Assembly (NCBI RefSeq): GCF_025790165.1
Contig: NZ_CP094970.1
Location: 1,240,001-1,304,000 of the forward strand
Direction: 5' to 3'
From: Solicola gregarius
GTDB taxonomy: Bacteria; Actinomycetota; Actinomycetes; Propionibacteriales; Nocardioidaceae
DNA: 64,000 bases
This document shows positions 1 through 64,000 of this stretch, in pieces; position 1 is the first letter of the stretch; every line of letters begins with the position of its first letter. Under the pieces are notes generated by a model. The model saw only the letters and a program-made list of their open reading frames with translations. It was not told the DNA's origin and ran no database searches. Both the position numbers and the translations under genes were made by a program.

Positions 1-72
1 GCGGTCAACAACGCGGCCGTGGTGATCAACCCGGATGCCCATGTGTTCCCGGGCCACTCCTCCGACCCGTAG
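1..72 (+). CDS. C-terminal tail of an unidentified gene (5' end outside window)
   Basis: Frame 1 is open from the first base to a TAG at 70-72 and gives a 23-residue tail ending in HVFPGHSSDP. The codon use is GC-rich like its neighbours, and the next gene begins 58 bases later on the same strand, so this is plausibly the end of a real gene. Nothing in the 23 residues identifies a family. It could also be chance open frame in GC-rich DNA. Confidence 0.35.
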   Translation, partial: AVNNAAVVINPDAHVFPGHSSDP

Positions 73-77
73 GCCGT

Positions 78-93
78 TTCAGCGCACGTTCAG
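78..93 (+). promoter_or_regulatory. TTCAG direct repeat, candidate response-regulator binding site
   Basis: Two TTCAG pentamers start at 78 and 89, one helical turn (11 bases) apart, 38 bases before the response-regulator start. The same pentamer with 10-11 base spacing occurs three times before the PepSY gene at the other end of this locus. Direct repeats about 11 bases apart are the usual target geometry of OmpR-family regulators, so autoregulation is a reasonable inference. Confidence 0.5.
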
Positions 94-130
94 CCGGCTG
101 CGACACGATGGGCGTCCGAAGGAGGTGCAG

Positions 131-808
131 ATGCGCGTACTCGTTGTCGAGGACGAGCGCCGTCTCGCCGACGGCATCCGGATCGGGCTGGCGGCCGAGG
201 GGTTCGCGGTCGACGTCGCCCATGACGGCACCGACGGGCTGTGGCTCGCCCGCGAGAACCCGTACGACGTCATCGTGCTCGACATCATGCTGCCCGGCAT
301 GAACGGCTACAAGATCTGCGAGACGCTGCGCGGCGAGGAGAACTGGACGCCGGTCCTGATGCTCACGGCGAAGGACGGCGAATGGGACCAGGTCGACGCG
401 TTCGACCTCGGCGCCGACGACTACCTCACGAAGCCGTTCTCCCACCCGGTCCTGGTGGCCCGGCTACGGGCGCTCGTACGCCGCGGCGGCCCGGAGCGCC
501 CGACCGTGTTGGAGGCAGGAGACCTGCGGCTCGACCCAGCGGCCAAACGCGCATGGCGCGGCGACGCCGAGATCGACCTGACCGCTCGAGAGCTCGCGGT
601 GCTGGAGTTCCTCATCCGACATCGCGGCGACATCGTGTCGAAACGCGACATCCTCGGCAACGTATGGGACTTCGACTTCGACGGCGATCCCAACATCGTC
701 GAGGTGTACGTGCGCCATCTACGTAACAAGGTCGACCGACCGTACGGTCGCAACGCCATCGAGACGATGCGCGGGGCCGGCTACCGATTGGCGCGTGACG
801 GTGGCTGA
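131..808 (+). CDS. OmpR-family two-component response regulator
   Basis: Predicted 225-residue DNA-binding response regulator. The receiver domain (about 1-115) has the acidic pair at D8/E9, the phospho-acceptor D51 in VIVLDIMLPG, T79 and K101 in YLTKPF. A winged-helix output domain (about 125-222) ends in the typical VEVYVRHLRNKVD and GAGYRL motifs. ATG 131 is preceded by GGAGGTGCAG, a good ribosome site. The gene overlaps the histidine kinase by 14 bases, so the two are translated together and surely form a pair. TTCAG repeats upstream suggest autoregulation. The signal sensed cannot be read from the sequence. Confidence 0.95.
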   Translation: MRVLVVEDERRLADGIRIGLAAEGFAVDVAHDGTDGLWLARENPYDVIVLDIMLPGMNGYKICETLRGEENWTPVLMLTAKDGEWDQVDAFDLGADDYLTKPFSHPVLVARLRALVRRGGPERPTVLEAGDLRLDPAAKRAWRGDAEIDLTARELAVLEFLIRHRGDIVSKRDILGNVWDFDFDGDPNIVEVYVRHLRNKVDRPYGRNAIETMRGAGYRLARDGG

Positions 809-2144
809 GCGGCGTCGGCGATGGTCGCTCGCTCGCAGCTCGGTGCGCCTGCGAACGACGGTTGTCGCGACCCTCGTCGTCGCCTTGGCAATGGGCGTCG
901 GAGCGATCGCGCTCGTCGGGCTGTTGCGCGACTCACTGCGCGACAGTGTCGAGGATGCGGTCGACCAGCGGCTCGAGACGACCGTCGACGCCCTGGAGAG
1001 CGGGCAGGCTCCGGCATCGGTTGTCGGTGACGATGACGACCGGTTCGTACGCGTGCTCGGCCCCGACGGTCGGGTCGTTGCGTCGAGCGGCGACGACGAT
1101 GCGCCCCGAGTCGGCCCGGACGTCGACGACTCGACCACCGCGGAGTCCTCCGAGGGCGAACGATTCCTCGTATCGTCCGACGATGCCTCGGTCGATGGCC
1201 AACAGTTGACGGTGATCGTCGGCGAGTCGATGGAGGATGTCGACGAGTCCGGGTCGACGGCGACGCGGCTGCTCGTTGTCGGCGTGCCGATCCTCGTCGT
1301 ACTCGTGGGCGTCGCGACGTGGTTCGTGGTCGGGCGAGCGTTCCGTCCCGTCGACCGGATCACCCGCGAGGTCGATGACATCACCGGCGCCGACCTGGAC
1401 CGTCGCGTCTCCGCACCGCCGAGCCGCGACGAGATCGGTCGGCTCGCGCGGACGATGAACCGGATGCTGGTGCGGCTCGAAGCTGCGCAGCGGCGGCAGC
1501 GGGAGTTCGTCTCCGATGCATCACACGAGCTTCGCTCCCCGACTGCGGCGCTACGACAGCATGCCGAGGTCACGCTCGCGTACCCGGGCCAAGTCACCGC
1601 GGACGAGCTCGCCGAGACCGTGCTGGCGGAGAGCGTCCGGTTGCAGCGCATCGTCGACGCGCTGCTGCTGCTCGCCCGGATCGACGAACGTTCACAGGCC
1701 GTCGAGGCGCGGGCGGTCGACCTCGACGATCTCGTGCTCGCCGAGGCCCGCAGGGTACGCGACGCCGACGGGATCGACGTCGACACGAGCGCGGTGACCG
1801 CGGCCCGCGTACGAGGCGATGGAGCCCTGCTCGCCCAGGTCATCCGCAACCTCGTCGACAACGCGACTCGGCATGCCGACTCGAGGGTTGCACTCGGCGT
1901 GCGCGAGGACGGCGACGGCGTCCTGCTGAGCGTCGAGGACGACGGTCGGGGCATTGCGCCCGACCAGCGCGAGCGGGTGTTCGACCGGTTCGTACGGCTG
2001 GACGAGGCGCGGGCGCGTGACGATGGCGGCAGCGGGCTCGGCCTCGCGATCGTACGAGCGCTGACCGAGCTGCACGGCGGGACCGTCCTGGCGGTCGAGG
2101 GCAGGCTCGGCGGGGCGCGGTTCGAGGTCCGATTGCCTTCCTGA
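795..2144 (+). CDS. Membrane sensor histidine kinase
   Basis: 449-residue partner of the preceding regulator. There is one membrane segment near 20-45, an acidic extracytoplasmic sensor region of roughly 110 residues rich in Asp and Ser, a second membrane segment near 155-180 and a HAMP linker. The dimerisation box SDASHELRSP places the phospho-accepting histidine at about residue 244. The ATPase domain has the N box (NLVDNATRH), G1 (DDGRGIAP) and G2 (GSGLGLAIV). GTG 795 overlaps the regulator's end. The sensor region is not similar to a named input domain that I recognise; its acidity could suit cation or cationic-peptide sensing, but that is a guess. Confidence 0.95.
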   Translation: MTVAERRRRWSLARSSVRLRTTVVATLVVALAMGVGAIALVGLLRDSLRDSVEDAVDQRLETTVDALESGQAPASVVGDDDDRFVRVLGPDGRVVASSGDDDAPRVGPDVDDSTTAESSEGERFLVSSDDASVDGQQLTVIVGESMEDVDESGSTATRLLVVGVPILVVLVGVATWFVVGRAFRPVDRITREVDDITGADLDRRVSAPPSRDEIGRLARTMNRMLVRLEAAQRRQREFVSDASHELRSPTAALRQHAEVTLAYPGQVTADELAETVLAESVRLQRIVDALLLLARIDERSQAVEARAVDLDDLVLAEARRVRDADGIDVDTSAVTAARVRGDGALLAQVIRNLVDNATRHADSRVALGVREDGDGVLLSVEDDGRGIAPDQRERVFDRFVRLDEARARDDGGSGLGLAIVRALTELHGGTVLAVEGRLGGARFEVRLPS

Positions 2145-2151
2145 ACCGACC

Positions 2152-2177
2152 TTCAGCGCCATTCAGGTGCCGTTCAG
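2152..2177 (+). promoter_or_regulatory. Three TTCAG repeats upstream of the PepSY gene
   Basis: TTCAG occurs at 2152, 2162 and 2173, spaced 10 and 11 bases, 47 bases before the PepSY-like gene. It matches the pair at 78 and 89. The arrangement fits binding of the neighbouring OmpR-type regulator and makes this gene its likely target. Confidence 0.5.
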
Positions 2178-2223
2178 CGGCCTCCCTGCAGAGTGGAACC
2201 GTCAACAAGGACGGGAGGAACTC

Positions 2224-2619
2224 ATGAAGAAGAAGACGATGGTCATCGGTTCGTCTGTTGCGGCCGGCGTACTGCTGATCGGCGGCGTCGCGGCGGTGAA
2301 CGCGACCGGCCAGCCGGGTTTCGGCGGCGACGAGCGCGACGACCAACCGCTGACCGGCAGCACGCTCGATAAGGCGAGTGAGGCGGCTCTCGACTCCGTC
2401 GGCGCCGGCAAGGTCACAGAGTCCGAGCGCGGCGACGATCGCGGCGTCTCGTACGAGGTCGAGGTGACGCTGTCCAACGGCAACCAGGTCGACGTGGAGC
2501 TCGACTCCGACTACCAGGTCGTCTCCAAGGACTACGACCACGCCGACGGCGACGACAGTGACGGCCCGGACGATGACCGGAACGACGACGATGCCGATGA
2601 CGGGCAGTACGACGACTGA
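2224..2619 (+). CDS. Small secreted or membrane-anchored PepSY-like protein
   Basis: 131 residues. MKKK is followed by a hydrophobic stretch (about 6-24, SSVAAGVLLIGGVAAV), so it is an exported or N-terminally anchored protein. The middle part (about 45-100) has the PepSY pattern: helix with ASEAALDSVGAGKV, then YEVEVTLSNG and a strand with VELDSDYQVV. The last 30 residues are almost all Asp, Gly and polar residues. Start ATG 2224 follows GGGAGGAA. PepSY proteins commonly accompany two-component systems and may modulate a sensor or protease; the acidic tail might bind cations. It sits 79 bases after the kinase gene, behind three TTCAG repeats. Confidence 0.8.
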   Translation: MKKKTMVIGSSVAAGVLLIGGVAAVNATGQPGFGGDERDDQPLTGSTLDKASEAALDSVGAGKVTESERGDDRGVSYEVEVTLSNGNQVDVELDSDYQVVSKDYDHADGDDSDGPDDDRNDDDADDGQYDD

Positions 2620-2629
2620 CGTACCCGCT

Positions 2630-2695
2630 CTCGCCGAGGTACGGATTCCCGCCAATGGCGACTCGCCCATGGGCACGGATCCGTACCTCGGCGAG
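2630..2695. repeat. Inverted repeat with 17-bp perfect arms
   Basis: Arms CTCGCCGAGGTACGGAT (2630-2646) and its exact complement (2679-2695) enclose a 32-base loop, which itself contains the palindrome GCCCATGGGC (2665-2674). It begins 10 bases after the PepSY stop codon and ends 27 bases before the tRNA. A transcript would form a very stable stem, so it can serve as a terminator, although no T-run follows. Confidence 0.7.
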
Positions 2696-2722
2696 TGCCG
2701 ATACCCTGGGCAGGGCAGTCAG

Positions 2723-2798
2723 GCCTCCGTAGCTCAGGGGATAGAGCACCGCTCTCCTAAAGCGGGTGTCGCAGGTTCGAATCCTGCCGGAGGCGCCA
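2723..2798 (+). tRNA. tRNA-Arg (anticodon CCU)
   Basis: A complete cloverleaf of 76 bases. Acceptor arm GCCTCCG (2723-2729) pairs with CGGAGGC (2788-2794), and discriminator G and an encoded CCA follow. The anticodon stem CCGCT/AGCGG encloses loop CTCCTAA with anticodon CCT at 2756-2758, which reads AGG. The T arm is GCAGG-TTCGAAT-CCTGC. tRNA-Arg genes are frequent integration sites, and an IS remnant and a toxin-antitoxin module lie within 1 kb downstream, but I see no repeated 3' tRNA fragment that would mark an att site. Confidence 0.97.
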
Positions 2799-2848
2799 AC
2801 ATTTCCGCGGGGCGATGAGTTCACGCGAGTGGGTACGTCTCTGTGGAC

Positions 2849-3406
2849 ATGGGCAATAGAACGGTAGTTCTCAAAATGGTCACGTCCCTCGACGGTTTCG
2901 CCACCAGCCCCGACGGGACCCATGAATGGATGTTCGAGTGGTTCGGCGACGACTCGGGTGAGTGGAACCGCCGCGCGCTCGAAGAGGCCGGCGTCCATGC
3001 GATGGGCCGCTGCAGCTACGAGCTCATGGGCCCACACTGGGCCGCGTCCGAAGGGCCGATCGCAACCGCGATGAACGAGAAGCCGAAGGCTGTCTTCTCT
3101 CACACCCTGGAGAAGGCGGAGTGGGGACCGGCCGAGATCTTCGGCGGCGACCTCGGAGCAGGGATCGCGGACCTGAAGACTCGAGACGACGAAGGGACGA
3201 TCCTCGTCCACGGCGGGCCGGACTTCGCCAAATCGCTGACCCGTCTGGGCCTTGTCGACGAATACCATCTGATGATGGTCCCGATTGCGATCGGCGCGGG
3301 GCACAGCCCGTTCGGCGACCTCGGACAGCACCTGAAGCTGAGTGTCGTAGAAGAGGAACGCTTCCAAAGCGGAGCCCTCGCGCAGATCCTCGTGCCGAAG
3401 GGCTGA
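2849..3406 (+). CDS. Dihydrofolate reductase-family (RibD C-terminal-like) protein
   Basis: 185 residues. The opening VVLKMVTSLDGF and later GTILVHGGPDFAKSL, LVDEYHLMMVPIAIGAG are hallmarks of the COG0262/RibD-C fold, a NADPH-binding reductase superfamily with many uncharacterised members in actinobacteria. The enzyme is probably a soluble reductase, substrate unknown; it need not act on folate. GTG 2843 is an alternative start two codons upstream; neither has a clear ribosome site. It stands alone downstream of the tRNA. Confidence 0.85.
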   Translation: MGNRTVVLKMVTSLDGFATSPDGTHEWMFEWFGDDSGEWNRRALEEAGVHAMGRCSYELMGPHWAASEGPIATAMNEKPKAVFSHTLEKAEWGPAEIFGGDLGAGIADLKTRDDEGTILVHGGPDFAKSLTRLGLVDEYHLMMVPIAIGAGHSPFGDLGQHLKLSVVEEERFQSGALAQILVPKG

Positions 3407-3469
3407 ACGACCGCTCAAGCTGAACGGTGCGGCCACGGCTCGGGGCGATCAAGGCGTATCGTCGGATTG

Positions 3470-3611
3470 ACATAACGCTGTTCGCGATCTCGTTGGCCCG
3501 ACGCAGCTCCGCGTTCTCCTTCTTCAACGCCTTCAGCTGTGCAGCCGGAGGGCCCTTCTCGCCCGATGCGGGCGGCACGACGAGACCAATCGTGTCAATA
3601 CCTTCAGATTT
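3470..3611 (-). pseudogene. Remnant of an IS3-family transposase OrfA
   Basis: Read on the minus strand this stretch encodes PPAAQLKALKKENAELRRAN, which is the coiled-coil C-terminal signature of IS3-family OrfA proteins. The normal continuation (ILKxASAFFA) is lost after RRANEI, and no helix-turn-helix part, OrfB or terminal repeat can be found nearby. It is a scrap of an old insertion, directly before the AbiE toxin-antitoxin genes. Confidence 0.7.
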
Positions 3612-3620
3612 TGCTAAGGT
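3600..3620. promoter_or_regulatory. Possible AbiEi operator
   Basis: An imperfect inverted repeat with arms ACCTT (3600-3604) and AAGGT (3616-3620) around an AT-rich centre, ending 6 bases before the antitoxin start. AbiEi-type antitoxins are known to repress their own promoters at inverted repeats. The repeat is short, so this remains tentative. Confidence 0.3.
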
Positions 3621-3626
3621 TTTGAC

Positions 3627-4196
3627 GTGGCGTTGCTGACGAAGTTGGAGCGATTGCGCGAGGTCGCGCTGGACCAGCACGGGTTCGTCACGACGACGCA
3701 GGCGATAGATGAGGGCGTGTCCCATGCAGAGCTGTCGACGATGGTCACCCGCGACCGGCTGGAGCGGGTCGCACACGGTGTCTATCGGGTGCCGCAAGTC
3801 GTGGAGACGGAGTTCGATCAGTACCAGCTGGCCGTATTGTGGACCGGCGCGCCGGAGACCTGTCTGAGCCATGACACGGCACTTGCGGCCTGGGAGATCA
3901 GCGACATCAACCCGGACCGAATCCACCTGACCGTTGCACGCCATCGCCGCATCCGAAGGCACGGTGGCGAGCAGTACGTCATCCACCACGCAGATCTCGA
4001 CCCGAAACAGCAGACATGGTGGCAAGGCATCCCGACGGTGGACGTGCCCACGGCCATCGGGCAGTGCATTGACGAAGGGGTGCCGACGTACCTCATTCGG
4101 CAGGCCCTGGATCGAGCAGGCCGCACCAGCAGCCTGCCAACCACCGAACGCGACCGCCTAAGCACAGAACTCGGAGCACGTGATGGCCAAGCATGA
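3627..4196 (+). CDS. abiEi: AbiEi-family antitoxin / transcriptional repressor
   Basis: 189 residues. The N-terminal winged-helix part reads QHGFVTTTQAIDEGVSHAEL, then LERVAHGVYRVP, which is the standard AbiEi antitoxin signature; the C-terminal part carries LSHDTALAAWEI and the PTVDVPTAIGQCIDEG segment of the family. Start is GTG 3627. The gene overlaps the toxin gene by 14 bases. In this type IV system the antitoxin does not touch the toxin protein but counteracts its activity and represses the operon. Base composition is slightly less GC-rich than neighbours and an IS3 fragment lies just upstream, which suggests horizontal acquisition. Confidence 0.85.
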   Translation: MALLTKLERLREVALDQHGFVTTTQAIDEGVSHAELSTMVTRDRLERVAHGVYRVPQVVETEFDQYQLAVLWTGAPETCLSHDTALAAWEISDINPDRIHLTVARHRRIRRHGGEQYVIHHADLDPKQQTWWQGIPTVDVPTAIGQCIDEGVPTYLIRQALDRAGRTSSLPTTERDRLSTELGARDGQA

Positions 4197-5139
4197 CCTC
4201 GCAGGCCTCGCGGGGTCGCTGAGCGAGTTGCCGGCGAAGAACAAGAGGCCGAACTCCGCTCGGGTACTCAACGCCTGGATCACCCAAGCGCAGGATCGCC
4301 TCGGGACGGCGGGCCCGCGGCTCGGCTGGCTGGTGGCCGCGACCGTGGTCTCCGCCACCCTGCAACGAGTCCTCGACAACTCCGGCTCGCCGCTGTTCCT
4401 CTTGAAGGGCGGCACAATGCTGCAATATCGCCTACCTGGCATGTCTCGTACCACCCAGGACATCGACGGCCTGGTCCGCGGCGACATCGACACCTTCCTA
4501 ACAGAACTGGACCAGACACTCGCCGAGGCGTGGGGTCCGCTGACGCTCGCGCGAGCCGAGGTGCAGACCATCGACGTACCGCACCGGCTGGTCAAACCGC
4601 GCCGCTTCGATGTCATCGTGCGCCTGAACGGCGTGACGTGGCGCCGTGTTCAGGTCGAAGCGTCGCCGGATGAGGGTGGCGCCGGTTCGCTATCGGAGCC
4701 AATTACCTCGCCGTCCCTAGCCGGGTTCGGCCTCCCCACCCCGGACCATCTGACCAGCCTCTCGATGCGGTACCAGATCGCGCAGAAGGTGCATGCATCG
4801 ACCGATCCCCACGATCCACCGGCATACATCAACGATCGTGCCCGCGATGTTGTCGACCTGATTCTCCTTCGGGATTTGGTTGAGGCGACCGGAGATCCGT
4901 CACTGGCGGAGGTCCGGGTCGCCGTCGAGGATGTCTTCACCGCCCGAGCCGCCGAAGCAGAAACGATGGGCGCCCCGCCACGTACCTGGCCTGCAGCATT
5001 GACAGCCCACCCGCACTGGGATCCGAGCTTCACCAAAGCCGCCGAGTCGGCCGGGCTGACACTTGCGCTGACCGAGGCGATCGCGCAGGTCAACGCGTGG
5101 CTCGGCCGTATCGCATACGCCGAACCACAGCACACCTGA
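4183..5139 (+). CDS. abiEii: AbiEii/AbiGii-family nucleotidyltransferase toxin
   Basis: 318 residues. Motif LKGGTMLQYR followed about 15 residues later by TTQDIDGLV matches the AbiEii minimal nucleotidyltransferase core (GG-x-x-L and the metal-binding D-x-D). Later RRFDVIVRLNG supplies a further acidic strand and YINDRARDVVDLILL the conserved C-terminal RxxDxxDL element. Members transfer nucleotides onto tRNA or other targets and halt growth, giving abortive phage infection. ATG 4183 or the adjacent GTG 4180 may be used; GGAG lies at 4173-4176. The start is inside the antitoxin gene, so translation is coupled. Confidence 0.85.
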   Translation: MAKHDLAGLAGSLSELPAKNKRPNSARVLNAWITQAQDRLGTAGPRLGWLVAATVVSATLQRVLDNSGSPLFLLKGGTMLQYRLPGMSRTTQDIDGLVRGDIDTFLTELDQTLAEAWGPLTLARAEVQTIDVPHRLVKPRRFDVIVRLNGVTWRRVQVEASPDEGGAGSLSEPITSPSLAGFGLPTPDHLTSLSMRYQIAQKVHASTDPHDPPAYINDRARDVVDLILLRDLVEATGDPSLAEVRVAVEDVFTARAAEAETMGAPPRTWPAALTAHPHWDPSFTKAAESAGLTLALTEAIAQVNAWLGRIAYAEPQHT

Positions 5140-5240
5140 GGTCGACGGCGTAAGCGACCACGGGGCTCGCATCCGAGTTATCGGGACAAGTCGCGGCACG
5201 GTGATGCTGAGGGAGCGGCCTTCCCCAACCTGGCCTACGT

Positions 5241-6068
5241 CTACGCCGCGAAGAAGTCGGCGAGCGCGCGGCCGATTCGGTCGGGGGCGTTCTCCATGGG
5301 GATGTGATCCGCATTGGGGATGCGGATGAGCGTGGTGCGGGGCATCTCCGCGGCGAACCGTTCGGCGTATTCCACCTTCTCGTGGAGGTCGTTCTCCCCC
5401 CAGATCAATAGCTTGGGCGTGGTGGACCGCTGCAACGCGGGAACGAGGTCGAGGGTGTAACGGTTATCGGCCGCGCCCGCCAGGGCCATCCAGGAGCGGC
5501 ACACCCGCTCATCGGTCCACGGATCCGCGTAGTCCGCGACCAACGACTCGGTGGCGACATCGGCCAGCACCCTCGTGATCGCCTGCCGACGGGCGTCGAG
5601 CACTCCCTCGCCCGTGTCACCGTCCCGGAATCGGGCCACGTGGGGCGCGGGCCACGAGTCGTAGAGGACCGAGTTGACCAAGGCGAACCGGGACACGTCG
5701 AGCCGGTCGTACGCAAGGAGGTGCTGGGCGATGGCGCCGCCGATGTCGTGTCCGGCCAGGGCGACGGGGCCGGAGAGGTTCAGCGCCGCGACGAATCGCG
5801 TCACCCAGTCGGCGAGGGCCGGAACCGTGGCCGTTGCCGGGGTCAGCTCGCCTCCTGAGCGTCCCAGCCCGGGGAGGTCGACCGCGATCGGCCGCAGCCC
5901 CGCGTCGGCGAGGTGGTCCAGCACGGGAAGCCAGACTCGGCTCCAGTACGTTCCATGCAGCATCAGCACGGGCGGCGCGCCCTGCCGCCCCGCGGTCAAG
6001 AAGCTGGCCGGCTCGCCGTCGACCTGGACTGCCGTCCTCAGCACTGTGGTGTCCGTGGTTTCGCTCAT
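5241..6068 (-). CDS. Alpha/beta-hydrolase
   Basis: 275 residues with the alpha/beta-hydrolase fold: HG oxyanion strand in VLMLHGTYWS, RPIAVDLPGLGRSGG, nucleophile-elbow position ALAGHDIGGAIAQHL, and the catalytic His in PNADHIPMENAP near the C terminus. The nucleophile position holds Asp (GHDIGG) rather than Ser, as in haloalkane dehalogenases and epoxide hydrolases, so one of those reactions is more likely than an esterase. Start ATG 6068. It is transcribed divergently from the GlxA-type regulator, 70 bases away, which probably controls it. Confidence 0.85.
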   Translation of the reverse strand: MSETTDTTVLRTAVQVDGEPASFLTAGRQGAPPVLMLHGTYWSRVWLPVLDHLADAGLRPIAVDLPGLGRSGGELTPATATVPALADWVTRFVAALNLSGPVALAGHDIGGAIAQHLLAYDRLDVSRFALVNSVLYDSWPAPHVARFRDGDTGEGVLDARRQAITRVLADVATESLVADYADPWTDERVCRSWMALAGAADNRYTLDLVPALQRSTTPKLLIWGENDLHEKVEYAERFAAEMPRTTLIRIPNADHIPMENAPDRIGRALADFFAA

Positions 6069-6138
6069 GGGTCCACTGTGTCCTGCACGGAGCATCCGAC
6101 CGAGAGTCCAGAAAGACACCTGAGAGTACAATCTTGCC

Positions 6139-7089
6139 ATGAGTCCACATCGGGTGGTGGCCCTGCTCAATCCGCCTCAGTCGCCCTTCGAGCTCGCCTG
6201 TGCCACCGAGGTCTTCGGCACCGTCCCGCAGGGCGAGCCGGCCCGCTACGGCTTCCGGATCTGCACCGAGTACCCGGGACCGCTGCAGACCACCGCCGGC
6301 TATGCGATGGTCGTCGATGCCGGGCTGGAGGCCCTGGAACAAGCGGACACCGTGGTCGTCCCCGGCTGGCAGCCGCCCGGCGGCCCCGTGCCACCGGCCG
6401 TCACCGCGGCGCTGCGGGGTGCCCACCAGCGCGGGGCGAGGATCGTCGCCATCTGCACGGGGGCCTTCGTCCTCGCCCAGGCCGGACTGCTCGACGGCCG
6501 ACGCGCCAGCACCCACTGGCGCGACACCGCCCGACTCGCCGCCGCCTTTCCCGAAGTACAGATCGACCAGGACGTGCTCTTCGTGGACCACGGGGACGTG
6601 GCGACCAGCGCCGGAACCGGCGCGGGCATCGACCTCTGCCTGCACCTGGTACGTTCCGACCACGGCGCGGCATACGCCGCCCAGGTCGCCCGGAACATGG
6701 TCCTGCCGCCGCATCGCGAGGGCAGCCAGCTCCAGTACGCCGCACAGCCCACACCGGCCAAGGCGGACGAGTCGTTGGCGCCCGTGCTGGAGTGGGCCAC
6801 CTCCCGACTCGACACCCGGCTGCCTCTCGAGCGGCTCGCCGAACGCGCCGGGCTGTCCAGCCGGACCCTCGCCCGGCGATTCAGCGAACAGCTCGGCACC
6901 AGCCCAGGACAGTGGCTGCTCGGCCAACGCATCGACGCGGCACGGGTGTTGCTGGAGCAGACCGACCTGCCGGTCGAAGCCGTCGCTACCCGCGTCGGAC
7001 TCACCTCGGCAGTCAACCTGCGCCGCCGCTTCCGGGCGAGTCTGGGCACCACCCCCGGCGCGTACCGCCGCGCCTTCAGTCAAACGTGA
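6139..7089 (+). CDS. GlxA-family (DJ-1/PfpI plus AraC) transcriptional regulator
   Basis: 316 residues. Residues about 5-190 form a DJ-1/PfpI-like domain with the cysteine elbow AICTGAFVLAQAG and the STHWRDTARLAAAFP segment of the GlxA family. Residues about 210-310 carry two AraC helix-turn-helix motifs (LERLAERAGLSSRTLARRF and VEAVATRVGL). Start ATG 6139. Divergent from the hydrolase, so the shared 70-base gap must hold both promoters and its operator. The ligand is unknown. Confidence 0.9.
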   Translation: MSPHRVVALLNPPQSPFELACATEVFGTVPQGEPARYGFRICTEYPGPLQTTAGYAMVVDAGLEALEQADTVVVPGWQPPGGPVPPAVTAALRGAHQRGARIVAICTGAFVLAQAGLLDGRRASTHWRDTARLAAAFPEVQIDQDVLFVDHGDVATSAGTGAGIDLCLHLVRSDHGAAYAAQVARNMVLPPHREGSQLQYAAQPTPAKADESLAPVLEWATSRLDTRLPLERLAERAGLSSRTLARRFSEQLGTSPGQWLLGQRIDAARVLLEQTDLPVEAVATRVGLTSAVNLRRRFRASLGTTPGAYRRAFSQT

Positions 7090-7178
7090 TGACGGCGCTG
7101 CGCTGTCGTGAGCCAGAACGCCTCGCGAGTGGGCGCAGGCCAGAATCGCCAAGTGCGCGTCGACGGCTGAACTGGCGG

Positions 7179-8174
7179 TCAGTGTTCGTGGAGACGTACG
7201 AGCTGGGTGTTGGTGCTGTCGTCGAGGTCGGCGACGTCGTCGCGTGACTTCACGAACTCAGAGAAGGACCGGTAGCCGAGGGCCTTCTCGCTGAACGACG
7301 GGTCCATCCGTTTCATCTGTAGCTTCACCGACGAGCTGTGCAACCAGTCCTCGTCGTCGCGCTGGTGCCCGATCCGCAGTGCGCGCTCGAACAACTGGGT
7401 GGCGCGGACCTGGTCGTCCTCGGACTCGCCAGGATCGTGAACGGGATCGTCGACGGCTGTGGCAGTCGAGGCTTCGTCCGCGTCGTCGGTCGATGCGGAC
7501 TCGTCCGACCCGTCGGTCCGAGCGCCCCCGGCCGTGTCGTCCCGCCGGCCCTGGCGGCGCCGCCGCGATCGGCGTGCAGACCCACCGGCACCGTCCGACG
7601 TCTCGGCACTCGCGGCGGCCGTGACGCCGGGTAGCGAGTCGTACGTGACCAGCTCGTCACACGCCGCAGCTAACGAACGACTGGTCGATCCGGCGACACC
7701 GATGCCGACGACGTAGCGCCCGAGGCGCTTGCACCGCTGGGCGAGCGCGATGTAGTCGGAGTCGCCGGCCACGATCACGACGTGGGTGAGGTCGGGCAGC
7801 CGGAACATGTCTTCGACCGTGTCGACGGCGAGCCGGATGTCGGCACCGTTCTTGCCGTACGCGGCAGCGGGGAACAGCTGGACGAGATCGACCGCGCGTC
7901 CGACGAGCTGCCCGCGATACTCGGCATTGACCCTCGCCGACCAGTCGGCGTACGCCCGGGTCAGCACGAGGGTGCCGTAGGACGAGGCGAAGTCGATCAC
8001 TGCGCCCACATCGACCGCGGCTTCGGCGAGCCGGTCACCGAACTCCGTCCCGTCGGCGTCCCGAGACCTGTCGCGCTGGAACTGGTGACGGCCGTGGACC
8101 TGGTCATAGCGGGAGATGACGATGTTGTCGAAGTCGATGTAGACGGCGACACGCGCGTCACCCGAGTCGGTCAT
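7179..8174 (-). CDS. NYN-domain (PIN-like) putative ribonuclease with C-terminal OST-HTH-like region
   Basis: 331 residues. The N-terminal half begins VAVYIDFDNI and contains GADIRLAVDT and VVIVAGDSDYIALAQRCKRLG, the acidic triad of NYN/LabA nucleases. An Arg-rich then acidic low-complexity linker (about 190-245) follows. The C-terminal part (about 255-325) resembles an OST-HTH/LOTUS RNA-binding unit, with LHSSSVKLQMKRMDPSF and LGYRSFSEFVKS. This makes a predicted RNA-cleaving enzyme with a separate RNA- or DNA-binding module. ATG 8174 follows AGGAGGG. Its cellular target is unknown. Confidence 0.85.
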   Translation of the reverse strand: MTDSGDARVAVYIDFDNIVISRYDQVHGRHQFQRDRSRDADGTEFGDRLAEAAVDVGAVIDFASSYGTLVLTRAYADWSARVNAEYRGQLVGRAVDLVQLFPAAAYGKNGADIRLAVDTVEDMFRLPDLTHVVIVAGDSDYIALAQRCKRLGRYVVGIGVAGSTSRSLAAACDELVTYDSLPGVTAAASAETSDGAGGSARRSRRRRQGRRDDTAGGARTDGSDESASTDDADEASTATAVDDPVHDPGESEDDQVRATQLFERALRIGHQRDDEDWLHSSSVKLQMKRMDPSFSEKALGYRSFSEFVKSRDDVADLDDSTNTQLVRLHEH

Positions 8175-8313
8175 ACGGAGCCCTCCTGGTAGGGACGTAC
8201 CCAGTCTGCCCCACGTCGCTCACCGTCCGCACGCACACGACGCCGACGCGGCCCGCCGCTGCGCAGGTCGCAGATCGGAGCGCTACGGTGCGATCTTCAC
8301 CTACACGCTGGCG

Positions 8314-8535
8314 CTAGAGCCGCTCCATCTTGTGGAAGGGACTGGCGACGCGGACGGTTTGAGATCCGAAGTTCACGGTCACCGCACTGCCGTCCTGATC
8401 TATGACGCGACCGACGCCATACGTGTCGTGCGAGACGCGGTCCCCAACGGCGTACTGCTCGATGACCTCGGCGGGCTTGGGTTGGAATGGACTGCTCGCA
8501 AGGTATCGCCGCTTGGCCGGCATTCGTTTTGTCAT
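8314..8535 (-). CDS. Small CarD/Tudor-like protein
   Basis: 73 residues, basic N terminus (MTKRMPAKRRY), then YAVGDRVSHDTYGVGRVI, VNFGSQTVRV and a final PFHKMERL. The GDRVxHxxYGxGRV pattern is shared by CarD N-terminal, UvrD C-terminal and similar Tudor-like folds that contact RNA polymerase or nucleic acid. Small proteins of this form are common in actinobacteria and uncharacterised. ATG 8535 is chosen; ATG 8523 is an alternative. Confidence 0.75.
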   Translation of the reverse strand: MTKRMPAKRRYLASSPFQPKPAEVIEQYAVGDRVSHDTYGVGRVIDQDGSAVTVNFGSQTVRVASPFHKMERL

Positions 8536-8694
8536 CGGCTTCAGTATGCGCGCTCCGGGCGGCGGCCGGTTGTGGGGACGGCAGAAGGTCCTGGGGTAGC
8601 CGACCCCAGAACGCGCCGCGTCGTCGTACGAATCCACCGTCACCCGCCCGGTGCGGCACGATTGGGTCAACAGCCGACGGCCGAAGGGGCACGC

Positions 8695-9966
8695 GTGCGA
8701 TCACCGATCCTCGACTATCTGGATGAAGTAGTCGCCGACACCGCCCATATCGACTCCGGGGTACTCGCGGACTACATACCCGAGCTCGCCGCTGCCGACC
8801 CGGGCCGCGCGGCCGTCGCATTGTGCACGGTCGGCGGGACGGTGTACGCGAGCGGCGAGACACACCACGAGTTCAGTATCCAGTCGATGTCGAAGCCCTT
8901 CGCGTACGCGCTCGCGATCGAGGACAACGGGCTCGACCACGTAGTCGAGTGCGTCGGGGTGGAGCCGAGCGGCGAGGCGTTCAACGAGCTGTCCCTCGAT
9001 CCCGATACCGGCAAGCCACGCAACCCGATGATCAACGCCGGCGCGATCGCCACCCATGCGCTCATCCGTCCGGACGGCGCGTTGCCGGTCGACCGGTTCC
9101 TCGGTTACCTCTCCCGGATGGCCGAACGCGACATCGCGCTCGACGAGGCCGTGGCGGAGTCCGAGCTCGCGACCAGTAGCCGCAACCTCGGACTCGCGTA
9201 CCTCCTGCACGCCTCCGGCAACCTGGCCAGCGAGCCGCGGCAGACGGTCGAGGGCTACGTCCGTCAGTGCGCCGCGTCAGTGACCGTCAGCGATCTCGCG
9301 CTGATGGCGTCGACCCTGGCGAACGGCGGCATCCAGCCCAACACCGGCGAACGCCTGCTCTCCCGCAAGGGCTGCCGGCAGGTCCTCAGCGTGATGGCGT
9401 CGTGCGGCATGTACGACGCCGCCGGCAACTGGCTGACGAACGTCGGCATCCCGGCGAAGAGCGGGGTCTCGGGCGGCATCATCGGCGTGCTGCCGGGGCA
9501 GGTCGGCGTCGCGGTCTTCTCGCCGCGTCTCGACGAGCACGGCAACAGCGCCCGCGGCATTGCGATGATGGATCGGCTGTCCGCGGACCTCGAGCTCCAT
9601 CTGATGGAGGCGGGGCGCCCCGCGCGTTCGTCGCTACGGGAGCGGCAGCAGATCGCGCTCGAGGGGCGGCCGGCGATGCTGTACGTACTCCAGGGCGACC
9701 TGATCCTCAGCAGCGTCGAGGCGCTGGTGCACGAGATCGTCGTCCATCCGCCCGAGATCGACGTCATCGTCTTCGACATGAGCCGCGTCGACGAGGTGCT
9801 TCCGGTCGCTCGGTGGATGGCCTCGGCCACCGGCGCGAAGCTGATCGACGAGGGCTACCGGCTCATCCTCGTCAACGCCGACTTCACGATCGAGGACATC
9901 GAGACGGGCGAGGGTCGCGCGGCCGAGCGCTGGACGATCGCGCAGTACCGCGCCGCGCTGACCTGA
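8695..9966 (+). CDS. glsA: Glutaminase (serine-dependent) with C-terminal STAS domain
   Basis: 423 residues. Residues about 1-300 are the beta-lactamase-fold glutaminase: FSIQSMSKPFAYA holds the catalytic Ser-x-x-Lys, NPMINAGAIA and the KSGVSGGIIGVLPG segment are diagnostic. It hydrolyses glutamine to glutamate and ammonia in the cytosol. A STAS-like domain follows (about 320-415, LILSSVEALVHEI and IDVIVFDMSRVDEV), an arrangement seen in some actinobacterial enzymes. GTG 8695 is preceded by AAGGGG and gives the family's usual N terminus; the frame stays open upstream to 8332 but that stretch is antisense to the CarD-like gene. Confidence 0.9.
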   Translation: MRSPILDYLDEVVADTAHIDSGVLADYIPELAAADPGRAAVALCTVGGTVYASGETHHEFSIQSMSKPFAYALAIEDNGLDHVVECVGVEPSGEAFNELSLDPDTGKPRNPMINAGAIATHALIRPDGALPVDRFLGYLSRMAERDIALDEAVAESELATSSRNLGLAYLLHASGNLASEPRQTVEGYVRQCAASVTVSDLALMASTLANGGIQPNTGERLLSRKGCRQVLSVMASCGMYDAAGNWLTNVGIPAKSGVSGGIIGVLPGQVGVAVFSPRLDEHGNSARGIAMMDRLSADLELHLMEAGRPARSSLRERQQIALEGRPAMLYVLQGDLILSSVEALVHEIVVHPPEIDVIVFDMSRVDEVLPVARWMASATGAKLIDEGYRLILVNADFTIEDIETGEGRAAERWTIAQYRAALT

Positions 9967-10056
9967 TGCGGGAGCGTCGCGCAGGCCCCGTCCGAACACC
10001 ACCGCCGCCGGTGGAAGATGCCGGCCAGGTATCCGGATGACACTAGTCTTGGCCAC

Positions 10057-10659
10057 GTGACGCAGCAGCGGGACGGGGACAACAGTGACCAGCTCGGTAT
10101 CGATCTGGCGGCGTTGGGTCGCCAGCTGCGAGTACTCCGCCGCCGACAGGGTCGTACGGTCCAAGCGCTCAGTGCCGAGTCGGGCGTGAGCTTCGGTCTC
10201 ATCAGCCAGCTGGAACGTGGTCTCGGCAATCCTTCGTTCAGCGCACTTCACCGACTGGCCAAGTGCCTTTCCGTGCCGCTGTCGCTCCTGCTCGCCGGCG
10301 AGCAGGATGCCGCCGTCGTCCGACGGAACGAGCGAGGACAGCTCCCGATTGCGGTCGAGGAGCCTGCGGAGCAGCAAGTCGTACGCGAGCTTCTGACACC
10401 TCGTTCGTCTGCTCTGCTGCAGTTCATCCGCAGCACGCTCCCGGTCGGTTTCACGAACCAGAACCGGCCGTACCGTCACCTCGGCACCGAGTGCGTCACG
10501 GTCGAGGCCGGGCGGCTGCTCGTCGTACACAACGACACCGAGGTCGAGCTCGAACCTGGCGACTCGATGACGTACGGCTGCTCGACACCGCATTGGTGGG
10601 CGAACGCGCACGACAACGTCACGATCGTGCTGGGTGCTGTCACGCCGTTCGAGGCGTGA
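10057..10659 (+). CDS. XRE-family regulator with C-terminal cupin domain
   Basis: 200 residues. An N-terminal helix-turn-helix (about 20-75: LRVLRRRQGRTVQALSAESG, SFGLISQLERGLGNPSF) is joined to a cupin sensor domain (about 125-195: RHLGTECVTVEAGRLLVVH, ELEPGDSMTY). Regulators of this form usually sense small metabolites and govern adjacent transport or catabolic genes. GTG 10057 is the chosen start. Its 3' end overlaps the convergent DUF1028 gene by 20 bases, and the peptide transporter operon begins 0.8 kb away, so that operon is the probable target. Confidence 0.85.
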   Translation: MTQQRDGDNSDQLGIDLAALGRQLRVLRRRQGRTVQALSAESGVSFGLISQLERGLGNPSFSALHRLAKCLSVPLSLLLAGEQDAAVVRRNERGQLPIAVEEPAEQQVVRELLTPRSSALLQFIRSTLPVGFTNQNRPYRHLGTECVTVEAGRLLVVHNDTEVELEPGDSMTYGCSTPHWWANAHDNVTIVLGAVTPFEA

Positions 10660-11299
10660 GGGTGTCGATCAGCCGATCGAGCTCTGTCAGCGGTTGACAG
10701 TGATCGTCGACCCGCAGGTCGACGGCCAGGTCGGGTGGCTGCCAGTCCTGCGCGTTACCGGCACCGACCTGGACCGCGGCGCTCTGCTGGCCGCGCACGT
10801 CACCGCCTGCACGCTGTCCAGCGTGCAGGACACGCACGAGAAGTCGCGCGAGCTCGCCAGCGTCATCGACACGACCGGAGTCGGCGACCTCGTCGGCCAT
10901 CGCCTCCACGACCGACCCCCCGGCGACGAGATTGGCGCAAATCGCACCGCTGACGCCACCGTCTCGCGACGACGTCGAGCAGGCGCCCGCCCACACCGAG
11001 CACGCACCGCCGGTGTACGTCGCAACGCGCCCTCGCGCGTCCACGAGAGCGAGCTGTCGGTGCGCATGCCCGGCGTCGAGTGTCGGCACCTCCGCCAGCA
11101 CGCCGCCCGGGGTGGACCCCGTGTTCAGCAACGCCAAGGCGCGCCCGCGCAGCGAGCGATTGGTCCAGGCCTGGCTGACGACCGCGCCGACACCTGGCCA
11201 CACGGCAGGCACGCTGTTGCCGACGCCGAGCGACCGACTCGCCGTTGCCGCCGCAAGGAGTCGAGAGGCGGGAACCGCCACCACGATCGAGAACGTCAC
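10640..11299 (-). CDS. DUF1028-family Ntn-hydrolase-like protein
   Basis: 219 residues. The start VTFSIVVAVPAS (GTG 11299) places the family's Ntn-type residues close to the N terminus. Conserved family features follow: VVSQAWTNRSLRGRALALL, HRQLALVDARGRVATYTG, VVEAMADEV, AGGDVRGQQSAAV and VDLRVDDH. DUF1028 proteins are commonly encoded beside oligopeptide ABC transporters and are thought to be peptidases or amidases. Here the gene diverges from such a transporter operon, so it probably processes the imported peptide. The substrate is unknown. Confidence 0.85.
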   Translation of the reverse strand: MTFSIVVAVPASRLLAAATASRSLGVGNSVPAVWPGVGAVVSQAWTNRSLRGRALALLNTGSTPGGVLAEVPTLDAGHAHRQLALVDARGRVATYTGGACSVWAGACSTSSRDGGVSGAICANLVAGGSVVEAMADEVADSGRVDDAGELARLLVRVLHAGQRAGGDVRGQQSAAVQVGAGNAQDWQPPDLAVDLRVDDHCQPLTELDRLIDTLTPRTA

Positions 11300-11394
11300 C
11301 GGGCGCCCACCAACCGGACCCGACGGCTGCTCTGCGCGGTATCCGTCACGTTCACTCCTCGATTGCCTCTTGCCAGCCACGCTCGACCCGAGCA

Positions 11395-11414
11395 TTATGA
11401 TCAAAGCATCATAA
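11395..11414. promoter_or_regulatory. AT-rich inverted repeat operator before the peptide transporter operon
   Basis: TTATGAT (11395-11401) and ATCATAA (11408-11414) flank CAAAGC, followed by another half site AATGAT (11416-11421). This is a distinct AT island in GC-rich DNA, 22 bases before the transporter start and between two divergent genes. It is the natural site for the XRE-cupin regulator encoded 0.8 kb away, by position only. Confidence 0.5.
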
Positions 11415-11435
11415 TAATGATCGTCTGAGGTGAGC

Positions 11436-12986
11436 ATGTCCACTACCCACCGACGCAGCCGCCTGCGTCCGACGCTGGGCGCGATCGCAGCGTCCGCCCT
11501 GGTCTGCGGCGTACTCGCCTCCTGCTCGGGCGGGGATGGCGTCGACATCGACGAGTCCGACGGCGGCAGCTCGGACGGGATCGCCGTCGCCATCGGCGGA
11601 GAGCCCGACCAGCTCGACCCGCACAAGACGTCGTCGTACTTCTCCTTCCAGGTGCTCGAGAACGTCTATGACACCCTCGTCGAGCCCGACGAGAACCTCG
11701 AGATGCAGCCGGCACTCGCCAAGTCATGGACGCAGAGCAAGGACCAGCTGACCTGGACCTTCACGTTGCGCGACGGCGTCACGTTCCACGACGGGTCGGA
11801 TTTCACGGCGGAGGACGTCGTGTACTCGTTCAACCGGATCACGCGTAACGATCTCCCCAACGCCTACCGATTCGCAGCGGTCAAGGAGGTCACCGCCGTC
11901 GATCCGCACACCGTCCGCATCGACGTGAAGGCACCGACGCCCAACCTGCTGTCCAGCATCGGCGGCTTCAAGGGCGTCGCCATCGTCGACAAGGCGAACG
12001 TCGAGAGCGGCGACATCACGACCAAGCCGGTCGGCACCGGCCCGTACGCGCTCACCGACTTCACCTCGGGCGACCACATCGACCTCGAGGCGAACGAGGA
12101 CTACTGGGGTGGCGCGCCGAAGATCCCGTCGATCCGCTATCGCTTCATCGCAGAGGGTGCCACGGCGATCGCCGCGCTCAAGGCCGGGGAGATCGCCTGG
12201 ACCGACTCGATCCCACCCCAGCAGGTGGAGTCGCTGTCCGAGGGCGACGACGTCAACGTCGGCGTCGTACCCAGCAACGACTACTGGTACCTCGCGCTCA
12301 ACGAGAAGCGGAAGCCGTTCGACGACGTGCGGGTTCGGCAGGCCATCGCGTACGCGATCGACCGCGATGACATCGCCCAGGTGACCAGCTACGGCAACGC
12401 CGAGGTCAACCAGCTCGCCATCCCGAAGGACTCGGCCTGGTACACCGAGTACGACACGTACTCGCTCGACCAGGAGAAGGCACGGGACCTGCTCGACGAG
12501 GCCGGCGTCGAGGACCTCGAGATGGAGCTGATGGTCTCCAGCGACTACCCGGAGACCGTCGACGCCGCCCAGGTGATCGCCGACAGCCTGTCCGAGGTCG
12601 GCATCGACCTCAAGATCCGCAGCCTCGACTTCGGCACCTGGCTGGACGAGCAGAGCAAGGGCAACTTCGACATGCTCTACATGGGGTGGCTCGGCAACAT
12701 CGACCCCGACGACTTCTACTACTCCCAGCACCACACCGACGGTGCCGACAACGCGCAGGGGTACTCCAACCCGAAGGTCGACCGGCTCCTCGACTCCGCG
12801 CGAACCGAGACCGATGAGGACAAGCGACAACAGCTCTACGACGAGGCGGCGACGACCATCGCGGACGAGGCAAGCTACATCTACCTCTACAACCCGTCGG
12901 TGATCCAGGCGTACAGTCCCGATCTGTCCGGATACACCGTGCGCAGTGACCGGGCGATCCGCTGGCGAGACGCGTCGATGGACTGA
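11436..12986 (+). CDS. Peptide/oligopeptide ABC transporter substrate-binding lipoprotein
   Basis: 516 residues, SBP_bac_5 family. A lipoprotein signal peptide ends in the lipobox LASC (Cys near residue 30). Family landmarks are EPDQLDPHKT, LRDGVTFHDGSDFTAEDVVYSF, GTGPYAL, FDDVRVRQAIAYAIDRDDI and the C-terminal EASYIYLYNPSVI. It captures peptides, or occasionally sugars or nickel, outside the membrane and passes them to the permeases encoded next. ATG 11436 is preceded by GAGGTG. First gene of a four-gene operon. Confidence 0.92.
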   Translation: MSTTHRRSRLRPTLGAIAASALVCGVLASCSGGDGVDIDESDGGSSDGIAVAIGGEPDQLDPHKTSSYFSFQVLENVYDTLVEPDENLEMQPALAKSWTQSKDQLTWTFTLRDGVTFHDGSDFTAEDVVYSFNRITRNDLPNAYRFAAVKEVTAVDPHTVRIDVKAPTPNLLSSIGGFKGVAIVDKANVESGDITTKPVGTGPYALTDFTSGDHIDLEANEDYWGGAPKIPSIRYRFIAEGATAIAALKAGEIAWTDSIPPQQVESLSEGDDVNVGVVPSNDYWYLALNEKRKPFDDVRVRQAIAYAIDRDDIAQVTSYGNAEVNQLAIPKDSAWYTEYDTYSLDQEKARDLLDEAGVEDLEMELMVSSDYPETVDAAQVIADSLSEVGIDLKIRSLDFGTWLDEQSKGNFDMLYMGWLGNIDPDDFYYSQHHTDGADNAQGYSNPKVDRLLDSARTETDEDKRQQLYDEAATTIADEASYIYLYNPSVIQAYSPDLSGYTVRSDRAIRWRDASMD

Positions 12987-12996
12987 CGGGAGATCC

Positions 12997-14031
12997 ATGT
13001 CCGCTCCCGAAGACACGCACCCGTCGGCGACCGCGAGTGCGGCCGGCAACCGCAGCCGTCTCGTACGAATGGCGCAGCACCCGGTCACCCGGTTCATCCT
13101 GCTACGCGGCGTGCTGCACACGGCGGTGGTGCTTCTCGGCGTGATCATCGTGACGTTCGGGTTGATGCTCCTCGTACCCGGCGACCCGGTCCGGATCGCG
13201 CTGGGCACCCGATACTCGCCCGAGGCGTACGAAGCGCTGCGCGAGGCCAGCGGGCTCGACCAACCGGTGCTCACTCAGCTCCTGAGCTACATCGGGAACG
13301 CCCTGACCGGTGACCTCGGCGTGAGCTTCCGCAGCGGCGAGCCCGTCACCGGACTGCTGCTGGAACGCCTTCCCGCCACGGCGTCGCTGGCGTTCGCCGG
13401 CCTCGTCGTCGGACTCCTGATCGCCATTCCGGCGGGGATCTGGTCGGCACTGCGCGAAGGGCGGATCGCCGACGCCATCATCCGCGTGACGAGCCAGGCC
13501 GGGGTCTCGATCCCCGACTTCTGGATGGGCATCCTGCTGATCACGCTGTTCTCGTCTACCCTCGGCTGGCTGCCGTCCTCGGGCTACGTGCCGCTCAGCG
13601 AGGACCCACTCGAATGGGCCCGGCGGCTGATCCTTCCCGCGGTCACGGTGGGAATGGTCTCGGGCTCGATCATGACCCGCTACGTGCGCTCGGCCGTCAT
13701 CGAGGCACTGGCGAGCGGCTGGGTACGTACCGCCACCTCGAAGGGCCTGCCGCGCCCCCAGGTACTCAACCGACACGTCCTCCGTAACGCGGTGGTACCC
13801 GTTGTCACGATCGTGGGCATCCAGATGGCAACCCTGCTCGGCGGTCTCGTGGTCGTCGAGGTCGTGTTCGCTTGGCCAGGGCTGGGCCGGCTGACGTACG
13901 AGGCGGTCGCCGCACGCGACTACCCGCTGATCCAAGGGGCGGTGCTGCTCATGGGTGCGCTCTTCCTGCTGATCAATCTGTTGGTGGACATCCTGTACGC
14001 CGTCGTCGACCCGAGGATCGGACGTCGATGA
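12997..14031 (+). CDS. Peptide ABC transporter permease (DppB-like)
   Basis: 344 residues, six predicted membrane segments. The N-terminal TM (about 36-56) is followed by the DppB hallmark VPGDPVRIALG, and the EAA loop reads YVRSAVIEALASGWVRTATSKGLP, the site that docks the ATPase. Start ATG 12997, with ACGGGAGA upstream, 10 bases after the binding-protein gene. Forms the channel with the next gene's product. Confidence 0.93.
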   Translation: MSAPEDTHPSATASAAGNRSRLVRMAQHPVTRFILLRGVLHTAVVLLGVIIVTFGLMLLVPGDPVRIALGTRYSPEAYEALREASGLDQPVLTQLLSYIGNALTGDLGVSFRSGEPVTGLLLERLPATASLAFAGLVVGLLIAIPAGIWSALREGRIADAIIRVTSQAGVSIPDFWMGILLITLFSSTLGWLPSSGYVPLSEDPLEWARRLILPAVTVGMVSGSIMTRYVRSAVIEALASGWVRTATSKGLPRPQVLNRHVLRNAVVPVVTIVGIQMATLLGGLVVVEVVFAWPGLGRLTYEAVAARDYPLIQGAVLLMGALFLLINLLVDILYAVVDPRIGRR

Positions 14032-14948
14032 ACGCATCCCTTCCGACCGGCGACCCCTCCGCCGAGATCGACGAAGCGGTCGACGAGTCGCCGGGAACGC
14101 TGCGGCTGCTGCTGCGCAATCCCATCAGCCTGGCCGGCTGCGTCGTACTGGTGGCCGTCGTCGCGGCAGCACTGTTCGGACCGCTTCTCGCGCCGTACGG
14201 CGTGAACGACACCGACATCACGCGCGCCTTGCAAGGCCCGAGCTCGGCACACTGGTTCGGCACGGACGACCTCGGGCGCGACCAGTTCAGTCGCGTACTG
14301 GTTGCCGCCCGGGTGTCGATGGAGGTCGCACTCGTCAGCGTCGGCATCTCGCTGGTCGCCGGCGTGACGATCGGCCTGGCCGCCGGATTCCTCGCCGGCA
14401 AGACCGACAGCGTGCTCATGCGGATCGTCGATGTGCTGTTCGCGTTTCCGGTGCTGCTGCTCGCGCTCGCGATCGTCGCCGTGCTCGGCCCCGGCCTCAC
14501 CTCGGCGATGATCGCCATCGGTGTCGTCTACACCCCGATCTTCGCCCGGGTCACCCGTGCCTCGACCCTCAGCGTACGAACCGAGCCGTACGTCCAGGCG
14601 TCGCGGACGATGGGCACGGGCAATGGCTACATCGTGTGGCACCACGTACTGCCCAACATCTCCGGACCGGTGATCGTGCAGACCTCATTGTCGTTGGCCT
14701 TCGCGATCCTGTCCGAGGCGGCGTTGTCGTTCCTCGGCCTCGGCGTGCAGCCGCCCCGACCGTCGTGGGGGCGGATGCTCTTCGATGCGCAGGACTTCAT
14801 CGGGGTCGCCTGGTGGATGAGCGTCTTCCCCGGGCTGGCGATCCTGGTCACCACGCTCGCGTTCAACCTGCTGGGCGACGGTCTCGGACAGGTCCTCGAC
14901 CCGCAGCGCCGCACCGCTCTCGCGGCGCAGGGAGGGGGTCGCCGATGA
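14028..14948 (+). CDS. Peptide ABC transporter permease (DppC-like)
   Basis: 306 residues. DppC pattern: an N-terminal cytoplasmic stretch, first TM near 40-60, HWFGTDDLGRDQFSRVLVAAR, then YVQASRTMGTGNGYIVWHHVLPN as the ATPase-docking EAA loop, and EAALSFLGLGVQPPRPSWG. Its ATG overlaps the stop of the previous gene (ATGA), so the two permeases are made in a fixed ratio. Confidence 0.93.
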   Translation: MNASLPTGDPSAEIDEAVDESPGTLRLLLRNPISLAGCVVLVAVVAAALFGPLLAPYGVNDTDITRALQGPSSAHWFGTDDLGRDQFSRVLVAARVSMEVALVSVGISLVAGVTIGLAAGFLAGKTDSVLMRIVDVLFAFPVLLLALAIVAVLGPGLTSAMIAIGVVYTPIFARVTRASTLSVRTEPYVQASRTMGTGNGYIVWHHVLPNISGPVIVQTSLSLAFAILSEAALSFLGLGVQPPRPSWGRMLFDAQDFIGVAWWMSVFPGLAILVTTLAFNLLGDGLGQVLDPQRRTALAAQGGGRR

Positions 14949-16567
14949 CCGCCCCGCTGCTGTCTGTCAACGACCTACGCGTCGGCATCCACGGCCGCGA
15001 GATCGTGCACGGAGTGTCGTTCGACGTACGCGACGGCGGGTGCCTCGGCGTCGTCGGCGAGTCCGGGTCGGGCAAGTCGCTGACCGTTCTCTCGGCGACC
15101 GGACTGTTGGACGTCACCGGTGCCCTCGTGTCCGGCAGCTCGCAGCTGCGCGACTCCGAGGGCGTGGCCACCGCCACCGAGGTCGTCGGAGCGTCTGCCC
15201 GCACGCTGCGATCGGTGCTCGGTCGCCGAGTCGGCTTCGTGTTCCAGGATCCCGGTACGTCGCTCAACCCGCTCCTCACTCTGGAGCGGCAGCTGACCGA
15301 GGGGCCGGAGTTCCACCTCGGCATGACGCGGAGAGCCGCCCGTCGACATGCGCTCGAACTGCTCGAGTCGGTTGGCGTATCCGACCCCGACGATCGCCTG
15401 CACGCGTACCCCCATCAGCTGTCCGGGGGCCAGCGGCAGCGGGTCATGATCGCGATCGCTCTTGCGTGCAACCCGGATCTGCTGATCGCCGACGAGCCGA
15501 CCACGGCCCTCGATGTCACCACTCAGGCGCAGGTCGTCGAGCTGGTCCGGTCGATGCAGGCCGAGCGCGGCATGGCGGTCGTCTGGATCAGCCACGACCT
15601 CGGGCTCATCGGTCAGGTCGCCGATGAGGTGACGGTCCTGCACAACGGTGTGGCGGTCGAGCAGGCGAACACCCGCACGCTCTTCGACGAGCCGCAGGAC
15701 GAGTACACGCAATTACTGCTCGACGCTCGGCCCGTCCTCGGCACCCCACGCAAGCAGCCGGAACCGGCGGCGGAGCCGCTGCTGCGGGTCGAGGACCTCC
15801 ACGTCACCTACACCCAGCGCGCCGCGACGGGCACGCGCAGGATCCTCGCGGTTCGCGGTGTCTCCTTCGAAGTCGATCGCGGGACGACGCTCGGCATCGT
15901 CGGCGAGTCCGGGTCCGGCAAGTCGACCGTCGCCGGAGTCCTCACCCGCCAGGTCGACGCGGACAAGGGTTCGGTCAGCCTCGCGGACCGCGACGTGCTC
16001 GCGGCCAACGGCCGCGAAGCTCGCACCTTGAAGCGTCGGATCTCGATGGTCTTCCAGGATCCGTTCGCCGCATTGAATCCGCGCGCGACGGTTGCGCGCT
16101 CGATATCGGAGCCCGTGCGCGTACACCGGCTCGCCGAGGGTTCCGCGCGCGACGAACGCGTACGGGAGCTTCTCGACCTCGTCGAGCTTCCGGCCGACTT
16201 CGCGGCACGCTACCCGCACCAGCTGTCCGGCGGCCAGCGTCAGCGAGTGTGTATCGCGCGTGCACTTGCCTGTGACCCGGAGCTGATGATCCTCGACGAG
16301 TCAACGGCGTCGCTCGACGTATCGATCCAGGCGCGGGTGCTCGACCTCCTGCTGCGCCTGCAATCCGATCTCGGCCTCACGTACGTGTTCATCGCCCACG
16401 ACCTCGCGGTCGTCGAGCGGATGAGTAACGACGTGCTGGTCATGCACCGCGGGCGCGCGGTCGAACACCGTCCGGCGGCGGAGCTCTTCGCGTCGCCACA
16501 GGCCGACTACACCCGCACGCTGCTCGCCGCGATCCCACCGACACGTCCCCGCGCCGCGCTGACCTGA
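14945..16567 (+). CDS. Peptide ABC transporter double ATP-binding protein (DppD-DppF fusion)
   Basis: 540 residues with two complete ABC ATPase domains in one chain. Each has Walker A (GESGSGKS, twice), the signature LSGGQRQRV (twice) and Walker B ([12 protein letters not shown] in the first, [12 protein letters not shown] in the second). A fused DppD/F protein is usual in actinobacteria and explains why only one ATPase gene follows the two permeases. The start overlaps the preceding stop (ATGA). Confidence 0.95.
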
Positions 16568-16593
16568 CCAGATGTGGTGCCACCGACGCGCTC

Positions 16594-17175
16594 CTACTCG
16601 GCGTCGGCGCCGCGGAGGTGTGCGCGCTCGCCCTCGGGGTCGAAGATCGTCAACAGTTCGACCGTTCCACCCTCGGCGCCGATCGCGTGCGGGATCATCG
16701 TCGAGAACTCGGCAGCATGGCCGGTCTCGACCAGGATCGTACGCTCGCCGAGTTGCACACGTGCCGTGCCGGAAAGCACGGTGAACCACTCACGGCCGGG
16801 GTGTACGCGCAGGTCATCGACACCCTTCGGCCGGTCGGCAGGGATGCGTACCTTCGCGGCGGTGGCTCCGTTCAGCGCCTGCTCACGCGACAGCAGCCAG
16901 ACCGTCCATCCGGCCTCATGGGTCGGCTCGGGCCGGATCACGACATCCCCGTCGTCGAGTGGTTCGACGAGCTCGTCGAGAGAGGTCCCGAGCGCGCGTG
17001 CGATGGGCACGAGCTGGTCGAGGGCGATCCTGCGGTGCCCGGTCTCGATCCGGCTCAACGTGGACGGACTGAGGTAGCAACGCGCCGCGAGCGCATCGAG
17101 CGACCAGCCGCGCGCCAGTCGGAGGCCGCGGATGCGTTCACGGATGACTGCGTCGATCGCGAGTTCTTGCGCCAT
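16594..17175 (-). CDS. XRE-family regulator with cupin domain
   Basis: 193 residues. Helix-turn-helix about 10-65 (IRGLRLARGWSLDALAARC, SPSTLSRIETGHRRI), then a cupin (about 100-185) with HPGREWFTVLSGTARVQLG and a GHAAEFSTMIPHAI metal-type motif. ATG 17175 is chosen; ATG 17187 would add four residues. It diverges from the flavin oxidoreductase gene 72 bases away, which is its likely target. It is only distantly like the other XRE-cupin protein at 10.1 kb, so it is not a recent duplicate. Confidence 0.88.
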   Translation of the reverse strand: MAQELAIDAVIRERIRGLRLARGWSLDALAARCYLSPSTLSRIETGHRRIALDQLVPIARALGTSLDELVEPLDDGDVVIRPEPTHEAGWTVWLLSREQALNGATAAKVRIPADRPKGVDDLRVHPGREWFTVLSGTARVQLGERTILVETGHAAEFSTMIPHAIGAEGGTVELLTIFDPEGERAHLRGADAE

Positions 17176-17247
17176 ACGCAAGATCATATGCCTAGAACGC
17201 AGGAGCTGCCTACCCTGAACGGAGAACGTCACGACCAGGGAGTGCAC

Positions 17248-18195
17248 ATGACAGACCAGCGCAGACACGACGTAGCGATCATCGGAGGAGGCGCGGCCGG
17301 ACTCAGCGCCGCCGTGGCCCTGGCGAGGTCGCTGCGATCCGTGGTCGTCGTCGACGCCGGCGAGCCCCGCAACGCGCCCGCGGCCGGCGCGCACAACGTA
17401 CTCGGACAGGACGGCATCGCACCGCTCGAACTGCTCGCGGCAGGAGCGCGCGAAGCGGAGTCGTACGGGGCAGAGATCCGACGTGGGTACGCCATCGCCG
17501 CACGGCGCGACGCCGACGGCTTCGAGCTCGATCTCGCCGACGGTACGACGATCGGCGCACGGCGGCTCCTTCTGGCCAGCGGCCTTGTCGACGAGCTTCC
17601 CGAGGTGCCGGGCGTACGCGAGCTGTGGGGCAAGAGCGTCGTGCACTGCCCGTACTGCCATGGCTGGGAGGTACGCGGTCAGCGCATCGGCGTGATCGGC
17701 ACCAGTCCGATGAGCGTCCACCAGGCGCTGCTGTTCCGCCAGCTCAGCGACGACGTGACGCTGTTCGCCCACACGATGCCGCCCATCGACGACGAGACGG
17801 CCGAGCGGCTGGCCGCGCGCGACATCCGGCTGGTCGTGGGCAACGTCGACCGCCTTCGCGCCGACGGCGACCACCTGAACGCCGTCGTCGTCGACGGCAG
17901 GGACTTCCCGGTCGACGCCGCCGCCGTTGCACCACGGTTCATCGCGAGGAGCGACCTGTACGAGCAGCTCGGAGGCACTGTCACCGAGCATCCGATGGGC
18001 GTCTTCATCGAGACCGAACCCATGGGACGTACGCCCATCGCCGGAGTGTGGGCGGCAGGCAACGCGAGCGACCTCAGTGCGATGGTCGCAGCATCGAACG
18101 GCGCTGGCCTCGGTGCCGCCGCGGCGATCAACGCCGACCTGGTCGACGAGGACGCGGAGCTGGCCGTACGAGAGCGCGCGGCGATCGGCGCCTGA
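17248..18195 (+). CDS. Thioredoxin reductase-like FAD/NAD(P)H oxidoreductase
   Basis: 315 residues. FAD-binding GxGxxG motif at the start (VAIIGGGAAGLSAAVALA), a VHCPYCHGWEV dithiol in the usual thioredoxin-reductase position, a second dinucleotide-binding stretch (IGVIGTSPMSV, lacking the full GxGxxA) and the C-terminal FAD motif GVWAAGNASDLSAMV. The altered second motif and the HCPYCHG form point to the flavin oxidoreductase subgroup that is not true TrxB. ATG 17248. Divergent from an XRE-cupin regulator. Confidence 0.88.
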   Translation: MTDQRRHDVAIIGGGAAGLSAAVALARSLRSVVVVDAGEPRNAPAAGAHNVLGQDGIAPLELLAAGAREAESYGAEIRRGYAIAARRDADGFELDLADGTTIGARRLLLASGLVDELPEVPGVRELWGKSVVHCPYCHGWEVRGQRIGVIGTSPMSVHQALLFRQLSDDVTLFAHTMPPIDDETAERLAARDIRLVVGNVDRLRADGDHLNAVVVDGRDFPVDAAAVAPRFIARSDLYEQLGGTVTEHPMGVFIETEPMGRTPIAGVWAAGNASDLSAMVAASNGAGLGAAAAINADLVDEDAELAVRERAAIGA

Positions 18196-18310
18196 CACCG
18201 GCCGACACCTCGTGGCAGTGCGCTGACAGCGATCCGGCAGCGGCGAGGCGCATCGTCGATCTCGCTTCGCCCGGCGGCCGTCGGGCACCGTCGGACAAGG
18301 AGTGGGACCG

Positions 18311-18754
18311 ATGATCACCCGAACCATGAAACTGCTCGGGGTCGCGGCCTTCGCCGCCGCGAGCACCCTGTCGCTCGGTAGCGCCGCAGGCGCCGACGTA
18401 CGCTCCGACGGCTGGGACCTCGTCCACTCCACCGATCCGACCGACGGAGATGCCGGCGGCGTTTCCATCTGGGAGTGGGCGCGGGCCGCGAAGAACGACC
18501 CGATTGCGGTCTCGGCGACCTTCGAGGCGTACGACGAGAAGCTCAGGATCGACGACGACTTCGACAACGACCGCCCGACGGTCGTCCGGCTATGGGTCGG
18601 CCGCAGCGGCCCGGCCGAGTTCTTCTCGACCGGCGACGGCAAGACCTTCGACCTGTCGTACAACGAGGGGCAGACCGTCCGGTTGCAGGTGTGCACCTCA
18701 GACACCCGGAACGCGACCTGCACCAAGGTGAAGAAGTACCCGGGCCGCACCTGA
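18311..18754 (+). CDS. Small secreted protein, copy 1 of a tandem pair
   Basis: 147 residues with a signal peptide (MKLLGVAAFAAASTLSLGSAAGA). The mature part contains STDPTDGDAGGVSIWE, EKLRIDDDFDNDRPTVVRLW, FDLSYNEGQTVRLQVCTSD and two cysteines near the C terminus that could form a disulphide, then KVKKYPGRT. About half of its residues match the protein encoded immediately downstream. No family is recognised; the short beta-rich pattern suggests a small extracellular domain. GTG 18302 is a possible earlier start. Confidence 0.8.
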   Translation: MITRTMKLLGVAAFAAASTLSLGSAAGADVRSDGWDLVHSTDPTDGDAGGVSIWEWARAAKNDPIAVSATFEAYDEKLRIDDDFDNDRPTVVRLWVGRSGPAEFFSTGDGKTFDLSYNEGQTVRLQVCTSDTRNATCTKVKKYPGRT

Positions 18755-18799
18755 TCGCGTTCACCAGAGGCGACACACATCCAGGAAGGAGTCAGGCAG

Positions 18800-19237
18800 A
18801 TGATCAACCGCACCTTGAAGCTGCTCGGAGTCGCGGCGTTCGCGGCCGTCAGCACGGTGTCGTTCGGTGGCGCGGCCACCGCCGACGTAGACGCCAGAGA
18901 ATGGGCCGACCTGTACGTTCGCAATCCGACCGACGGCGATGCCGGCGGCGTGTCCCTTACCGAGTCGATCATCGACGGCGAGGGAACGTCCGTGGCGGCC
19001 CAGTTCCTGGCGGAAGGCGAGAGGCTGATCGTCTACGACGACTACGACAATGACCGCAGCACGGTCGCGAGGCTTTGGGTCGACGGCCCCGGGCCCGAGG
19101 TCTTCTACTCCCGCGGGAGTCGCAAGGAGTTCGACCTCTCGTACGACGAGGGCGACACGGTCCATCTCCAGGTCTGCACGTCCGACAGCCTGCTCACAAT
19201 CTGCACCGAGGTGAAGAAGGAGCCGGGCCGAACCTGA
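18800..19237 (+). CDS. Small secreted protein, copy 2 of a tandem pair
   Basis: 145 residues, a paralogue of the preceding gene: same signal peptide (LKLLGVAAFAAVSTVSFGGA), same NPTDGDAGGVS, YDDYDNDRSTVARLWV, EFDLSYDEGDTVHLQVCTSD and TEVKKEPGRT end, with the two cysteines kept. The 45-base gap has the ribosome site GGAAGGAG. The pair arose by local duplication and has since diverged. Function unknown; both products are exported. Confidence 0.8.
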   Translation: MINRTLKLLGVAAFAAVSTVSFGGAATADVDAREWADLYVRNPTDGDAGGVSLTESIIDGEGTSVAAQFLAEGERLIVYDDYDNDRSTVARLWVDGPGPEVFYSRGSRKEFDLSYDEGDTVHLQVCTSDSLLTICTEVKKEPGRT

Positions 19238-19295
19238 GTCGCACCCGCGCGCGCGGTCCCGGCCCGATGACGTACCGAACGTCTACGCTCAACCC

Positions 19296-20366
19296 ATGGC
19301 GTCCCCTGCGACCGAGATCGAGGCCGGCGAGCGCGCCCTGCGCGTGTCGAACCCCGATCGGGTGATCTTCCCTGCGACCGACCGCACGCGAGCGGTGACG
19401 AAGCTCGACGTGGTGCAGTATTACCTCTCGGTCGGCGACGGCATCCTGCGCGCGCTACGCAACCGGCCGACGACGTTGGAGCGATGGCCGAAGGGCGTAC
19501 TCGAGGGGTTGGCGCTGTCGACCCGCCAGGATCACGGTGGCGACGCGTTCTATCAGAAGCGCATCCCGCGGGGCGCACCCTCGTACGTCGAGACCGCACG
19601 TATCCAGTTTCCGTCCGGCAGGTTCGCGGACGAGGTGTGCCCGACGGAGCTCGCGGTGCCCGCGTGGGCAGCCCAGATGGGCACCGTCACCTTCCACCCC
19701 TGGCCCGTACGCAAGGGCGACGTCGACCACCCCGATGAACTGCGCATCGATCTCGACCCGCAGCCCGGCACCGACTTCCACGACGCCGTCCGCGTCGCGG
19801 GCGCCGCTCGTACGCTGCTCGACGACCTCGGCATCACCGGGTTTCCCAAGACGAGCGGCAACCGGGGCGTCCACATCTACGTACGCATCGAGCCGCGCTG
19901 GACATTCACCGACGTCCGGCACGCCGCGATCGCGTTCGGCCGCGAGCTCGAGCGGCGTACGCCCGGTGTCACGACCAAGTGGTGGAAGGAGGAGCGCGGC
20001 GAGACGGTATTCGTCGACTACAACCAGAACAGCCGCGACCGCACGATCGCCAGCGCCTACAGCCTCCGCTCGAAGCCCGGCGCTCCCGTCTCGACGCCGG
20101 TCACGTGGGACGAGCTGCCGACTGTCGAAGAGCCGGCGGAGCTGAACCTGCTGACCGTGCCGGCGCGGTTCGCAGAGCTCGGCGACCTCCATGCGGCTAT
20201 CGACGACACGGCGTACTCGATCGAGCCGCTGCTCGAGCTGTACGAGCGCGACGAGGCCGACGGCCTCGGCGACATGCCCTATCCGCCGGACTACCCGAAG
20301 ATGCCCGGCGAGCCGAAGCGCGTGCAGCCGAGCCGCGACACCGACCGGTTGATCACTGACCAATAG
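19296..20366 (+). CDS. Stand-alone LigD-type polymerase/primase domain protein
   Basis: 356 residues, the polymerase module of bacterial non-homologous end joining without ligase or nuclease modules. Recognised by NPDRVIFP, the metal-binding RIDLDPQPGTDF, the nucleotide-binding KTSGNRGVHIYVRI, TKWWKEERGE and VFVDYNQNSRDRTIASAYS. Such proteins add nucleotides, preferably ribonucleotides, at broken ends and can act as primases. ATG 19296. No ku or ligase gene is in the window, so it would have to work with partners elsewhere. Confidence 0.9.
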   Translation: MASPATEIEAGERALRVSNPDRVIFPATDRTRAVTKLDVVQYYLSVGDGILRALRNRPTTLERWPKGVLEGLALSTRQDHGGDAFYQKRIPRGAPSYVETARIQFPSGRFADEVCPTELAVPAWAAQMGTVTFHPWPVRKGDVDHPDELRIDLDPQPGTDFHDAVRVAGAARTLLDDLGITGFPKTSGNRGVHIYVRIEPRWTFTDVRHAAIAFGRELERRTPGVTTKWWKEERGETVFVDYNQNSRDRTIASAYSLRSKPGAPVSTPVTWDELPTVEEPAELNLLTVPARFAELGDLHAAIDDTAYSIEPLLELYERDEADGLGDMPYPPDYPKMPGEPKRVQPSRDTDRLITDQ

Positions 20367-20375
20367 GCTGGCCCC

Positions 20376-20678
20376 ATGCTTGTCGCCTTCAGCATCAGTC
20401 CATCGGCCGCCGACGAGTCGGGCAGCGTGAGTGCCGCCGTCGCCGAGGTCGTCAAGGTCGTACGCGAGTCCGGGCTCCCCTGCGAGACGAACGCGATGTT
20501 CACCAATATCGAGGGCGAGTGGGACGAGGTGATGGCGGTGGTCAAACGCGCCGTGGACATCGTCGCCGAGGCGTCACCGCGCGTCGGGCTCGTACTGAAG
20601 GCCGACATCCGGCCGGGCTATACGGGCCAGCTCACCGCGAAGGTCGAGCGGGTCGAGCGGCATCTGGCGGCCGAGTAG
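20376..20678 (+). CDS. MTH1187-family thiamine-binding protein (DUF77)
   Basis: 100 residues, the full length of the family. Landmarks: VAFSISPSA at the start, VVRESGLPCETNAMFTNIEGEWDEVMAVVKRA, and RVGLVLKADIRPGYTGQLTAKVERVERHL at the end. Small ferredoxin-fold proteins that bind thiamine or related pyrimidines. Nine bases after the LigD-like gene, so probably co-transcribed. Confidence 0.85.
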   Translation: MLVAFSISPSAADESGSVSAAVAEVVKVVRESGLPCETNAMFTNIEGEWDEVMAVVKRAVDIVAEASPRVGLVLKADIRPGYTGQLTAKVERVERHLAAE

Positions 20679-20687
20679 GCCGTCCGG

Positions 20688-20754
20688 CCCCGTGGGCATG
20701 ACGTCCGAGCGCAAAACGCCGGCGTGTCGCCGCCCCAACGTCATGCTCACGGGG
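20688..20754. repeat. Palindromic repeat, family 1 copy A
   Basis: Arms CCCCGTGGGCATGACGT (20688-20704) and ACGTCATGCTCACGGGG (20738-20754) pair with one mismatch. The centre has AACGCCGGCGTGTCGC, shared with copy B at 33.7 kb. It begins 9 bases after the stop of the thiamine-binding protein gene, so it can end that transcript. Its right half runs into the truncated membrane gene. Confidence 0.75.
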
Positions 20755-20987
20755 CGGCCACCGGCGCGCTCGTCACCGGGATCGCGATGACCGGCATCGC
20801 CTCGGCCTCCGACGACGTGGCCGATGTCGACAACGCGAAGATCGGCGTCAAGCTGGTCATCGCCCTCGTCGTCGCGGGTCTTGCATTCGTCGGCCAGCGC
20901 GAGAAGGACGTACCGAAGCCGATGATCCTCAACGCACTCGGGGCGCTCGCCGTGGTCAACGTGTGCGTCGCGGTCCTTTGGACCTGA
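20724..20987 (+). pseudogene. Membrane protein fragment lacking its N terminus
   Basis: The open frame from GTG 20724 encodes a 12-residue arbitrary start inside the palindromic repeat, then GALVTGIAMTGIASASDD, ADVDNAKIGVKLVIALVVAGLAFVG and NALGALAVVNVCVAVLW. This looks like the last two membrane segments of a small integral membrane protein of about 120 residues. No ribosome site precedes GTG 20724, and the repeat occupies the place of the missing first half. I call it a truncated gene; translation from ATG 20787 would give an even shorter piece. Confidence 0.55.
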
Positions 20988-21032
20988 GATGACACGTCTC
21001 TGGACCTGAGATGACAGGTCTCCGGACCTGAG
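20980..21032. repeat. 22-bp tandem repeat
   Basis: GGACCTGAGATGACACGTCT starts at 20980, a near copy GGACCTGAGATGACAGGTCT at 21002 and a partial GGACCTGAG at 21024, period 22. The first unit contains the stop codon of the membrane fragment. Probably a small replication-slippage expansion at the gene's end. Confidence 0.8.
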
Positions 21033-21131
21033 CGAATCCACGTCCCGGCAAGGTGCTTCTCGCGGGTCGGCGTGACGGAGCACACGCTCGGGCGGGAATA
21101 GTTGGTTGGTACATGCAGTTAAGTTTCTAGC

Positions 21132-22391
21132 GTGAGAGTAGACCCGACCGAGCAGCCGATCCTGCCGCCCTCCGCTGTCGCGGCACCGCCCGCTCCTATC
21201 GCACCGACCGGCCGGGCGTACGTCCAACTGGTCATCGTGCTCGGCGCGCTGATCGGCCTCGGGCCGCTCACGATCGACATGTACCTCCCGGCGCTGCCGG
21301 CCCTGCAGGACGATCTGGGCGTCACCGAGTCGGCGACCCAGCTCACCCTCACCGGCATGCTCGCCGGACTCGCAGTCGGGCAGCTCATCATCGGTCCGAT
21401 CTCCGACTCGGTCGGGCGTCGCCGACCGCTGCTGATCGGGATCTCGGTTCACGTGCTCGCGTCGGTACTCTGCCTGCTCGCGCCCGGCATCGTGACGCTT
21501 ACCGCCGCCCGCGTCATCCAGGGGTTCGCCGGTGCGGCGCTCGGCGTCAGCGCGATGGCGACGGTGCGAGACCTGTTCAGCGGCGTCGCCGCGGCGCGGG
21601 TGCTGTCGCGGCTGATGCTGGTGATGGGAGCGGCCCCCGTACTCGCGCCGACCCTCGGCGGGCTCGTCCTCGAGTGGACCAACTGGCGCGGGATCTTCGC
21701 GGTGCTCGGCGCAGCCGGCGTGGTGCTGGTGACCGTCGCGTTCTTCGGGCTCAAGGAGACCCTGCCGGTCTCACGCCGCCGCTCGCTGCGCCTGCGCTCG
21801 ACGCTGCGCACGTACGGCACCTTGCTCCGTGACGTTCCGTTCGTCGCGCTGATCCTGGTCGCGGGCACGATGATGTCGGCGATGTTCGCGTACGTGAGCG
21901 GGTCGTCCTTCGTACTGCAGGACGTCTACGGGCTGAGCGAGCGTGCGTTCGCGATCGTGTTCGGTGTCAACGCGCTCGGCATCATCGTGTTCACCCAGCT
22001 CAACCCCGTACTGCTGAAGAGGTACGCCCCACAGCAGATCCTGGGCGTCGCAACCGTGCTGGCGGCCGCGTCCGCGGCCGTCCTGGTGACCGCCGCGATC
22101 ACCGAGGTCGGCGGGCTCGCGACCATCCTGCCGCCGCTCGCGATGATCATCGCGTCGTGCGGCCTCGCGCTGCCGAACACGCCGGCGCTCGCGCTGTCGC
22201 GCCACGGCGAGGCCGCCGGCACCGCGGCCGCGATGTTGGGCTGCGTCCAGTTCGGCATCGGCGCCGTTGTCGCCCCGCTGGTCGGTGCCTTCGCCAACGG
22301 CACGGCGGTGCCGATGGCGATGGTCATGCTCGTCGTCACGTCCACCGCGGCGGTCATCGTGCACACGGTGGTCCGGCGCGCGTACGCCTGA
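21132..22391 (+). CDS. Bcr/CflA-family MFS multidrug exporter
   Basis: 419 residues, 12 predicted membrane segments. Diagnostic parts are GPLTIDMYLPALP in the first segment, QLTLTGMLAGLAVGQLIIGPISDSVGRRRPLL (motif A), and RVIQGFAGAALGVSAMATVRDL. Bcr/CflA proteins export drugs such as bicyclomycin and chloramphenicol, and sometimes cysteine, by proton antiport. GTG 21132 is used. It converges on the sugE gene, with only 15 bases between the stops. Confidence 0.92.
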   Translation: MRVDPTEQPILPPSAVAAPPAPIAPTGRAYVQLVIVLGALIGLGPLTIDMYLPALPALQDDLGVTESATQLTLTGMLAGLAVGQLIIGPISDSVGRRRPLLIGISVHVLASVLCLLAPGIVTLTAARVIQGFAGAALGVSAMATVRDLFSGVAAARVLSRLMLVMGAAPVLAPTLGGLVLEWTNWRGIFAVLGAAGVVLVTVAFFGLKETLPVSRRRSLRLRSTLRTYGTLLRDVPFVALILVAGTMMSAMFAYVSGSSFVLQDVYGLSERAFAIVFGVNALGIIVFTQLNPVLLKRYAPQQILGVATVLAAASAAVLVTAAITEVGGLATILPPLAMIIASCGLALPNTPALALSRHGEAAGTAAAMLGCVQFGIGAVVAPLVGAFANGTAVPMAMVMLVVTSTAAVIVHTVVRRAYA

Positions 22392-22406
22392 CCCACGCAC
22401 CGACGC

Positions 22407-22721
22407 CTAGTGCAGGACCTTCAGCCCGACGACCCCGCCGACGATCAGCACCAGGCAGAGCAGCCGCGCGATCGTCGCCGGCTCGTCGAGGGCGACCATC
22501 CCGTAGATCGCGGTACCCACCGCGCCGATGCCCACCCACACGGCGTACGCGGTGCCGACCGGCAGCGACTTCAGCGAGTACGCGAGCCCGCCCATGCTCA
22601 CCGCGAGCGCGACCGCGAAGACGATCGACGCGACGGGCCGCGAGAAGCCCTTGGACTCCGCCAGCGCGGTTGCCCACACGGTTTCGAACATGCCGGAGAC
22701 GACCAGAACGATCCATGACAT
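22407..22721 (-). CDS. sugE: Small multidrug resistance protein, guanidinium exporter type (SugE/Gdx)
   Basis: 104 residues, four membrane segments. SWIVLVVSGMFETVWATALAES places the essential Glu in the first segment, and VGTAYAVWVGIGAVGTAIYGM and the C-terminal segment follow the SugE subgroup. ATG 22721 is preceded by GGGAG. A guanidine-III riboswitch lies directly upstream, which makes guanidinium ion the expected substrate: the cell exports guanidinium by proton exchange when the aptamer senses it. Confidence 0.95.
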   Translation of the reverse strand: MSWIVLVVSGMFETVWATALAESKGFSRPVASIVFAVALAVSMGGLAYSLKSLPVGTAYAVWVGIGAVGTAIYGMVALDEPATIARLLCLVLIVGGVVGLKVLH

Positions 22722-22734
22722 GAGGCACTCCCAG

Positions 22735-22778
22735 GACACCGTCTTGTCGCGTTTCCGGGTACGGTGCGCTCGTCCGGG
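22735..22778 (-). promoter_or_regulatory. Guanidine-III (ykkC-III) riboswitch
   Basis: On the minus strand the segment reads CCGGACGAG, CGCACCGU, ACCCGG, AAACGCG, ACAAGACGGUGUC. This is the ykkC-III pattern: CCGGACGAG pairs with ACCCGG, and the GCACCGU strand pairs with ACGGUGU as the pseudoknot, with the conserved ACAAGACGG. It ends 13 bases before the sugE ATG, so the aptamer is placed to expose or hide the ribosome site (GGGAG). Guanidine binding should turn sugE on. Confidence 0.92.
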
Positions 22779-22825
22779 AGTCGGCAGAGTGGCCGCCTCT
22801 AGCTCAATTCTAGCAAGGCGTTGCG

Positions 22826-23290
22826 CTACGTCGGACCGACGGCTTTCGCCTTGCGGAAGCGGTTCTCCTTGTGGAAGCGCCGGTAGCTGTAGCCGAGCAG
22901 GAAGAACGCGATGAAGCTGGACGCGATCATGCTCACCCCGGTGACAACGCCGCCGAACGGCAAGTGGTTACCGATGATCCAGACCTCCGGGATCGTCGGG
23001 TCGATGATCCAGACGATGCCGGCAATGAACACGCCGACCGCGCCCGCAGCACTGATCAAGATCCGAAACCAATTCGCGACGCCGTACTCGGCGGCATCCA
23101 TCGCCTTGTCGCGGATGAAGTCGACGCGGCGCGCGGCCCACTCGAACTCCAGCGCCAGCACGGCGACGCCGGCGAACATGATGAGCAACCCCGGCCCGGG
23201 CAACACCAGGCCGGCGATACCGACGAGCAGCAGCAGGACCCCGAGCGCGGCGAACAGAATCTTGCGAGCGAAACGCCAGGATCCACGCAT
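22826..23290 (-). CDS. PGPGW-family transmembrane protein
   Basis: 154 residues. The first membrane segment runs into LVLPGPGLLIMFAGVAVLALEFEWA, the TIGR02611/PGPGW signature. Two more hydrophobic segments (about 72-95 and 110-135) follow, and a basic C-terminal tail (YSYRRFHKENRFRKAK). A widespread actinobacterial membrane protein of unknown function. The gene ends 91 bases upstream of the sugE start and transcribes the same way, so a shared transcript is possible, though the riboswitch argues for a separate sugE promoter. Confidence 0.85.
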   Translation of the reverse strand: MRGSWRFARKILFAALGVLLLLVGIAGLVLPGPGLLIMFAGVAVLALEFEWAARRVDFIRDKAMDAAEYGVANWFRILISAAGAVGVFIAGIVWIIDPTIPEVWIIGNHLPFGGVVTGVSMIASSFIAFFLLGYSYRRFHKENRFRKAKAVGPT

Positions 23291-23389
23291 CTCATTGCCC
23301 CGACGCGACGATCAACATACGAGCGGACGCGCCCGTCGTACGTCGGGTTGGAACGTGGTCACCCCTGTGCATGGTCTCTCTCGCAGTCG

Positions 23390-24088
23390 TCAGAGCTTCT
23401 CGACGAGGATGTGCTTCGCGGCTTCGTCGTCGATGTCCGCCGACTCGCCGTTCGCGCCCTCGACGAGCACTCCCGTGTCGGTGATGCTCGCGACGACCCG
23501 GTCGCCCGGGAGTACGCCGACGCGACGCATCAGCGCCAGCACCTCGATGTCGACCTGGAGCGGCTCGGCGATGCGCCGGACGACCAGCTCGGTCGGCGAC
23601 GGGCCGGCGGCACGGGCGGCATCGGGAAGCGGCGCGACACCGCTGAGCAGGTCTTCGTGTACGACCGTCTCGCCGAACTCGTCGAGCCCGGGGATCGGGG
23701 TGCCGTACGGGGACTCGACGGGGTGCTTGAGCAGCTCGAGGAGGTGGCGCTCCACCCGCTCGGACATCACGTGCTCCCACCGGCACGCCTCGTCGTGGAC
23801 GTACTCGATCTCGAGCCCGACGACGTCGGTGAGCAGCCGCTCGGCGAGGCGGTGCTTGCGCATGACCCGGGTCGCGAGCTGACGGCCCTTGTCGGAGAAC
23901 TCGAGGTGCCGATCGCCCTCGACGCTGAGCAGCCCGTCACGCTCCATCCGGGCGACCGTCTGACTCACGGTCGGCCCGCTCTGCTGCAGGCGCTCGGCGA
24001 TTCGGGCTCGCAGCGGCACCACGCCTTCTTCGATCAGCTCGTAGACGGCCTTGAGGTACATTTCGGTGGTGTCGATCAGGTCACTCAC
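23390..24088 (-). CDS. ideR: DtxR/IdeR-family iron-dependent repressor
   Basis: 232 residues, the length of IdeR. N-terminal winged helix: LIDTTEMYLKAVYELIEEG, PLRARIAERLQQSGPTVSQTVARMERDGLL. The metal-binding and dimer domain has RKHRLAERLLTDVVG and the signature EACRWEHVMS with the Cys, Glu and His ligands, then a C-terminal SH3-like domain (about 155-230). It binds Fe(II) and represses iron uptake and siderophore genes. GTG 24088. The close match to DtxR/IdeR rather than MntR rests on the Cys in EACRWEHVM. Confidence 0.9.
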   Translation of the reverse strand: MSDLIDTTEMYLKAVYELIEEGVVPLRARIAERLQQSGPTVSQTVARMERDGLLSVEGDRHLEFSDKGRQLATRVMRKHRLAERLLTDVVGLEIEYVHDEACRWEHVMSERVERHLLELLKHPVESPYGTPIPGLDEFGETVVHEDLLSGVAPLPDAARAAGPSPTELVVRRIAEPLQVDIEVLALMRRVGVLPGDRVVASITDTGVLVEGANGESADIDDEAAKHILVEKL

Positions 24089-24140
24089 ACCCCCATTGTG
24101 ACCTATGGCGCCGACAGACGCCCACGCCCGTACGACCGGG

Positions 24141-25310
24141 TCATTCGATCACGCTGTCGGGCACCGGGAAGTTCACCGCTTCGCCGTCGAGAACCGTCAG
24201 ATCCTGCTTGACGAGCATGTCGTAGCCTCCGCCGAGCGGCTGCATCCCCCCGCCGCGGCGAGAGTACGAGACCTCCCAGGTCACGGTGATCTCCGGCCTG
24301 AACACGAACCTGTCGCCTTCGAGGTACGCGTCGGCGGTGCTGATCTCCGGCGCCGCCGCCGACGACCGCTCGAAGACGAAGTAGCAGTCGCTCCTCTGCT
24401 CCTCGTGCCGTGGCGGCTTGCTCTCGTCGTACGCGAGCTTGCGCGGGTCGGGGCTGCACGTCTTCGCCGGCATGCCCTCGATCTTGGGATCGATCCGCAT
24501 CGACGTCGCCCGTGCCTGCATCACCATGCCGCGGTTGACGTGTCGCACGAACGGCCCGCCACCGTCGACGTTCTCGTACGGTCCTTCGTTGACCGTGTCG
24601 CGGCTCTCCGGATCGAACCAGTCGAAGGTGAAGTACGCCTCCTGGTTGGCGAGCGGGAACGTCTTGGGCTCGACCCGAAGCATCGGCAGCGGGTACATCG
24701 TCTGCCGCGAGTTCCACAGGAAGTCCGACAGCTCGGTGTCGTGGTAGGTGGTGTCCATGTCCTTGTCGACGAGGACCAGGTCCATGATGATCCGGCGGTC
24801 GTCCCCGCCGTCCCACTCGAACCAGTTGATCGCCGTCAGGCAGGTGCGCAGCTGCCACATCTCCTCGTCCGGCGACGGGTTCTCGGGCACCTGGACACCG
24901 GGCGGCGGGTCTTCGTACCGGCAGTTCTCGAACTTCATGCCGGGGTAGCGATCGATCAGCGGCTCGAGGGTGCCACCGCCGGTGCCACTCGTGCAGTACG
25001 AGCCCATCCCCGCCTGGTTCGCGTACACGCCGCAGACAGTGTCGCCGCCGTCGTTGTAGTTGTCGGTCGTGCCGCCGCTGGACGACGAAGCCCGTGCCTG
25101 AGTGCTGATCTTGGCCTGCGGCACCGTGCGGACGGGCGCGCCGCCGAGCTCGCCGTACATGCCGCCCGACGGCGCCGTACGTGGCGCTGCGGCGCTCGGC
25201 GTACCGGCTGGGACACTCGTAGCACCGGACGAAACGGCGGCGAGGCCGGCGGCGACGACGCAGCCGGCGACGGCGGCCGACAGCCGTCGGACGACGGATC
25301 CGAACGTCAT
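24141..25310 (-). CDS. Secreted protein of unknown function
   Basis: 389 residues, signal peptide near 8-30 (LSAAVAGCVVAAGLAAVSSGA). The mature protein starts with an Ala/Ser/Gly-rich linker, then has several cysteines (DTVCGVYANQ, GSYCTSGTGG, NCRYEDPPPG, LRTCLTAINWFEWDGG, KTCSPDPRKL, SDCYFVFER) and many aromatic residues, as expected of a disulphide-stabilised extracellular domain. The last part resembles a beta-sandwich (FRPEITVTWEVSYSRRGGG). I do not recognise the family. The start overlaps the stop of the lipoprotein gene (ATGA), so the two are co-translated and may work together. Confidence 0.75.
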   Translation of the reverse strand: MTFGSVVRRLSAAVAGCVVAAGLAAVSSGATSVPAGTPSAAAPRTAPSGGMYGELGGAPVRTVPQAKISTQARASSSSGGTTDNYNDGGDTVCGVYANQAGMGSYCTSGTGGGTLEPLIDRYPGMKFENCRYEDPPPGVQVPENPSPDEEMWQLRTCLTAINWFEWDGGDDRRIIMDLVLVDKDMDTTYHDTELSDFLWNSRQTMYPLPMLRVEPKTFPLANQEAYFTFDWFDPESRDTVNEGPYENVDGGGPFVRHVNRGMVMQARATSMRIDPKIEGMPAKTCSPDPRKLAYDESKPPRHEEQRSDCYFVFERSSAAAPEISTADAYLEGDRFVFRPEITVTWEVSYSRRGGGMQPLGGGYDMLVKQDLTVLDGEAVNFPVPDSVIE

Positions 25311-25900
25311 GGTCTGTTCCCCTCGCAGTCCTCTCGTGTCGATAGCCCGGCGACGCTCCAGCCACCATCCTGCCCCGACCGGCGGCTCATCCGCACCTCG
25401 ACGCCCATCCAGTGAGCAGGCCGGTCGGCGACGCGCTCACCCGACGCCCGCTCGCGGTAGTCGAACGTAGGGCTCCACAAACACACGCCGAGGATAGCGG
25501 CCCGCGGGGTCGAGCGGATCGACTGCAGCCTGCCGACCATGCGCCGAGGCACCGTGTAGTCGGCCTCCTCGACGGTCGACAGGGACCGCTCGACCGTCTC
25601 CACGGGCGCCTCTGCCGCGCCTCGCCGAGTCGCCTCGGTGAGGGTTCGGTCGCGCAGCGATGTCGTCGCCGCGCGCTGCCACGCGACGTACGAGTCGACG
25701 GCGGGATCGCGATCTGCGCTCGACACCGCGAGATCGAAGACGACCTTGCCCGGTGGCGGCTCGAAGCCGTCGGACGCGTGGGTCGCCGCGGTCGACGGCG
25801 AGGCGTCGTCGTTGTCTGAGGCCGAGGACCCACCGCCGCAGGCGGCGACGAGCAGGCACGTGGCCACGCAGGCGACGACGCTTGTCGACGCTGACGACAT
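25307..25900 (-). CDS. Putative lipoprotein
   Basis: 197 residues. The signal peptide ends in a lipobox LVAAC (Cys 21), followed by a Ser/Asp-rich linker and FEPPPGKVVFDLAVSSADRDPAVDSYVAWQRAATTSL. The rest has an alpha/beta pattern with ILGVCLWSPTFDYRERASG, VEVRMSRRSGQDGGWSVAG, like small proteins that carry an NTF2-like fold, but no family is certain. It is membrane-anchored outside the cell. Translationally coupled to the secreted protein downstream. Confidence 0.75.
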   Translation of the reverse strand: MSSASTSVVACVATCLLVAACGGGSSASDNDDASPSTAATHASDGFEPPPGKVVFDLAVSSADRDPAVDSYVAWQRAATTSLRDRTLTEATRRGAAEAPVETVERSLSTVEEADYTVPRRMVGRLQSIRSTPRAAILGVCLWSPTFDYRERASGERVADRPAHWMGVEVRMSRRSGQDGGWSVAGLSTREDCEGNRP

Positions 25901-26018
25901 CTGGCCCCCGGAGCGGATCGCGGCGATCGGTTCGCATCCAGCGTAGGGCGACCCGTTCGGCTGTCAACGGCGCTGCCCTGGGGTCGGCCGCACCCTGCCC
26001 GGTGTCTACGCTGGTTCG

Positions 26019-26756
26019 GTGACCGAGATCCTCCCGGCAACGACCCGCATCGAGGGCCGGTTCAACGGTCCCAACCGCTCCGGCAACGGCGGGTACGTCG
26101 CCGGGCTCGTCGGGAGCAGGATCCCCGGCTCGACCGGTGCTGCGGCGACCGTCGACCTGCGTACGCCTCCCCCGCTCGACCACGACCTCGGCTGGCAGGT
26201 ACGCGGCGACGAGCTCGACCTGGTCGACGGCGAGACCGTCGTGGCGTCGGGCCGGCCGGGCACGCTCGACGCCGACGACCCGTTGGTCGCGGCCGTCGAC
26301 CGCGATCTGGCCGCCGCGGCGCGAGACGCGTACGAGGGCTACGACGAGCACCCGTTCCCGCGCTGCTTCACCTGCGGCACCGACCGCGAACCCGGAGACG
26401 GACTCCGGGTGTTCAGCGGTCCATTGCCCGACGGCCGGATGGCGTGCCCGTGGGTTCCGCACGAGGCCTTCGGCGATGCCGAGGGGCTGCTCGCACCGGC
26501 ATACACGTGGGCCGCGCTCGACTGCCCCGGCGGGTGGGCGGCGCACATCAAGGAGAAGCCGATGGTGCTCGCGCGGATGACCGCCGCGCTGTACCGACGT
26601 CCGCGCATCGGCGAGGAGTGCGTCGTACTCGGGGCGCTGCGTGGCGTCGAACGACGCAAGAACCACGCCGCGACGGCGCTGTACGCGGCCGACGGCGAGC
26701 TCCTCGGCCGCGCCGAGCAGATCTGGATCACCATCGACATCGCGGAGTTCGCTTGA
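26019..26756 (+). CDS. Hotdog-like protein of unknown function
   Basis: 245 residues. Central motif FPRCFTCGTDREPGDGLRVFSG with two cysteines, then ALDCPGGWA and LARMTAALYRRPRIGEECVVLG, and YAADGELLGRAEQIWITID at the end, a pattern that resembles thioesterase/hotdog proteins of actinobacteria. RIEGRFNGPNRSGNGGYVAG starts the protein. GTG 26019. The stop codon overlaps the start of the GH13 gene (TTGA). Substrate unknown. Confidence 0.7.
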   Translation: MTEILPATTRIEGRFNGPNRSGNGGYVAGLVGSRIPGSTGAAATVDLRTPPPLDHDLGWQVRGDELDLVDGETVVASGRPGTLDADDPLVAAVDRDLAAAARDAYEGYDEHPFPRCFTCGTDREPGDGLRVFSGPLPDGRMACPWVPHEAFGDAEGLLAPAYTWAALDCPGGWAAHIKEKPMVLARMTAALYRRPRIGEECVVLGALRGVERRKNHAATALYAADGELLGRAEQIWITIDIAEFA

Positions 26757-28399
26757 CGGCGCGGTCGAGCCGGACACGACCCGCGCCGTGGTGGCGGCAC
26801 GCGGTCTGCTACCAGATCTACGTACGCAGCTTCGCCGATGCCGACGGCGACGGTGTCGGGGACCTGGCCGGTATCACCTCCCGCATCCCGTACCTCGCCG
26901 ATCTCGGCGTGGACGCCGTGTGGCTCACGCCGTTCTACACGTCTCCGCAGGCCGACCACGGGTACGACGTCGCCGACTACCGCACCGTCGATCCGCTGTT
27001 CGGCGATCTGGCCGCCTTCGACGCGATGGTCGCGCAGGCGCACCGGCACGGCATCCGCACCATCGTCGATATCGTCCCGAACCACTCGTCGACGGAGCAT
27101 CCGTGGTTCCGCGCGGCGCTCGCGGCACCGGACGCACCCGAACGCGACCGGTACGTATTTCACCGCGGACGCGGCGAGGACGGCGCGGAGCCGCCGAACA
27201 ACTGGCGCTCGATGTTCGGCGGGCCGGCATGGTCTCGGGTCGACGACGGCTCGTGGTACCTGCACCTCTTCGACTCCTCGCAGCCCGACTTCAACTGGGA
27301 GAACCCGGTCGTCGGCGACGAGTTCGAGTCGGTGCTGCGGTTCTGGCTCGACCGCGGAGCAGACGGCTTTCGCATCGACGTCGGACACGGCCTGTTCAAG
27401 GCGGCCGGGCTTCCCGACACCCCGACGGTCGTCGACGACGACGCGATCGAGTCCGACCCGAGTCGGTGGGACCGTCCGTACTGGGACCAGCCCGGAGTCC
27501 ACGACGTGTATCGGCGCTGGCATCGCGTTCTCGCCGAGTATCCCGGCGACCGGATGGCGATCGCAGAGGCGTGGACCTCGTCGCCCGAGGCGATGGCCCG
27601 CTACATCCGCCCCGACGAGCTGCAGCAGTGCTTCAACTTCCACTGGCTCGAAGCCGACTGGTCGGCCGCACAGTTCCGCGGCGTGATCGAGGCGACGTAC
27701 GACGCCGTCGACCTGGTCGGTGCTCCGCCGACCTGGGTGCTCTCGAACCACGACGTCACGCGCACCGTGACGCGCTACGGCGGCGGGTCGGTCGGGCTCG
27801 CGCGGGCGCGCGCGGCCCTGCTGGCAATGCTCGGCCTGCCCGGTTCTGCGTACCTGTACGCGGGCGAGGAGCTCGGTCTCCCGCAGGTCGTGGTGGCGCC
27901 GGAGGCGCGTCGGGATCCGACCTGGCTGCGCGGCGGCGGTGACGGACGCGACGGCTGCCGAGTGCCCCTGCCGTGGTCGGGTACGGCCGCGCCGTTCGGG
28001 TTCGGCCCGGGACTCGGACAACCGTGGCTTCCGCAGCCCGACGACTTCGCGACGCTGAGCGTCGAGGCGCAACGCACCGATCCGGCGTCGACGTTGAACC
28101 TCGTACGTACGGCACTGCGCGAACGGCGGCGGCTGCTGCCGACGCTGCCCGACCGGATCGAGCCGGTCGACCGCGGCGCGAACGTGCTCGCGTACCGCCG
28201 CGGCCCTCTGACCTGCATCGTCAACTGCGGCGCCGAGCCCGTCGATGTCTCCGACCTCGGCGTCTCCGACCTCGCCGAGCCGCTCCTCGTTTCGACCGGT
28301 GACGTCGGTGCACTCGGTGCACTCGGTGGACTCGGCGGGCGCGGCGGACTCGGCGGGCGCCTGCCGCCCGACGCGGCCGCGTGGTTCCACTCGCGCTGA
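26753..28399 (+). CDS. GH13-family alpha-glucosidase
   Basis: 548 residues, alpha-amylase clan. WRHAVCYQIYVRSFADADGDGVGDL at the start, DIVPNHSS, the nucleophile in GADGFRIDVGHG, the acid/base Glu in MAIAEAW and SNHDVTRTVTRYGG at the transition-state Asp. The order and the QIYVRSF/NPVVGDEFESVLRFWLDRG segments fit actinobacterial alpha-glucosidases acting on maltose or isomaltose-type oligosaccharides. Cytosolic, no signal peptide. TTG 26753 overlaps the previous stop. A Gly/Leu-rich low-complexity insert (28305-28365) sits before the C terminus. Confidence 0.9.
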   Translation: MTARSSRTRPAPWWRHAVCYQIYVRSFADADGDGVGDLAGITSRIPYLADLGVDAVWLTPFYTSPQADHGYDVADYRTVDPLFGDLAAFDAMVAQAHRHGIRTIVDIVPNHSSTEHPWFRAALAAPDAPERDRYVFHRGRGEDGAEPPNNWRSMFGGPAWSRVDDGSWYLHLFDSSQPDFNWENPVVGDEFESVLRFWLDRGADGFRIDVGHGLFKAAGLPDTPTVVDDDAIESDPSRWDRPYWDQPGVHDVYRRWHRVLAEYPGDRMAIAEAWTSSPEAMARYIRPDELQQCFNFHWLEADWSAAQFRGVIEATYDAVDLVGAPPTWVLSNHDVTRTVTRYGGGSVGLARARAALLAMLGLPGSAYLYAGEELGLPQVVVAPEARRDPTWLRGGGDGRDGCRVPLPWSGTAAPFGFGPGLGQPWLPQPDDFATLSVEAQRTDPASTLNLVRTALRERRRLLPTLPDRIEPVDRGANVLAYRRGPLTCIVNCGAEPVDVSDLGVSDLAEPLLVSTGDVGALGALGGLGGRGGLGGRLPPDAAAWFHSR

Positions 28400-28708
28400 G
28401 CGCGGGTCGGGTGTGGCGCTCCGTACGTTCGGTTCCGCCTATCGGCTTTCCTCCTCCTTCGGTTGCCGCCTATCGGCTTTCCGTGCGCCGGGGTTCTGTT
28501 CGTACGCGGCGACGACGGAGGCGCACGGTGGCCGCCGTCGCTCGTCGGCTTTCCGCTTCCTTCGGTTCCGCCTATCGGCTTTGCGTGCGCTGGCGCCTCC
28601 GATCGTGCGCCGACGAAGGAATCTGCACTTGGCCCGGTATAGGCGGCCAAAGGCAGATTCTCTGGCTGCCTGCTTCTCCTTAAAAATAAGGCGAAACCGC
28701 CTCCCGGC
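28400..28708. other. Non-coding stretch with short repeats and a stem-loop
   Basis: Between the glucosidase stop and the HNH remnant I see no gene. It holds three related units of the form TTCGGTT(G)CCGCCTATCGGCTTT near 28429, 28459 and 28561, a partial one near 28550, an imperfect 15-bp-arm stem (28620-28659) and a small CCTTA-AAAA-TAAGG hairpin (28678-28691). It looks like decayed sequence left by rearrangement next to the broken endonuclease gene. Confidence 0.6.
28620..28659. terminator. Imperfect stem-loop downstream of the glucosidase gene
   Basis: AATCTGCACTTGGCC (28620-28634) can pair with GGCCAAAGGCAGATT (28645-28659) with two mismatches over a 10-base loop. It lies 220 bases after the glucosidase stop. 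A terminator role is possible but there is no T-run. Confidence 0.35.
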
Positions 28709-29098
28709 GCCGAACCCGCCACCCTCGCAGGATTCGGCACCATCGGCAGCCAGCTGCTCGGGTATCTGACCTGCGGCGCCGACCTGACCGGTCTGTTGAC
28801 CCACGGGCAGACATCCGGTCCTGTCCCGCAGGCCGACGTGGTCAATGTCGGCCGTACCAACCGACTCGCCACCCGGGCCCAGCGGCATGCCGTGATCGCC
28901 CGCCAAGACGGTGTCTGTGCGAACCCCGGCTGCGGTCTCACCCACCTCGAGATCCACCACGTCGCCTGGTGGGGACGCGATCACGGCAACACCGACCTCG
29001 AAAATCTGATCGGGATTTGCTCCCGGTGCCATCACCTGGTGCACCAGAACAGGCTCACCATCCGCCCCGACGGACACGGTCCACCGACGCGGACCTGA
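28709..29098 (+). pseudogene. 5'-truncated DUF222/HNH endonuclease
   Basis: The frame reads EPATLAGFGTIGSQLLGYL, then RTNRLATRAQRHAVIARQDG, VCANPGCGLTHLEIHHVAWW, GNTDLENLIGICSRCHHLVH and a short tail. This is the C-terminal HNH domain, with the CxxxxC, IHH and CxxCHHLVH metal and catalytic residues intact, of the large DUF222/HNH proteins common in actinobacteria. The 300-residue N-terminal part is missing, and upstream is only repeat-like sequence without a proper start. A remnant; a TTG at 28796 could give a 100-residue product. Confidence 0.75.
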
Positions 29099-29162
29099 CA
29101 CCCCGCGCCGTGCCCGACAGCCCGCCCACCGCAGGCCCAACGGCATGCCCGAGATGCACCGC

Positions 29163-30440
29163 TCACGGGGTCGGATGGCGGGAGTCGTACGCCAGGAACC
29201 TCCGCCTCGTCGCGACCACGATCAGCACCGCGGCGATGCACGCGCAGCCGCCGATCGCCATCGCCGCGGGCTCACCGAAGAGGCCGGCGCTCGCCCCGAT
29301 CACGAAGTCGCCCAACCTCGGTCCGCCGGCGACGACGACGGTGAACACACCCTGCAAGCGCCCGCGCAACGCATCCGGCGTCGCCGACTGCAGTATCGTC
29401 GAGCGGTACGACGAGCTGATCATGTCGGCAGATCCGGACAGCGCGAAGCACACGACCCCGAGCACCACGAGTCCCGGCAGCCCGATCGCGGCGAAGCCGG
29501 CCAGCGCCACGGCCATCGCGTACGCGACGATCGCGACGACCACGGCAACGCCGTGTCGGTGTACCCGTCCGATCCAACCCGACACCAGGAACGCCAGCAG
29601 CGAACCGATCGCGGGTGACGCCTGCAGCAGGCCGAGCGTCGACGCGTTGCCGCCGTACACGGTCAGGGCGAGCGCGGGGAACAGCGCCCGCGGTTGGGCG
29701 AGCACCATCGCGCAGAGGTCGAGTACGAACGTCATGCGCAGGTTCGGCGCCGTACGCAGGAACCGCAGACCGTCGACCACCGAGCGCAGTCCGGGCGCCT
29801 TGGCCGGGCCGTTCAAGGGTGGCACCGCGGGCAGTCGAAGCAGCGCGTACATCGCGGCGGTGAACGTCACGGCGTCCACCGCGTACGTCACCTCCACGCC
29901 GTGCCAGGCGATCAGAACTCCCGCGGTGAGCGGACCGATGGTGAAGCCGAGGTTGAACGACGCCATCGACAGCGCGTTCGCCGCGGGCAGCAGCTCGGCC
30001 GGCAGCAGCCGCGGGATGATCGCGGAGCGTGCCGGGCTGTTGACCGCGAAGCACGCCGACTGCAACGCGACCAACGCGTAGAGCAGCCCAACCGACTCCC
30101 AGTCCAGCACCGCCTGCATGACAAGGACGCCGGAGCAGATCCACAGACCCGCCGACGCGACCAGCGCGACGCGCCTGCGGTCGTACGCATCGACGAGCGC
30201 CCCGCCGTACAGCCCGAACGCGATGAGCGGCACGAGCCCGTACAGGCCGACCAGGCCGACCGAGTACGAGGAGTGCGTGAGCACGTACACCTGGTACGCG
30301 ATCGTCACGCCGGTCATCTGCTGGCCGAGCTGCGCGACGGTGAGCCCGAACCAGAGTCTGCGGAAGTCTGGTGACCGGCGCAGCGGCCGAATGTCGGTGG
30401 CGACCCGACCGAGCCGCGCGACAACCCCCACGGCCGACAT
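29163..30440 (-). CDS. MFS transporter, EntS-like
   Basis: 425 residues, 12 predicted membrane segments. PLRRSPDFRRLWFGLTVAQLGQQMTG, GLYGLVPLIAFGLYGGALVDAYDRRRV and NSPARSAIIPRLLP are typical of the EntS/MFS_3 group that exports enterobactin, macrolides and other metabolites. ATG 30440 is chosen over the far upstream in-frame region, which is non-coding-like. Its promoter region is shared with the divergent 12-codon ORF. Iron-siderophore export is possible but not shown by anything nearby. Confidence 0.85.
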   Translation of the reverse strand: MSAVGVVARLGRVATDIRPLRRSPDFRRLWFGLTVAQLGQQMTGVTIAYQVYVLTHSSYSVGLVGLYGLVPLIAFGLYGGALVDAYDRRRVALVASAGLWICSGVLVMQAVLDWESVGLLYALVALQSACFAVNSPARSAIIPRLLPAELLPAANALSMASFNLGFTIGPLTAGVLIAWHGVEVTYAVDAVTFTAAMYALLRLPAVPPLNGPAKAPGLRSVVDGLRFLRTAPNLRMTFVLDLCAMVLAQPRALFPALALTVYGGNASTLGLLQASPAIGSLLAFLVSGWIGRVHRHGVAVVVAIVAYAMAVALAGFAAIGLPGLVVLGVVCFALSGSADMISSSYRSTILQSATPDALRGRLQGVFTVVVAGGPRLGDFVIGASAGLFGEPAAMAIGGCACIAAVLIVVATRRRFLAYDSRHPTP

Positions 30441-30562
30441 CGTACGGTCCCGCCCACCCGGCCCGTTCGCGGTCGGCGTACCGCGACCACCGGAAATGTG
30501 CTTGTCCGGCTGAACGCCGGGGCGTAGCGTCGTGCTTACACGGGAAGGAGGTGGTCCAGTTA

Positions 30563-30601
30563 ATGTTTGACTCTTGGACACGTGAGGTGGCTGTCCGCTA
30601 G
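30563..30601 (+). CDS. 12-codon ORF with extended Shine-Dalgarno
   Basis: ATG 30563 to TAG 30601 encodes MFDSWTREVAVR. It is preceded by GGGAAGGAGGTGGTCC (30542-30557), nearly the full complement of the 16S rRNA 3' end, much longer than at any other gene here. The stop is followed by two strong stems (30668-30718 and 30757-30805). A gene or leader peptide this short cannot be proven from one sequence, but the ribosome site makes translation likely. Confidence 0.5.
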   Translation: MFDSWTREVAVR

Positions 30602-30889
30602 CCGCTGACGCGTCGGGACTACTGCTGACGTGGTGTACACGTGGCGGCGAATCCCCGACAGTCACCCGGCCCGCAGGGGGTTGCGTGAGTCCGCGCGACC
30701 ATTCCAACCCTGCGGGCCGTCCCATGTCCGCAGACCGGTACCTCGGAACAGACGAAACTCGGCGTCCCGGGTACGGCCCCGTGGTCCGCGCCCGCAACGC
30801 CGAGTCCCCGATTTCGTTGCGTGACTTCATCATCACGCTCCGTACGCGTTTCCGCATCTCGAAAGCGTCCGGATCGCAAGATGGGTGTC
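30602..30889 (+). other. Structured leader region between the 12-codon ORF and the cobalamin riboswitch
   Basis: No convincing gene. Two perfect inverted repeats: GGCCCGCAGGG/CCCTGCGGGCC (30668-30678 and 30708-30718) and ACTCGGCGT/ACGCCGAGT (30757-30765 and 30797-30805). An open frame with ATG 30724 gives YLGTDETRRPGYGPVV and ISLRDFIITLRTRFRISKA, but it runs into the riboswitch and has no good ribosome site. Confidence 0.5.
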
Positions 30890-31096
30890 CAGGTCGAGGG
30901 ACGCGGCCTAACCTGGAGACGCAGCTGGTTCGGCCGATCCGCCCGCGGATCGGTCGCTAAGAGGGAACCCGGTGTGAGTCCGGGACTGCCCCGCAGCGGT
31001 GAACGGGAACGAACGTCGCCATCGGCACTGGGTCGAAAGGCCCGGGAAGCGGCGACCAGTAGGCATGCGTCACGCCCGTGAGTCCGAAGACCTGCC
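30890..31096 (+). promoter_or_regulatory. Cobalamin (B12) riboswitch
   Basis: The class I/II core is clear: CTAAGAGGGAACCCGGTG (about 30957-30974), GAGTCCGGGACTGCCCCGCAG, CACTGGG and CCCGGGAAG, and the closing GAGTCCGAAGACCTGCC (31080-31096). The closing helix is CAGGTC (30890-30895) with GACCTG (31089-31094). It lies upstream of the B12-independent methionine synthase gene, so adenosyl- or methylcobalamin should switch metE off. That implies a B12-dependent MetH elsewhere in the genome. Confidence 0.93.
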
Positions 31097-31384
31097 AGCG
31101 CACCGGGCACCGAACGCCCGGTGGCTCGTGGGCAGACCGTGTCTGCTCATTCGGCGTCGAACAGGGAGCGGGTCTCCGCGCCCGATCCGGCAAGGCGTAG
31201 GAGCGACAATGGAGCTGATCCTCCCTTGAGCGACTGCAACGCAGCCGGTCGGGATGTGGAGGCACGCGAGCCGACGGCGGATGAGTGGACGCGGTCTGAG
31301 GCGGAAGATCGCGGCGGCCGTGCGTGCTGCTGCACACCTTTCGCCACGGGCGGCTACCGACAAGCTCGCGAGGGTTGAGCAGAT
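31097..31384 (+). other. Leader between the B12 aptamer and metE
   Basis: 288 bases separate the end of the aptamer from the metE start. It contains CACCGGGCACCGAACGCCCGGTG (31100-31122), an inverted repeat CACCGGGC/GCCCGGTG directly after the aptamer, a candidate expression platform. The remainder shows no gene. This is a long distance for direct control of the ribosome site, so control of transcription is more likely. Confidence 0.5.
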
Positions 31385-33694
31385 ATGACGACAGAATCCC
31401 CCATCGGCGCCACCGTCCTCGGCTATCCGCGCATCGGACGCGATCGAGAGCTCAAGCGGGCGCTCGAGGCGTACTGGGCGGGCGACGAGGACGCGACCCA
31501 CCTGCACGCGGTCGCCGAGGCGACCCGCATCGACGCACTCGACACCATGACCGCCGGCGGCCTCGACTCCGTCCCGGTCAATACGTTCTCGTGGTACGAC
31601 CACATCCTCGACACGAGCGTGCTGGTCGGCGCGACGCCCGAGCGCTTCGCCGCGGTCGAGCCGAGCGGCGACCTCCTGGCCGGGTTCGACGCCGCGACCT
31701 ACTTCGCAATGGCGCGTGGCGTCGCGGACGTACCGCCGCTCGAGATGACGAAATGGTTCGACACGAACTACCACTACCTGGTGCCGGAGATCTCGCCGGA
31801 CACCGTCTTCGCCCTGCGGGCGGACAAGCCGTTGCAGGAGTACGCCGAGGCGTCCGCTCGGGGCGTCAACGCTCGCCCGGTCGTGGTCGGACCGTTGACG
31901 TTCCTGCGGCTCGCGAAGGCCGCCGACGGCGCACCGGCCGGTTTCGACCCGCTCGACCGGCTCGACGACCTCGTCGGCGTCTACGCGGAGCTGCTCTCCG
32001 TCTTCGCCGAGGCGGGTGTCGAGTGGGTACAGCTCGACGAGCCCGCTGCCGTCCTCGACCTCGACCCGGAGGAGCTGAGCCGGCTGCAGCGGGCGTACGA
32101 GCGGCTCGGCGCGATCGAGGGTCGCCCGAAGCTACTGGTTTCGACGTACTTCGCCGATCCGGCAGGGGCGCTGCCGGCACTGGCGGCCACTCCGATCGAC
32201 GCGATCGGGATCGACATCGTGCGTGGCACGACCGTCGCGGGTGTCGCCGGGGTGCCCGGCATCGCCGACAAGACTCTCGTGCTCGGCGCCGTCGACGGGC
32301 GCAACGTGTGGCGTACCGACCTGCGTCGGCGACTCGGTGAGCTGGTGCCGTTCCTCGGCGCCGCCGGGGCGATCGCGGTCGGCACGTCCTGCTCGTTGCT
32401 GCACGTGCCGTACGACGTCGAGCGCGAGACCGGGCTGCCCGAAGGCCTGCGCGAGTCACTTGCGTTCGCCGACCAGAAGATCGCCGAGGTCGTCGCCCTG
32501 CAACGTGCGTTGACGCACGGGGCAGATGCCGTACGCGCGACCCTCGACACTTCCGACCGGGCAGCGGCCGGCCGCGCAAGCATTCCGGGCGTACGCGACG
32601 AGGCGGTCCGGCAACGGCTCGCACTCGTCGACACCGAACAGCGCCAGCGCCCGGCGCGGGCCGAGCGCGCCACGGCGCAGGCGGAGCGGTTCGACCTTCC
32701 CGCGCTGCCGACGACGACGATCGGCTCCTTCCCGCAGACCGCAGGCGTACGCGCCGCGCGGGCGCAGCTGCGCGCGGGCACGATCGGCGACGACGAGTAC
32801 GTCAAGCGGATGCACGCGGAGATCCGGCGCGTGATCGACCTGCAGGAGCGCGTCGGTCTCGACGTGCTCGTGCACGGCGAGCCCGAGCGAAACGACATGG
32901 TGCAGTACTTCGCGGAACGGCTCGCCGGGTATGCGGCCACGACGTTTGGCTGGGTGCAGTCGTACGGCTCGCGATGCGTACGACCGCCCATCCTGTACGG
33001 CGATGTGGTGCGCCGCGACCCGATCACCGTCGGCTGGACCCAGTACGCGAGCGCGTGCACGACGAAGCCGGTCAAGGGCATGCTCACGGGCCCGGTGACC
33101 ATGCTGGCGTGGTCGTTCGTGCGTGACGACCAGCCGCGCTCGGTGACGGCCGACCAGGTCGCGCTCGCGTTGCGCGACGAGGTTGCCGACCTCGAGCATG
33201 CCGGCGTCGGCATCGTGCAGGTCGACGAGCCCGCGTTGCGCGAGCTGCTCCCGTTGCACGTCCGCGATCGGAAGGCGTACCTCTCGTGGGCGGTCGACGC
33301 GTTCCGGCTCGCGACGAGCGGAGTCGCGACGTCGACGCAGATCCACACGCATCTCTGCTACTCCGAGTTCGGCGACATCGTCGAGGCCATCGACGGGCTC
33401 GACGCCGACGTCACGAGCATCGAGGCGGCGCGCTCGCGGATGGAGGTGCTCGGCGACCTGACCGCACGCGGGTTCGGCGGCAAGGTCGGGCCGGGCGTGT
33501 ACGACATCCACTCGCCGCGCGTACCCGAGGTCGCCGAAGTATCGGCGCTGCTCACCGCGGCGCTCGACTCGGTGCCCGTCGACGGGCTATGGGTCAATCC
33601 CGACTGCGGGCTGAAGACCCGCACGTACCCCGAGGTCGAGGCGGCGCTGACCAACCTGGTCGCTGCGGCGCGACGTGCCCGCGACGCTCTGTAG
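31385..33694 (+). CDS. metE: Cobalamin-independent methionine synthase
   Basis: 769 residues, full length. Two homologous barrels: the N-terminal barrel opens with [21 protein letters not shown], the C-terminal one with [10 protein letters not shown]. Zinc ligands are in [12 protein letters not shown] and [11 protein letters not shown] near the C terminus, and [14 protein letters not shown] binds the methyltetrahydrofolate. It transfers the methyl group from 5-methyltetrahydropteroyl-triglutamate to homocysteine. ATG 31385 with weak ribosome site GAGGGTTGAG. Regulated by the B12 riboswitch upstream and followed by a palindromic repeat. Confidence 0.97.
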
Positions 33695-33702
33695 GACCAA
33701 CG

Positions 33703-33770
33703 CCCCGTGGGCCGCACGTAAGTGCGGAAACACGCCGGCGTGTCGCACCTGAACGTGCGGCCCAGCGGGG
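33703..33770. repeat. Palindromic repeat, family 1 copy B
   Basis: Arms CCCCGTGGGCCGCACGT (33703-33719) and ACGTGCGGCCCAGCGGGG (33753-33770), with an inner stem-like core GTGCG/CGCAC and ACACGCCGGCGTGT (33730-33743). It fills the gap between the convergent metE and DedA genes, 8 bases after the metE stop and 4 before the DedA stop, and probably terminates both. Confidence 0.8.
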
Positions 33771-33774
33771 CTGG

Positions 33775-34458
33775 CTAGGGCTGCAGCTGCCCGGTCAGCG
33801 ACAGATCGGGCGCTGCGGCCAGGTCGGAGTGATGTGGCCGTGGCGCACCGGCACGCAGCAGGACCGGGTACCGGATCGGCGTGGGCCGGTGCCGCCACAC
33901 GGCCCAGGCCGTCGCCGCGATGGCGGCGGTTGCGACCAGCCACCAGGTCGCCGGACCGATCCGGTCGTACGTCGCGCGGGCGGTCGTGACGGCGAGGTTG
34001 CCGCCACCCACGTACACCGCCGCCCACAGCATCGACCCGGACAGCGAGGCGGGCAGGAACCGCGCGTACGCAAGCCCGGAGCTGCCCGCCGCGGCCGGCG
34101 TCAGCGTGCGTACCAGCGGCAGCATCCGGGTGAGGAACACCGCGGTCGCGCCGTGGCGGCGGAGCAGGTCCATGGCGCGGTCCCAGTGCTCCGTGCCCAC
34201 CCGCGCGACGGCGCGCGACCGCCGGATCCGGTCACCCTGCGTACGCCCGAGCCAGTAGCCCACATGGTCGCCCGAGCAGGCACCGAAGCTGACGGCCGCG
34301 AAGACGAGCAGGGTCGCGACCGGGCCGTCGACGGTGGCGGCGATCGCCACGACCGCGGTCTCCCCCGGCAGCACCATCCCGAGACCGAGGCCGGACTCCG
34401 CGAACGCGAACCCGTACGCGGCCGCCATGGCCACCGGCACGGACTGCAGGCCCAACAT
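33775..34458 (-). CDS. DedA-family membrane protein
   Basis: 227 residues, four to six membrane segments. ESGLGLGMVLPGETAVVAIAATV, GACSGDHVGYWLGR, FLTRMLPLVRTLTPAAAGSSGLAYARFL and a membrane segment before the Arg/His-rich C-terminal tail are the DedA/SNARE-associated signature. These proteins act in membrane lipid (undecaprenyl phosphate, phospholipid) flipping and proton balance. ATG 34458; an upstream in-frame start at 34515 is less likely. Divergent from the thioredoxin gene. Confidence 0.88.
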   Translation of the reverse strand: MLGLQSVPVAMAAAYGFAFAESGLGLGMVLPGETAVVAIAATVDGPVATLLVFAAVSFGACSGDHVGYWLGRTQGDRIRRSRAVARVGTEHWDRAMDLLRRHGATAVFLTRMLPLVRTLTPAAAGSSGLAYARFLPASLSGSMLWAAVYVGGGNLAVTTARATYDRIGPATWWLVATAAIAATAWAVWRHRPTPIRYPVLLRAGAPRPHHSDLAAAPDLSLTGQLQP

Positions 34459-34606
34459 GCCACGAATCCTGTCCGAGCGATGTTGCGCCCGGCGGTACGC
34501 GAGGCGACTTCGCATCGAACGCCCGGCGAATCCGGCGCGCCCGCAGGAACAGAACGTCGGCGGCACGTGTTCACCTGGTGGACACCTTTTCGAGAGGAAT
34601 CATGCA

Positions 34607-34972
34607 GTGACGACACGCAACCTGACCGGCGACGACTTCGAGACGACGGTCGAGTCCGACGGCATCGTCCTCGTCGACTTCTGGGCGGAGTGGTGCGGGC
34701 CATGCCGCCAGTTCGGCCCCGTATTCGAGGCCGCGTCGGAGAAGCACGACGACATCACCTTCACCAAGGTCGACACCGAGGCCGAGCCGATGCTGTCCGG
34801 CGGGCTGGGGATCAGCTCGATCCCGACCCTGATGGCGTTCCGCGACGGCATCTGCCTGTACGCGCAGCCGGGCGCGCTGCCGGCACCGGCCCTCGAGCAG
34901 CTGATCGACGCCGTGCGCGACGTCGACATGGACGAGGTACGCGCGGAGCTGGCGAGCCAGTCGTCCAGCTGA
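34607..34972 (+). CDS. Thioredoxin
   Basis: 121 residues. Thioredoxin fold with the active site DFWAEWCGPCRQFGPVF (Cys30 and Cys33), SSIPTLMAF holding the cis-Pro, and a slightly extended C-terminal tail (EVRAELASQSSS). GTG 34607 has GAGAGGAA upstream. A cytosolic disulphide reductase. A 32-bp palindrome lies 18 bases after the stop. Confidence 0.93.
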   Translation: MTTRNLTGDDFETTVESDGIVLVDFWAEWCGPCRQFGPVFEAASEKHDDITFTKVDTEAEPMLSGGLGISSIPTLMAFRDGICLYAQPGALPAPALEQLIDAVRDVDMDEVRAELASQSSS

Positions 34973-34990
34973 CCCGGGCCAACCTTGCCC

Positions 34991-35073
34991 CGCGGATTAC
35001 CATGGGCCCATGGTAATCCGCGCCGCTACCCAGCAAGTTTGCTGGGGGGCGGCGACAACTTGCTGGGTAGCGG
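34991..35073. repeat. Twin palindrome: 32-bp perfect palindrome plus 17-bp-arm inverted repeat
   Basis: The first part is CGCGGATTACCATGGG/CCCATGGTAATCCGCG (34991-35022), a perfect 32-bp palindrome. Directly after it CCGCTACCCAGCAAGTT (35023-35039) repeats inverted at 35057-35073 around a 17-base loop. It sits between the thioredoxin gene and the convergent LysE gene. The left half of the first palindrome with its flank is repeated at 63919-63947 after another gene. Confidence 0.85.
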
Positions 35074-35089
35074 TGGCCGATGCCGAGCG

Positions 35090-35737
35090 TCAGCGACTCG
35101 ACACCGCCACCCGCAGGCCGAGCCCGATCAGCACCACGCCGGAGATCGCCTCCATCCGGCGGCGTACGGTCGAGCGCCGGAACCAGGCGCCCACGCGCGC
35201 GACCCCGGCGGCGAGCGACAGATAGAGCACCAGCTCGATCGCCACCTGCAGCAGCCCCAGCCACGCCGTGGTCGCGAACAACGGTCGGTCGGCCGGGATG
35301 AACTGCGGGTAGAACGCGACCATGAACACCGCGGCCTTCGGGTTGGCCAGCTGCACCATCAGACCCTCGGCAACGGCGCCGAGCACGCCGCGCGAGCGGT
35401 CCGGTGAGTCATCGACGAGGTCCCGCGCATCGTCCAATCGGCGTTCACGCCACGCGGTACCCAACGCGCGTACGCCAAGGAAGAGCAGCACACCCGCACC
35501 CACCACCCGCAACGCGAGATACGCGACCTCCGACGCCGCGACCAGAGCCGCGAACCCGGCGGCGGCCAGCAGCGCCCATACGTAGATCCCCAGCTCGAGT
35601 CCGAGGATTGTGGCAGCCGCACTCCCGAACCCCCGCAGCGAGGCGCGCCGGATGATCAGCACCATCGCCGGTCCGGGGGACGCCGAGATGAGTGCGACGG
35701 CGATCGCGAACGACGGCAGCAGGGTCAGCATGTCCAT
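35090..35737 (-). CDS. LysE/RhtB-family amino-acid exporter
   Basis: 215 residues, six membrane segments. The first ends in ISASPGPAMVLIIRRASLRGF, the signature of the family, then LELGIYVWALLAAAGF, VVGAGVLLFLGVRAL and VQLANPKAAVFMVAFYPQFI. Exports amino acids such as lysine, threonine or homoserine lactone. Start ATG 35737 or ATG 35731. Confidence 0.9.
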   Translation of the reverse strand: MDMLTLLPSFAIAVALISASPGPAMVLIIRRASLRGFGSAAATILGLELGIYVWALLAAAGFAALVAASEVAYLALRVVGAGVLLFLGVRALGTAWRERRLDDARDLVDDSPDRSRGVLGAVAEGLMVQLANPKAAVFMVAFYPQFIPADRPLFATTAWLGLLQVAIELVLYLSLAAGVARVGAWFRRSTVRRRMEAISGVVLIGLGLRVAVSSR

Positions 35738-35764
35738 ACGCGTCAGTCTCGCACCGCGTACGCG

Positions 35765-36406
35765 TTACGGCGCGAGACGCTCGCGGTGCCAGCCGGACGG
35801 CGCCCGTGTGAACTTGATCCGGTCGTGCATCCGGCTCTCGCGCCCCTGCCAGAACTCGACCGACTCGGGCCGCACCAGGTAGCCGCCCCAGTACGCCGGC
35901 CGGCTCACGCCGTCGGGGTAGGCCGCGGCGGCGTCCGCATAGTGCTCGTCGAGAACGCCGCGATCGGCGATCGCACGCGACTGCGGTGACGCGACCGCAC
36001 CGAGCTGCGAACCGTGCGGCCGGGAGGCGAAGTACGCGTCCGAGTCTCCGGGTGACGTACGCGCGACGGTGCCCTCGATGCGTACCTGGCGCTCGATCTG
36101 GTGCCACAGCATGGTGAGGGCGGCGTACGGGTTGCTCTCCAGCTCCTCACCCTTGCGCGACTCGTAGTTGGTGTAGAAGCGCACGCCGTCGCCGTCGATG
36201 CCCTTCAGCAGGACGATCCGCACCGACGGCTTGCCGTCCGGAGAGGCCGTCGCGAGCGCCATCGCCGTTGGCTCGTGTAGACCCGCCGCGACCGCCTCCG
36301 CCATCCAAACGTCGAACAGGGCGATCGGGTCGTCGCCCGCGTCTGACTCGGCGAGACCGGAGCGTGCGTACTCGTTACGGATTCGCGACATGTCGATGCT
36401 GCTCAC
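35765..36406 (-). CDS. pdxH: Pyridoxamine 5'-phosphate oxidase
   Basis: 213 residues, complete PNPOx. AMALATASPDGKPSVRIVLLKGID binds FMN, FYTNYESRKGEELESNPYAALTMLWH, RQVRIEGTV, SRPHGSQLGAVASPQS and the C-terminal HDRIKFTRAP, WHRERLAP are diagnostic. It oxidises pyridoxine or pyridoxamine phosphate to pyridoxal phosphate. GTG 36406; ATG 36391 is an alternative. It diverges from a citrate synthase gene, a neighbourhood shared by other actinobacteria. Confidence 0.96.
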   Translation of the reverse strand: MSSIDMSRIRNEYARSGLAESDAGDDPIALFDVWMAEAVAAGLHEPTAMALATASPDGKPSVRIVLLKGIDGDGVRFYTNYESRKGEELESNPYAALTMLWHQIERQVRIEGTVARTSPGDSDAYFASRPHGSQLGAVASPQSRAIADRGVLDEHYADAAAAYPDGVSRPAYWGGYLVRPESVEFWQGRESRMHDRIKFTRAPSGWHRERLAP

Positions 36407-36485
36407 CCCTCCAACATAGGGCGTCGCGCCAGGCTGGTTCGGGCGGATACCGGCGTACGCACGCGGTCACGTGCAGAATGTGCGC

Positions 36486-37586
36486 ATGACTGTTGTCCAC
36501 GCCGGACTCGAGGGCGTCATCGCGTTCGAATCCGAGATCGCCGAACCAGACCGGGAAGGCTCCGCGCTGCGCTACCGCGGTGTCGACATCGAAGACATCG
36601 CCGGCCACGTGCCGTTCGAGAAGGTGTGGGGGTTACTCGTCGACGGGCGGTACGAGCCGGGGCTCCCGCCCGCACAGCCGTTCCCGATCCCCGTGCACTC
36701 GGGCGACATCAGGGTCGACGTACAGAGCGCGATCGCGATGATCGCACCCGCGTGGGGCCTGCGCCAGCTGTACGACATCGACGCCGACCAGGCCCGCGAC
36801 GACCTCGCGCGCACGGCGGTGATGGTGCTCTCGTACGTCGCACAGGCGGCCCGCGGGATCGGCGAGCCGATGGTGCCCGAGGCCGAGGTCGACGAGGCGT
36901 CCACCATCACCGAGCGGTTCATGATGCGCTGGCGCGGTGAGCTCAACCCCGCTCATGTGAAGGCCGTCGACGCGTACTGGGCGTCCGCCGCCGAGCACGG
37001 CATGAACGCGTCCACCTTCACGGCCCGCGTCGTCGCCTCGACGGGTGCCGATGTCGCCGCCGCTCTGTCCGCCGCGGTCGGAGCGATGTCAGGGCCGCTG
37101 CACGGCGGCGCGCCGTCACGGGTGCTGCACATGCTGGACGAGGTCGAACGCACCGGCGACGCACGCGCGTACGTGAAGGCGGTGCTCGACAACGGCGAAC
37201 GCCTGATGGGGTTCGGGCACCGGGTCTACCGTGCCGAAGACCCTCGTGCGCGCGTGCTTCGTCGTACGGCCCGCGAGCTCGCCGCGCCGAGGTACGAGGT
37301 CGCCGAGGCACTCGAGCAGGCGGCCCTCGCCGAGCTGCGTGAGCGTCGGCCCGACCGCGTCCTCGAGACGAACGTCGAGTTCTGGGCGGCGATCATCCTC
37401 GACTTCGCGGAGATCCCGCCACACATGTTCACGTCGATGTTCACCTGCGCACGCACGGCCGGCTGGAGTGCGCACATCCTCGAGCAGAAGCGCACCGGTC
37501 GGCTCATCCGCCCGTCCGCCGCGTACGTCGGCCCGGACGCGCGTCCGGCCGACAGCGTCGAGGGCTGGAACACCGCCTGGGCGTAG
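36486..37586 (+). CDS. citA: Citrate synthase 2
   Basis: 366 residues, short citrate synthase type. EGVIAFESEIAEPD at the start, LRYRGVDIEDI, the His-containing GPLHGGAPSRVLHML and MGFGHRVYRAEDPRA near 255, and ETNVEFWAAIILD with the catalytic region. Condenses acetyl-CoA with oxaloacetate in the TCA cycle; a second, usual citrate synthase should exist elsewhere. ATG 36486 is chosen, with MTVVHAGLEG; an in-frame ATG at 36471 lies upstream. Confidence 0.92.
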   Translation: MTVVHAGLEGVIAFESEIAEPDREGSALRYRGVDIEDIAGHVPFEKVWGLLVDGRYEPGLPPAQPFPIPVHSGDIRVDVQSAIAMIAPAWGLRQLYDIDADQARDDLARTAVMVLSYVAQAARGIGEPMVPEAEVDEASTITERFMMRWRGELNPAHVKAVDAYWASAAEHGMNASTFTARVVASTGADVAAALSAAVGAMSGPLHGGAPSRVLHMLDEVERTGDARAYVKAVLDNGERLMGFGHRVYRAEDPRARVLRRTARELAAPRYEVAEALEQAALAELRERRPDRVLETNVEFWAAIILDFAEIPPHMFTSMFTCARTAGWSAHILEQKRTGRLIRPSAAYVGPDARPADSVEGWNTAWA

Positions 37587-37729
37587 GTACGAGACGAGCG
37601 TCCAGACACGCCCGACGACCGGTCGCTATCGGACTGAGTCAGTCTGCTGCGCGGGTGTAGTAGGCGACGAACACGGTGTCGACTTCAGCTGGCTCCCGTC
37701 GATGGCGACGGCGCAACGTGCCTTGCGAG

Positions 37730-37763
37730 GGCACGTACGCCATCGTTGCCGTACGTACGTGCC
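37730..37763. terminator. Bidirectional stem-loop between convergent genes
   Basis: GGCACGTACG (37730-37739) and CGTACGTGCC (37754-37763) form a perfect 10-bp stem over 14 bases. It lies between the citrate synthase gene and the convergent anti-sigma gene, 7 bases after the latter's stop. Otherwise this 180-base gap shows nothing. Confidence 0.55.
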
Positions 37764-37769
37764 GCGGCG

Positions 37770-38444
37770 CTACTCAGACGGCGGCTCGCCGGTCATGTCG
37801 TAGGCACCGATTCCGAGCAGCCCGTCGAACTCCTTGCTCGCGTCGCCCTCGGTCGAATTGACGTGGAACCCACTAAGCAAGAGACTCAACTTGATCGTGA
37901 CTGGCTCACCCGCCGTAGCACCGTGCCGACGCCAGTAGGCTCTCACGTCTTCTGCAGTTCCCACGCCACCCACCTGAAGTGGGGCGAGCTCTTTCGCGTC
38001 CACGACAGGACTGGCTTGAGCACAGTTGGGTTCGATTCGACGACCGTTCACCCTCACGACTGCCACACGTCCATGCGCTGCACGCTCCGCACAATCCAAC
38101 GCCACGAGGAAATCCAGGTCGTCCGGCGTGAACGTGAGCGTGACAATCTCTTGGCCCTTATCGCCCGTTACCGATGTGTACATCGTATAACCGTCGATCG
38201 TCACCGGGAATCGTTCGGTCTCTTCGGACCGCCCGGCCGGTGCCGGTCCGGTGTCGTCGTCAGACAGGAGCGGCACGGTCACAAGTCCAACGACAACGAG
38301 CACCACCGCCGCGAGGGTTGCGAGGCCCCTGTGACGGCGCTGATCGGCCGCCTTCTCCCGGATCCGAGTCATCCGATCCGGGACCGGAACATCGGTCTCG
38401 TGCGCCCGCTCGCGGAACGTGGCGCGCAGATCGTCCTCGATCAA
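37770..38444 (-). CDS. Membrane protein, probable anti-sigma partner
   Basis: 224 residues. N-terminal cytoplasmic stretch of about 40 residues (MTRIREKAADQRRHRG), one membrane segment near 40-60 (LATLAAVVLVVVGLVTVP), then an outside domain with two cysteines (VALDCAERA, EPNCAQASP). The order sigma-factor gene then single-span membrane protein with overlapping TTGA start, TTG 38444, is that of a sigma/anti-sigma pair. It has no clear zinc-finger (HxxxCxxC) anti-sigma motif, so the assignment rests on position and topology. Confidence 0.7.
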   Translation of the reverse strand: MIEDDLRATFRERAHETDVPVPDRMTRIREKAADQRRHRGLATLAAVVLVVVGLVTVPLLSDDDTGPAPAGRSEETERFPVTIDGYTMYTSVTGDKGQEIVTLTFTPDDLDFLVALDCAERAAHGRVAVVRVNGRRIEPNCAQASPVVDAKELAPLQVGGVGTAEDVRAYWRRHGATAGEPVTIKLSLLLSGFHVNSTEGDASKEFDGLLGIGAYDMTGEPPSE

Positions 38445-38995
38445 AGCGATCGTCCCCCATCTCCCGTGTCGGCGACGATATAGGTCCCGTCCAACGTCGG
38501 ATCACGACGAAGCCGTGTCAGGGCCTTACTGGTCTGGCTCTTTACCGTACCAACCGAGCAACCCATAACCTCGGCGATCTGGGCTTCGCTCAGGTCCTCG
38601 TAGTAGCGGAGCACGAGCGTGGCGCGTTGTCGTTTCGGTAGCCGGCCGACCGCTTCCCAGAGATCGAACTTCGGTCCCACGGCGTCCGTCGGATCCCTGT
38701 CTGCGCCTTCGGGAAGGAACTCGGTGGGACGTTCCCCGTTCCAGCGACGTCGTCTCCAGCTCAGGTGCTCGTTGATCAGCATCTTGTGGACGTAGGGCAC
38801 CGGGCTACCCTTGATGCGCTTCCATTTCCGCCAAGCCTTCGCCAGCACCGTCTGAACGAGATCCTCGGCGAGGTGATTGTCGCGCGTGAGAAGGTACGCG
38901 GTGCGACGGAGCACGCCCGCCCGCGCCGCGACGAACTCCTCGAACGGGATCTGACGAGTCGAATCGCAGTCAGGCTCACACGATTCCGTACTCAC
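38441..38995 (-). CDS. SigE-family ECF RNA polymerase sigma factor
   Basis: 184 residues. Region 2: FEEFVAARAGVLRRTAYLLTRDNHLAEDLVQTVLAKAWRKW; region 4: LPKRQRATLVLRYYEDLSEAQIAEVMGCSVGTVKSQTSKALTRLR, the SigE-family actinobacterial ECF pattern. ATG 38995. Its last codon overlaps the TTG start of the membrane protein gene. The target promoters and signal cannot be read here. Confidence 0.92.
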   Translation of the reverse strand: MSTESCEPDCDSTRQIPFEEFVAARAGVLRRTAYLLTRDNHLAEDLVQTVLAKAWRKWKRIKGSPVPYVHKMLINEHLSWRRRRWNGERPTEFLPEGADRDPTDAVGPKFDLWEAVGRLPKRQRATLVLRYYEDLSEAQIAEVMGCSVGTVKSQTSKALTRLRRDPTLDGTYIVADTGDGGRSL

Positions 38996-39140
38996 TCACT
39001 GCCCCTCCCGCAGCTCCGGTCCACGTCGTCCCACGAGCCAATTCATCTGGATGAGTGACCCTACCGATGACCACGGCTTGATGCACCTGCGTGGACATGC
39101 TCACGCATCTTGCTTGTCCTCGCGACCCCAGACAGACGTA

Positions 39141-39176
39141 GAGCGGCCATCGAACCGCGTGGTTCGATGGCCGCTC
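39141..39176. terminator. Intrinsic-type stem-loop
   Basis: GAGCGGCCATCGAACC (39141-39156) and GGTTCGATGGCCGCTC (39161-39176) form a perfect 16-bp stem with the tetraloop GCGT, followed by GTTTGATC. It begins 15 bases after the stop of the secreted basic protein gene (minus strand) and can end it. Confidence 0.85.
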
Positions 39177-39191
39177 GTTTGATCATTCCGA

Positions 39192-41068
<1,877 letters not shown>

Positions 41069-41074
41069 CGACAC

Positions 41075-41142
41075 CCCCGCTGGGCCGCGCGTTTCAGCCG
41101 CGTTCTCCGCGACTTCGGGGCTCAAACGTGCGGCTCAGCGGG
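41075..41142. repeat. Palindromic repeat, family 1 copy C
   Basis: Arms CCCCGCTGGGCCGCGCGT (41075-41092) and ACGTGCGGCTCAGCGGG (41126-41142), two mismatches. The outer arms match copy B; the inner core differs (GCCGCG...). Located between convergent genes, 6 bases after the serC stop, and the right arm includes the stop codon of the minus-strand gene (41135-41137). Confidence 0.8.
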
Positions 41143-42118
41143 CTCTGCTGCGGCGTGCCGCGATCACGAGACACCCGACCAGCAGTACGAGCACGACGCC
41201 GAGGCCGACGAGAATCCTGACCCCGAGGTCGAGTTGCGACTGCTCGTCGCTCTGATCGTCGGATGCGTTGTGGCGTTCGGACTTCGGCGTCGCGTCGGTC
41301 GGCTCGGGTAGGTCGATCCGAAGGATCTGAGACGGCAGTCCTTCGGTGCCGACGAGGAACGACCGGCCGTCCGGCTCGACCGCCAACGACTCGCCCTGGC
41401 GCTGGGCGGGCAGCTCGGTCGACCACGTCTCCTTCCAGGTCTTCGAGTCGTACGCGACCGCATTCCCGTACGTACGCAGGACGATCCGGTCGCCGTCCGG
41501 GGTGAACGATCCGTCGGTGACGATTCCCGGCACCTGCGCCTTGCGGACGGGCCGCAGCACGTTGGGCCGATCGGCGCGAAGGTGAGCAGGCGCGCGGTAC
41601 GCGGTGCCGGACACCAGGCCCTTGGACACGACGAGGATCTGCTGGGACTCCGGGCCGACGAGCAGCGTCTCGGCGTCCTGCGGACCATTGCGATAGCGCA
41701 GGGGGTAGCGCCTCGGTGTCACGGTCGAGTCGCCGCGGCCGGGCTCCGGGAACGCGTAGAGCGCGATGTCCGTGCGTGCGGCCGCGTTGTCACCGATGTC
41801 GGCCACCCACATCGTGCCGTCGGAGCCGAGCCCGAGCGCCTCGGTATCGGCGAGGGAGTAGCCGCTGAGGGTCGTGACGCCCACCACGTCCCCGCTCGCG
41901 CGGTCGATCGCGTACACCGAGGCGGCGTTGTCCGAGTCGTTGATCGTGTACAGCAACGACGGATCGGTCGGGCTCACGGCGAGACCGCTCGACTCGGCGA
42001 TGCGCTCGTCGGTGATGGTGGTGACGTGCTCGCCGTCGCGGTTCGCCTGCGCGGATGCGGGTAGCGCGATGGCGGCGGCGACGACGCCGGCGACGACGCC
42101 GGCAGCGCGACGGCTCAT
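41135..42118 (-). CDS. Beta-propeller-like exported protein with C-terminal membrane anchor
   Basis: 327 residues. A signal sequence (about 4-25), then repeats typical of a propeller: ERIAESSGLAVSPTDPSLLYTIND, DTEALGLGSDGTMWVADIGDN, GIVTDGSFTPDGDRIVLRTYG, GESLAVEPDGRSFLVGTEG. A single membrane segment at about 300-320 is followed by RRSRAR. So the domain faces outward. ATG 42118 overlaps the stop of a 29-residue ORF. Function unknown; possibly binds a sugar or metabolite. Confidence 0.8.
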   Translation of the reverse strand: MSRRAAGVVAGVVAAAIALPASAQANRDGEHVTTITDERIAESSGLAVSPTDPSLLYTINDSDNAASVYAIDRASGDVVGVTTLSGYSLADTEALGLGSDGTMWVADIGDNAAARTDIALYAFPEPGRGDSTVTPRRYPLRYRNGPQDAETLLVGPESQQILVVSKGLVSGTAYRAPAHLRADRPNVLRPVRKAQVPGIVTDGSFTPDGDRIVLRTYGNAVAYDSKTWKETWSTELPAQRQGESLAVEPDGRSFLVGTEGLPSQILRIDLPEPTDATPKSERHNASDDQSDEQSQLDLGVRILVGLGVVLVLLVGCLVIAARRSRAR

Positions 42119-42204
42119 CGGCTGACCAGGGCCGCGACCAGCACGACGATCAGCAGGAGTACGAGCAGCCCCGGAATCAACATGCGGCGGTATCGGGGAT
42201 GCAC
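42115..42204 (-). CDS. 29-residue single-pass membrane peptide
   Basis: GTG 42204 to TGA 42115: a basic start (HPRYRRM) and a hydrophobic stretch LIPGLLVLLLIVVLVAALV ending in SR. The stop overlaps the ATG of the propeller protein (ATGA), the coupling seen in the rest of this genome, which supports that it is translated. No named family; a small membrane protein that could assist the next product. Confidence 0.55.
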   Translation of the reverse strand: MHPRYRRMLIPGLLVLLLIVVLVAALVSR

Positions 42205-42232
42205 GGGTAAACCGTAAGCCCCGCACGGTGAG

Positions 42233-42306
42233 GAGAGGGTTCTGGCCCTGTGAGGAGAGGATTTCGGTGCACCGAAATCCTCTCCTCACAGGGCCAGGAT
42301 CCTCTC
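42233..42306. repeat. 74-bp palindrome with 56-bp perfect core
   Basis: Positions 42242-42297 are a perfect palindrome (GGCCCTGTGAGGAGAGGATT from 42244, mirrored around 42269/42270 at GGTGCACC). With a few wobble positions it extends to 42233-42306. It begins 28 bases before the propeller operon's first start codon and ends 8 bases from the MFS gene's stop (42315), so it sits where the MFS transcript should end. A hairpin of this length is far longer than ordinary terminators. Confidence 0.85.
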
Positions 42307-42314
42307 GTCAGCGT

Positions 42315-43652
42315 TCAGTTGGAGGCGGCGTCGTTGGCGGCAGCGCGGAGTTCGCGCTCGCGTACGCGGGCCTGGATGATCTCGGCGCGGGACGCGACCA
42401 CCCAGGTGGGCCGGCGCCCGAGCTTCGGTCGTACGACCAGACCGGTGTGCCGGGTGAACAGCGCGAGCGCGACAAGAGTGCCGACCAGCGTGATCAGGCC
42501 GCCGGCGATGAGCGTCCAGCGCGCGCCGAACGCTTCGCCGATCCAGCCGATGAACGGCGCCCCGAGCGGCGTACCCCCGAGGAAGATCATCAGGTACAGC
42601 GCGGAGACGCGTCCACGCATCTGCGGGTCGACCGACAGCTGGATCGTGGCGTTCGCCGACGTCACCATCGTCAGCGCCGTCAGCCCGAGCAGCGGGAGGA
42701 TGACGGCGAACGTGAGGTACGTCGGCATCAGGCCCGACGCGATCTCAACGAACGCGAACGCCACCGCGGCACCGACCACGAGCCGCTGTCGCGGACGCGG
42801 GCGACGCGCCGCGAGCAAGGCGCCGCCGAGAGATCCGATCGCCATGATCGAGCCGAGCAAGCCGTACTCACCCGCGCCCTTGTGGAACACCTCGGTGGCC
42901 ATCAGCGCGCTGGTCATCTGGAAGTTCATCCCGAACGTGCCCACGAAGAACACGGTCGCGAGCAGCAGCATCAGGTCGGGCCGCGAGCGGACGTATCGGA
43001 TGCCGTCGCGTACAGCGCCCTTGCCTCGGTCGGCCGGTTCCGATGGGCGCAGTTCGCGGGTGTCGAGGATGCGCAGCGAGTACAGCACCGCCAGGTAGCT
43101 GAGCGCATTGATGACGATCACCCACCCGGTCGCTGCGGCCCCGGAACCGAGCGCGGCGATCATCACGCCGGCGACGGCCGGGCCGATCATCCGACCGGAG
43201 TTGAACGATGCGGAGTTCAGACCGACGGCGTTGGACAGGTCGTCGGGTCCGACCATCTCGACGACGAAGGACTGGCGTGCCGGCGCGTCGAACGCGGTCG
43301 CGATACCGAACGCGAACGCGAGCACGTACACATGCCATGGCACGGCGACGCCGGTGATCGCGAGTACGCCGAGCAGGGCAGCCGGAAGGGCCATCGCGAT
43401 CTGGGTCACCGACAGCACGGTGCGCTTCGGGAAGCGGTCGGCGACGAGGCCGGCGTACGGCGAGATCAGCAGCGCGGGCAGAAGCTGGAGTCCGGTCGTG
43501 ATGCCGAGCGCCGTTCCGCTGTTGTCGGTGAGCTGCAGGACCAGCCAGTCCTGTGCGACCCGCTGCATCCACGTGCCGACGTTGGAGATGAGTGCGCCTG
43601 CCGCGTAGATGCGGTAGTTGCGAATCGCCAGCGAGCGGAATGTCGGACTCAA
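42315..43652 (-). CDS. MFS transporter
   Basis: 445 residues, 12 predicted segments. Opens with SPTFRSLAIRNYRIYAAGALISNVGTWMQRVAQDWLVL, then GLVADRFPKRTVL (motif A-like) and DAPARQSFVVEMVGPDDLSNAVGLNSASFN, as in the enterobactin/macrolide exporter group. TTG 43652 overlaps the stop of the MarR gene, so the regulator controls the exporter's translation as well as its transcription. Substrate unknown, probably a drug or metabolite. Confidence 0.9.
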   Translation of the reverse strand: MSPTFRSLAIRNYRIYAAGALISNVGTWMQRVAQDWLVLQLTDNSGTALGITTGLQLLPALLISPYAGLVADRFPKRTVLSVTQIAMALPAALLGVLAITGVAVPWHVYVLAFAFGIATAFDAPARQSFVVEMVGPDDLSNAVGLNSASFNSGRMIGPAVAGVMIAALGSGAAATGWVIVINALSYLAVLYSLRILDTRELRPSEPADRGKGAVRDGIRYVRSRPDLMLLLATVFFVGTFGMNFQMTSALMATEVFHKGAGEYGLLGSIMAIGSLGGALLAARRPRPRQRLVVGAAVAFAFVEIASGLMPTYLTFAVILPLLGLTALTMVTSANATIQLSVDPQMRGRVSALYLMIFLGGTPLGAPFIGWIGEAFGARWTLIAGGLITLVGTLVALALFTRHTGLVVRPKLGRRPTWVVASRAEIIQARVRERELRAAANDAASN

Positions 43653-44092
43653 ACGGTGGACAACCTCTCCAGGATCACAACGGCTTCACGCAACGTCTCG
43701 CGTTCGCCCGGCTCGAGCTCGCGCAGCCGCTTGGCCAGCCAGACGTCACGGCGCTTGCGCTCGGCGGCCAGCCATTGCTCGCCGTCGTCGGAGATGGAGA
43801 TCACGACCTGGCGGCCGTCGGTCGGGTGTGGCGCGCGGGTCACATAACCCATGTCTGCAAGGCAGTTGACGATGCGCGTCATCGTCGGCGGCTTGACCTG
43901 CTCCGCCTCGGCGAGCGCGCCCAGCGTGAGCGCACCGAGGCGACGCAGTGCGCCGAGTACGGCGGCCTGGTTGGGCGTCAGGTCCGACCGTCGCTCCTTG
44001 CGGAGGCGCCGGTTCAGCCGTACGACCGCGACCGCGAGGGCCTGCGCGAGCCCGATGTCGGTACGAGCGAGCTTCGCGACATGATCGGGCAT
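43649..44092 (-). CDS. MarR-family repressor
   Basis: 147 residues (153 if ATG 44110 is used). MPDHVAKLARTDIG, LTPNQAAVLGALRRLGALTLGALAEAEQVKPPTMTRIVNCLADMGYV, HPTDGRQVVISISDDGE: MarR winged helix. A 10-bp inverted repeat covers both candidate starts and would be occupied by this protein. First gene of a two-gene operon with the MFS exporter. I prefer ATG 44092 because the operator then lies wholly upstream. Confidence 0.85.
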   Translation of the reverse strand: MPDHVAKLARTDIGLAQALAVAVVRLNRRLRKERRSDLTPNQAAVLGALRRLGALTLGALAEAEQVKPPTMTRIVNCLADMGYVTRAPHPTDGRQVVISISDDGEQWLAAERKRRDVWLAKRLRELEPGERETLREAVVILERLSTV

Positions 44093-44094
44093 AT

Positions 44095-44124
44095 CGTTAG
44101 CATAAGTCATTACCTATGCTAACG
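44095..44124. promoter_or_regulatory. MarR operator
   Basis: CGTTAGCATA (44095-44104) and TATGCTAACG (44115-44124) form a perfect 10-bp inverted repeat over AGTCATTACC. It is immediately upstream of the MarR gene and overlaps the alternative start at 44110. This is the usual size and position of a MarR autoregulatory site. Confidence 0.7.
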
Positions 44125-44153
44125 ACATCTCCGAACGGGGTATTCCTCGTCAC

Positions 44154-44170
44154 ATGAGGCGGGACCTCAT
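44154..44170. terminator. Short stem-loop after the NCS2 permease gene
   Basis: ATGAGG (44154-44159) and CCTCAT (44165-44170) with loop CGGGA lie just past the NCS2 permease stop on the minus strand (44173). Only 6 bp, no T-run, so weak. Confidence 0.25.
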
Positions 44171-44172
44171 AG

Positions 44173-45627
44173 TCAGCTGACCCAGTGACGCACCGGCTCG
44201 ATCGCGAAGTACAGCACGAACATCGCCGCGACTACCCACATCAGTGGGTGCACGACACTCGCCTTGCCACGTACGACCTTCAGCAGCACGTACGTGATGA
44301 ACCCGGCACCGATGCCCGCAGTGATCGAGTACGCGAACGGCATCAGCGCGATGGTCAGGAACGCCGGGATGGCGATCTCGATGTCGTCCCATGGGATGCC
44401 CTTGACCTGCGCCATCATCAGGAACCCGACGAGCACCAGGGCAGGGGTCGCCGCTTCGTTGGGGATGGCGCTGACCAGCGGCGTGAAGAACGCCGCGAGC
44501 AGGAACAGCGCGCCGGTCACGACACTCGCGAGCCCCGTACGCGCGCCCTCCCCGACGCCGGACGCCGACTCGATGTACGACGTGTTGCTCGAGATGCTCG
44601 ATGCTCCACCGGCGATCGCCGCGACCGAGTCGACGACCAGGATGCGCTGCGTGTGTGGCGGCGTGCCGTCCTCGTCGTTGAGACCGGCCTCGGCGCCGAT
44701 CGCCGTCATCGTGCCCATGGTGTCGAAGAAGTCGGCGAGCAGCAGGGTGAAGACCAGCAGCAGGACGGTGACGAACCCGGCCTCCTCGAACGACCCGAGC
44801 AGGTTGAACTCCCCGAGGAGCGAGAGATCGGGGAGGTCGGCGATGTCGTCGGGCCACGCCGGCACGTTGAGGTTCCACCCCCGCGCGTTGACGAGCTCGC
44901 CGTCGACGACGCTTGGCCCGACGTCGGCGATCGCCTCCACGACCACCGCGAGGATCGTCGTTGCGACGATCCCGAGCAGGATCGCGCCGGGCACCCGGCG
45001 CGCGTACAGCGTGATCATCAGCAGCAGCCCGAGGCAGAAGACCAGCACCGGCCATCCCGCGAGCGTGTTGTTCTCCTCGGGCAGGCCGAGCCCGATCGGC
45101 GGTGCGGCCAGGCCGGTGCTGCGTACAACTCCCGCGTCGACGAGGCCGACCAGCGTGATGAACAACCCGATGCCCACGGAGATCGCGGTCTTCAGCGGCA
45201 CCGGCACCGCCAGGAACACCGCCCGCCGGAAGCCGGTCAGCACCAGGACGAGGATCACAACCCCCTCGATCACGACGAGACCCATCGCGTCCGCCCACGT
45301 CATCTGCTGCGCCACCGCGTACGCGAGGAACGCGTTGAGACCCAGCCCGGTGGCCAGCGCCAGCGGGAAATTCGCGACGACGCCCATCAGGATCGTGATG
45401 ACGCCGGCGACGAGTGCAGTGGTGACGGCGACGAGACCGAACGCCTCGGCAGCATCACCGCCGCCGATGAACCCGCCGTCCGCGTCGGGTACGCCGGAGA
45501 TGATGATCGGGTTCAAGACGATGATGTACGCCATCGTGAAGAACGTGACGACGCCGCCGCGTACCTCGCGGCCGACCGTGGACCCACGACGGGAGATCTG
45601 GAAGTAGCGATCGAGGCTGGCGATCAT
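44173..45627 (-). CDS. NCS2-family purine permease
   Basis: 484 residues, 12 to 14 membrane segments. FQISRRGSTVGREVRGGVVTFFTMAYIIVLNP, the ATGLGLNAFLAYAV stretch, LLADFFDTMGTMTAIGAEAGL, SSNTSYIESASGVGEGARTGLASVVTG are diagnostic of AzgA-like adenine/guanine/hypoxanthine permeases, driven by protons. ATG 45627. Divergent from the DUF2530 gene. Confidence 0.93.
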   Translation of the reverse strand: MIASLDRYFQISRRGSTVGREVRGGVVTFFTMAYIIVLNPIIISGVPDADGGFIGGGDAAEAFGLVAVTTALVAGVITILMGVVANFPLALATGLGLNAFLAYAVAQQMTWADAMGLVVIEGVVILVLVLTGFRRAVFLAVPVPLKTAISVGIGLFITLVGLVDAGVVRSTGLAAPPIGLGLPEENNTLAGWPVLVFCLGLLLMITLYARRVPGAILLGIVATTILAVVVEAIADVGPSVVDGELVNARGWNLNVPAWPDDIADLPDLSLLGEFNLLGSFEEAGFVTVLLLVFTLLLADFFDTMGTMTAIGAEAGLNDEDGTPPHTQRILVVDSVAAIAGGASSISSNTSYIESASGVGEGARTGLASVVTGALFLLAAFFTPLVSAIPNEAATPALVLVGFLMMAQVKGIPWDDIEIAIPAFLTIALMPFAYSITAGIGAGFITYVLLKVVRGKASVVHPLMWVVAAMFVLYFAIEPVRHWVS

Positions 45628-45700
45628 GTCGCTCCTGGTCTGGGAGGTGGCCGCGAGCCGTGTAGAACCCGCTGCCGTCGGGCAGCGGTAGCCTAGTGCT

Positions 45701-46099
45701 GTGAGTCATTCCGCGCAGCCCAGCGAGCCCCCGAGCAACCGCGAGCGCGCGCGCCGGGAGCGGATCGCGCGGCGCCACGAGCTCGGCCGGCCCGATGTCA
45801 CTGAGATCGAGGTCGGCCAGCGCACGTACGCGGTTGCGGAGGTCGAACCGCTCGACGTCGACGGCGTCCGTACGGTCACCATCGGCACGGCGCTGTGGCT
45901 GGTCGCGTTCGTCGCCCTGCTGCCGTTCGTCGGCCCGCTACGCGATGCCGGACAGATCTGGTGGTTGTGGACCTGCCTGGCCGGCTTCGGCCTGGGCCTG
46001 ATCGGCATCGAATACTGCCGGCGACGCCGCCAGGCGCTCCAGCTCCAGCCGGGTCTGCGCCGCAACGACACCTCGCAGTTCGGCGCGGCGGGCTCGTAA
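45701..46099 (+). CDS. DUF2530 membrane protein
   Basis: 132 residues. A basic N-terminal stretch, then TYAVAEVEPLDVDGVRTVTIGTALWLVAFVALLPF, two membrane segments (about 60-80 and 88-108) and the basic YCRRRRQALQ. The family is confined to actinobacteria and its function is unknown. GTG 45701. A strong stem-loop follows. Confidence 0.8.
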   Translation: MSHSAQPSEPPSNRERARRERIARRHELGRPDVTEIEVGQRTYAVAEVEPLDVDGVRTVTIGTALWLVAFVALLPFVGPLRDAGQIWWLWTCLAGFGLGLIGIEYCRRRRQALQLQPGLRRNDTSQFGAAGS

Positions 46100-46114
46100 C
46101 CGACAACGGTTCAT

Positions 46115-46156
46115 ACGAGAGCGGGGTTCCGGCGATTGCCGGAACCCCGCTCTCGT
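46115..46156. terminator. Bidirectional intrinsic-type terminator
   Basis: ACGAGAGCGGGGTTCCGGC (46115-46133) and its exact complement (46138-46156) form a 19-bp stem closed by GATT. It stands between the convergent DUF2530 and DHA2 exporter genes, 15 bases after one stop and 16 before the other, and can terminate both. Confidence 0.9.
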
Positions 46157-46172
46157 GTACAGCGCTCGACGA

Positions 46173-47762
46173 CTACCCGACGTTCGCATCGACCTCGTCG
46201 TCGTCGTACTTGCGTACGGTCAGCCGCAGCGGCACCTCGCGGATCGAGACGACCGCGATCAGGCTGATCACCGCAACCACGGCCGCGACCAGGAAGATCC
46301 GCCCCGTCGCGTCGGCGTACGACATGCGAATCACGTCGACGACCGGCTCGGGAAGACTCTTGAGGTCGAGCACGCTGGACGACCCCCCGCCCGCGGATGC
46401 CTGGTCGGGATCGACGCCCAGGTCGGACAGGCCAGCGGCGATCTTGTCCGAGACCCGTGAGGCCAGGATGGCGCCGAGTACCGAGACGCCGACGGCGCCT
46501 CCGAGAGAGCGGAAGAACGCGACGGTGCCACTTGCCGCACCGACCTCGGTCACGTCGACGGTGTTCTGCACGGCGAGCACGAGGTTCTGCATCATCATGC
46601 CCATTCCGAGGCCCATCAGGATCATGAAGATGCTCATGTGCCAGATCGGCGTCGCGTGGTCGATCGTGCCGAGCATGCCGAGTCCGCAGATCAGCAGGAT
46701 GCTGCCCGCGACCAGGAAGCGCTTCCACTTGCCCGTTCGGGTGATGATCGCGCCCGCACCGGTCGTACCGACGAACGAACCGAGCATCATCGGGACCATC
46801 AGCAGACCGGCCTCGGTCGGCGAGTAGCCCTGCGCGACCTGGAAGAACTGACCGAGGAACACCGAGCTGCCGAACATCGCGATGCCCACCGCGACGCTGG
46901 CGACGATCGCCAGTGCGGTCGTGCGCTCGCGTACGACCCACAGCGGCACCAGCGGCTCCGGATGCTTGCTCTCGACGTAGATCGCGCAGGCCGCGGCGAC
47001 CAGGGCGCCGACGACGAACAGCGCCGACTCCCAGGACATCCAGTCGAAGCTCTGACCCGCGAACGAGACCCAGACGAGCGGCAGGCTCGCCGCGATCGAG
47101 ATCAGGATCGCCCCGACGTAGTCGATGCGGACCTTGCGCTTGATCGTCTCGATGTGCAGGTAGCGCTGCAGGATCACCAGGCTCACCACCGCGAGCGGCA
47201 CGCAGACGTAGAAGCACCAGCGCCAGCCGAGCCAATTCGTGTCGACGATGACCCCACCGATGAGCGGGCCGCTGATCGTGGCGAGGGCCATCGTCGCGCC
47301 CATGTAGCCGCTGTAACGGCCGCGGTCGCGTGGCGGGATCACCGACCCGATGATCGACTGCGCGAGCGCCGTCAACCCGCCCATGCCGAGACCCTGCAGG
47401 GCGCGACAGGTCAACAGCTCGGGGACGTTCTGGGACATGCCGGCAAAGATCGAGCCGACGACGAAGACGATGATCGCGAGCTGGACGAGCAGCTTCTTGT
47501 TGAACAGGTCCGAGAGCTTTGCCCAGATCGGGGTCGAGACCGTCATCGCGAGCAGGGAGATCGTGACAACCCAGGTGTACTGGGTCTGGCTGCCCTCGAG
47601 ATCACCGATGATGGTCGGCAGCGCGTTCGACACGATCGTCGAGCTGACGATCGCGGTGAACAGCGCCGCGAGCAGGCCGGCGAGCACCTCGAGGATCTCT
47701 CGATGTGTCATCTCCGGTTCGTGCGCCTCACTCCGGTTCGGCGCCGTTGATGCTGAGGTCAT
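46173..47762 (-). CDS. DHA2-family MFS multidrug exporter (14-TM type)
   Basis: 529 residues. VLAGLLAALFTAIVSSTIVSNALPTIIGDLEG, TYTWVVTISLLAMTVSTPIWAKLSDLFNKK (motif A), GLGMGGLTALAQSIIGSVIPPRDRGRYSGYMG (motif C region) and a long C-terminal loop. EmrB/QacA type: exports hydrophobic drugs by proton antiport. ATG 47762 overlaps the stop of the MarR gene (ATGA), so the operon is repressor-exporter, as at 42.3-44.1 kb. Confidence 0.93.
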   Translation of the reverse strand: MTSASTAPNRSEAHEPEMTHREILEVLAGLLAALFTAIVSSTIVSNALPTIIGDLEGSQTQYTWVVTISLLAMTVSTPIWAKLSDLFNKKLLVQLAIIVFVVGSIFAGMSQNVPELLTCRALQGLGMGGLTALAQSIIGSVIPPRDRGRYSGYMGATMALATISGPLIGGVIVDTNWLGWRWCFYVCVPLAVVSLVILQRYLHIETIKRKVRIDYVGAILISIAASLPLVWVSFAGQSFDWMSWESALFVVGALVAAACAIYVESKHPEPLVPLWVVRERTTALAIVASVAVGIAMFGSSVFLGQFFQVAQGYSPTEAGLLMVPMMLGSFVGTTGAGAIITRTGKWKRFLVAGSILLICGLGMLGTIDHATPIWHMSIFMILMGLGMGMMMQNLVLAVQNTVDVTEVGAASGTVAFFRSLGGAVGVSVLGAILASRVSDKIAAGLSDLGVDPDQASAGGGSSSVLDLKSLPEPVVDVIRMSYADATGRIFLVAAVVAVISLIAVVSIREVPLRLTVRKYDDDEVDANVG

Positions 47763-48220
47763 GAGTCCTTCTCGTCGTGATGGTCGTGAAGCAGCTTGGC
47801 CGCGACCTCGTCGAGGACGGCGGCCGTGTGCGCGATGCGCTCCTCGCTCCAGTCTTCGAACCGCTGGGCGAGGTAGTGCGAGTACTTCCGGTCGAACTCG
47901 GCCAGGAGCTCGCGCCCGGCCTCGGTGATGGCGAGCAGCGCGGCGCGGGCGTCGGCGGGATCGGTACGCCGCTCGACGTACCCTCGCTCGACCAGGCAAC
48001 CGACCTGGCGGCTCACGACCGATGCGTCGATGCCGTACTCGGTGGCGATGTCACCCGCGCGGGAGTCGCCGTGGGTGAGCAGGTAGCGCAGCAGGGCGGA
48101 GTCCGTGCGGCTGAGCGATGTCTCGAGGCGGTCGAACCTGCGGCCGCTCGCGCGCATCGCGCGACTGAACCTGGTGATCGCGTCGAGCAGCGTCGGCCTC
48201 GTTGGCGCAGTGGTTGTCAT
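47759..48220 (-). CDS. MarR-family repressor of the DHA2 exporter
   Basis: 153 residues, ATG 48220. RFDRLETSLSRTDSALLRYLLTHGDSRAGDIATEYGIDASVVSRQVGCLVERGYVERRTDPADARAALLAIT is a MarR winged helix. Upstream (48240-48290) there are TTGGTT/AACCAA half sites that may be its operator. It probably represses itself and the exporter; ligand unknown. Confidence 0.9.
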   Translation of the reverse strand: MTTTAPTRPTLLDAITRFSRAMRASGRRFDRLETSLSRTDSALLRYLLTHGDSRAGDIATEYGIDASVVSRQVGCLVERGYVERRTDPADARAALLAITEAGRELLAEFDRKYSHYLAQRFEDWSEERIAHTAAVLDEVAAKLLHDHHDEKDS

Positions 48221-48311
48221 GGGCGTTCCCGGGGGATGGATACTTGGTTTCCGCAAGCAACCGTACATCGTGTGTATGCAGCAACCAAATGAATGTGGCG
48301 GGCGGCACATG

Positions 48312-48409
48312 ACGTACCTTTACCATGTTTACATGGTAAACAGTCGCCTTGCACGGCAGATTCGCCATGCAAGGCGTACCTTTACCATGTAAACATGGTA
48401 AAGGTACGT
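48312..48409. repeat. 98-bp nested palindrome
   Basis: Perfect 29-bp arms: ACGTACCTTTACCATGTTTA... (48312-48340) and its complement (48381-48409). Each arm contains the smaller palindrome TTTACCATG...CATGGTAAA. Between them a second stem GCCTTGCA (48346-48353) and TGCAAGGC (48368-48375). It starts 5 bases after the DUF3027 stop on the minus strand. It resembles a small mobile element of the palindromic kind, and works as a terminator for DUF3027. Confidence 0.85.
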
Positions 48410-48414
48410 CCTCG

Positions 48415-49197
48415 CTAGAACAGCTCGATGTCGTCGGCACCGACCGTGTCGAGCACCGGCGCCGGCAGCTTGCGCGGCGCCGATGCGCGCGACAGCTTCG
48501 TCTTCGAGTGCGCACCGCAGCCGTGGTCGAGCGAGACCACCCGGCCGTCGTCGTTGGCCAGCCCGTTGGAGCAGACACCGAACAGGGTGCCGAGCGGCCC
48601 GGACATCGACACCAGGAAACCGCACGTACGACAGTGGTGCGGCGCCTGCCTGGTCAGCTCGTTGTCGGGACCCTGCGGACCCTCGTACCACCGCTCCGCC
48701 GCGAGGTCGCGGCCTTCGAGCGAGAGCACGCGGAGCCGGCCGAGGCCGACCTCGTCCGCGACCGGGCGCACCGAGCTCGGGTCGACCAGTGCGTCGACGG
48801 CCGAGTCGCCCGCGGACCAGCCGGGCACGAGCCGCGGGTCGTCGTCCTCGGGCGGCAGCAGGTCGCCGGGGCTCATGTCGCCGGGTTGTACGCGCTCGCG
48901 GTAGGGGGTCCAGTCGGGCGCGATGATCGCATCGGCGCCGGGCAGCAGCACGATCTCGTTCACGGTGACCGACCGCTGACGCGGCGCCCGCGTCACGGTC
49001 ACCGACCAGCGCCACCCGCGGTAGCCGCGGCGGGTGCAGGCGAACTCGTGCGAAACCGTGCGCTCACCCTCCGCGCGTACGCCCTGGTGTTCGCCGACGT
49101 CGGCGGGCCCGACCGCCTCGAGCAGGGCAGCGCGAGCCGCCTCGACGGCATTGGCGCCGACCGAGTCGGGGCGCGACGTACGTGCTGTTGGTGCCAC
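48415..49197 (-). CDS. DUF3027-family protein
   Basis: 260 residues, GTG 49197. Key segments: RPDSVGANAVEAARAALLEAVGP, EGERTVSHEFACTRRGYRGWRWSVTVTRA, EIVLLPGADAIIAPDWTPYRERVQPGD and CRTCGFLVSMSGPLGTLFGVCSN, with the CxxC of a likely zinc site. Confined to actinobacteria, cytosolic, unknown role. Its neighbourhood with the MFS and cold-shock genes recurs in actinobacteria. Confidence 0.88.
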   Translation of the reverse strand: MAPTARTSRPDSVGANAVEAARAALLEAVGPADVGEHQGVRAEGERTVSHEFACTRRGYRGWRWSVTVTRAPRQRSVTVNEIVLLPGADAIIAPDWTPYRERVQPGDMSPGDLLPPEDDDPRLVPGWSAGDSAVDALVDPSSVRPVADEVGLGRLRVLSLEGRDLAAERWYEGPQGPDNELTRQAPHHCRTCGFLVSMSGPLGTLFGVCSNGLANDDGRVVSLDHGCGAHSKTKLSRASAPRKLPAPVLDTVGADDIELF

Positions 49198-49312
49198 GAG
49201 ACCGATTCTCTCGCACGAGCATCCCCGCACGCCAACCGGCCGCCACTCTCGCGTCGACCGAGACCCGGACGTCGGCTGAACGCAGTCCCCGGCGTGCGGC
49301 AGGATAAGGGCC

Positions 49313-50923
49313 GTGGAGCCACCGAACCAGCCGCCGCCCCCGGGCGATCCGGGGCCGCAGCACGACGGCCCCGAGTCCCGCCGCGCGGCGAAGGCGGCCC
49401 AGTCGACCGGCCGGGCCGCCCAGGCCGTCGGACGCAGCGGGCGGTTCGCAGTACGCAAGGCCCGCCAGCTCACGCATGCACAGGGCGCGGGTGAGTCCGG
49501 ACTGGCCCGCCTGCTCGAGCTGCACGCCTTCAACACCGGCGGCGACGCCGCGGTCGCCGTCGCGCTCGCCGGCACGTTGTTCTTCGCCGGCGCCACCAGC
49601 GAGGCGCGCAGCGACGTCGCGTGGTTCCTGCTCCTCACGATGGTTCCGTTCGCGATCGTCGCACCGCTGATCGGGCCCTTCCTCGACAGGTTCCGCCGCG
49701 GTCGCAGGTGGGCGATCGGCGCGACCATGGCGATCCGGGCATTCTGCTGCTGGATTCTCGCCGGCGCGGTCGCGGACGAGTCGACGGCGACGCTCTACCC
49801 GGCGGCACTCGGCGTGCTCGTGGCGTCGAAGGCGTACGGCGTGACGCGCGCCTCGGCCGTCCCCCGGCTGCTGCCACCGCAGATCACGCTCGTGAAGGCG
49901 AACTCTCGCATCTCGCTCACGGGCACGGCCGGTGCGATGCTGTCTGGGCCCATCGCGGCCGCCACTGCGCTGATCGGCGCCGAGTGGACCTGCCGGTACG
50001 CGTTCGTGCTGTTCACGATCGCGACCATCCTCGCGATCCTGCTGCCCGAGCGTGTCGACTCCTCCGAGGGCGAGGAACAGGTCGGCATGGCGTCGATGGG
50101 CGGTGCGCGTACGCGCGGTGGCCCGGCGATCGCGCCGAGTGTCGTCAGGGCGCTCCGCGGCAACGCCGGCATGCGGTTCCTGATCGGGTTCCTGCTGATG
50201 TACATGGCGTTCGTGATGCGCAACCCGACCTTCGACGGATGGGACAGCACCACCGAGACGACCATCCTGCTCGGTCTCGTCCTCGGTTCTCTCGGAGCCG
50301 GCCAGACGGCCGGCACGCTGATCGCGTCGTTCGTACGATCGCGGGCGCCCGAGGCGGTGATTCTGGTCGTGATGGTGCTCGAGGCGATCGTGCTCGTCGC
50401 GTGCACCCTGCTGTTCTCGATCCCGGCGGCGATCATCCTCGCCCTCACCGCGGGCGTGTGCGGCTCCCTCGGCAAGCTCAGCCTCGACGCGCTGATCCAG
50501 CGCGACATCTCAGAAGACGTACGTACGAGCGTGTTCGCGCGGTCCGAGACGCTGATGCAGCTGTCGTGGGTCGTCGGGGGCTTCGTCGGCATCCTCGCAC
50601 CGCTCGACCCGCCACGCATCGGGCTGACGATCGCGTCGATCTGTGTGGTCGTGTGGACCGGGTTCGTCCTGTACGCGCGGGTCTCGTCGAGGCGCGCGGC
50701 GCATCCGTCGGCGCAGCAGGCGCCCGATGACCCGAATCCGACCCGGCGCGAGGCCAGGCCGGCGGACGCCACACGCGCCTACCCGGAGCCTCGGCACACC
50801 CATCCGGACGACCGGACGATCCCGCACGAGCCGATCCCGCCGGACGACCCGACGCTCCGCAACCGACCGGGTAGGCACGACCCGCCGCCCCCGCCGCCGA
50901 CCGAGCCGCCATACAACGCCTAA
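49313..50923 (+). CDS. MFS-type membrane protein with Pro-rich C terminus
   Basis: 536 residues. An N-terminal Pro/Gly and basic stretch precedes about 12 membrane segments starting at LLELHAFNTGGDAAVAVALAGTLFF. Landmarks GPFLDRFRRGRRW and ASKAYGVTRASAVPRLLPPQI are those of the actinobacterial MFS group linked to DUF3027. The last 65 residues are Pro/Asp/Arg-rich and disordered (ending PPYNA). Divergent from DUF3027; likely a transporter, substrate unknown. Confidence 0.88.
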   Translation: MEPPNQPPPPGDPGPQHDGPESRRAAKAAQSTGRAAQAVGRSGRFAVRKARQLTHAQGAGESGLARLLELHAFNTGGDAAVAVALAGTLFFAGATSEARSDVAWFLLLTMVPFAIVAPLIGPFLDRFRRGRRWAIGATMAIRAFCCWILAGAVADESTATLYPAALGVLVASKAYGVTRASAVPRLLPPQITLVKANSRISLTGTAGAMLSGPIAAATALIGAEWTCRYAFVLFTIATILAILLPERVDSSEGEEQVGMASMGGARTRGGPAIAPSVVRALRGNAGMRFLIGFLLMYMAFVMRNPTFDGWDSTTETTILLGLVLGSLGAGQTAGTLIASFVRSRAPEAVILVVMVLEAIVLVACTLLFSIPAAIILALTAGVCGSLGKLSLDALIQRDISEDVRTSVFARSETLMQLSWVVGGFVGILAPLDPPRIGLTIASICVVVWTGFVLYARVSSRRAAHPSAQQAPDDPNPTRREARPADATRAYPEPRHTHPDDRTIPHEPIPPDDPTLRNRPGRHDPPPPPPTEPPYNA

Positions 50924-50939
50924 CCCTCGAACAGCGCCC

Positions 50940-51335
50940 CTACGAGTCGAGCTGGTCGGCGAGTGCGCGGAGCAGTGAGGCGGTCGGCTTCGCCGTTCGG
51001 GAGTCCGGGTGCCGGCCGTGCCGGTAGCCCTCGCCGAGGCCGTCGAGGAGACCGATCAGGTCTTCGACGATCACGACCATCTCCTCGGGCGGCTTACGAC
51101 TCGCCCGCGCCTTCGCCTTCGCGACCGACGGCGGCTTGTCGAGAAGGCGTACCTGCAGGGCCTGGTCGCCCTTGCGTCCCTGCACGATGCCGAACTCGAC
51201 CCGCGTGCCCGACTTCAGGGCCGTCACGTCCGACGGCAGCGCGTCGGACCGGACGAAGACGTCGCCGCCCTCGTCCTTGCTCAGGAAGCCGAAACCCTTG
51301 TCGGCGTCGTACCACTTCACCTTGCCAGTGGGCAC
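50940..51335 (-). CDS. Cold-shock-domain protein with C-terminal extension
   Basis: 131 residues. The first 70 are a cold-shock fold: PTGKVKWYDADKGFGFLSKDEGGDVFVRSDALP (RNP-like FGFLxxDxGxDVFV), and GDQALQVRLL. The C-terminal 60 residues include RASRKPPEEMVVIVEDLIGLLDGLGEGYRHG, a helical region found in the longer actinobacterial proteins. It probably binds RNA or single-stranded DNA. GTG 51335 has GAAAGG upstream; the frame is open to a TTG at 51371. Confidence 0.9.
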   Translation of the reverse strand: MPTGKVKWYDADKGFGFLSKDEGGDVFVRSDALPSDVTALKSGTRVEFGIVQGRKGDQALQVRLLDKPPSVAKAKARASRKPPEEMVVIVEDLIGLLDGLGEGYRHGRHPDSRTAKPTASLLRALADQLDS

Positions 51336-51416
51336 GGGTGGCCTTTCGTCGTGATCGGATGCATTGGGCAAAGCCTAAGACACTGCCGCCCTCCGGTTCA
51401 CGCGGTTAGATAGACG

Positions 51417-52601
51417 CTAGTCGTCGGTCCATGCATCCTCGCCGCGCCCGGCGAAGCCGTTGGGGTCGGCCGGCACCTCCAGCGTCGCCTCCGGCTCGAG
51501 GTCCACGGGGTCGTCGTCGAGCCGAGTGCCCTTGGCGGGCACGTCCTCCGCCGGCACGTCTTCTGCCGGCACGTCTTCTGCCGGCACGTCCTCGGCGGGC
51601 TCGCTCCGGGTGGCCTCCGAACGCGGGGTGCGGCGGTCGAACCGCACGTCCACCAGCTCGTAGCCCTTGTGCCGCTGTGCCCGCACGTAGCCGGCGTACG
51701 CGCGTTTGTCGGCCTCGGTGAGGTCGACGTTGTCGGTGAACGGGGTGAGCAGCGCGCGCGGGTAGAGGCGCTTGGCGAGTACGACGTTGATCTCGATCCC
51801 GAAGACGACGATGAACGCGCCGATGTAGATCAACCCGATGAGTCCGAGGACCAGCGCGAACGTACCGTTGACCTCGCTCGCCCCCTGGAGCACCTCGCGT
51901 ACGTAGATCTCGCCGACTTGCTGCAGGAAGTGCCACGCGACCGCGACCGCGATCGCGCCGGGTGCGGCGCTGCGCAGGCGATGGTCGTACGCCGAGGCGA
52001 GCCTGAACAACGCGGTGAAGATGGACGCGAACAGCACCGTGGTCGCAACCGGGATCACCCAACCCGGCATCGACCCGATCGGGCCACCGAGCACATCGGA
52101 GTTGCGGGCGAACGTCGACCCGATCGCCGTCGCGAGCAGGGCGAGCCCGGCGATCAGCAGCAGGACGACGCTCTTGAGCCGCGAGACGATCGGGTTCGGC
52201 CGCGCGTTTCGCGGCACTGCCCATGCCACGTTGATCGCGTGCTGACCGGCCTGCGCGACCCCGAGTGAGCCGTACAACGCGACGAGCAGGCCGATCGTCA
52301 CCGAGGCCGTGCTCCCGCTGAGCTCATCGGGTTGCGCGAGCCGGTCGCCGATCACCGGGAACTGGCCGAGTGCGGAGTTGAAGATCTCGTCGCGAAGGGC
52401 GTCGTCGCCCTGCAGGAAAAGGCCCAGCAGCGATGTGCCCAGGAGGAGCAGCGGGAAGATCGCGATGAATGCGTAGTACGTGATCATCGCCGCGAGATAG
52501 TTGCCCTGGTCGTCGCCGAACTTGTAGATGACGGCGATCGGATAGCCGAGCACGGCATGACGGCGCTGGAAGCCGTCGATCCGCTCGGTCAGGGTGGACA
52601 C
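51417..52601 (-). CDS. YihY/BrkB-family inner membrane protein
   Basis: 394 residues. DDQGNYLAAMITYYAFIAIFPLLLLGTSLLGLFLQ and ARPNPIVSRLKSVVLLLIAGLALLAT are the family signature; about six membrane segments, then a charged C-terminal tail with the repeat AEDVP four times (15-bp DNA repeat). The RNase BN name is an old error; it is a membrane transport or lipid-handling protein of uncertain role. GTG 52601. Confidence 0.9.
   Translation of the reverse strand: MSTLTERIDGFQRRHAVLGYPIAVIYKFGDDQGNYLAAMITYYAFIAIFPLLLLGTSLLGLFLQGDDALRDEIFNSALGQFPVIGDRLAQPDELSGSTASVTIGLLVALYGSLGVAQAGQHAINVAWAVPRNARPNPIVSRLKSVVLLLIAGLALLATAIGSTFARNSDVLGGPIGSMPGWVIPVATTVLFASIFTALFRLASAYDHRLRSAAPGAIAVAVAWHFLQQVGEIYVREVLQGASEVNGTFALVLGLIGLIYIGAFIVVFGIEINVVLAKRLYPRALLTPFTDNVDLTEADKRAYAGYVRAQRHKGYELVDVRFDRRTPRSEATRSEPAEDVPAEDVPAEDVPAEDVPAKGTRLDDDPVDLEPEATLEVPADPNGFAGRGEDAWTDD
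51536..51600. repeat. 15-bp tandem repeat inside the BrkB gene
   Basis: Four copies of a 15-base unit with core GGCACGTC(T/C)TC encode AEDVPAEDVPAEDVPAEDVP in the C-terminal tail of the BrkB-family protein. The third-position differences among the copies show that it is not brand new. A likely length-variable site. Confidence 0.85.
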
Positions 52602-52663
52602 GCGGATACGCTATCTGCTATCGCTCGCGCCGCGCCGGGTACGCGCCCGCGCGACCCGTCGAG

Positions 52664-54325
52664 CTACGCGGTCGAGCCCGCCGCCGCGGGGTCGATGCCG
52701 AGCCGCTCGAGCGACTCCTTGCGCATCTGCACCTTGCGTACCTTGCCGGTGACAGTCATCGGGAACTGGTCGACCGTCAGGACGTATCGAGGGACCTTGT
52801 GCCGGGCGAGTCTGCCCTCGCAGAAGGCAGCGAGGGCCTCGGCGTCGAGCGACGAAGCGCCGGCACGCAACTGCACCCACGCACACAGCTCCTCGCCGTA
52901 CTTCTCATCGGGTACGCCGACCACCTGCACGTCGGTGATGTCGGGATGTGTGTACAGGAACTCCTCGATCTCGCGCGGGTAGAGGTTCTCACCGCCGCGG
53001 ATGACCATGTCCTTGATCCGGCCGACTATTTGTGCGTACCCGTCGTCGCGCATCTCCGCGAGGTCGCCGGTGTGCATCCAGCGCGCGTCGTCGATCGCCC
53101 CGCGCGTCTTCGCAGCGCCCTCGTCGTCATGGAGGGGCCAGTAGCCCAGCATGACCGAGTAGCCACGGGTGCAGAACTCCCCAGACGCCCCGCGCTCGAC
53201 GGTCAGGCCGGAGACCGGGTCGATGATCTTGACCTCGACATGCGGGTGCACGCGTCCGACGGTCGCGGTACGTCGCTCGACATCGTCGTCGGGGCGGGTC
53301 TGCATCGATACCGGCGATGTCTCCGTCATGCCGTACGCGATGGACACCTGCTCCATGTGCATGTCGGTCATGCAGCGCTTCATCACCTCGACCGGGCAGG
53401 GCGAGCCGGCCATGATGCCCGTGCGTAGCGTCGACAGGTCGTACGACGCGAAATCCGGATGGTTCACCTCGGCGATGAACATCGTCGGTACGCCGTACAG
53501 CGCGGTGCACTGCTCGTCCTGCACCGCCTGCAGCGTCGCGGCCGGGTCGAAAGCGGGTGCAGGTATCACCATCGTCGCTCCGTGGGTCGTGCAGCCGAGG
53601 TTGCCCATCACCATGCCGAAACAGTGGTAGAAGGGGACCGGGATGCACAGCCGGTCGCGCTCGGTGAACTCGATCGTGTCGGTGACGAAGAACCCGTTGT
53701 TCAGGATGTTGTGGTGACTGAGCGTCGCACCCTTCGGGTAGCCGGTCGTACCGGAGGTGTACTGGATGTTGATCGGATCGTCGGTGCTCAGCTCGGACAT
53801 GCGGTTGCGCAGTGCGTCGCGATCGTGCCTCTCCCCTGCCGCCACCAGCTCTGCCCAGTCGTCGCCGCCGATGTGGATCACCGTCTCGAGGTGGCCGCAC
53901 TCGGGGCGTACCTCGTCGACCATCGCCGCGTAGTCGCTGGTCTTGAACACCGAAGCGGTGATCAGCATCCGCATGCCCGACTGGTTGATCGCGTACGACA
54001 GCTCGTGCGTGCGGTACGCCGGGTTGACGTTGACCAGGATCGCACCGACCTTCGCGGTCGCGTACTGCGCGATGGTCCACTCCGCGCAGTTCGGTGACCA
54101 GATGCCGATGCGGTCGCCCTTGGCGATGCCGCGGGCCAGGAGACCCAGTGCGAACGCGTCGACGTCGGCATTGAACTCGGCGTACGTCCAGCGGCGCCCG
54201 CTCTGCACCTCGACGAGTGCCTCGCGGTCACCGTGCGTCGCGACCGTGCGTTCGAGGTTGCCCCCGATCGTGTCGCCCAGCAAGGGGACTTCGGACGTTC
54301 CGGACACGTACGACAAGGAGCTCAT
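52664..54325 (-). CDS. Acyl-CoA synthetase (AMP-binding enzyme)
   Basis: 553 residues, ANL superfamily. P-loop [20 protein letters not shown], the motif [47 protein letters not shown] and the catalytic [13 protein letters not shown]. Activates a carboxylic acid via an acyl-AMP to a CoA thioester; the length and [25 protein letters not shown] pattern fit medium- or long-chain fatty acids. ATG 54325 is the chosen start. 17 bases downstream of the SRPBCC-like gene, so probably one transcript. Confidence 0.93.
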
Positions 54326-54342
54326 ATGCCGCAGGTTAACCG

Positions 54343-54876
54343 TTACGGCCGCCGCATGGGAGCCCTCTGCGCGCGTGCTCGGATCGCCCGCAGCCACACG
54401 CGTCGGATCACCGCGCTACCGACCCGAATGCCGACCCAGTACGCGGCGAACACGCGTCTCGACCGGGCGTCCGTGCTGCACACGCGGGTCTCGGTGGTGA
54501 GGTAGCCGTCGACGCTGCGGAAGTTGAACGCGATCTTCACGTGCCCCGGATCGGAGTCGGCCCGGAACGTCTCGACGGTCTGCGGGCCGGGATGCGAGGC
54601 GCCCCGCCGGGTCCGTTCGACCCTGACGATCAGCATCTCCTCGTCGGTGCGGTCGACCAGCTCGAACCCGTACGAGGTGAACCAGCCGAGCAGCGGGTCG
54701 TCTCCGGACAAACCGTCCCGCCCCAGACCACGCACCTTCATCAGGGCCTTGAATACCGGCACCTCACTCCACGTGAGCTCCTCGATCGCGCGGAACAGCT
54801 CTTCGACCGGCGCGTCGGTCGCGATCCGGTGTATCTCACGCTTGTCCCATCGCGGCATCGCCTCGTCAAGCAGCAT
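54343..54876 (-). CDS. SRPBCC-like protein of unknown function
   Basis: 177 residues. [101 protein letters not shown]: a single-domain START/SRPBCC fold with a basic C-terminal helix. ATG 54876 overlaps the stop of the next upstream gene by 11 bases. It may bind a hydrophobic ligand. Confidence 0.75.
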
Positions 54877-55294
54877 GGGAGCTCACCTCCGGCGCGCGCT
54901 GGGCGGCGTACGCGGCGGAGAACGCCAGGGCCGCCTGCGGCCAGAACAGCCAGAACCCGCTCACCGGTATGAAGTAGACGAGCGCAGCGAACGCCACGAG
55001 GTACCAACCCAGGAAGGCCGGCACCTCGCCCGTACGCGCATGGTGCCGGGTGACCAGCTGGCCGACGAGCAGCATCGGAATGCCCGCGACCAGGAACCAG
55101 AACCACGACTCCCTGGTCGCCGAGCCGCTTTCGGCGCTGCCGATGCCGTCGGTGATCAGCGCGGCGACGCTGTCCCAACCGGCGACGACGCCGTACGCCA
55201 GATGAATGATGCCAGTCGCGATGAGCAACGGGCCGCAGAGCCTGCCCGCGCGGCGGGAGGCCGCGGCACCGCGTCCGCCCCAGGTATCCCACAT
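54866..55294 (-). CDS. DUF6463-family membrane protein
   Basis: 142 residues (152 from ATG 55324). WGGRGAAASRRAGRLCGPLLIATGIIHLAYGVVAGWDS, WFWFLVAGIPMLLVGQLVTRHH, VPAFLGWYLVAFAALVYFIPVSGFWLFWPQAALA: four membrane segments, the DUF6463 pattern. Divergent from the TetR gene and with an operator between them, so probably repressed by it. Start ATG 55294 is chosen because ATG 55324 falls in the operator. Confidence 0.75.
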   Translation of the reverse strand: MWDTWGGRGAAASRRAGRLCGPLLIATGIIHLAYGVVAGWDSVAALITDGIGSAESGSATRESWFWFLVAGIPMLLVGQLVTRHHARTGEVPAFLGWYLVAFAALVYFIPVSGFWLFWPQAALAFSAAYAAQRAPEVSSHAA

Positions 55295-55312
55295 TCCGAC
55301 CGACCCCCATCG

Positions 55313-55358
55313 ACTTCCATACACCTCTGTATGGAAGTGACCATACAGTACTGTACGG
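55313..55358. promoter_or_regulatory. TetR-type operator pair
   Basis: Perfect repeat ACTTCCATACA (55313-55323) with TGTATGGAAGT (55328-55338) over CCTC, and a second partly symmetric site CCATACAGTACTGTACGG (55341-55358) sharing the CCATACA half. It lies between the divergent membrane-protein and TetR genes, the second site ending 2 bases before the TetR ATG. Two sites of this type suit cooperative binding by two dimers. Confidence 0.75.
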
Positions 55359-55360
55359 AC

Positions 55361-55945
55361 ATGTCAAGAGGTCAGGTTTCCCGCCAGGACTGGCTGAATG
55401 CCGCGCTCGACGCACTCGCGGACGGCGGAGTCGCGGCCGTGCGGGTCGACGTGCTCGCACGCCGACTCGGCATGACGCGCGGCAGCTTCTACTGGCACTT
55501 CAAGGACCGAGACGCGCTCGTCGCCGCCGCGCTCGAGGAGTGGGAGCTGGTGTGCACGACGCGCACGATCGAGCAGCTCGAGACGATCGCCGATCCGGGC
55601 GAACGCCTTCGTACGCTGCTGACGCACGCTCTCGACATCGAGGCGCTCTCCCGGCTCGAGCCCGCAATCGTGGCGCATGCCGGCGACCCGGTCGTCGCAC
55701 CGATCCTGCGCCGGGTCACCGAGCGCCGCGTCGACTTCCTTGCGGAGGTCTACGCCGAGCTCGGGTACGACCGCGGCGATGCCCGACACCAGGCCCTCGT
55801 CGCGTACGCCGCGTACACCGGATGGCTACAGCTGCGCAGCACGGCTCCCGACGTACTCCCCGAGCTCGCCGACGCGGGCCGCACGGGCGAGGTGGCACGC
55901 GCCTATCTCGCCGACCGATTGATCTCGCGCCCCGTGTCGCGGTGA
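55361..55945 (+). CDS. TetR-family repressor
   Basis: 194 residues, ATG 55361. DWLNAALDALADGGVAAVRVDVLARRLGMTRGSFYWHFKDRDALVAAALEEWE is a TetR helix-turn-helix. The C-terminal part is helical, with LEPAIVAHAGDPVVAPILRRVTERRVDFLAEVYAELGYD. It most probably binds the operator pair directly before it and controls itself plus the DUF6463/SRPBCC/acyl-CoA synthetase operon. If the synthetase is the main target, an acyl-CoA is a natural inducer, but that is a guess. Confidence 0.92.
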   Translation: MSRGQVSRQDWLNAALDALADGGVAAVRVDVLARRLGMTRGSFYWHFKDRDALVAAALEEWELVCTTRTIEQLETIADPGERLRTLLTHALDIEALSRLEPAIVAHAGDPVVAPILRRVTERRVDFLAEVYAELGYDRGDARHQALVAYAAYTGWLQLRSTAPDVLPELADAGRTGEVARAYLADRLISRPVSR

Positions 55946-56062
55946 TCTGGACGCGGTGGCCGTGAGGTGATGGACCGTGAGCGGAACGGGCGTACTATGA
56001 GCGGGGTCGCACAGCGATTCAAGAGTCCACATTGACACGGGGCACCCGAAAGGACGTCATGC

Positions 56063-56869
56063 ATGGTGTTGCGCGCCGTTGCCGCTGCCGCCCCTAACCA
56101 CGGAAGTCGCTCGACCGCGCTGCCCTCGCCACCGGCCGTCTGGCACACCTCGGAGTGCTGGCTGGCGTACGACGAGGCGGCGAAGGCCGGCTTCGTCAGC
56201 GCGATCTCGCAGCCGACGAGCGAGTACGCCCTCTGGGTGACCGACGTCGGCAGGTCGATCCTGGTCGACGGCGCCGAGGGCCGGGAGAAGTGGGGCATCG
56301 GATACCGCACCTGCATCGAGGTCAACCGCGCCAGCGAGCGCTCGAGCCGGGCGGCCATCGCGGCCGCCGTGCAGCTCGGTCAGCAGGACGCCCACGCGCG
56401 GCTCGAGGTGATCGGCTACACCGGCTCACGGGCCTGGGACGTCCGCTACACCCCGCGCAGGTTCGACCTCGCCGCCCACGAGGACCTCGAGCGCGCGATC
56501 GGCGATGCGCACCGCATCCTCGCGGAGGCATCCGCCGCCGAGCTGCTGCCGGTGTTGCTCGCCCGCGAGGAGCCGTCGTACGAGGACTCCACCTACGTCC
56601 CGATGAGCATCGGCGTGCCGTCCGACGCCGCCGAGCTGGCCGCCGACCACGTCGACGAGTCGATCCTGCTGGTCGGGCTGATCCACGGTGTCGCACAGGG
56701 CCAGCGCATCGTCGATGCCGCGAACCATCTACGCAACCGCAGTGACCAGCCGACCGACCGCATCCAGCGGCTCGCGACGGCGGTGTACGAGTTGATGGGC
56801 CACAACGACGGCGTGCCGTCGGCCGAAGCCGTACGCCGCGCGCGCGGTGCTCTGCAGCCGTTGCAGTAG
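56063..56869 (+). CDS. Protein of unknown function
   Basis: 268 residues. SECWLAYDEAAKAGFVSAISQPTSEYALWVTDVGRSILVDGAEGREKWGIGYRTC and VRYTPRRFDLAAHEDLERAIGDAHRILAEASA; mostly alpha/beta and soluble, without signal peptide or membrane segment. A basic short N-terminal stretch and GHNDGVPSAEAVRRARGAL at the end. ATG 56063 follows GAAAGGA. I do not recognise the family. Confidence 0.7.
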   Translation: MVLRAVAAAAPNHGSRSTALPSPPAVWHTSECWLAYDEAAKAGFVSAISQPTSEYALWVTDVGRSILVDGAEGREKWGIGYRTCIEVNRASERSSRAAIAAAVQLGQQDAHARLEVIGYTGSRAWDVRYTPRRFDLAAHEDLERAIGDAHRILAEASAAELLPVLLAREEPSYEDSTYVPMSIGVPSDAAELAADHVDESILLVGLIHGVAQGQRIVDAANHLRNRSDQPTDRIQRLATAVYELMGHNDGVPSAEAVRRARGALQPLQ

Positions 56870-56927
56870 CTCTCGGCTCGAATTCGGCACCACGCTGTCG
56901 TACGGTCCGTTGTGGAGGTGTTCTCGG

Positions 56928-57044
56928 ATGCCCGGACTCGGAGGAGCGGTTCGTCGCGTTATGCGACGCTCCGTACGACAGCAGATGCGCAAGCAGCGGC
57001 AGGAAAAACGCCGCGAGGCCAAGCGCCAGCAACGCCCGCGCTGA
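56928..57044 (+). CDS. 38-residue highly basic protein
   Basis: ATG 56928 with GGAGGTG upstream: MPGLGGAVRRVMRRSVRQQ then MRKQRQEKRREAKRQQRPR. More than a third of residues are Arg or Lys, in a pattern suitable for RNA or ribosome binding. It ends 12 bases before the convergent iolE gene. The ribosome site gives some support; a family is not known. Confidence 0.45.
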   Translation: MPGLGGAVRRVMRRSVRQQMRKQRQEKRREAKRQQRPR

Positions 57045-57056
57045 GCGGCGAGCTGC

Positions 57057-57968
57057 TCAGCGCTGGGTGCCGATGTCGAGGGTGACACCGCCACAGCCGG
57101 CGAGGTAGGTGTGCGTACGCCGCGCGATCGGCAGCGGTACGTCGGGCTCGCAGGGGTACATGTCCTGCTCGACGATCGCGTACAGGTCGCGACCGAGGGC
57201 ACCGGCCGCCTGCAACACCGGCTCCATCGGCGGCTCGCCCGTCGGCGGCTCGACCATCACCCCGCGGCGTACCGCCTCGGGGAACGACAGGTCCTCCGCC
57301 TCGACCTGCGCGACGATCGCCGGGTCGACCTGCTTGAGGTGGAGATAGCCGATGCGCTCCGGGTACTTCCGGATCAGCGCCAGGTTGTCGCCGCCGTAGT
57401 ACGCGACGTGGCCGGTGTCGAGACAGAGGTTGACGTACGCCGGGTCGGTCGACTCGACGAAGCGCTCGATATCGGGCTGGTAACCCACATGGCTGTCGGC
57501 GTGGGAGTGGAACTGCAGGCGCAGGCCGTACTCGTCGAGGATCCGCCGCCCGAGCTCGTCCATGCCCTCGGTCAGCGACCGCCACTGCTGCGCGGTCAGC
57601 TCGCGGTTCTCCAACGGCGCGCCGGTCTTGTGGTCGCGCCAAGGGTCAGGGATCACCACGATGTGCTCGCCACCCATGGCCTTCGTCAGGCCCGCGACGT
57701 CGGAGACCTGCTTCCACACGTCGTCCCACGAGTCGGGCCGGTGCAGATGCTCGAACACCGTGCCCGCCGAGACCCGCAGCCCACGCGCCTCCAATGCGTC
57801 GCCGAGCTCGCCCGGGTCGGTCGACAGATAGCCGTACGGCCCGAGCTCGATCCACTCGTATCCGGCGGCCGCTACCTCGTCCAGGAAGCGGCCCGCCGCG
57901 GTCTGCGCGGAGTCGTCCGCGAACCACACCCCCCACGAGTCGGGGGCCGAGCCGATGTGGATGGTCAT
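57057..57968 (-). CDS. iolE: Inosose dehydratase-like sugar phosphate isomerase/epimerase
   Basis: 303 residues, TIM-barrel xylose-isomerase-like fold: IGSAPDSWGVWF, YEWIELGPYGYLSTDPGELGDAL, VVIPDPWRDHK, QFHSHADSHVGY with metal ligands, NLCLDTGHVAYYGGD and HLKQVDPA. In this operon it should be the 2-keto-myo-inositol dehydratase. Start ATG 57968 overlaps the stop of iolD (ATGA). The gene is last in the operon; IolH or a related isomerase is the alternative. Confidence 0.85.
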   Translation of the reverse strand: MTIHIGSAPDSWGVWFADDSAQTAAGRFLDEVAAAGYEWIELGPYGYLSTDPGELGDALEARGLRVSAGTVFEHLHRPDSWDDVWKQVSDVAGLTKAMGGEHIVVIPDPWRDHKTGAPLENRELTAQQWRSLTEGMDELGRRILDEYGLRLQFHSHADSHVGYQPDIERFVESTDPAYVNLCLDTGHVAYYGGDNLALIRKYPERIGYLHLKQVDPAIVAQVEAEDLSFPEAVRRGVMVEPPTGEPPMEPVLQAAGALGRDLYAIVEQDMYPCEPDVPLPIARRTHTYLAGCGGVTLDIGTQR

Positions 57969-59872
57969 GCGTTCTCCTGTCCGTTCGTCGGCCGCAGGTA
58001 GGTTCGCTGCGCCGTCTTGTGCTTGTCGTAGACCCCCCGCGCCTCGCGGGTCGAGTCGAGTGCCGAGGTCTCCGCGACCGGAACGTCCCACCACGACTCG
58101 GAGTCGGGTGCGCCGGCGAACGGGTCGGTCTCGACGTGGATGACGGTCGTACGCTCGGCGGCCTTCGCCGCCCGGATGGCGTCGGTGAGCTCGGCCGTCG
58201 TCGCCGCACGTACGACCTCGGCGCCCAGGCTGCGCGCGTTGGCCGCGAGGTCGACCGGCAGCCGGTCGCCGTCGAGGCGTCCGGACTCCGATCGGTAGCG
58301 GTACTTCGTACCGAACCGTTGCGAGCCGAGCGACTCCGAGAGCGCGCCGATCGACGCGTACCCGTGGTTCTGCACGAGTACGACGATCAGCTTGAGCCCT
58401 TCTTGCACGGCGGTGACGAGCTCGGTCGCCATCATCAGGTACGAGCCGTCGCCGACCATCACCACGACGTCGCGGTCGGGGCTGGCCAGCTTCACGCCGA
58501 TGCCGCCGGCGACCTCGTATCCCATGCAGGAGTAGCCGTACTCGACGTGGTATCCGTGCGCATCGCGTACCCGCCACAGCTTGTGCAGGTCACCCGGCAT
58601 CGAACCGGCGGCACAGACCACGACGTCGCGCGCGTCGATGGTTTCGTTCACGGCACCCAACACCGCGCTCTGGCTCAGCAGCGCGCCCACCGGCTCGTCC
58701 GGGTGGTACGCAGCGTCGACGATCGTGTCCCAGTCGGCTCGGCGGCGTGCGATCTCGTCGTCGTACGCGGCCGCGACGCCGTGGCCGGCGAGTCGCTCGG
58801 CGAGCGTATCGAGCGTCACGCGCGCATCGGCGACGACCTCGAACCCGGCGTGCTTGACCGCGTCAACCCTTGCCACGTTGACGTTCACGAACCGCACGTC
58901 GTCGCGCTGGAACGCCGTACGACTCGCGGTGGTGAAATCGCTGAAGCGGGTACCGATGCCGATCACCACATCGGCGTCGCGAGCGAGTGCATTGGCCGCG
59001 GGCGTACCCGTCGACCCGATCGCGCCAACACACTGCGGGTGGCCGGACACCAGAGATCCCTTACCTGCCTGCGTCTGCCCGACCGGGATGCCGGTCTGCT
59101 CACAGAACCGGGCAAGCGCCTCCGTCGCACCCGAGTAGACGACCCCGCCACCGGCGACGATCAGCGGACGCTCGGCCGAACGGATCAGCTCTGCGGCCTC
59201 GGCGACCACATCCGGCTCGGGCATCGGACGCCCGACCCTCCAGACCCTGCGCTCGAAGAGCTCATCGGGCCAGTCGTACGCCTGCGCCTGCACGTCTTGA
59301 GGCAGGCACAGCGTGACGGCGCCGGTCTCGGCCGGATCGGTCAGCACCCGCATCGCGGCACGCAGCGCGGCCGGCGCCTGCTCCGGCCGGGTGATCCGAT
59401 CGAAGTAGCGGGAGACCGGCCGGAACGTGTCGTTGACGTTGACGTCTCCGGCCTGTGGGTTCTCCAGCTCCTGCAGCAGCGGCGCGGCGCTCCGGTCGGC
59501 GAACGTGTCGGACGGCAGGAGCAGCACGGGTAGTCGGTTGACCGTCGCCAGCGCAGCACCCGTGACCATGTTGGTGGCACCTGGCCCGACGCTCGTCGTG
59601 ACGGCGTACGTCTGCAGTCGGTCACTCGCCCGCGCGTACGCGACGGCGCTGTGCACCATCGCCTGCTCGTTGCGGCCGAGGACGTACGGCAGCGCGTGCG
59701 GGTCGTCGAGCTCAGACTCCAACAGTGCTTGACCGATGCCGGCGACGTTGCCGTGCCCGAAGATGCCGAAGCATCCGGCGATCAGCCGACGCTGGACCCC
59801 ATCGCGTTCGCTGTACTGCGCCGAGAGGAAACGTACGACCGCCTGCGCCACGGTGAGCCGGATCGTCATCAT
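57965..59872 (-). CDS. iolD: 3D-(3,5/4)-trihydroxycyclohexane-1,2-dione hydrolase
   Basis: 635 residues, thiamine-diphosphate enzyme. Activating Glu in VLGRNEQAMVHSAVAYARAS, central domain with AGGGVVYSGATEALARF, and the ThDP-magnesium motif GDGSYLMMATELVTAVQEGL with VLVQNHGYASIGALSESLGSQRFG. It hydrolyses the ring of the trihydroxy-dione to 5-deoxyglucuronate. ATG 59872 or 59869, overlapping the iolB stop (ATGA). Confidence 0.95.
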   Translation of the reverse strand: MMTIRLTVAQAVVRFLSAQYSERDGVQRRLIAGCFGIFGHGNVAGIGQALLESELDDPHALPYVLGRNEQAMVHSAVAYARASDRLQTYAVTTSVGPGATNMVTGAALATVNRLPVLLLPSDTFADRSAAPLLQELENPQAGDVNVNDTFRPVSRYFDRITRPEQAPAALRAAMRVLTDPAETGAVTLCLPQDVQAQAYDWPDELFERRVWRVGRPMPEPDVVAEAAELIRSAERPLIVAGGGVVYSGATEALARFCEQTGIPVGQTQAGKGSLVSGHPQCVGAIGSTGTPAANALARDADVVIGIGTRFSDFTTASRTAFQRDDVRFVNVNVARVDAVKHAGFEVVADARVTLDTLAERLAGHGVAAAYDDEIARRRADWDTIVDAAYHPDEPVGALLSQSAVLGAVNETIDARDVVVCAAGSMPGDLHKLWRVRDAHGYHVEYGYSCMGYEVAGGIGVKLASPDRDVVVMVGDGSYLMMATELVTAVQEGLKLIVVLVQNHGYASIGALSESLGSQRFGTKYRYRSESGRLDGDRLPVDLAANARSLGAEVVRAATTAELTDAIRAAKAAERTTVIHVETDPFAGAPDSESWWDVPVAETSALDSTREARGVYDKHKTAQRTYLRPTNGQENA

Positions 59873-60735
59873 GCACCGCCATCCAGTCGTGGGTCGATCT
59901 GCTGGTCGGCCCAGGTCTCGCGCACGAACGCGTGGTCGGGGTGATCGGAGATCCGCCAGGCGCGCTCGGGCGCCGGGCCGGCCATGACGTTGAGGTAGTA
60001 CATGTCGAACCCGGGACCGGCGACACATGGACCGTGCCAGCCATAGGGCACCAGCGCGGTGTCGCCTTGGTGCACCTCGACCAGCACATCGATATCGCCT
60101 GCGGGCGACGACGACGTGCGGTGGAAGCCGAAGCCCGGTTCGCCTGCGGGGCCGGAAGCGATCTCGAAGTAGTAGATCTCCTCGAGTTCGGACTCCGCAT
60201 CGGTGTGCTCGTCATGCTTGTGTGCCGGGTAGCTCGACCAGTTGCCGCTCGGTGTGACCACCTCGCACGCGATGGCGGCACCCGCGTCGAACGCGTCGGC
60301 CGTGCCGAAGTTGCGTACCTCGCGGCTGCACTGGCCGGCGCCGCGCAGCTCCACGGCGACGTCGGTGCGCGGCACGTACCGGAACTCCATCGCCCGCTCG
60401 GTGCGCGCTCCCGCGAGGGCGAACCTCCCGCCCTCGAGCGAGCTCACGGTGAACGTCGAGCGGATCGGCACGTACGCGAAGTCGCTCGGACCGGCGAAGA
60501 CGTCGGTGCGACCTTCGAGGGTGAAGACCCGGTCGTCGCACTCGACCTCCGCCGACCCGGCGAGCGGAAGTACGAACAGCTCGTCGCCTCCCGACGCGAT
60601 GGTGCGCGTGCCCCCGGCGGACAGCGTCAGGATCCGCAGTCCCGAGTAACCGCAACCGGCGGACTCGGGCGTCACCAGCACGTCGTAGCCGTCGGCGGCG
60701 GCTCGGCCGGAGGGTAGGAACAACTCTGCCGTCAT
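59869..60735 (-). CDS. iolB: 5-deoxy-glucuronate isomerase
   Basis: 288 residues, two-cupin protein. TRTIASGGDELFVLPLAGSAEVE, DVFAGPSDFAYVP, SSYPAHKHDEHTDAESELEEIYYFEI and GWHGPCVAGPGFDMYYLNVMAGP carry the family's metal-binding residues. It converts 5-deoxyglucuronate to 2-deoxy-5-keto-gluconate. ATG 60735 follows GAGAGGAG. It is 29 bases from the Cgl0159-type gene, the only gap in this otherwise overlapping operon. Confidence 0.95.
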   Translation of the reverse strand: MTAELFLPSGRAAADGYDVLVTPESAGCGYSGLRILTLSAGGTRTIASGGDELFVLPLAGSAEVECDDRVFTLEGRTDVFAGPSDFAYVPIRSTFTVSSLEGGRFALAGARTERAMEFRYVPRTDVAVELRGAGQCSREVRNFGTADAFDAGAAIACEVVTPSGNWSSYPAHKHDEHTDAESELEEIYYFEIASGPAGEPGFGFHRTSSSPAGDIDVLVEVHQGDTALVPYGWHGPCVAGPGFDMYYLNVMAGPAPERAWRISDHPDHAFVRETWADQQIDPRLDGGA

Positions 60736-60764
60736 CGGCGCTCTCCTCTCATCGACTCCGCCCT

Positions 60765-61655
60765 TCAGCGAACCAGGGACACGGCCGTATCGACCGCCGC
60801 GGTCACGTCGTCGTCGGCCGGGTAGAGCAGCGTGCGGCCGACCATCAGCCCGCGTACGGACGGCAGCGTCAGCGCGCGCTGCCACTGCGTGTACGTGGCG
60901 TCCGGGTCGCCGTTCGGATCACCGCCGAGCAGCAAGGTCGGCAGCGTGGTCGCCCGCATAACGGACTCCATGTCGTCGACCACAGGGAGTTTGAGCCAGG
61001 TGTACGCACTCGAGGCGCCAAGCCCCTGTGCGATGTGAACCGACAGCGCCACCTCGGATGCGCGCAGGTCGTTGACGACGCCCCGGTCGACGCGACGGGA
61101 GATGAACGGCTCGATCATCGCGACCCGGCCGGCGCGTGCGAGCTCGGAGACCGCGCGCCCGCACGACTCCATCGTGGTGACCGTCGACGGGTCGTCGAGG
61201 TCGATACGCAGCAGCATCTTGGCGCCGTCGAGTCCGGCATCGACCGCGCCTCGCACGTCGTACGCGGTGAACCGGTCGTCCATCTCGAACACCGAGCCGG
61301 CAAGGCCGCCACGGTTGAGCGAGGCGAAGACCAGCTTGTCCTCGAGGGCGCCGAGGAGTAGGAGGTCCTCGACGATGTCTGCGGTCGCGAGCACGCCGTC
61401 GACTCCGGGACGCGCGAGCGCCGTGGTGAGGCGGTCGAGCAGATCGCGGCGGTCGGACATCGCATCCGGGCGACCGCGTACGGAGATCGCACCGCGGGCG
61501 GGGTGGTCGCACGCGATGATCATCAGCCGCCCGTCATCGGGCGTCCGCGCCCGGCGCGTGCGCGCGGCGAACAGCTCGCCGATGCGCTCCGGCTCGCGGG
61601 CGCGTACGTCGGTCAGCTCGTCGTAGTCATGGACGAAGGCGGGGTGTCTGTTCAT
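60765..61655 (-). CDS. Cgl0159-family (beta/alpha)8 aldolase-like protein
   Basis: 296 residues. MIIACDHPARGAIS, DGVLATADIVEDLLLLG, SLNRGGLAGSVFEMDDRF, GAKMLLRIDL, EPFISRRVDRGVVND, TWLKLPVVDDMESVMRATTLPTLLLGGDPNG: the class I aldolase-like barrel found in actinobacterial inositol operons, named after Corynebacterium Cgl0159. By position it is probably the aldolase acting on 2-deoxy-5-keto-gluconate-6-phosphate (the IolJ step). ATG 61655 overlaps the iolC stop (ATGA). Confidence 0.88.
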   Translation of the reverse strand: MNRHPAFVHDYDELTDVRAREPERIGELFAARTRRARTPDDGRLMIIACDHPARGAISVRGRPDAMSDRRDLLDRLTTALARPGVDGVLATADIVEDLLLLGALEDKLVFASLNRGGLAGSVFEMDDRFTAYDVRGAVDAGLDGAKMLLRIDLDDPSTVTTMESCGRAVSELARAGRVAMIEPFISRRVDRGVVNDLRASEVALSVHIAQGLGASSAYTWLKLPVVDDMESVMRATTLPTLLLGGDPNGDPDATYTQWQRALTLPSVRGLMVGRTLLYPADDDVTAAVDTAVSLVR

Positions 61656-62623
61656 CGACGGCCCTCGTTGGGGTCGCCGCCGGCGAGCAGCGTCTCTATC
61701 TCGGCGCCCGTCGGCATCGCCGTCGAGCACTCGAGCCGCGAGGCGACGATCGCACCCGCAGCATTCGCCCGGCTCAGCAGCCGGTCGAGGGGAAGGCCGG
61801 AGAGCAGTCCGTCGGCGAGCGCACCACCGAAGCCGTCACCCGCGCCGAGTCCGTTGAGCGGCTCGATCGCGATCGGCTCCGACACGACGCGCTCGTCTCG
61901 CGTACGCGCGAGCACGCCCTTCGGACCCTGCTTGACGACGGCGAGCTCGACGCCCGCGTCGAGCAGTGCCTCGGCGGCACGGTCGGGCTCCGACTCGCCG
62001 ACGGCGACCTCGCACTCCTCGAGGTTGCCGACCGCGACCGTGACGCCGGGCAACACCGTGCGGACCTGCTCTGTCGCCGCGGCGGCGGACTCCCAGAACA
62101 TCGGCCGGTAGTCGAGATCGAGCACCGTGAACGACTTCCGTGCGCGCGCGGCGAGTACGTCGTGGTGCGTCTGCCGGCTGGGCTCCTCGCTCAACCCGGT
62201 CACCGAGAGCCACAACAGGTCGGCGTCGTGTACGGCGTCGAGGTCGACATCGGCCGTACGCACCTGCAGGTCGGGCGCGGTCGGGCGCCGGTAGAACCAG
62301 AGCGGGAAGTTGTCGGGCGGGAAGATCTCACAGAAGGTCACCGGTGTCGGGAACTCCGTGTTGGTCACGACGTGCCGGTCGTCGACGCCGAGACGGCGCA
62401 GCTCGGCGCGTACGTACCGGCCGAACGGGTCGTCGCCGACTCCGGTGATGATCGCGGCGTCACGGCCGAGCCGGGCGGTGGCCACGGCGACGTTGGCCGT
62501 CGTACCGCCGAGGTACTTGCCGAACGTCTCGACGTCCTCGAGCCCGACGCCGACCTGCAGCGGATAGATATCGACGCCGCTGCGCCCGAAGGTCAGGACC
62601 TCCGGCGTCGGCCGATCGCCCAT
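61652..62623 (-). CDS. iolC: 5-dehydro-2-deoxygluconokinase
   Basis: 323 residues, PfkB sugar kinase. VETFGKYLGGTTANVAVATARLGRD, the motif NGLGAGDGFGGALADGLLSGLPLDRLLSRANAAGAIVAS with the catalytic Asp. Phosphorylates 2-deoxy-5-keto-gluconate. ATG 62623. First gene of the operon, behind the regulatory site at 62.7 kb. Confidence 0.92.
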   Translation of the reverse strand: MGDRPTPEVLTFGRSGVDIYPLQVGVGLEDVETFGKYLGGTTANVAVATARLGRDAAIITGVGDDPFGRYVRAELRRLGVDDRHVVTNTEFPTPVTFCEIFPPDNFPLWFYRRPTAPDLQVRTADVDLDAVHDADLLWLSVTGLSEEPSRQTHHDVLAARARKSFTVLDLDYRPMFWESAAAATEQVRTVLPGVTVAVGNLEECEVAVGESEPDRAAEALLDAGVELAVVKQGPKGVLARTRDERVVSEPIAIEPLNGLGAGDGFGGALADGLLSGLPLDRLLSRANAAGAIVASRLECSTAMPTGAEIETLLAGGDPNEGRR

Positions 62624-62710
62624 CTCGCCACCCCTCTGTACAGCCGCCCGTGCCGTCTCGCCGGCGTCCGCACGGCGTACCGACGACGATACGGGCGGTC
62701 GCCGAGCGTC

Positions 62711-62740
62711 GTCAATCTTTGTCAGGACATACGGTCAATA
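62711..62740. promoter_or_regulatory. Candidate operator and promoter of the inositol operon
   Basis: TGTCAGGACA (62720-62729), an inverted repeat of TGTC around AG, lies in the divergent region between iolC and the MalY/PatB gene. On the iol strand ATTGAC occurs at both sides (at 62711-62716 and 62733-62738), 16 bases apart, and may act as repeats or as a -35 box. An IolR-like regulator is not in the window. Weak evidence. Confidence 0.3.
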
Positions 62741-62790
62741 TGTGGTCTGCGCCTCACGGGAAGGTTGCCCGCGGATGCCACGATAGGCGC

Positions 62791-63918
62791 ATGGCACAAC
62801 TACCGGTCGACGACATCGAGCGCCTGCGCCAGCGGCGGAGCGTCAAATGGCGCGCCCACGATCGCGACGCACTCCCGCTGCCCGTGGCAGAGATGGACTT
62901 CCAGCTCGCGCCGCCCATCCGACGCGAGCTGCACGCCGCGGTCGACCGCTCGGACACCGGGTACGCGTACGCTGGAACGGACCTGACCGACGCGCTCACC
63001 GGCTTCGCGAAGCGGCGCTGGGACTGGACGATCGCGCCGGACTCCGTGACGGTGGTCGCCGACGTCGGAGTCGGCTGCGTCGAGCTGATCCGGATGCTGT
63101 GCAAGCCGGGCGACGGCGTCGTCGTGAACCCGCCGGTCTACGCGCCGTTCTTCGAGTGGATCGCCGAGACCGGGCGCCAGGTCGTCGAGGCACCGCTCGA
63201 TGGCGGGTTACGCCTCGACCTCGACGCGCTGGAGGCCGCGTTCGCGAAGCGGCCGGCGGTCTACCTGCTCTGCAATCCGCACAACCCGGTCGGACGCGTC
63301 CACACACCCGAGGAGCTCGCGGCGGTCGTACGCCTCGCGGCGCAGTACGACGTGCGGGTGATCAGCGACGAGGTGCACGCCCCGCTCGTACTCCCGGGCG
63401 CCGCACACACGCCGTTGCTCACCGTGCCGGGCGCGGACGACGTCGCCATCGCCCTGGTGGCGGCCAGCAAGGCGTGGAACCTCGCCGGTCTGAAATGCGC
63501 CCAGATCGTCACTGCCTCCTCGGAGATGCGGTCGGTCACCGACCGCCTACCGGTCAACGTGCGCTACCGCGTCGGACACTTCGGCGTCATCGCGTCGGTC
63601 GCCGCGTACACCGAGGGCGAGGCCTGGTTGGACGACCTGCTCGAGACCCTCGATGCGCGTCGCGACCTGCTCGGCCGGCTCCTCGCCGAGTCGATGCCGG
63701 AGGTGCGCTGGCAACGCCCCGACGCGACGTACCTCGGATGGCTCGACTGCCGCGCGATCGGCCCGGATGCCGAACCGTACGAGAAGTTCCTCGCCGCCGG
63801 GGTCGTGACCGACCCGGGCCCGAAGTTCGGCACCGGCGGCGGGGGGCACGTACGGCTCAACCTCGCCACCAGCGAGGAGATCCTCACCGAGGCGGTCGAG
63901 CGCATGTCCGCGGCCTGA
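62791..63918 (+). CDS. MalY/PatB-family PLP aminotransferase/C-S lyase
   Basis: 375 residues. RSVKWRAHDRDALPLPVAEMDF, LHAAVDRSDTGYAYAG, NPPVYAPFFEWI, LLCNPHNPVGRVHTPEEL, VRVISDEVHAPLVLPGAAHTPLLTV and the PLP-lysine SKAWNLAGLKCAQIVT. MalY/PatB enzymes cleave cystathionine or other C-S bonds. ATG 62791. Divergent from iolC; no obvious link with inositol. Confidence 0.92.
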   Translation: MAQLPVDDIERLRQRRSVKWRAHDRDALPLPVAEMDFQLAPPIRRELHAAVDRSDTGYAYAGTDLTDALTGFAKRRWDWTIAPDSVTVVADVGVGCVELIRMLCKPGDGVVVNPPVYAPFFEWIAETGRQVVEAPLDGGLRLDLDALEAAFAKRPAVYLLCNPHNPVGRVHTPEELAAVVRLAAQYDVRVISDEVHAPLVLPGAAHTPLLTVPGADDVAIALVAASKAWNLAGLKCAQIVTASSEMRSVTDRLPVNVRYRVGHFGVIASVAAYTEGEAWLDDLLETLDARRDLLGRLLAESMPEVRWQRPDATYLGWLDCRAIGPDAEPYEKFLAAGVVTDPGPKFGTGGGGHVRLNLATSEEILTEAVERMSAA

Positions 63919-63947
63919 CCTTGCCCCGCGGATTACCACGGGCCCAT
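63919..63947. repeat. Copy of the 35-kb palindrome half (family 2)
   Basis: CCTTGCCCCGCGGATTACCA (from 63919), then CGGGCCCAT, equals 34983-35011 except one base (C for T). Here the right half of the palindrome is absent or mutated (ATAGCAG instead of GGTAATCC). It directly follows the stop of the aminotransferase gene, as the other copy follows the thioredoxin gene. The remaining 53 bases of the window show nothing recognisable. Confidence 0.7.
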
Positions 63948-64000
63948 AGCAGCCTGCGCCTCTCCTGTGCCAGGACATGGGAAACCACGCCGATAGGTAG

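Follow-up and report, generated by a model that had tools for sequence, protein, structure and literature searches.

Small RNAs that are at once structured and translated are exemplified by SgrS/SgrT and SR1/SR1P, in which a conserved peptide has a function of its own and is encoded by an open reading frame (ORF) distinct from the base-pairing region. In leader-peptide attenuators (trp-type attenuators and antibiotic-sensing uORFs), ribosome movement over a mini-ORF selects the RNA structure. The 6S and Ms1 RNAs are structured actinobacterial regulatory RNAs of about 200–300 nt. Transcripts of Ms_IGR-5, a small RNA of Streptomyces and Mycobacterium, have been detected in M. smegmatis, S. lividans and S. 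avermitilis (PMC10454040, PMC8079986, PMC8780764). Ribosome reads over MS_IGR-5 in M. abscessus and M. smegmatis placed it among ribosome-protected non-coding RNAs; the same study found ribosome reads on classical ncRNAs and leaves open whether the footprints represent translation (PMC4974804). An ORF of Ms_IGR-5 is named in no paper that our literature search found.

We analyzed a window of 64,000 nt from Solicola gregarius (contig NZ_CP094970.1, positions 1,240,001 to 1,304,000). A cmscan of the window matched RF02471 (Ms_IGR-5, “Actinobacteria sRNA”) with 104 bits (E 2.6e-22) over model positions 1–184 of 184, a full-length copy above the curated cut-off (gathering score) of 45 bits. It is the only copy in the genome. 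An earlier reading of this DNA from its letters alone (henceforth the sequence-only reading) had offered a small RNA as one option, and the match bears this out: by its sequence, the RNA is one free-standing copy of Rfam Ms_IGR-5. The window copy is an ordinary member, and the finding concerns the Ms_IGR-5 family as a whole. We are very confident of the joint claim that the RNA is Ms_IGR-5 and that its ORF is translated. Our first guess, Ms1/6S RNA, was rejected. IGR-5 and Ms1 are listed as separate RNAs (PMC10454040), and RF02471 alone matched at 30538–30725 in the Rfam scan, with no match there to a 6S-type family model. On RNA polymerase binding, a trait of 6S/Ms1 RNAs, we consulted PMC11077062, whose main text does not mention IGR-5. 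The features at the 5′ side of the locus are as follows.

30502–30507, + strand: predicted -35 element TTGTCC; a TTG near -35 is conserved in relatives
30525–30530, + strand: predicted -10 element TAGCGT, with a 17-nt spacer from the -35
30538–30725, + strand: Ms_IGR-5 RNA (RF02471), placed by cmscan, with its 5′ end inferred at ACAC
30545–30557, + strand: extended Shine-Dalgarno (SD) AAGGAGGTGGTCC, 13 contiguous pairs with the 16S 3′ end
30563–30601, + strand: 12-codon ORF, ATG to TAG, encoding MFDSWTREVAVR, supported by frame controls, the codon table and other phyla
30584–30589, + strand: GAGGTG within the ORF, complementary to the 16S anti-SD, invariant and 9 nt before the stop

We searched related genomes for this block, the check that had been suggested for it, and found RF02471 in 49 of 58 relatives; the outcome that had been named as refuting the observation, a block missing or poorly conserved in relatives, was not seen. 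It was present in 249 of 394 genomes of the class and in 57 of 296 genomes of a phylum-wide sample. In genus g19 of the window's own family (f1), the RNA is missing from nearly all sampled genomes even though these are complete, which is probably a natural loss. We also built a covariance model (R1) and ran it on 12 genomes reached through pattern hits. Eleven of the 12, which came from records of acidobacterial, zixibacterial and spirochaetal origin, held a single copy each; the remaining genome, reached by a chance pattern match in Bacteroidaceae, yielded no R1 copy. In phylum samples around the acidobacterial, zixibacterial and spirochaetal genomes, R1 detected the RNA in 36 of 199, 42 of 118 and 7 of 149 genomes, respectively, and in 0 of 148 genomes of a Bacteroidota-centred sample.

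The RNA appears to have its own promoter. Among 90 loci from non-redundant relatives, TANNNT occurs 12–14 nt before the ACAC start in 84, and the -35 TTG and the -10 occur jointly in 67 (0.69 expected from shuffles). The -10/-35 pair at a fixed distance in relatives agrees with the small intergenic RNA with a promoter of its own that is expected of an Ms_IGR-5 member. Most loci also have a conserved A-tract upstream of the -35, at about -44 to -41 relative to the RNA start, that resembles an UP element.

The sequence-only reading had called the SD almost fully complementary to the end of the 16S rRNA and unlike that of any other gene. Both points hold. AAGGAGGTGGTCC pairs with the genome's own 16S 3′ end (GGATCACCTCCTT) at 13 contiguous positions, including one G-U. 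A pattern search of the 4.9-Mb genome found AAGGAGGTGRTC only three times: at the Ms_IGR-5 SD, antisense within a coding sequence and antisense to the 16S 3′ end. Because the latter two sites are both antisense, no other gene has such a ribosome site. As a general feature, an internal anti-SD mimic that sequesters the SD was rejected (mean complementarity 8.4 nt vs. 7.9 nt in shuffles); strong complementarity of this kind is sporadic, for example in loci L231 and L229.

We assessed whether the 12-codon ORF, which had been noticed behind the SD, is conserved as a reading frame. The tested loci were gathered by covariance model without any ORF requirement and include 90 non-redundant actinobacterial loci (<85% identity). 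The frame test required ATG, GTG or TTG 5–16 nt after GGAGG and an open path from there to the GAG codon. In frame 0, 84 of the 90 loci passed, compared with 21 and 0 in the other two frames; after shuffling of the loop only, the mean was 14.7 and the maximum 25 of 90. All 45 loci from the other-phylum genomes passed (at most one of 45 in other frames), as did nine of nine further zixibacterial-side loci. The actinobacterial start codons are ATG (41), TTG (32), GTG (13), CTG (2) and ATC (1), and one locus has none; locus L234 lacks an accepted start codon at the right place. By eye, six of seven exceptions to a first ORF filter showed either an uncommon start codon or a residue substitution. 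The ORF has 12 codons in 80 of the 90 loci, with the rest mostly at 13–15, and its stops are TAG (82), TGA (6) and TAA (2). In the other phyla, ORFs of 10–19 codons begin with ATG, GTG or TTG. The stop lies exactly five codons past GAG in 133 of the 135 loci and in all nine further zixibacterial-side loci. ORF length moves in codon steps (10–19), and the spacing between SD and GAG covers almost all values between 36 and 51 nt. In a larger pattern-based set, 167 of 168 loci have an ORF that ends in E-V-A; that scan required TGAGGTGGCT, so the set was used only for start, length and stop and not for codon conservation. In the acidobacterial-side loci L258–L261 the ORF has 19 codons, and three of them (L258, L259, L261) carry an additional GAGGTG in frame (S-E-V) upstream of the usual one. 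The conservation of frame, start and stop, with the ribosome reads on homologues, indicates an ORF that is conserved and translated, as in dual-function sRNAs. Selection has kept its start, frame and stop across at least four phyla.

The fold of the RNA was examined by covariation, and the paired segments are listed here.

30539–30541, + strand: helix D 5′ strand at the RNA 5′ end, pairing with 30582–30584 (covariation)
30582–30584, + strand: helix D 3′ strand in ORF codons 7–8 (covariation, mutual information)
30576–30579, + strand: pseudoknot strand GGAC in ORF codons 5–6 (covariation)
30689–30692, + strand: GUCC of the hairpin-T loop, the other pseudoknot strand (covariation, mutual information)
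30586–30595, + strand: helix B 5′ strand in ORF codons 8–11 (covariation, mutual information)
30657–30666, + strand: 3′ strand of helix B, GACAGTCACC, directly preceding hairpin T (covariation, mutual information)
30667–30678, + strand: 5′ arm of terminal hairpin T, one of two perfect 12-bp arms (covariation)
30708–30719, + strand: 3′ arm of terminal hairpin T (covariation)
30679–30700, + strand: inner stem-loop of T, GGTTGCG/CGCGACC, which presents the GUCC loop (window sequence, folding)

We aligned the 90 actinobacterial loci with MAFFT by sequence only and then scanned the alignment for mutual information (MI) without reference to structure. The scan recovered helix D, helix B, the pseudoknot and the terminal hairpin T; besides the hairpin, the top column pairs were 3-55, 66-192, 5-53, 52-230, 64-194 and 4-54. 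Helix D is 98.3% paired, with 32 double-change cells vs. 4.8 in shuffles (0/500) and MI z of 9.7–14.9. The pseudoknot core is 97.8% paired, with 4 double changes vs. 0.1 in shuffles (0/500) and MI z of 10.7 for an extended pair; it is so conserved that few independent changes back the pairing. All ten pairs of helix B form in the window, and the inner stem of T has 7 bp (30679–30685/30694–30700). Jointly, helices D, B, C and T and the pseudoknot pair in 91.0% of cells, with 304 double-change cells vs. 86 in shuffles (0/500). The same helices in 39 non-actinobacterial copies gave 250 double-change cells vs. 79, a comparison that leans towards the model because this alignment was fitted to its structure. 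The Rfam model begins with a hairpin GGUCC/GGAC (helix A), whereas our data strongly support the 5′-end helix and the pseudoknot instead. Helix A is 96% paired and has zero double changes and no excess over shuffles; it was rejected as a supported fold for want of covariation and is retained as a possible alternative state only. For the window sequence, the fold z-score is -3.8 vs. dinucleotide shuffles, and thermodynamic folding agrees on helix B (0.71) and T (0.91–1.0). MFE folding of the same sequence prefers a different pairing of the 5′ region, with a probability of 0 for helix D.

Two perfect inverted repeats had been reported. The first stands, as the 12-bp arms of T inside the RNA; the second (30757–30805) is only 78% complementary. 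It lies outside the Ms_IGR-5 model, is kept with stem changes in a genus-mate (L011) and may serve as a terminator or as a 5′ element of the metE mRNA.

In the covariation-based fold, the SD and start codon are placed in the loop left between the helices, and codons 5 to 11 are locked in structure, so that the ORF forms the structural core. From this geometry, a ribosome that translates the ORF has to open helices D, B and C and the pseudoknot, and the folded RNA is untranslatable beyond codon 4. Folding and translation thus draw on the same bases, and past that codon the one excludes the other.

We weighed several explanations for a translated ORF in this position. In a dual-function sRNA of the SgrS/SgrT or SR1/SR1P type, the 12-residue peptide would be the active product and the RNA structure secondary. 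The conserved ORF and its nearly invariant C-terminal E-V-A/T fit such a role, but the pattern of changes is that of RNA pairing and not of selection on a peptide. The GAG and GTG codons (E, V) are each 90/90 at the nucleotide level, with zero synonymous changes; codon 7, which encodes R, C, S, L, G, E, Y or P, changes together with the RNA 5′ end; and the N-terminal half is unconserved in a peptide of 10–19 residues. RNA pairing therefore accounts for the majority of the conserved positions in the ORF. We did not see selection for a particular peptide sequence, the other property expected of a dual-function sRNA; beyond pairing, selection appears to preserve initiation, an unbroken frame and termination, with little sign of acting on the peptide. 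SgrS/SgrT and SR1/SR1P share with Ms_IGR-5 that one small RNA is both structured and translated. They have a conserved functional peptide and an ORF apart from the base-pairing region (PMC11133741), whereas the Ms_IGR-5 ORF is the structural core and its peptide is unconserved. We consider an active peptide improbable. Still less credible, and the least probable explanation that we weighed, is an ordinary non-coding sRNA in which structural conservation has produced an ORF by accident. The conserved bases of the ORF are indeed mostly paired, yet the start falls in an unpaired, length-variable loop, and an in-frame ATG, GTG or TTG is nevertheless found there in 129 of the 135 loci (90 actinobacterial and 45 from other phyla), compared with at most 25 of 90 for shuffled loops. 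The sequence-only reading had also proposed a leader peptide or a ribosome-sensing attenuator for the divergent MFS or metE region. A short ORF followed by stem-loops does resemble an attenuator sensing something for the next gene, and metE (31385–33694) lies downstream on the same strand. Across 158 loci, however, the following gene shares the orientation of the RNA in 74 and runs against it in 84, and the neighbours vary by genus (aminotransferase and nitrobindin-like genes in mycobacteria; elsewhere pyridoxamine-phosphate oxidase, citrate synthase or an ABC transporter). With neighbours this variable, attenuation of metE or MFS is not supported, and the conserved co-oriented downstream gene of leader-peptide attenuators was not found. 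In the window, metE (B12-independent methionine synthase) is preceded by its own cobalamin riboswitch (30909–31113, + strand), an ordinary arrangement separate from the Ms_IGR-5 RNA. Zixibacteria copies carry a T run directly after the terminal hairpin, as expected of a terminator; actinobacterial copies have no T run there. On genomic context we reject cis control of metE or MFS, and we judge a cis-acting leader of any kind very improbable. What stands of the leader-peptide proposal is an ORF that is apparently translated and whose translation must open the fold; what falls is the gene regulated in cis. Ms_IGR-5 shares with leader-peptide attenuators a structure that may be set by ribosome movement over a mini-ORF and differs from them in controlling no downstream gene in cis.

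The best explanation overall, which we hold to be likely, is an autonomous, trans-acting Ms_IGR-5 RNA containing a mini-ORF that is kept for its translation. Within this explanation, a gating role of translation is a tentative proposal. Where initiation capacity is ample, translation would hold the RNA open; if translation or initiation slowed, the RNA could snap into the compact pseudoknot, which would be its stable or target-binding form. In almost all loci GAGGUG precedes the stop by 9 nt, a distance comparable to the one between an SD and its start codon. Within helix B, GGUG is under stronger conservation than the strand with which it pairs, which points to an additional constraint. These features suggest that a terminating ribosome is held briefly by the internal SD-like GAGGUG, and such a hold at GAGGUG-N9-stop might be part of the cycle. 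The active state could instead be the open form, with the GAAUCC...CAGUCACC strand exposed as a seed, or ribosomes might be the chief target of the RNA. In a rival reading the RNA is a ribosome decoy: SD and start would trap 30S subunits or initiation complexes, with movement through the ORF serving only for their release. The 13-nt complementarity to the 16S tail, which persists across phyla, and the second anti-SD-complementary GAGGUG within the ORF speak for a decoy. Against it, a decoy needs neither an exact frame nor a stop at an invariant distance, and a single-copy RNA would need very high abundance. We rank gating above a decoy, which we think unlikely, and both above a functional peptide. 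With gating, the RNA possibly acts in trans as a sensor of ribosome availability. More broadly, and just as tentatively, it may be an ancient free-standing sensor of translation capacity, spread over at least four phyla, in which translation is kept for its mechanical effect and not for the peptide, and GAGGUG holds the terminating ribosome.

The RNA family itself is known, whereas its translated ORF, revised fold and cross-phylum spread appear undescribed in the literature that we found; a search for such an RNA across phyla returned nothing. Relative to the Rfam description of Ms_IGR-5, the analysis adds a translated ORF and members outside Actinomycetota. A catalogued “non-coding” RNA of most sampled actinomycetes, including mycobacteria and streptomycetes, is very probably translated, with its ORF interlocked with its fold. 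Its presence in acidobacterial, zixibacterial and spirochaetal genomes as well suggests that its function is ancient, basic and linked to the ribosome. If gating is true, Ms_IGR-5 would represent regulators through which moving ribosomes act on a free RNA rather than on a downstream gene. In a viral collection, one contig of 13,993 bases (L243) carries a single match to the SD...GAGGTGGCT pattern. Elsewhere in the window, a Guanidine-III riboswitch (RF01763) was detected at 22733–22801 on the - strand with 49.7 bits.
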